This document shows, piece by piece, positions 1 to 64,000 of a stretch of 64,000 bases of DNA. The first letter of the stretch is position 1. Each line of letters begins with the position of its first letter. Position numbers and translations under genes: made by a program. The DNA comes from Amorphoplanes digitatis (GTDB taxonomy: Bacteria > Actinomycetota > Actinomycetes > Mycobacteriales > Micromonosporaceae), in assembly GCF_014205335.1 (NCBI RefSeq), contig NZ_JACHNH010000001.1:2226501-2290500 (forward strand), given 5' to 3'. The notes below the pieces were generated by a model. The model had not been told where the DNA came from. It did not search any database and saw only the letters and a list, made by a program, of their open reading frames with translations.

Positions 1-1
1 C

Positions 2-3000
2 GACCCGGAGTTCTTCGGCATCTCGCCGCGCGAGGCGATCGTCCTGGACCCGCAGCAGCGGATCCTGCTCGAGGCGTCCTGGGAGGCCCTGGAGCGGGCC
101 GGCATCGACCCGGCCGGGCTGCGCGGCGGCGACGCCGGCGTCTTCGTCGGCGGCGGCAGCGGCGACTACCGCCCCGACCTCGGCCACGTCGGACATGTCG
201 AGACGGCGCAGTCGGCCAGCCTGCTCGCCGGCCGGGTCTCATACACGCTCGGCCTGGAAGGGCCGTCGGTCACCGTGGACACCGCCTGCTCGTCGTCGCT
301 GGTCGCGCTGCACCTGGCCGCGCAGGCGCTGCGGGCCGGCGAATGCTCGATCGCGCTGGCCGGCGGCGTCACCGTGATGTCGACCCCGGTGGGCTTCGTC
401 GAGTTCGGCGAGATGGGCGCGCTCGCCGCCGACGGCCGCTGCCGGGCGTTCTCCGACTCCGCGGGCGGCACCGGCTGGTCCGAGGGCGTCGGCATGCTCG
501 TGGTCGAGCGGTTGTCCGACGCGAGGAACCGCGGCCACACCGTGCTGGCCGTGCTGCGCGGCTCGGCGATCAACTCCGACGGCGCCTCCAACGGGATCAC
601 CGCACCGAACGGGCCGTCGCAGCAGCGGGTCATCCGGCGCGCGCTGGCTCAGGCGGGGCTGCGCGCCGCCGACGTGGACGCGGTAGAGGCGCACGGCACC
701 GGCACCTCGCTCGGCGATCCGATCGAGGCGCAGGCGCTGCTCGCCACGTACGGCCGCGACCGGGAGACCCCGCTGCTGCTGGGCGCGCTGAAGTCGAACA
801 TCGGGCACACACAGGCCGCGTCCGGCGTAGCCGGCGTGATCAAGATGATCATGGCGATGCGGCACGGCACGCTGCCGAGGACGCTCCACCTGGACCGCCC
901 CTCGGCACACGTCGACTGGACCGCGGGCGCGGTGTCGCTGCTTTCCGCGGCCACGGCCTGGCCCGTTGTGGACCGGCCGCGGCGCTCCGGCATCTCGGCG
1001 TTCGGCGCCAGCGGCACCAACGCGCACGTCATCCTCGAGCAACCCGGCGAGGAGCCGGAGACGACCGGGGGCGGTACGCCGTCGGTCGTCGCGGTGCCGA
1101 TCTCCGCGCCCGGTCGTGAGGCCGTCGCCGACCAGGCCCGCCGACTGCTCGACACCGGCATCGCGCCGGCCGACCTCGCCCGCACGCTCAGCGCCCGCAC
1201 GCACTTCGAGCACCGCGCCGTCGTCCTCGCCGCCACCGCCGGCGAGTTGCGCGACGGCCTGGCCGCGCTGATCGACGGCACGCCGTCCGCCCGCGTCGTG
1301 CGCGGCACCGCCAGGCCCGGCGGCACCGCGTTCCTGTTCTCCGGGCAGGGCGCGCAGCGCCTCGGCATGGGCCGCGAGCTGTACCGGCGGTTCCCGGTCT
1401 TCGCCGAGGCGTTCGACGCGGTCTGCGCGCACTTCGACGGGTTGCGCGACGTGGTCTGGGGCGACGACGCGCAGATCCTGGACGAGACCGGCTGGACCCA
1501 GCCCGCTCTGTTCGCCGTCGAGGTGGCGCTGTTCCGCCTGGTCGAGTCCCTTGGCGTACGGCCGGACCACCTCGCCGGGCACTCGATCGGCGAGTTGGCC
1601 GCCGCGCACGTGGCCGGCGTCTTCTCCCTGGACGACGCGGTGCGGCTGGTCTCGGCCCGGGCCCGGCTCATGCAGGCCCTGCCACCGGGTGGGGCGATGG
1701 CGGCCCTCGAGGCGACCGAGCGGGAGGTCACCGCCCGGCTCACCCCGGGCGTGGCGATCGCCGCGGTCAACGGCCCCGGCGCCGTCGTCATCGCCGGTGA
1801 CGCCGCCGAGGTGGACGCGATCGCGGCCGGATTCTCCGCCGACGGGCGCAAGACTAGGCATTTGCGGGTCAGTCATGCATTTCACTCGGCTCATATGGAC
1901 GCCATGCTCGAGGAGTTCGGCCGGGTCGCCGCCACCGTGTCGTACGCCGCACCGGCGATTCCGCTCGTCTCCGGCCTGGCCGGCGACGTGGCCGACGCCG
2001 CTCTCGTCGCCGACCCGGCGTACTGGGTCCGGCACGTCCGCGAGACGGTGCGCTTCTCCGCCGCGGTCGGCGCACTGACCTCGCTCGGCGTCACCACGTT
2101 CGTCGAGATCGGCCCGGACAGCGTGCTCAGCGCGATGGCCCGGGACAGTGCGCCGGACGCGGTCATCGTGCCGGTGCTCCGCAAGGACCGCGGCGACGAG
2201 GCCGCCCTGGTGCACGCCCTGGCCCGGCTGCACGCCGCCGGCACCACGCCGGACTGGCAGGCGTTCTTCGCGGGCACCGCCACCCGCCGCGCCGACGCGC
2301 CCACCTACGCCTTCCAGCGCCGGCGGTTCTGGCCCGAGCCGCGCCCGGCGGCGAAGACGGTCGACGCGGCGGACGCCGAGTTCTGGTCGGTCGTGCAGAA
2401 CGAGGACTTCGACGCACTCACCGGCACCCTCGGCGTGGACGGCGACTCGCTGGCCCGGGTCCTGCCGGCGCTGTCGGACTGGCGCCGCCGCCGCGCCACG
2501 CAGTCCACGGTGGACGGCTGGCGGCAGCAGATCGCCTGGCGGCCGCTGAACCGGGCGGCCGGCGGACCGCCCACCGCCACCTGGATCGTTGTCATCCCGG
2601 CCGGTACCGGCGCCGAGGCGTGGGTCGCCGGCGTGGTCGCCGCGCTCGGCGCCGGCGCGACCTGCGTCGAGATCGGCGCCGCGGAGCGGGACGGCATCGC
2701 GGCGCGGCTGCGCGAGCACCTCGGCGGCCGCGACGTCGCCGGCGTGCTGTCCCTGCTGGCCCTCGCCGAGGAGCGCACCGGCGGCGTGCCGGCAGGCGTC
2801 CTGCTGACCGCCTCGCTGCTGCGGGCGCTCGGCGACGCGGGCGTCACCGCGCCGCTGTGGTGCGCCACGCGCGCCGCGGTCGCCGTACACCCGGGCGAGC
2901 CGGTGCCCGGCGCGCTACAGGCCGGCGTGCACGGTCTCGGTCGCGTCGCCGCGCTGGAGCACCCGCAGCGCTGGGGCGGCCTGATCGATCTGCCGGAGAC

Positions 3001-4200
3001 GCTCGACGCCGGCGCGGCCGCCCGCCTCGCCGCGGTGCTGGCCGACCCGCAGGGCGAGGACCAGGTCGCCGTCCGGTCCGCCGCGGTATTCGGCCGCCGC
3101 CTCGCCGCGGTACCGGAACGCCCGGCCCGCGAGTGGGACCCGGACGGCACGGTCCTGATCACCGGTGGCACCGGCGCCCTCGGTGCCCGGGTCGCCCGGC
3201 GGCTCGCCACGGCCGGCGCCCGGCACCTGGTGCTGCTCAGCCGCGGCGGCCCGGACGCGCCCGGCGCGGCCGAGCTCGCCGCCGAGCTGGGCGAGCGGGT
3301 CACCATCGCGGCCTGCGACGCGGCCGACCGGGCCGGCCTGGCCGCGGTGATCGACGCCATCCCGGACCTGACCGCGGTCGTACACGCCGCGGGGGTGGTC
3401 GACGACGGCGTCCTGGACGGGCTCACCGCGGCACAGTTCGCGACGGTGTTCCGGGCAAAGGTCACCCCGGCGTTGCTGCTCGACGAGCTCACGGCCGGCC
3501 TCGACCTGGCCGTGTTCGCGCTGTTCTCCTCGGCGTCCGCCGCGGTCGGCAACCCCGGCCAGGCCAACTACGCCGCCGCCAACGCCGTGCTGGACGCGCT
3601 CGCCGAGCAGCGGCGCGGCCGCGGCCTCGCGGCCACCTCGGTGGCCTGGGGCGCCTGGGCCGGCGGCGGGATGGCCGCGGACACCCGCGCGGCGGTGGCG
3701 GCCCGGCGCACCGGCATCAGGCCGCTCGACCCGGACCTCGCGGTCACCGCGCTGCGCCAGGTCGTGCTCGCGCCCGAACCGGTCGCGCTGGTCGCCGACG
3801 TGGACCCGCAGCCGTTCATCCGGGCCTTCACCGCGGCCCGGCCGGCCCGGCTGCTGGTCGAGCTGCCCGGCTACGACGCCATGACCGCCGCCGCCGCCGC
3901 GGTAGTCGCCGCCGGCGCCGACCTGACGGCCCGGCTGGCCGCGCTGCCGGCCGGGGAACGGCTCGCCGAGGTGGTCGGGCTGGTCCGCCGGCTCGCCGCC
4001 GAGACGCTCGGCCTGTCCGACGTCACCGCGGTCGGCGAGGAGAAGGCGTTCCGGGACTACGGCCTGGACTCGCTCAGCGCGGTCGAGCTGCGCAACCAGC
4101 TGAACGCGGCGACCGGGCTGGACCTGCCGTCCACGCTGGTCTTCGACCACCCCACGCCGGCCGCGCTCGCGGAGCACGTCCTCGAGTCGTTGTTCGCGGG
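2..4200 (+). other. Module A-last: KS(partial)-AT(malonyl)-KR-ACP
   Basis: The KS is cut by the window edge but keeps its Cys and both catalytic His. The AT has HAFH at about 1873-1884, the malonyl signature, where methylmalonyl ATs have YASH. There is no DH; the AT is followed by the FW...VLPAL..WRR linker seen in DH-less KR modules. The KR keeps RAKV (Lys), FSS (Ser) and QANYAAAN (Tyr) and reads VDD at the LDD position, so a B-type, D-hydroxyl-forming KR is likely. Read back from the TE, this module should set the C13 hydroxyl. Confidence 0.9.
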
Positions 4201-4420
4201 CCCGCCGGACGGCGGCGCGGGCGACGACGAGTCCGCGCTCCGGGCCGTTCTCGCCACCGTCCCGCTGGACCGGCTGCGCGAGATCGGCGTCCTCGAGCCG
4301 CTGATGAGGCTGGCCGGCCGCGCCACCGACGCAGCGGCGTCCCTGGACGACGACTCGATCGACGCGATGGACGTCGACAGTCTCGTCCAGGCGGCGCTCA
4401 AGGAGCAGGGAGACTCATGA
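2..4420 (+). CDS. PKS-A: modular type I polyketide synthase, C-terminal part (last module KS-AT-KR-ACP)
   Basis: The open frame enters from the left edge inside a ketosynthase (first codons read [11 protein letters not shown]) and stops at 4418-4420; the true start is upstream. In order: KS to about 1042 (Cys of DTACSSS at 287-289, His of EAHGTGT and NIGHTQ present), AT about 1321-2331 (GHSIG, HAFH), a DH-less post-AT linker with FW and WRR motifs, KR with core about 3146-3870 (GGTGALG, SS, NYAAAN), ACP about 3979-4190 (Ser codon 4070-4072) and a C-terminal docking segment. The enzyme adds one malonyl unit and reduces the beta-ketone to a hydroxyl. The stop overlaps the next start (ATGA), so the protein is translationally coupled to PKS-B, and its C-terminal segment looks like the docking partner of PKS-B. 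The family call is certain; the number of upstream modules is unknown. Confidence 0.97.
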
Positions 4421-4518
4421 CCTCGCCCAGTGACCGGGTCGTCGAGGCCCTGCGCTCGTCGGTCAAGGAGACCGAGCGGCTGCGCCGGCAGAACCAGCAG
4501 CTGGTCGCCGACCGCACC
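4201..4518 (+). other. Docking pair PKS-A C-terminus / PKS-B N-terminus
   Basis: The PKS-A tail has [15 protein letters not shown] and then an acidic helix ([16 protein letters not shown]). The PKS-B head is [21 protein letters not shown]. Both differ in sequence class from all other termini in the window, which supports a dedicated A-to-B handover. Pairing is inferred from adjacency and class, not from structure. Confidence 0.7.
4401..4412 (+). promoter_or_regulatory. Ribosome binding site of PKS-B inside the PKS-A 3' end
   Basis: AGGAG (4401-4405) and GGGAG (4408-4412) lie 11 and 4 nt before the ATG at 4417. Together with the ATGA stop-start overlap they indicate translational coupling. 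Confidence 0.6.
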
Positions 4519-7500
4519 GAGCCGATCGCGATCGTCGGGATGAGCTGCCGGTACCCGGGCGGGGTCCGGTCGCCCGAGGACCTGTGGCGGCTGCTGATCG
4601 ACGGCGGCGACGCCATCGGCGGGTTCCCGGACGACCGCGGCTGGGACCTGGGCGCCCTGCGCGAGGCGGGGGTGGACGCCCGCGGCACGCAGGTCAGCCA
4701 GGAGGGCGGCTTCCTGGACGGCGTGTCCGGCTTCGACGCCGGTTTCTTCGGCATCTCGCCGCGCGAGGTGGTCACCATGGACCCGCAGCAGCGGCTGTTG
4801 CTGGAGACGTCCTGGGAGGCCTTCGAGTCGGCCGGCATCGACCCGGCGTCGTTGCGGCGCAGCCCGACCGGCGTCTACGTGGGCACCAACGGGCAGGACT
4901 ACGCGTACCTGCTGGTCCGCGACGTCGGCGACGCCACCGGCGACATCGGCACCGGCATCGCGGCCGGCGCGGTCTCCGGCCGGGTGTCCTACACCCTGGG
5001 CCTGGAGGGGCCGTCGCTGACCGTGGACACGGCGTGCTCGTCGTCGCTGGTCGCGCTGCACCTGGCGGTGCAGGCGCTGCGCAACTCCGAGTGCACCCTG
5101 GCCCTGGCCGGCGGCGTGAACGTGATGTCGACCCCGGGTTCCCTGATGGAGTTCAGCCGGCAGGGCGGCCTGGCCCGCGACGGGCGCTGCAAGGCCTACG
5201 CGGACGGCGCGGACGGCACCGGCTGGGCCGAGGGCATCGGCCTGCTGGTATTGGAGCGGCTCTCCGACGCCGAGCGCAACGGGCACGAGGTCCTCGCGGT
5301 GATCCGCGGATCGGCGGTCAACTCCGACGGCGCCTCCAACGGGTTCACCGCGCCGAACGGGCCCGCGCAGCAGCGCGCGATCCAGCAGGCGCTGCGCAGC
5401 GCCGGACTGCGGCCGGCCGACGTCGACGTGGTCGAGGGGCACGGCACCGGTACCCCGCTCGGCGACCCGATCGAGGCGAACGCGCTGCTGGCCGCGTACG
5501 GCCAGAACCGGGACGTGCCGCTGCTGCTCGGCTCGATCAAGTCGAACATCGGGCACACCCAGGCGGCCGCCGGCGTCGCCGGCGTGATCAAGATGGTGCT
5601 CGCCCTGCGGCACGGCGTGGTACCGGCGACCCTGCACGCGGCGCGGCCGTCGTCCCGGGTGAACTGGGCGTCCGGCGCGGTGCGGCTGGCCACCGCCGCG
5701 ACGCCGCTGCCCCGGCACGACCGGCCGTGGCGGGCGGGTGTCTCCTCGTTCGGCATCAGCGGCACCAACGCGCACGTCATCGTCGAGCAGGTGAGCGCCG
5801 AGACGCCCGCGCCGTCGGCGCCGGCGATCGTCCCGCTTCCGGTGTCCGCGCGTACCGCGGCCGCCCTTGAGGCGCAGATCGCGGCCGTGCGCGCCGTCGA
5901 CGCCTCGTCGGTGGACGTGGGGTTCTCGCTCGGCCGGCGTACCGCGTTCCCGTACCGGGCCGCGCTGATCGGCGACGCGGTCGTCCGCGGCGAGGCCGCC
6001 GTCCGCACCGTCGGCCTGGTCTTCTCCGGGCAGGGCTCGCAGCACGCCGGGATGGGACGCGGCCTGTACGCGCGGTTCCCGGTCTTCCGGGACGCCTTCG
6101 ACGCGGCGAGCGCGCACCTGAACGTCGACTGGGACGACCTCGATCAGACCGGCAACGCCCAGCCGGCCATCTTCGCCGTCGAAGTCGCCCTGTACCGGCT
6201 CCTCGAGTCGTGGGGGGTGCGTCCGGCGATCCTCGGCGGCCACTCCGTCGGCGAGATCACCGCCGCGCACGTCGCCGGGGTCCTGTCCCTTCAGGACGCG
6301 TGTGCGCTGATCACCGCGCGTGCCCGGCTGATGGCCGCGCTGCCCGCGGGCGGTGCGATGATCGCCGTGCGGGCCGACCCGTCGTCGGTGGAGCCCGCCG
6401 ACGGCGTCTCGGTCGCGGCGATCAACGGCCCCGACTCCGTCGTCCTTTCCGGTACGGAGGCCGCGGTGGCGGCCGCGGCGTCCCGTTTCGGGCGCAGCCG
6501 GCGCCTCAACGTCAGCCACGCGTTCCACTCCGCGTTGATGGATCCGATGCTGGCGGACTTCCGCGCCGCCCTCGCCGGGATCGCGTTCCATCGGCCGGCC
6601 ACGCCGCTGGTCTCGAACGTCACCGGCCGGGTCGAGACCGACCTGTTCACCGACCCGGGGTACTGGGTGCGGCACGTCCGCGAGACGGTCCGGTTCGCCG
6701 ACGGCATCGAGGCCATGCGCGCGGCGGGTGTCGACACCTTCGTCGAGGCCGGGCCCGACTCGGTGCTCGCCTCGCTGATCGACGCCGACGTCGTGGTGCC
6801 GACGCTGCGCCGCGACCGCGACGAGCAGACCGCCGCCGCGATCGCGATCGGGCGGCTCTGGACCGCGGGCGTCCCGGTGGACCTGAGCCCTTGGTTCGCC
6901 GGCGGCCACCGGGTGACCCTGCCGACGTACGCGTTCCAGCACGAGCACTACTGGCCCGCACCGGCGGGAGCCGCCGACGTGGCCTCGGCCGGGCTCACCG
7001 CCGCCCGGCACCCGCTGCTCAGCGCCGCGGTCGCCCTGGCCGGCACCGACGAGACGGTCTTCACCGGCCTCGTACCCGCCCTGCGCGACACCGCCTGGCT
7101 GGAGCTCGCCTTCCGGGCCGGCGACGAGGTCGGCATGCCGCACGTGCGCGACCTCGAGATCACCGCCGCGCTGGACGGGCCGGCCGCGATTCAGGTCCGC
7201 GTCGGCGCGGCCGTCGACGGCCGCCGGCCGATCACGTGCTCGTCGCGGGTGGCCGGCGGCGAGTGGGTCCGCAACGCGCACGGCACCCTGGACGACCACC
7301 GCAGCGGCGCCCTGCCGGCCGGCGACGACACCGCCGAGTTCACCGTCGCTGAGCCCGGGACGTACGGCGTCAGCCCCGACCTGCTCGACCAGCTCTTCGC
7401 CGGCGACCGGCGACCGATCGCCTGGCGCGACGTCACGCTGCACGCCTCGGCCGCCACCACGATCCACGCCCGGATCACCCCGACCGGCGACGACACCGTG

Positions 7501-10500
7501 GAGATCGCCGCCGTCGACCCGGCCGGCGGGCCCGTTCTCACCGCGCGCGGTGTCACCCTCGGTGCGCGCGCCGGCGTGGCGAAGGCGGCCGGTTCGCTGC
7601 TGCGCCTGGACTGGGTTGCCGCCGAGCCGGTCGAGGGCCCGGAGGCCACGCTCGTCGCCGCGACCTTCGCGTCCGAGGGCGACGACGTTCCCGCCGAGAC
7701 CCGCCGCCTCGCCGCCGCCGCGCTCGCGACGGTCCAGCAGTGGCTGAACGAGGAGAGCGACGATCGCCTGCTGGTCGTCACCCGCGCCGGCGACCTGGCC
7801 GCCGCCGCGGTGCACGGCCTGGTCCGCTCCGCCGAGGCGGAGAATCCGGGCCGGTTCGTGCTCGCCGAGACGGACGGCGAACTGCCACCGCTCGCGGGCT
7901 TCCTGGCCGCCGGTGACACCGAGTTCCGGGTCCGCGACGGCCGGGTCCTGGTGCCGCGTCTCGTCCGTGCCGACGCGGCGGGTGCCGAACCGTGGACGCC
8001 GCGCGGGACGGTGCTGATCACCGGCGGCACCGGGGGGCTCGGTTCCGAACTCGCCCGCCATCTGGCCGCGAAGGGTGTTGATCTGGTCCTGGTCAGCCGC
8101 CGCGGTCCCGACGCTCCCGGCGCGGACCGGCTACCGGGCCGGGTCGTCGCCTGCGATCTGACCGACCGGGCCGCGGTCGACGCCCTGGTGGCCGACATCC
8201 CGGAGCTGAGCGCGGTCATTCACACCGCCGGGGTCCTGGACGACGGTGTCGTCAGCGCGCTGACTCCCGAGCGTCTCGACGCGGTTCTCGCGCCGAAGGT
8301 CGACGCCGCCTGGAACCTGCACGCGGCCACCGCGAACCTGGACGCGTTCGTGCTGTTCTCCTCCACCTCCGGCGTGATGGGCAGCGCCGGGCAGGCCAAC
8401 TATGCGGCGGGCAACGTCTTCCTGGACGCGCTCGCCGGGTACCGGCGGTCCCGGGGCCTGGCTGGGCAGTCCCTGGCGTGGCCGGCCTGGGCGTCCGGCG
8501 CCGGCATGACGGCTACTCTGAGCGACGCGGAGCTGCGCCGCATCTCCGCGTCCGGCATGCCGCCGCTCACGGTCGAGCGGGGACTCGCCCTGTTCGACGC
8601 GGCCGTCGCCGTCGACGAGTCGTACCTGATGCCGGTCAGCATGCCGTCGTCCGGCGCGCCGATGCCGGCCGTGCCGCCGGTGCTGCGCAACCTGATCCGG
8701 GTCGGCCGCCGGGTCGCTGCCGCCGGCCCCGGCGGTGACGCGGCCCTCGCCGCCCTCGCCGGGCAGCTGCTCGCCCGGAGACCCGATGAGCGGCAGCGGT
8801 TCGTCACCGACCTCGTCCGCACCGAGGCCGCGGCCGTGCTCGGCCACGCCTCCGCTGCCGCGATCGAGGCCCGGCGCGAGTTCCGTGACCTCGGCTTCGA
8901 CTCGCTCACCGCGGTCGAACTGCGTAACCGGATCTCCGCGGTGAGCGGCCTGCGCCTGCCGGCCACCATGGTCTTCGACCACCCGACCCCGGCCGCGCTG
9001 GCCGGCCGGATCGTCGCGGACCTCATGGACGAGCACGCCGACGAGCCCGCCACGGTCCGCGCCGTCGCCGCCGACGACCCGGTCGTCATCGTCGGCATGG
9101 CCTGCCGGCTGCCCGGCGGCGTCGCCTCGCCGGACGAGCTGTGGGACCTGGTCGCCGGCGGCCGCGACGGGATCACCGGGTTCCCCGAGGACCGCGGCTG
9201 GGACCTGCGGTCGCTGTTCGCCGCCGGCCTGGACCGGCGCAGCACGAGCGCCACCAGGTACGGCGGATTCCTGCACGCCGTCGGGGACTTCGACGCCGGC
9301 TTCTTCGGCGTCTCCCCGCGCGAGGCGCTCGCCATGGACCCGCAGCAGCGGCTTCTGCTCGAAACGAGCTGGGAGGCCGTCGAGCGGGCCGGCATCGACC
9401 CGGAACGCCTCGCCGGCAGCCGCACCGGCGTCTTCGCCGGCGCGGGCGGGCAGGATTACACGCAGCTGGTGATGAACTCGCGGGAGGACGTCGAGGGTCA
9501 CGCCAGCACCGGCCTGGCCACCAGCGTCATCTCGGGTCGGATCTCCTACACGCTCGGCCTCGAAGGTCCGGCGGTGACCGTGGACACGGCGTGCTCGTCG
9601 TCGCTTGTCGCGTTGCACCTGGCCGCGCAGGCGCTGCGGGCGGGGGAGTGCGACCTGGCCTTGGCCGGCGGCGTCACCGTGATGTCCACGCCGACCAGCT
9701 TCTCCGGCTTCACCCGGCAGGGCGGCCTGGCCCCGGACGGGCGCTGCAAGGCGTTCGCCGACGCCGCGGACGGCACCGGCTGGGCCGAGGGCGTCGGCGT
9801 GCTCGTGGTCGAGCGGCTCTCCGACGCGCGGGCCAACGGCCACGAGATCCTCGCGGTCGTGCGCGGATCGGCGGTCAACTCCGATGGCGCGTCCAACGGC
9901 CTGACCGCCCCGAACGGCCCGTCCCAGCAGCGTGTCATCCGGCAGGCGCTGGCAAGCGGGGGACTCTCCGCCGCCGAGGTGGACGTGGTCGAGGGGCACG
10001 GCACGGGCACGACTTTGGGTGATCCGATCGAGGCGCAGGCGTTGCTGGCGACGTATGGCCGGGATCGGGAGGTTCCGCTGCTGTTGGGCGCGCTGAAGTC
10101 GAACATCGGGCACACGCAGGCGGCCTCGGGCGTGGCCGGGGTCATCAAGATGGTCATGGCGATGCGCCACGGTGTCGTTCCCCGAACGTTGCACGTGGAC
10201 CGGCCGTCGACGCACGTGGACTGGTCGGCGGGCGCGGTGCGGTTGGTGACCTCGCCGGAGCCGTGGCCGGTGGTGGATCGGCCGTGGCGTGCGGGTGTGT
10301 CGTCGTTCGGTATCTCCGGGACGAACGCGCACGTGATCATCGAGCAGGCGGCTCCGGTCGAGCTCGCGCCGACCACTCCGGTGCCGGGACCCGCCCCGCT
10401 GCCGGTCTCGGCGCGCAGCGCGGCCGGGCTCGACGCGCAGATCGCCCGCGTGCGCGCTGCCGCCGGCGAGCCGTCCGACGTCGGATACTCGCTCGCCACC

Positions 10501-13500
10501 ACCCGGGCCGCCCTGCCGCACCGCGCGGTGCTGGCCGGCGACACGGTCACTCGGGGGGTGGCCGCCGATCACACGGTCGGCGTGATGTTCTCCGGTCAGG
10601 GTTCGCAGCGCGCCGGGATGGGCCGGGGCCTGTATAGGCGGTTCCCGGTGTTCGCTGCGGCGTTCGACGCGGCGGCCGCGTACCTGGGTGATGTCGACTG
10701 GGACGACCTGGATCAGACGGGCAACGCTCAGCCGGCGATCTTCGCGGTCGAGGTCGCGTTGTATCGGCTGCTGGAGTCGTGGGGCGTGCGCCCGGACGTC
10801 GTGGGCGGGCATTCGGTGGGTGAGATCACGGCCGCGCACGTCGCCGGGGTCCTGTCCCTGAAGGACGCGTGCACCCTGATCGCGGCGCGCGCCCGGCTGA
10901 TGGCCGCCCTGCCCGCCGGCGGCGCCATGATCGCCGTTCAGGCCTGCGAGGCCGACGTCGCGCCCGGCGACGGCGTGTCGATCGCGGCGGTAAACGGCCC
11001 GGACGCCGTCGTCCTGTCGGGGGAGACGGCGGCGGTCGAGGCGGCCGCCGCGCGCTTCGCGCGCACCAGGCGGCTCACCGTCAGCCACGCCTTCCACTCC
11101 GCGCTGATGGACCCGATGCTGGACGCCTTCCGCGAGGTCGCGCGGGGGCTGACGTTCCACGAGCCGACCCTGCCGATGGTCTCCAACGTGACCGGCGGGC
11201 CGGTCACGGCAAGCCTGGTCACCGACCCCGACTACTGGGTACGGCACGTGCGCGGCACGGTCCGCTTCGCCGACGGCGTGGCGGCGATGCGCGGCCTCGG
11301 CGTCGACACGTTCGTCGAGGCCGGGCCCGACTCGGTCCTCGCGTCGCTGATCGAGGCCGACATTGTGGTGCCGACGCTGCGCCGCGACCGCGACGAGGCC
11401 GACGCGATGCTGGCCGCCGCGGCAGCCCTGCACGTGAACGGCGTCGACATCGACTGGACACCCTGGTATCCGGGCGCCCGCCGGATCGCCCTGCCCACCT
11501 ACGCGTTCCAGCACGAGCGCTACTGGCCGCGCCCCGCCTCCACCGGCGGCGACGTCACCTCGGTCGGCCAGAGCGCCGCACATCACCCGCTGCTCGGCGC
11601 GGCGGTGCCGGTGGCCGGCGCGGACGAGGTCATCCTCACCGGCCTGCTCTCGCTGCGGGTGCACCCCTGGCTCGCCGAGCACGAGACGGTACCCGGCGCC
11701 ACCTGGCTGGAGCTCGCGCTCCGGGCGGGGGACCAGGTCGGCTGCGACCGCGTCGAACGCCTGGAGATCGGCGCGCCGCTCGCGCTGACCGAGCAGTCCG
11801 CGGTGGCGCTGCAGGTCCGTGTCGGCGAGCCCGGCGACGACGGTGTCCGGCCGGTCGCCGTACACTCCCGCGCCGACGACGGCCCGTGGGTCGAGCGCGC
11901 CCGCGGCGCGTTGGCACCGGACGGCGGCGAACCCGGCGAACTCGGACCCGACCCGGTCGAGGCGACCCTGCCGGACGGCCTGGCCGGCGACGCCGGGTAC
12001 TTCTGCCTGCACCCGGAGCTGCTGTCCGCCCTGCTCGACCCCGACCTCGAGCCCGCCGGGTTCGCAGGCGTCACCCTGCACGCCACCGGCGCCAGCACGC
12101 TGTCGGCCACGCTGACCAGGCGCGCCGCGAACGGCTACCGGATCGCCGCCGCCGACCCGGCCGGCGCGCCGGTGCTCACCGTCGAGTCGGTGACCCTGCG
12201 TGAGCCCGCCGCCGTCTCCGGCGCCGAGGCGCCGCGCGGATCCCTGCTCGACCTGCGCTGGAACGCCGCCGGCACGGCACCCGCCGGACGACGGGTCACC
12301 CTCGCGACCACCCTGGACGACCTGCCCGGTGACGTCGACCTGGTTCTCGCGCCGGTCACCGGGGACACCGGCGACGTAGCCGCCTCCGCGCACGCGCTCA
12401 CCGCCCGCGCCCTGGAACTGGTGCAGCGGTGGCTCGCCACCGACCGGTTCGGCGACGCCAGGCTCGCCTTCGTCACCGACGGCGCGGTCAGCACCGGCGA
12501 CGACGACCCGATCCGCGACGTCGCGGCGGCCGCCGTCTGGGGCCTGGTCCGCGCCGCACAGTCCGAGCACCCGGACCGGTTCCTGCTGGTCGACACCGCC
12601 GCCGGGCTGGACTCGGTGCCAGACGACGAGGCACAGTTCGCGGTCCGCGACGGGGTGACCCTCGTGCCCCGTCTGGCCCGCTGCGACGCGCGCGGATCCG
12701 CCCGGTGGGCGCCGCGCGGCACGGTCCTGATCACCGGCGGTACCGGTGGTCTCGGGTCCGAGCTGGCCCGTCATCTGGCGGCGAAGGGTGTCGACCTGGT
12801 TCTGGTGAGCCGTCGCGGGCCGGATGCTCCCGGCGCCGATCTGCTTCCCGGCCGGGTCGTGGCCTGCGATATGACCGATCGGGCGGCCGTCGACGCTCTG
12901 GTAGCGGGCATCCCGGAGCTGAGCGCGATCGTGCACACCGCGGGTGTGCTGGACGACGGCGTGGTCACCGCGCTGACCCCGCAGCGCCTTGCCGCGGTCC
13001 TGGCGCCGAAGGTGGACGCCGCCTGGAACCTGCACGAGGCGACCCGAGACCGTGGCCTCGACGCGTTCGTGCTGTTCTCGTCGATCTCGGGCGTGATGGG
13101 CAGCGCCGGGCAGGGTAACTACGCGGCCGGCAACGTCTTCCTCGACGCGCTCGCCGGGTACCGGCAGTCGCGGGGCCTGCCCGCGCAGTCGCTGGCCTGG
13201 TCCGCGTGGGCGCCCGGCGCCGGCATGACCGCGACGCTGGGCGACAGCGACCTGAAGCGCGCCTCCTCCGGCATGCCGCCGCTCACCGTCGAGCAGGGAC
13301 TCGCCCTCTTCGACGCCGCCACCGCGGTGCGCGACCGGCCCTACCTGATGCCGGTCAGCATGTCCTCCACCCGGGTCCGGATGCCCGGCGGGGTACCGGC
13401 CGTGCTGCGGGACCTTGTCAGGGGCGCCCGGCGCACGGCGGCGGGCAGCGCCGGGGGAGCGGCCACCCTGGCCGTGCTCACCCAGCACCTGGCCGGGCGC

Positions 13501-13998
13501 CGCGACGACGAGCGGACCCGCTACGTCGCCGACCTGATCCGCACCGAGGCCGCCGGCGTGCTCGGCCACGCCTCCGCGGCCGCGATCGACGCCCGGCGCG
13601 AATTCCGTGACCTCGGCTTCGACTCGCTCACCGCGGTCGAACTGCGTAACCGGATCTCCGCGGTGACCGGCCTGCGCCTGCCCGCCACCATGGTCTTCGA
13701 CCACCCCACCCCGGCCGGGCTCGCCGAACACCTCACCAAACAACTCGTCAGCGAGCACGCCGCGAACCAGGGCCCCTCCCTGATCGCGGACCTGGACCGG
13801 CTCGGCGCCGCGCTGAGCGCCAGCGAACCCGACGAGGTCACCCGGGCCGCGGTCGCCACGCGCCTGCGCCGAATGCTGGACGCCTGGCGCGCGACGGAAC
13901 CCGGCACCGGCGCCGTCGCCGAACGGCTCGGTACCGCGTCCGCCGACGACCTGTTCGCCTTCATCGACGCCGAACTCGGCCGCCACGGCGATCGCTGA
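4417..13998 (+). CDS. PKS-B: bimodular type I polyketide synthase (two malonyl/KR modules with dead DH regions)
   Basis: This is a 3193-residue protein. The ATG at 4417 overlaps the PKS-A stop, and the first 34 residues form a charged helical N-terminal docking segment directly before the EPIAIVG start of the first KS, which fixes the start. Domains (residues): KS 35-458, AT 531-846, DH remnant about 865-1053, KR core about 1197-1420, ACP (Ser1496), KS 1554-1977, AT 2054-2369, DH remnant about 2389-2600, KR core about 2767-2975, ACP (Ser3070) and a C-terminal docking segment from about 3115. Both ATs carry GHSVG and HAFH, so malonyl-CoA is predicted. Both KRs keep Lys, Ser and Tyr and the LDD motif of B-type KRs. 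Neither DH keeps the HxxxGxxxxP motif. Each module should therefore leave a hydroxyl. Its place in the pathway, after PKS-A and before PKS-C, is inferred from docking ends and gene order. Confidence 0.96.
4519..9040 (+). other. Module B1: KS-AT(malonyl)-DH(dead)-KR-ACP
   Basis: The KS has DTACSSS, a GHGTGT variant (VEGHGTGT instead of VEAHGTGT) and NIGHTQ. The AT has GHSVG and HAFH. The region from about 6995 to 7575 is recognisably DH-derived ([11 protein letters not shown], then ITCSSR and VTLHAS blocks) but runs from PALRDT directly into AWLELA, so the whole HPWLxDHxxxG stretch is missing. The KR is intact, with LDD. ACP Ser codon 8902-8904. Predicted product state: beta-hydroxyl (C11-OH counted from the TE end). 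Confidence 0.9.
9076..13740 (+). other. Module B2: KS-AT(malonyl)-DH(dead)-KR-ACP
   Basis: The KS is nearly identical in places to that of module C2 (see repeat 10016-10375). The AT is malonyl type (HAFH). The DH reads [15 protein letters not shown]: the first His-Pro block is there, but the spacing to VPG is four residues short, so HxxxGxxxxP cannot form. The downstream HPALLD aspartate is replaced (HPELLSALL) and the Y-G-P block is absent. The KR has GGTGGLG, LDD, SSISG and GNYAAGN and looks active. ACP Ser codon 13624-13626. Predicted outcome: beta-hydroxyl (C9-OH). Confidence 0.9.
10016..10375 (+). repeat. KS repeat shared by modules B2 and C2, copy 1
   Basis: Bases 10016-10247 are identical to 19775-20006 (232 bp, offset 9759), and similarity stays very high to about 10375. 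The block covers the C-terminal half of the KS, from LGDPIEAQ onward. Codons such as TTG, TAT and GTT are common here and rare just outside. Confidence 0.93.
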
Positions 13999-14136
13999 GT
14001 CGCGTTACTCGCTACCCGGACACGGAAGGTTGCTCGCATGTCCGACGACAGCAAGCTCGTTGACTACCTCAAGTGGGTCACGGCCGACCTGCACGAGACC
14101 CGCCGCCGCCTGGAAGAGGTGGAATCGGGCCGGCAG
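13741..14136 (+). other. Docking pair PKS-B C-terminus / PKS-C N-terminus
   Basis: The PKS-B tail has a helical stretch ([12 protein letters not shown]) and ends in [14 protein letters not shown]. The PKS-C head is [23 protein letters not shown]. The same kind of tail and head recurs at the D/E junction, so this class alone does not exclude cross-pairing (D to C or B to E). Confidence 0.7.
14024..14029 (+). promoter_or_regulatory. Ribosome binding site of PKS-C
   Basis: GGAAGG lies 8 nt before the ATG. The surrounding ACGGAAGGTT is repeated exactly in front of PKS-E. The whole B-C gap is 39 bases and shows no other element. Confidence 0.75.
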
Positions 14137-17100
14137 GAGCCGATCGCGATCGTCGGCATGGCGTGCCGCCTGCCCGGCGGCGTGCACGGCCCGGACGCGC
14201 TGTGGCGGCTGGTCGACGAGGGTCGCGACGGCATCACCCCGTTCCCGGACGACCGCGGCTGGGACGTGGCAGCGCTGGTCGGCGGGGGCGGCAGCGCCAC
14301 CGGCGAGGGCGGCTTCATCGCCGCGGGCGACTTCGACGCCGCCTTCTTCGGCATCTCGCCGCGCGAGGCGGTCGCCATGGACCCGCAGCAGCGGCTGCTG
14401 CTGGAGACCAGCTGGGAGGCGTTCGAGCACGCCGGCATCGACCCGGCGAGCCTGCGCGGCACCCGCACCGGCGTGTTCACCGGCGCGTCCGGCGTCGACT
14501 ACATCGGCGTGGTGATGGGCTCCCGCGAGGACGCCGAGGGCCACGCCACCACCGGCCTCACCGCGAGCGTCATCTCCGGCCGGGTGTCATACGCCCTCGG
14601 GCTGGAGGGCCCCGCGCTGACGGTCGACACAGCGTGCTCGTCGTCGCTGGTCGCGCTGCACCTGGCCGCGCAGGCGCTGCGCAACGGCGAGTGCTCGCTC
14701 GCGCTGGCCGGCGGCGTCACCGTGATGGCGACCCCGATGGGCTTCTCCGGCTTCACCCGGCAGGGCGGCCTGGCCCCGGACGGGCGCTGCAAGGCGTTCG
14801 CCGACGCCGCGGACGGCACAGGCTGGGCCGAGGGCGTCGGTGTGCTGGTCGTCGAGAAGCTCTCCGACGCGAGGAGGAACGGCCACAACGTGCTGGCGGT
14901 GGTCCGGGGTTCGGCGGTCAACTCCGACGGCGCGTCCAACGGGCTGACCGCCCCGAACGGCCCGTCGCAGCAGCGCGTCATCCGCCAGGCCCTCGCGTCG
15001 GCCGGCCTGGCGGCACGGGACGTCGACGTGGTCGAGGCGCACGGCACCGGCACCACGCTCGGTGACCCGATCGAGGCGCAGGCGCTGCTCGCCACGTACG
15101 GGCAGGACCGTGCGACGCCGCTGTACCTGGGCTCGGTCAAGTCCAACATCGGGCACACCCAGGCGGCCGCCGGCGTGGCCGGGGTGATCAAGATGGTCAT
15201 GGCGATGCGCCACCGCACCGTGCCGCGCACCCTGCACGTGGACGCGCCGACCTCCCACGTGGACTGGGAGGCGGGCGCGGTCCGGCTGCTCACCGAACCG
15301 CTGCCGTGGCCCGCGGCCGAACGCCCGGCCCGCGCCGGCGTCTCGTCGTTCGGCATCAGCGGCACCAACGCGCACGTCATCCTCGAGCAGGGTGACACCG
15401 CCGCGTACCGGCCGTCCCCGGCGCCCGCCGTCGCACCCTGGCCGGTCTCGGCCCGCAGCGAGGCGGCGCTGGACGAACAGATCGCCCGGCTGCGCGCGTG
15501 GGTCGCCGAGCGACCCGGGCTCTCCCCGGCCGACGTCGGCCGCTCCCTGGCCGTCTCCCGGGCCCGGATGCCGCACCGCGCCGTGCTCACCGGTGACACG
15601 GTCGTCCGCGGCGTCGCCGCCGGTCGCCGCCTCGGTGTGGTCTTCTCCGGCCAGGGCTCGCAGCGCGCCGGCATGGGCCGGGACCTGTACGAGCGGTTCC
15701 CGGTATACCGCGCGGCCTACGACGAGGTCGCCGCGCACCTCGGCGACCTCGACCGGGGCGACCTGGACCAGACCGGCACCGCGCAGCCGGCCATCTTCGC
15801 CGTCGAAGTCGCCCTCTACCGCCTCCTGGAATCCTGGGGGGTGCGCGCGGACGCGCTCGGCGGCCACTCCGTCGGTGAGATCACCGCCGCGCACGTCGCC
15901 GGCGTGCTCTCCCTGGCGGACGCCTGCACGCTCGTCGGCGCCCGGGCCCGGCTCATGCAGGCGCTGCCGGCCGGCGGCGCGATGATCGCCGTGCGGGCGC
16001 CGGAGAGCGACATCGACCTGCCCGAGGGCGTGTCGATCGCGGCCGTCAACGGCCCGGACTCCGTCGTCCTGTCCGGGCCCCAGGCAGCAGTCGAGGCCGC
16101 GGCGGGCCGCTTCGAGCGCACCCGGCGCCTGACCGTCAGCCACGCCTTCCACTCCGCGCTGATGGAGCCGATGCTGGCCGAGTTCGCCGCCGTCGTCCGC
16201 GGCCTCACCCTCAGCCCGCCGGACCGCGACCTGGTCTCCAACGTCACCGGGCGGATCGAGTCGGACCTGTTCACCGACCCGGACTACTGGGTGCGGCACG
16301 TCCGCGAGACCGTCCGGTTCGCCGACGGCGTGGCGGCGATGCGCGCCGGCGGCGTGGACGCGTTCCTGGAGGCCGGCCCCGACTCGGTCCTCGCATCACT
16401 GATCGAGGCGGACCTGGTGGTGCCGACCCTGCGCAGGGGCCGCGACGAGAACGAGTCGATGCTGGCCGCCGCGACCGCCCTGCACGTCGGCGGCGTCGAC
16501 GTCGACTTCGCCGCCTGGTACCCGGACGCGGGCGCGGTGCCGCTGCCCACCTACGCGTTCGACCACGAGCGCTACTGGCCGCGCCCCGCCGTCGGCGGCG
16601 ACGTCTCCGGTGCCGGCCTGGCCGCCGCACACCACCCGCTGCTCGGCGCGACCGTCTCGGTGGCCGACGCGGACGAGGTCATCCTCACCGGCCTGCTCGA
16701 CCCGCGGGCACAACCCTGGCTCGCCGGCCGCGCCACCCTGCCCGGCGCCGCCTGGCTGGAAATCGCCATCCGCGCCGGCGACCAGGTCGGCTGCGACCAC
16801 GTCCGCATCCTCGACCTCGACGCCGCGCTCGTGCTCGGGGACCGGCCGGTGGCGGTACAGGTCCGGGTGCACGCGCCGGACGCCGACGGCGCCCGCCGGA
16901 TCACCATGCACGCCCGCGCCGACGGCGACAAGTGGTCGCGGCACGCCTCCGGCATCCTGGACAACGCGGCCGGCCGTCCAGCCGACCCGGCCGGCGAGGG
17001 CGCCGAGGTGTCGCTGCGCGAGGAGGACACCGCCGACGCCCAGAGCTACGGGTTGCACCCGGCACTGCTCACCGCGCTGTTCGACGACGACCTCGAGCCG

Positions 17101-20100
17101 GCCTCGTTCAGCGGTGTCGTCCTGCACTCGGCCGGCGCGAACACGCTGCACGCCCGGCTGCGGCGCGCCGGCGACCAGATCCGGATCGCGGCCGTCGACC
17201 CGGCCGACGCGCCGGTGCTCACCATCGACGCGGTCACCGTGCGCGCGCCCCTCGCCGTGGCGGACGGCCGCGCCTACCCCGGCTCCCTGCTCACCCTGCG
17301 GTGGGTGGCGCCGCAAACCGAACCGGTGCCCGGCCGCCCGCGGGAGACCGATCTTGCACTGGTTCGAGTCCACACCGGCGGTGACGGCGGCGTCGTCGCC
17401 CAGACGCACCGGCACACGGCGGTCACGCTGGACACGGTGCAGCGCCGGCTGGCCGGCCCGCGCGACGCGACGCTGGTCTTCGTCACCTGCGGCGCGACCA
17501 CCGGCGCGGACCCGGCGGCCGCCGCGGTCTGGGGCCTGGTCCGATCGGCGCAGACGGAGAACCCCGGCCGGTTCGCCCTGCTGGACGCCGAGACGGACAC
17601 CGAGGTGGACGCCGTCCTGCCGCTGTTGCCCGCCCTGATCGCCGCCGGCGACGAGCAGTTCGTGGTGCGTGACGGCGCACTGCGGGTGGGCCGGCTCGAT
17701 CGCGTGCCCGCCGATGTCAGCACCGGCCCGTCCCCATGGGCCGGTGGCGGCACGGTCCTGATCACCGGCGGCACCGGTGGCCTCGGCTCCGAGCTGGCCC
17801 GTCATCTGGCGGCGAAGGGTGTCGATCTGGTACTGGCCAGCCGTCGCGGTCCGGACGCGCCCGGCGCGGATCAGCTGCCGGGCCGAGTCGTCGCCTGCGA
17901 TCTCACCGACCGGGCCGCCGTCGATACGCTGGTAGCGGGCATCCCGGAGCTGAGCGCGGTGATCCATACCGCCGGTGTGCTGGACGACGCCGTCGTCACC
18001 TCGCTCAACCCGCAGCGTATGGACGCCGTGTTGGCGCCCAAGGTGGACGCCGCCTGGAACCTGCACGAGGCGACCCGGGACCGTGGCCTCGACGCGTTCG
18101 TGCTGTTCTCCTCGATCTCCGGCGTGATGGGCACCGCGGGGCAGGCCAACTACGCGGCCGGCAACGTCTTCCTGGACGCCCTCGCCGCGCACCGCCGCGC
18201 CGCCGGACTGCCCGCACAGTCCCTCGCGTGGTCCGCGTGGGCGCCCGGCGCCGGCATGACCGCGACGCTGGGCGACAACGACCTGAAGCGCGCCTCCTCC
18301 GGCATGCCGCCGCTCACCGTCGAGCAGGGACTCGCCCTCTTCGACGCCGCCACCACCGTCGATGAGCCGTACCTGGTGCCGGTCAGCCTGACCTCCACCG
18401 GCACGCGGCTGCCCGGCGATGTGCCCGCGGTCCTGCGCGGCCTGGTCCGCTCCGGGCGGCGCGCGGCCGCGACGAGCCCGGGCGGCGCGGCGACCATCGC
18501 CGGCATCACCCGGGAACTGCTGTCCCGTACCGGCGCCGAGCGTCACGCGTTCCTGCTGGGCCTGGTCCGCACCGAGGCCGCGGCCGTGCTCGGTCACGCG
18601 GCCGCGGCCGCGGTCGACGCCCGGCGCGAGTTCCGTGACCTCGGTTTCGACTCGCTCACCGCGGTCGAGCTGCGCAACCGACTGGCCGCCGTGAGCGGCC
18701 TGCGCCTGCCGGCCACCATGGTCTTCGACTACCCGACCCCGGAGGCCCTGGCCGGCTTCCTGCTCGGCGAACTGCTCGACGAGCGGCCGGCGGCGGACCT
18801 CCCCGGCCCGGCACCGGCCGGCGCCGGCGACGACGATCCGATCGTCATCGTCGGCATGGCCTGCCGGCTACCCGGCGGCGTCACCTCGCCGGACGAGCTG
18901 TGGGACCTGGTCGCCGGCGGCCGCGACGGGATCACCGGGTTCCCCGCGGACCGCGGCTGGGACCTGGCGACGCTGCGCGACGGTGGCGACGGCGGGCGCG
19001 GCCGCAGCGCCACCGGCCACGGCGGTTTCCTGGAGCGGGTGGCCGACTTCGACGCCGGCTTCTTCGGCATCTCGCCGCGCGAGGCCCTGGCCATGGACCC
19101 GCAGCAGCGCCTGCTGCTCGAGACGAGCTGGGAGGCGTTCGAGCACGCCGGCATCTCCCCGGCCGGCCTGCGCGGCAGCCAGACCGGCGTCTTCGCCGGC
19201 GCGGGCGGGCAGGACTACACGCAGCTGGTGATGAACTCGCGGGAGGACGTCGAGGGTCACGCCAGCACCGGCCTGGCCGCCAGCGTCGTCTCGGGCCGGG
19301 TCTCCTACGTGCTGGGTCTTGAGGGCCCGGCGGTGACCGTGGACACGGCGTGTTCGTCCTCGCTTGTCGCGTTGCACCTGGCCGCGCAGGCGCTGCGGGC
19401 GGGGGAGTGTGACCTGGCCCTGGCCGCCGGCGTCACGGTGATGTCCACGCCGATGGGCTTCTCCGGCTTCACCAAGCAGGGCGGCCTGGCCGAGGACGGG
19501 CGCTGCAAGGCGTTCGCCGACGCCGCAGACGGCACCGGCTGGGCCGAGGGCGTCGGCGTGCTGGTGGTCGAGCGGCTCTCCGACGCGATCGCCAACGGTC
19601 ACGAGATCCTCGCGGTGGTCCGTGGCAGCGCGGTCAACTCCGATGGCGCGTCCAACGGCCTGACCGCCCCGAACGGCCCGTCCCAGCAGCGGGTCATCCG
19701 CCGCGCCCTGCACGCCGCCCGGCTCGCCCCCGGCGACGTGGACGTGGTCGAGGGGCACGGCACCGGTACGACTCTGGGTGATCCGATCGAGGCGCAGGCG
19801 TTGCTGGCGACGTATGGCCGGGATCGGGAGGTTCCGCTGCTGTTGGGCGCGCTGAAGTCGAACATCGGGCACACGCAGGCGGCCTCGGGCGTGGCCGGGG
19901 TCATCAAGATGGTCATGGCGATGCGCCACGGTGTCGTTCCCCGAACGTTGCACGTGGACCGGCCGTCGACGCACGTGGACTGGTCGGCGGGCGCGGTGCG
20001 GTTGGTCACCGAACCGCTGCCGTGGCCGGTGGTGGATCGGCCGTGGCGTGCGGGTGTGTCGTCGTTCGGTATCTCCGGGACGAACGCGCACGTCATCATC

Positions 20101-23100
20101 GAGCAGGCGGCTCCGGCCGAGCTCGCGCCGGCCACGCCGGCACCCGGACCGGTCCCGCTGCCGGTCTCCGCGAAGTCGGCGCGCGCGCTCGACCTGCAGA
20201 TCGAGCGGCTCCAGGCCTGGCTCGCCGCCCGGCCCGACGCCTCGCCCGCCGACCTGGGCCACTCCCTCGCGGTGACCCGGTCACCGTTCGCCCACCGGGC
20301 CGTGCTGACCGGCGACACGATCGTCCGCGGCGAGGCCGCGCCCCGACGCGTCGGCGTGATGTTCTCCGGTCAGGGTTCGCAGCGTGCCGGGATGGGCCGG
20401 GGCCTGTACGCCCGGTTCCCGGTGTTCGCGGCGGCGTTCGACGCGGCGGCCGCGTACCTGGGTGATGTCGACTGGGACGACCTGGATCAGACGGGTAATG
20501 CCCAGCCGGCGATCTTCGCGGTCGAGGTGGCTCTGTACCGGCTGTTGGAGTCGTGGGGTGTCCGGCCGGACGTTGTGGGTGGTCACTCGGTGGGCGAGAT
20601 CGCGGCCGCGCACATCGCCGGGGTTCTCTCCCTGGAGGATGCGTGCACCCTCGTCACGGCGCGGGGCCGGTTGATGCAGGTGCTGCCCGCCGGTGGGGTG
20701 ATGGTCGCGGTGCAGGCCGCGGAGGACGAGATCGTGCTGCCGGCCGGTGTGTCGATCGCGGCGGTGAACGGTCCGGACTCGGTGGTGTTGTCCGGCCTTG
20801 AGGAGCCGGTCATGACGCTGGCGTCGCGTTTCGAGCGGTCCAGGAAGCTCGCGGTGAGCCACGCGTTCCACTCGGCGCTGATGGATCCGATGCTTGCCGA
20901 ATTCGCCGAGGTGGTGCGGGGGCTGGCCTGCCACGAGCCGGCGATTGCGATGGTGTCGACCGTGACCGGAGCGCCGGTCGAGCCCGGCCTGATCACGGAC
21001 CCGGAGTATTGGGTGCGGCATGTGCGGGAGACGGTCCGGTTCGCCGACGGTGTGGCCGCGATGGGCGCGGACGCGGTGGTCGAGGTGGGCCCGGACTCGG
21101 TGCTCTCCGCGTTGATCGACGCCGAGCTGGTGGTGCCGACGCTGCGCCGTGATCGTGAAGAGGACGTCGCGTTGCTGGGTGCGGTGGCGGCGTTGTGGAC
21201 CGCGGGTGTGGAGCTCGATCTGGGTGGCTGGTTCCCGGGTGCGCGGCGGGTGCCGCTGCCCACCTACGCCTTCGACCACCGGCGCTACTGGCCCGAGCCG
21301 CGCGAACGCCCCCGCGACGAGATGGACGCCGAGTTCTGGGCCACCGTCGAGAACGCCGACCTGCGCACCCTCGCCGACGCCATGGCCGTCGACACCGACG
21401 CCCTCGGCCGGGTGCTGCCCGCTCTCGCCACCTGGCGCCGCCACCGGCGCGACCAGTCCCTGCTCGACACGCTGCGCTTCCACGAGGCCTGGCGGCCGCT
21501 CGCCGGCCGCACCGCCGGATCCGCCGCCGGCGCCTGGATCGTCGTGGGCGACGCCGCCGACGTCGCCGCCGCGCTGGGCGGAACCAGCCTGACCCACCCG
21601 GCCGCCGACCGGGCGGCCCTCGCCGCCCAGCTGCGCGAGGTGACCGGCGAACCGGCCGGCATCGTCTCCGTGCTCGCCGCCGGCGACGATCCGGTCGGCG
21701 CCAACCTGGTGCTGCTCCAGGCCCTGCAGGACGCCGGCATCGCGGCCCCGCTGTGGTGCGTCACCCGCGAGGCCGCCGGTATCGGCGAAACCCCGGCCGA
21801 CCCGGCGCAGGCGGCCGTGTGGGGCCTCGGCCGGGTCGCCGCCCTCGAATACCCGCAGCACTGGGGCGGCATGATCGACCTGCCCGCCACCCTCGACGAC
21901 GCCTCCGCGGGACACCTGCGCGCGGCGCTCGCCGGCACCGACGGCGAGGACCAGCTCGCCGTGCGCCCGGACGGCGTGCTCGCCCGCCGCCTCACCCCGG
22001 CCCCGGCCGGGCCCGCCGACGCGGGCTGGCGTCCACGCGGCACCGTCCTGGTCACCGGCGGCACCGGCGGCCGCGGCTCGCACGTCGCCCGCTGGTTGGC
22101 CGAACACGGCGCCGCGAGGCTGGTGCTGCTCAGCCGCCGCGGACCCGGCGCACCCGGCGTGCCCGCCCTCGAGGCGGAGCTGCGGGCGCTGGGCGCCGAC
22201 GTCCGCGTGATCGCGGGTGATGCCGGCGACCGGGACACGCTCGCCGCGCTGCTCGCCGAGCCCGGCCTGACCGCCGTGGTGCACGCCGCCTCCGACGTGG
22301 ACGACGGTGTGCTCGGCGACCTCACCGCGGCGCGTTTCGCGGCGGTCGCCGCGGCCCGGGTGCGACCCGCGCTGCTGCTCGACGAGCTCACCGCCGGCCT
22401 CGACCTCGACGCGTTCGTGCTGTTCTCCTCGGTCGCCGGCAGCGTCGGCAGCCCCGGACGGGCCACCGGCGCAGCGGCCGGCGCCGCCCTCGACGCGATC
22501 GCGCAGCGCCGGCACGCCCGCGGCCTGCCGGCCACCTCGATGTCCTGGGGCGCCTGGATGGGCGAGCAGGACGGCCCCGCCGCGCGGGCCGGCACCCCGC
22601 TGCCCGCGGTGCACCCGGACCTGGCCGTCGCCGCGATGCGGCAGGCGGTCACCGCGGCCGAGCCCCTGCTGACCGTCCTCGACCTGGCGCAGGCCGACAT
22701 CCTGGACTCGCTCGTCGGGCTCCGCGGCAACGCCGCGCTGCGCGAACTGCCGCGGGCCGGGGAGGCCGTCGAGGCCGCCATCGTGGCCCGCCTGCAGACC
22801 GCGACGGCGACCGGCCGGCTGCGCGAGCGGCTGCTGCCGATGGCCGCCGATGGCCGCGACGCCCTGGTGCTCGACCTGGTGCGTGCCGAGGCCGCCGCGG
22901 TGCTCGCGCACGGCTCACCGGAGGCGGTCGGCCCCAGGGCGGAGTTCCGCGACCTCGGCTTCGACTCGCTCACCGCGGTGGAGCTGCGCAACCGGCTCTC
23001 CGCCGTCACCGGGCTGCGGCTGAGCGCCACCATGGTCTACGACTACCCGACGCCGACCGCCCTGGCCGGGTACCTGCTCGCCGAGATCCTCGGCACGGAG

Positions 23101-26100
23101 CCGGAAGCGGTCGTCCCGCTCGGCGCGACCCGGGGCACCTCCGCCGATCCGATCGTCATCGTCGGCATGGCCTGCCGATTGCCCGGCGGCGTGCAGTCGC
23201 CGGACGACCTCTGGCGCCTGGTCGCGGGGGAGCGCGACGGCATCAGCGCGTTCCCCACCGACCGCGGCTGGGACCTGCACAAGCTGGCCGCCGGCGGCGC
23301 GGACGGCCAGGGCCGCAGCGCCTCGCTCGAGGGCGGCTTCCTGTCCGGCCTCGCCGACTTCGACGCGGCCTTCTTCGGCATCTCACCACGCGAGGCGATG
23401 GCCATGGACCCGCAGCAGCGCCTGCTGCTGGAGACCTCCTGGGAGGCGTTCGAGTCGGCCGGCATCGATCCCGCGACCCTGGCCGGCAGCCCGACCGGCG
23501 TCTTCATGGGCACCAACGGCCTGGACTACTCCACGCTCATCGCACAGTCCCGCGAGGACGTCGGCAGTCTCTCCGGCACCGGGCTGGCGAGCAGCGTCAT
23601 CTCCGGCCGGCTGTCATACAACTTCGGGCTCGAGGGCCCGTCCTTCACCGTCGACACGGCCTGCTCGTCGTCGCTGGTGGCGCTGCACTCCGCCGTCGCG
23701 GCGCTGCGCAACTCCGAGTGCTCGCTGGCCCTCGCCGGCGGTGTCACCGTCATGGCCACGCCGGTCAGCTTCACCGGCTTCAGCGTCGACGGTGGCCTGT
23801 CCGCTGACGGGCGGTGCAAGTCCTACTCGGACGCGGCCGACGGCACCAGCTGGGCCGAGGGCGTCGGCGTGCTGGTCGTGGAGCGGCAGTCCGACGCCAT
23901 CGCCAACGGCCACGAGATCCTCGCCGTCGTACGCGGCACCGCGGTCAACTCCGACGGCGCCTCGAACGGCATCACCGCCCCGAACGGCCCCTCCCAGCAG
24001 CGGGTCATCCGCCAGGCGCTCGCGTCGGCCGGCCTGACCTTCGCGGACGTGGACGTGGTCGAGGGACACGGCACCGGCACCCCGCTCGGCGACCCCATCG
24101 AGGCGCAGGCGCTGCTGGCCACGTACGGCCGGGACCGGGACGTTCCGCTGCTGCTCGGGTCGATCAAGTCGAACATCGGGCACACCCAGGCCGCGTCCGG
24201 CGTCGCCGGGATCATCAAGATGGTCATGGCGATGCGGCACGCGCTGGTGCCGCGCTCGCTGCACCTCGCCGAGCCGTCCTCGCACGTCGACTGGCAGGCG
24301 GGCAACATCCGGCTGCTGCGGGAGCCGGCCGCCTGGCCACACACCGACCGGCCGTGGCGCGCGGGCGTCTCCTCGTTCGGTATCTCCGGTACCAACACCC
24401 ACGTGATCCTCGAGCAGGCGCCGGCCGCAGCTCCGGCGACTCCGGCGGCGGCAGCGGACATCAGGCCGGTGCCGCTGGTGGTGTCGGCCAGGTCCGGCCG
24501 CGCCCTTGACGCGCAGCTCGACCGGCTGCGCACCTGGCGCGACGAGCATCCGCACCAGGCGCCGGCCGACGTCGCGTTCTCGCTCACCGGCCGCACGCCG
24601 TTCGCGCGGCGTGCGGTCCTCGACGCCGACGGCACCGAGCTGGCCCGCGGCACCGCCGGCCCGCACCGGATCGGTGTGATGTTCTCCGGTCAGGGTTCGC
24701 AGCGTGCCGGGATGGGCCGGGGCCTGTATGAGCGGTTCCCCGGGTTCGCTGCGGCGTTCGACGCGGTGACCGCGCATCTGGGTGATGTCGACTGGGATGA
24801 CCTGGACCAGACGGGTAACGCCCAGCCGGCGATTTTCGCGGTCGAGGTGGCTCTGTACCGGCTGTTGGAGTCGTGGGGTGTTCGGCCGGACATCGTGGGT
24901 GGTCATTCGGTGGGTGAGATCGCGGCTGCGCATGTCGCGGGCGTGCTGTCGCTGGAGGACGCGTGCGCGTTGGTCGCGGCGCGGGGCCGGTTGATGCAGG
25001 CGCTGCCCGCCGGCGGTGTGATGGTCGCGGTGCAGGCCGGGGAGGACGAGATCGATCTGCCGGCCGGTGTGTCGATCGCGGCGGTGAACGGCCCGGATTC
25101 GGTGGTGTTGTCGGGCCCGGAGGAGCCGGTCCTCGCGTATGCGGCCGGGTTCGAGCGGTCCCGGCGGTTGGCGGTCAGTCATGCGTTCCATTCGTCGTTG
25201 ATGGATCCGATGTTGGATGCCTTCCGCGAGGTGGTGCGGGAGCTGACCTTCCGGGAGCCGGTCATCTCGATGGTGTCCACGATGACCGGGACGGTGGCGG
25301 ATCAGGTGACCGACCCGGAGTACTGGGTGCGGCATGTGCGGGAGACGGTGCGGTTCGCCGACGGTGTGGCGGCGATGGGCGCGGACGCGGTGGTCGAGGT
25401 GGGCCCGGATGCGGTGCTCTCCTCGTTGATCGACGCCGAGCTGGTGGTGCCGACGCTGCGCCGTGATCGTGACGAGGACGTGGCGTTGCTGGGTGCGGTG
25501 GCGGCGTTGTGGACCGCGGGTGTGGAGCTCGATCTGGGTGCATGGTTCCCGGGTGCGCGGCGGGTGCCGCTGCCCACCTACGCCTTCGACCACGAACGCT
25601 TCTGGCCGCGCCCGCTCGCACACTCGGGCGACGTCGGCTCGGTCGGGCTCACCGCCGCCATGCACCCGCTGCTCGGCGCCGCAATGACCCTGGCCGACAC
25701 CGGCGAGGTGGTCTTCACCGGGCTGCTGTCGCTGCGCGTGCACCCGTGGCTGGCCGACCACCGGGTCGCCGGGCAGGTCACGCTGCCCGGCTCCGCCTGG
25801 CTGGAGCTCGCGGTGCGGGCCGGAGACCAGGTCGGCGCGGAACGCGTACAGGATCTGGAGCTGCACGCGCCGCTGGCGATCGGCGGCTCCGCCGCCCTGC
25901 AGGTGCGCGTCGGCGCGCCCGACGCCTCCGGCGTGCGCACGGTGTCGATGCACTCGCGGCCGGAGAACGGCGACGACCCGTGGGTGCTTCACGCCCGGGG
26001 CAGCCTCGCCACCGGCCGGGACCGCATCGACTTCGAGGTGCCGGCCTGGCCGCCCCCGTACGCCACCGAGGCGGACCTGGACGGATTCCACGAGGTGCAC

Positions 26101-29100
26101 GGCCACGGGCCGGCCTTCACCGGCCTGCGCGCGGTCTGGCTGCACGCTGACGAGGCGTACGCCGAGGTCGCCCTCCCCGAGCCGGTGGCCGGCGACGCGC
26201 AGTACTTCGGCGTCCACCCCGCCCTGCTCGCGTCGATCACCCACGTGACCGGGCTGCTCGGCCTCGACGACGAGCTTCAGCCGGGCCGCTGGGGCGGGGT
26301 CACCCTGCACGCGGCCGGCGCCACCACGCTGCGCGCCCGGATCGTGCGGCGGGGCGCCGACCGGGTCGAGATCGCCGCCGTGGACCCGACCGGCGCACCC
26401 GTGCTGTCGGTGCGGGAGCTCACCCTGCACCGGCCGCGCACCGTAGCGGCCGCCGCGCGGCTGCCGCTGTTCCGGATGGACTGGCCGGCCGTGGAGGCGC
26501 CGACCCCGTCGTCCGTCCGGCACGCCGTGCTCGGCGACTCGGTGGCCGAGCTGCCGTCCGACGTCGAGGTGGTCGTGGTGCCGGTGACCGGCGACCTGGC
26601 CGACGTGATCGCCTCCACCCACCGGGTGACCGGGCGGGTGCTCGACGCGGCACAGGCATTCCTCGCGGACACCCGGCTGATGAACGCCCGGATGCTGTTC
26701 GTCACCGACGGCGCAATCGCCGCCGACGAGGGCGAGCCGATCCGGGACGTGCCGGCCGCCGCGGTGTGGGGACTAGTCCGTTCCGCGTACGCGGAGAACC
26801 CCGACCGTTTCCTCATCGTGGACACCGCCGACCCGGCCGCGTTCCTGCCGCTGCTCGCAGGCGTCACCGCCGACGGCGACCAGCAGTTCGCGGTCCGCGG
26901 CGGCGTGGTGAGGGTGGGCCGGATGGCACGCCTCGCCTCGGCCGACGCCCTGCTGCCCCCGGCGGGCGGCGCCTGGCGGCTGGTCCGCCACGGTGACGAC
27001 GTGGCGCTGACCCCGTGCCCCGAGGTGTGGGAGCCGCTGGACGCGTCCATGGTCCGCATCGACGTCTTCGCCGCGGCGCTGGGCCCGGCGCAGCAGGACA
27101 CCGAGGGGCCGCTGGGCCGCACGGTGGCCGGCATCGTCACCGAGGTCGGCGCCGGCCGGTGCGGCTTCAACCCCGGCGACCGGGTGATGGGCCTGGTGGC
27201 CGGCGGCGTGGGCCCGATCGCGGTGGCCGACGCCGGTTCCCTGGTCGCGATGCCGCAGCAGTGGTCCTGGGCCGAGGCGGCGGCCGCCGCCACCGACCCG
27301 GATCCGGCCCGCCCGGCCGTCGTGAACGCCTGGGACGTGCGCCGGGCCCGCGCCGCGCTGCGCACGCCCGCGGCCGGCCCGCTGGTGCTGGAGATGCCCC
27401 GCCGCTGGCACCGGGAGGGCACCGTGCTGATCACCGGCGGCACCGGCGCGCTCGGCCGGCACTTCGCCCGCCGGCTTGTCGCCAACGGCGCACGCAACCT
27501 GCTGCTCACCAGCCGCCGCGGCCCGCACGCGCCGGGCGCGAGCGAGCTGGAGGCAGAGCTGGACGCGCTGGGCGCCTCGGTGCGGATCGTGGCCTGCGAC
27601 CCGGCCGACCGGGAGCAGGCCGCCGCGCTCGTCGCCGGCATCCCGCCGACGCAGCCGCTCACCGCGGTCTTCAACATCGCCGGCGTGCTCGACGACGCGA
27701 TCCTCACCTCGCTGACCCCGCGGCGGATGGAGCGGGTGCTGCGCCCCAAGGTGGACGCGGCGTGGAATCTGCACGAGCTGACCCGCGACATGGGCGTGGC
27801 CGCGTTCGTGTCGTTCTCCTCCGGCGCCGCCATGATGGGCAACCCCGGCCAGGGAAACTACGCCGCGGCGAACGCGTTCCTGGACGCGCTGGCGCACTAC
27901 CGCCAGGGCGAGGGGCTGGCCGGCCTGACCCTCGCCTGGGGGCCGTGGGACGACACGGACGGCATGACCGGCGCGATGACCGACACCGACCTGCAGCGGA
28001 TGCGGGCCAGCGGCATGCCGCCGCTGGGGGTGGACGAGGGCCTCGACCTGTACGACACGGCGATCGGCTCGTACAGCCCGTACGTCGCCCCGCTGGCCAT
28101 GGTCTCGGGCCCCGCCGCCCCAGGTGCGTTCGTGCCGCCGCTGTTCCGCGGCCTGGTCCGGACGGCCCGCCGCGCCGCCGCCACCGCCGAGGCCGGCGGC
28201 GCGGCGCTGACCAGGCAGCTGTCCCGGCTGGACGGCGCCGACCGGGCCCGGATGCTGGTGGACATCGTGCGCACCGAGGCCGCCGCGGTGCTCGGGCACG
28301 CCACGTCCGACGCGGTCGACGCCGAGCGCAACTTCTACGAGCTGGGCTTCGACTCGCTGACCGCGGTGGAGCTGCGCAACCGGCTCAGCGTGGCCACCGG
28401 ACTGCGGCTGCCCGCGACGGTCATCTTCGACAGCAAGACCCCGGCGGAACTGGCCGGCTGGATCCGCGCCGAGCTGGCCACCCAGGAGGGCGCCGACCCG
28501 GACCTGGCCGCGGCGGCCGGCGGCGAGCCGGAACGCGACTCGCTGGAGCGGCTGTTCCTGGACGCGCTCGCCGACGGCAAGGTGCGCGAGGCGCAGCGGA
28601 TGCTGGCCACCCTCGCCGCGCTGCGCCCGGCCTTCGAGTACGCCTCGGAGCTTGAGGACCTGCCGCTGCCGGTGAACCTGGCCGAGGGCGCCGGCTCGCC
28701 GAAGCTGATCTGCATCCCCGCGCCGACCGCGAACTCCGGCCCGCACCAGTACTCCCGGCTGGCCGCGCACTTCCGCGGCGAGAGCGACGTGTCCGCGCTG
28801 CCGCTGATCGGCTTCGCCACCGGCGAGCGACTGCCGGACAACGCCGACGTCGCCGTGCGGGTGATCGCGGAGAGTGCGCTGAGGGCCAGCGACGGCAAGC
28901 CGTTCGTCCTGGTCGGACACTCCTCCGGCGGGTCGCTGGCGTACGCCGCGGCGGGCGTGCTGGAGAGCACCTGGGGCGTGCGGCCCAGCGCGGTCATCCT
29001 GCTGGACACGCTCAGCTTCCAGCACAACGACGACGAGGGCGTCGACTACGGCGGCATGATGCGGCTCAACTTCGCCGGCGGTGGCGACGCCGCCCCGGTG

Positions 29101-29367
29101 CGGCTGACCAACTCCCGGCTGTCCGCGATGGGCCGCTGGATGGTGCTGCTCAACCGGATGGAGGTCGCGCACACCACCGCGCCGGTGCTGTCCATCCGGT
29201 GTACCCGGGAAAGCGTCGCGGGCAGCGTCGCGGACCTCACCCCGATCGTCGACGGCGCGGTCGTCCGGCCGATCGACGCCGACCACCTGTCCCTGGTACG
29301 CGAGGACTCGAAGCAGACCGCCGCCCTGATGCTCCAGTGGCTGGGCGGCCTCGCGGACAAGCCTTAG
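14038..29367 (+). CDS. PKS-C: trimodular type I polyketide synthase with terminal thioesterase
   Basis: This 5109-residue protein starts at the ATG 8 nt after GGAAGG (14024-14029). A short docking helix ([10 protein letters not shown]) leads into the first KS at residue 34. Module C1 is KS-AT-DH(dead)-KR-ACP (Ser1539). Module C2 is KS-AT-KR(dead)-ACP (Ser2977). Module C3 is KS-AT-DH(impaired)-ER(gutted)-KR-ACP (Ser4773), followed by a TE from about residue 4880 with GHSSG (Ser4962), Asp4990 and His5083. All three ATs are malonyl type (HAFH). The protein should carry out the last three extensions and release the chain by macrolactonisation or hydrolysis. It is the only protein in the window with a TE, so it acts last although two more PKS genes follow it. 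Three different kinds of reductive-domain decay occur in one protein. Confidence 0.97.
14137..18790 (+). other. Module C1: KS-AT(malonyl)-DH(dead)-KR-ACP
   Basis: The AT has GHSVG and HAFH. The DH region (about 16626-17250) reads [15 protein letters not shown]: the catalytic His has become Arg, the same four-residue shortening as in B2 is present, and the HPALLD aspartate is Thr (HPALLTALF). The KR keeps LDD, SSISG and ANYAAGN. ACP Ser codon 18652-18654. Predicted outcome: beta-hydroxyl (C7-OH). Confidence 0.9.
19775..20134 (+). repeat. KS repeat shared by modules B2 and C2, copy 2
   Basis: Partner of 10016-10375. The two KS domains also share [18 protein letters not shown] exactly further upstream, at the same offset. 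Confidence 0.93.
20347..21290 (+). repeat. AT repeat shared by modules C2 and C3, copy 1
   Basis: This is the whole AT domain, nearly identical to 24667-25598 in long stretches (offset 4320 at the start, 4314 at the end). The third codon positions are richer in T than in the flanking KS and KR DNA. Confidence 0.88.
23146..28500 (+). other. Module C3: KS-AT(malonyl)-DH(impaired)-ER(gutted)-KR-ACP
   Basis: The KS and AT (HAFH) are intact. The DH (about 25659-26440) keeps [10 protein letters not shown], but the second catalytic residue is lost ([10 protein letters not shown], Ala codon 26230-26232) and the usual Y-G-Y-G-P reads HGHGP. From about 26965 to 27405 lies an ER-derived stretch ([19 protein letters not shown], then [11 protein letters not shown]) with the central nucleotide-binding half deleted. 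The KR core (about 27418-28050) has LDD, SSGAA and GNYAAAN and should be active. ACP Ser codon 28354-28356. The most likely outcome is a C3 hydroxyl; residual dehydration cannot be excluded. Confidence 0.87.
24667..25598 (+). repeat. AT repeat shared by modules C2 and C3, copy 2
   Basis: Partner of 20347-21290. The longest matching stretches include the GCGGTGGCGGCGTTGTGGAC region near the C-terminal end of the AT. Confidence 0.88.
28650..29364 (+). other. Thioesterase (TE) domain, chain release
   Basis: This is the C-terminal alpha/beta-hydrolase domain of PKS-C. It begins near [17 protein letters not shown]. The nucleophile elbow GHSSGG has Ser4962 (codon 28921-28923), 28 residues before an Asp in ILLDTLSF (Asp4990, codon 29005-29007), and the His is in DADHLSLV (His5083, codon 29284-29286). 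The spacing matches the Ser-Asp-His triad of macrolide TEs. It releases the full-length chain, probably as a macrolactone given the polyene-polyol architecture. Confidence 0.93.
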
Positions 29368-29398
29368 GGAATTCCGCAGTGCAGATCTTGCAGAGTGG

Positions 29399-29422
29399 TC
29401 AGGCGGGGCCCGGCCCGCCTGA
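29399..29422 (+). terminator. Hairpin in the PKS-C/PKS-D gap (possible terminator or attenuator)
   Basis: TCAGGCGGG (29399-29407) pairs perfectly with CCCGCCTGA (29414-29422) around a 6-nt loop. It sits 31 nt after the PKS-C stop and 12 nt before the PKS-D ribosome site. No T tract follows, so a classical intrinsic terminator is not supported; partial attenuation, transcript stabilisation or chance are all possible. This 79-base gap is the longest in the window. Confidence 0.45.
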
Positions 29423-29434
29423 TGTTCCGCACTC

Positions 29435-29440
29435 GAGAGG
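29435..29440 (+). promoter_or_regulatory. Ribosome binding site of PKS-D
   Basis: GAGAGG lies 6 nt before the ATG at 29447. It differs from the GGAAGG used for PKS-C and PKS-E. Confidence 0.65.
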
Positions 29441-29446
29441 CTGCCG

Positions 29447-44476
<15,030 letters not shown>

Positions 44477-44508
44477 CTCCCGCACGCGCCGCGGCCGAAC
44501 AGCTCAAC

Positions 44509-44514
44509 GGAAGG
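44509..44514 (+). promoter_or_regulatory. Ribosome binding site of PKS-E
   Basis: GGAAGG lies 9 nt before the ATG, in the same ACGGAAGGTT context as PKS-C. The D-E gap is 47 bases with nothing else evident. Confidence 0.75.
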
Positions 44515-44523
44515 TTCCCCGAC

Positions 44524-64000
<19,477 letters not shown>

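Follow-up and report, generated by a model that had tools for sequence, protein, structure and literature searches.

What lies between the two halves of the ketoreductase (KR) in module C3, and does it still act as an enoylreductase (ER)? The module belongs to gene 14038-29367 (gene C), a three-module polyketide synthase (PKS) with a thioesterase (TE) at its end, within the window (the whole 64,000-nucleotide stretch of Amorphoplanes digitatis DNA analysed here). The earlier note had placed an ER-like N-terminal piece between the KR halves, joined directly to an ER C-terminal piece. Both pieces are there, but a linker of about 11 residues separates them. With a probability of roughly 0.7, we read the segment as a barrel-only pseudo-ER kept as a noncatalytic spacer or scaffold between the KR halves. 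The features concerned are as follows.

23146..24417, + strand: KS of module C3
24673..25545, + strand: AT of module C3
25663..26433, + strand: DH of module C3, with the His motif present and the catalytic Asp replaced by Ala (10 residues at 26215-26244; motif reading)
26461..26934, + strand: KRs, the structural half of the C3 KR (SpnB_Rossmann, PF22953, 6.5e-12)
26965..27405, + strand: putative barrel-only pseudo-ER (ER remnant) of module C3, 147 aa (translation, BLAST, intact-ER profile, PDB matches, AlphaFold2)
26965..27291, + strand: kept N-terminal part of the ER substrate-binding (GroES-like) subdomain (profile positions 1-134)
27070..27117, + strand: shortened loop where the NFRDV...MYPG active-site loop is expected (alignment of five orthologues with intact ERs)
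27292..27324, + strand: junction linker, about 11 residues in place of about 155 residues of the nucleotide-binding subdomain (profile)
27325..27405, + strand: kept C-terminal ER tail, WDVRRAR helix and last strand (profile positions 293-330)
27418..27969, + strand: KRc, the catalytic half of the C3 KR, with Ser, Tyr, Asn, and Lys motifs present (PF08659, 2.5e-59)
28261..28476, + strand: ACP of module C3
28666..29364, + strand: thioesterase at the end of gene C
37493..38437, + strand: intact ER of module D2, used as comparator (translation, BLAST)

Pfam matches and alignment place the remnant between KRs and KRc, which is where catalytic PKS ERs sit. The reading frame of gene C runs through it uninterrupted (5109 aa), and 26965-27405 translates to 147 residues, in agreement with the earlier estimate. 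By BLAST, the remnant matched the D2 ER with an E value of 3e-19 (40% identity over 105 aa). The D2 ER is itself intact and has its nucleotide-binding stretch, as had been claimed, although its proposed start at 37491 is out of frame and moves to 37493. We also built a profile on 13 intact ERs taken from further genomes in the genus, with D2 excluded. It matched the remnant with an E value of 1.9e-35 in two pieces, covering positions 1-134 and 293-330 of 332. PDB sequence matches included 8g7w (2e-14) and 3slk (2e-10). The remnant has GIVTEVG at 27130, GDRVMGL at 27175-27195, a 16-residue stretch at 27223-27270, and a 12-residue stretch at 27328-27363. Judged by these matches, the ER likeness of the segment is not a product of chance.

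Because the profile match covers only positions 1-134 and 293-330, about 155 residues are gone from the C3 ER. They include the nucleotide-binding stretch (HAxxGGVG; 10 residues), which is present in D2 at 37925-37954 and absent from C3, and its motif is missing from all five orthologues described below. The alignments, the two-piece profile match, and the open frame thus bear out that the ER middle was lost in frame, and no intact Rossmann half appeared in any alignment. The active-site loop, a 14-residue stretch in intact ERs, is also affected: it is 6 to 10 residues shorter in the five orthologues and has lost the NFRDV motif, with 16 other residues at its place in C3. On alignment evidence, then, the C3 ER suffered two losses, that of the nucleotide-binding subdomain and that of the active-site loop motif. 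The earlier observation was correct and somewhat understated, as the shortened loop, the conservation, the Asp-less DH, and the recurrence reported here were absent from it. On the remnant, Pfam returned ADH_N alone, below threshold (17.8 to 20.7 bits against a cut-off of 23.5), and the NCBIfam score was 33.6 bits against a cut-off of 296.8. Therefore, default annotation would leave 26965-27405 as an unnamed linker.

The kept GroES-like substrate-binding barrel was recognised by sequence and by a predicted model. AlphaFold2 gave a pLDDT of 87.5 and a pTM of 0.89 for KRs-remnant-KRc and, for the remnant alone, a folded GroES-like barrel with a pLDDT of 85.3 and a pTM of 0.81; each input alignment held 14 intact ERs, which may push the model toward the ER fold. 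The remnant model superposed on 8g7w_B with a Z score of 19.6 (rmsd 1.9, 145 residues) and on 3slk_A, the SpnB ER, with a Z score of 18.5 (rmsd 2.2, all 148 residues, chain range 189-508) in VIA-align, and Foldseek returned the same two structures (5e-9 and 4e-8). Both superpositions covered the two ends of the ER chain and skipped its middle. In MDR proteins the chain of the substrate-binding subdomain is interrupted by the nucleotide-binding one. Because the model superposes on both ER ends, the deletion seems to have removed approximately the nucleotide-binding subdomain and joined the ends of the substrate-binding one. The remnant is thus predicted to fold as a GroES-like barrel, in a model that has no cofactor subdomain.

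A homologue search for the same deletion, which the earlier note had proposed, found the remnant in 5 of 67 genomes of the genus, our own included. The other four copies are 81, 77, 72, and 67% identical to that of the window, and the carriers include Actinoplanes couchii, Mangrovihabitans endophyticus, and Couchioplanes caeruleus subsp. azureus. A scan of 354 genomes of the family returned the same five at 260 to 277 bits, the next among the matches listed scoring 95. The remnants are 145 to 149 residues long, and the distance from GDRV to the KR core is 81 to 84 residues, compared with 231 to 246 in 13 intact ERs parsed alongside (listed below among the weak matches). An assembly error is therefore very unlikely, since five genomes share the remnant with the same short distance. 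None of 17 matching plasmid records for C3, and none of 4 for G916 (a further carrier, below), covered 80% of the remnant plus the KR start.

Selection on the remnant was gauged from omega (Nei-Gojobori, computed by script). Across five species, omega was 0.42 [0.32-0.56] for the remnant, 0.37 for the DH, 0.33 for KRs, 0.25 for the KR core, and 0.19 for the TE; across four species, it was 0.15 for the KS and 0.20 for the AT. For the N segment alone, the five-species values were 0.42 [0.29-0.60] in the remnant and 0.19 [0.12-0.30] in the intact D2 ER, intervals that just touch. The C part of the D2 ER gave 0.56 [0.30-1.19], which is too imprecise for comparison. Differences per site in the remnant were 0.136, 0.112, and 0.237 at codon positions 1, 2, and 3. 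Purifying selection on the remnant is loosened about twofold, yet it is real. We also followed 109 columns that are each kept in at least 13 of 14 intact ERs, in an alignment that is uncertain past the junction. In the five remnants, 55 of these were gaps in all, 28 were kept in all, 14 were kept in none, and 12 were mixed. Those kept in none include the loop Asn and Phe, and a Glu replaced by Thr; structural Gly, Pro, and hydrophobic positions were retained.

The neighbouring domains bear on what the module would do. KR catalysis is generally read from Ser, Tyr, Asn, and Lys motifs, and all were seen in the five orthologues. The DH, with motifs defined according to the available parts of PMC6490886, has HPALLA at the position of the catalytic Asp in all five. 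Because the cofactor subdomain and the active-site motif are missing, the remnant is not expected to bind NADPH or to reduce, and its ER activity is presumably lost. With the ER gutted and no catalytic Asp in the DH, ketoreduction should be the only reductive step left to C3, and the TE would then receive a beta-hydroxyacyl chain.

Other modules of the line have also changed. Eroded DHs were seen in B1 (window 7009-7113), B2 (11644-11730), C1 (16693-16779), and D3 (42263-42349 and 42584-42628); the His motif is lost or shortened in B1, B2, and C1, the Asp is replaced in B2, C1, and D3, and the D3 DH is shortened. The DH motifs are complete in D2, E1, E3, and E4, and also in E2 when read by eye. 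The C2 KR (22447-22500, 11 residues) has neither the catalytic Tyr nor the catalytic Asn, as is also the case in its counterparts in L023 and L027, and should therefore be inactive. Going by these motifs, the assembly line overall shows reductive decay, in the DHs of B1, B2, C1, and D3 and in the KR of C2.

The course of events that we propose begins with a fully reducing DH-ER-KR module. An in-frame deletion, with edges close to the borders of the NADPH-binding subdomain, would have removed this subdomain from the ER and brought together both ends of the substrate-binding subdomain, which is discontinuous in the chain. The active-site loop would also have become shorter and lost its motif. 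What was left is predicted to form the GroES-like barrel normally found next to the KR, and may have been retained between the KR halves as a spacer or scaffold. The scaffold role is an inference, and the relaxed omega of the remnant speaks against it.

Was the ancestor of C3 fully reducing, as the earlier note held to be evident? The ER ends themselves suggest so. Among TE-bearing modules, the nearest relatives of the C3 KR are those of L119 (58% over 224 residues) and L127 (60% over 217), the others reaching at most 54%. These two were also the only ones of 16 fetched stretches with related TEs in which an intact ER was seen, and both are fully reducing. Their TEs are 52% (L119) and 49% (L127) identical to the C3 TE; the TE tree does not join C3 to either. 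In a KR tree whose deep branches are weak, the KRs of the five orthologues formed one clade (100/100), apart from the sister-module KRs of genes B and C, and the KR of L172, from an ER-bearing module, neighboured this clade with support of 91/88. A fully reducing ancestor is therefore likely, though it is short of proven.

We then asked whether other ERs have been cut in this way, using two junction queries: A5, in which the end pieces of ten intact ERs were joined, and A7, built from six gutted junctions. Recurrence rates from these searches are lower bounds, as they come from the matches listed and degenerate cases can be missed. In the 67 genomes of the genus, the five known cases were the only full-span rows among the matches listed to A5 (ranks 1, 3, 4, 5, and 13). 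In a sample of 397 genomes of the order, A5 found, beyond our own genome, at least one case in another family (G361, L168). The contig of this case breaks off immediately before GDRV, which leaves the loop region unreadable, and a contig-end artefact is possible. In a sample of 325 genomes of the class, A7 returned at least three more full-span rows, G916, G708, and G766, which all belong to a single genus in a third family. The first two are nearly identical (KR 98%), while G766 is distinct and has a longer junction.

On the intact-ER profile, the edges of the deletion fall at 134 and 293 in C3, 136 and 298 in G916, 133 and 297 in G708, and 134 and 294 in G361; in G766 the first is at 138 and the second was not found. 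Such shared edges are not independent evidence, because the junction searches favour them by design. The active-site loop, however, lies outside both queries, and yet none of the three readable cases (G916, G708, and G766, which represent two sequence types) has kept it. Joined ER ends, loss of the Rossmann and loop motifs, and retained KR motifs occur together in C3, L004-L007, L199, L200, and L201, although the intact-ER profile did not detect an ER tail in L201. The KR Tyr and Asn are present in G361, G916, G708, and G766. The His and Asp motifs of the DH are both present in G916 and G708; in G766 the Asp motif is present, and the His motif was not found by pattern. As far as these motifs tell, mainly the ER step would be lost in these last three. 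For the G916/G708 pair, omega was 0.65 in the remnant, 0.46 in KRs, and 0.06 in the KR core, values from one pair and without interval.

Several candidates were rejected. Thirteen weak matches to the remnant (L008-L019 and L021; about 36 to 51% identity, some spanning about 135 residues) have the Rossmann motif 62 to 63 residues past GDRV and are intact ERs; this parse left out L020, L022, and L003, the last from our own genome. G539 (L166) and G458 (L164) of the order sample and G012 (L167) of the genus span much of the junction query, and yet their ERs are intact, as is that of G930 (L202). L130 and L133 have long linkers and no ER. With a nine-row joined query that has a long N part (A3), intact ERs ranked first, and among the matches listed there was neither a known gutted ER nor any whole-query match; the query is unsuited, and this result proves nothing. 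One further ER, in G688 (L203, G688:C1:259500-265000), has a degenerate GGVG and has lost about 90 residues of its nucleotide-binding half (profile positions 188-276). It is possibly a half-decayed intermediate.

Placed on the KR tree, the gutted label needs four changes, and the nine rows held together in 0 of 200 bootstrap trees. A single clade of gutted ERs had an AU p of 0.24 (0.17 and 0.157 with fewer rows), so one origin is not rejected; the tree favours several origins without proving them. That barrel-only pseudo-ERs arise repeatedly in actinomycete PKSs, losing the NADPH-binding subdomain and the active-site loop while the barrel stays on to support the adjacent KR structurally, is a view we hold tentatively, at somewhat under even odds.

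Could the remnant instead be dead and unneeded, decaying slowly like the eroded DHs elsewhere in the line? Because selection on it is clearly relaxed, with an omega above that of the intact D2 ER segment and a high value again in G916/G708, slow decay is a possible course, and the eroded DHs of B1, B2, C1, and D3, the C2 KR without its Tyr, and the half-shortened ER of G688 all fit it. Still, an omega well under 1 across five species, the retained structural Gly, Pro, and hydrophobic positions, and a length steady at 145 to 149 residues in five orthologues are not what such a relic would lead one to expect, and we consider it unlikely, though to be taken seriously.

Two other explanations carry much less weight. 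A faulty exchange of reductive domains might have imported only the ends of an ER, with no deletion inside a resident one. The distance of the C3 KR from the sister-module KRs of genes B and C does suggest that the reductive part may be imported, but ends that both fit one subdomain are more simply derived from a resident ER, and L119 and L127 are examples of terminal modules that have related TEs and are fully reducing; we think this origin quite improbable. The barrel might also be a docking place for a separate, trans-acting ER, on the pattern of LovB, whose own ER is inactive and which works with LovC in trans, as described in parts of PMC7870829. However, no enoyl substrate should arise in C3, because the DH Asp is absent in five of five species, and LovC touches the MAT domain in the account seen in that source. 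We give docking hardly any credence.

A spacer or scaffold between the KR halves, our preferred reading, has partial parallels. In SpnB ER-KR (3slk) and the type I modular PKS reducing region 8g7w, a cis-AT PKS ER separates KRs from KRc. Judged from sequence and predicted fold, the C3 remnant has the same module position and the same barrel and C-terminal tail; unlike them, it has neither a nucleotide-binding subdomain nor the NFRDV...MYPG motif. Modular PKSs also contain inactive, point-mutated DH and ER domains, usually near full length, and these resemble C3 in the loss of a reductive step. KRs itself is a comparable case, a reductase fold reduced to a structural piece inside the same module (psi-KR). 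It is general in PKS and FAS, whereas full-span barrel-only ERs are few among the matches listed. The available parts of PMC7870829 term psi-KR "truncated," and they describe the psi-ER of LovB, a fungal highly reducing PKS, as lacking active-site residues and having mainly an architecture-fixing role. Like that psi-ER, the remnant appears to be an inactive-type ER kept in the protein, with active-site and cofactor residues missing; the LovB psi-ER, however, is an MDR-fold dimer with two subdomains, one of which the remnant lacks altogether. We read the barrel-only ER as a variant of the inactive psi-ER.

We found no description of an ER without its nucleotide-binding half in the open-access literature searched. 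Two apparent precedents for a "truncated ER" (PMC6382882 and PMC4644662) read "truncated ery..." in the text seen, and a "partial ER" in PMC5240415 is, in the excerpt available, a PCR fragment. The portions seen of PMC6490886 and PMC5331325 deal with DH motifs and ER stereocontrol only.

If these readings hold, a modular PKS can drop a reductive step by having one folding unit excised and another kept beside a KR with intact motifs. A true scaffold would offer a model from nature of how ER activity can be taken away while the KR is spared, and with repeated origin, the removal of one folding unit would be a natural template when reductive outcomes are engineered. As the remnant recurs in several families, the need for the barrel can be tested directly, and interest would rise if this repeated, structurally sensible cut proved independent. 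The remnant is also an annotation trap, as it falls below the Pfam cut-off, and a looser search would report an ER there and lead to a wrongly predicted product.

Two minor observations concern gene arrangement. In Actinoplanes couchii (G013), the terminal-module orthologue (L025) makes up a 2130-aa open frame by itself and has a docking-like region of its own at the N terminus, in contrast to C3, which closes a three-module gene. About 18.6 kb upstream of the window, at about position 2207869 of G000:C1, there is a 9028-codon open frame with a KR-core match. Therefore, the PKS genes probably continue beyond the window.
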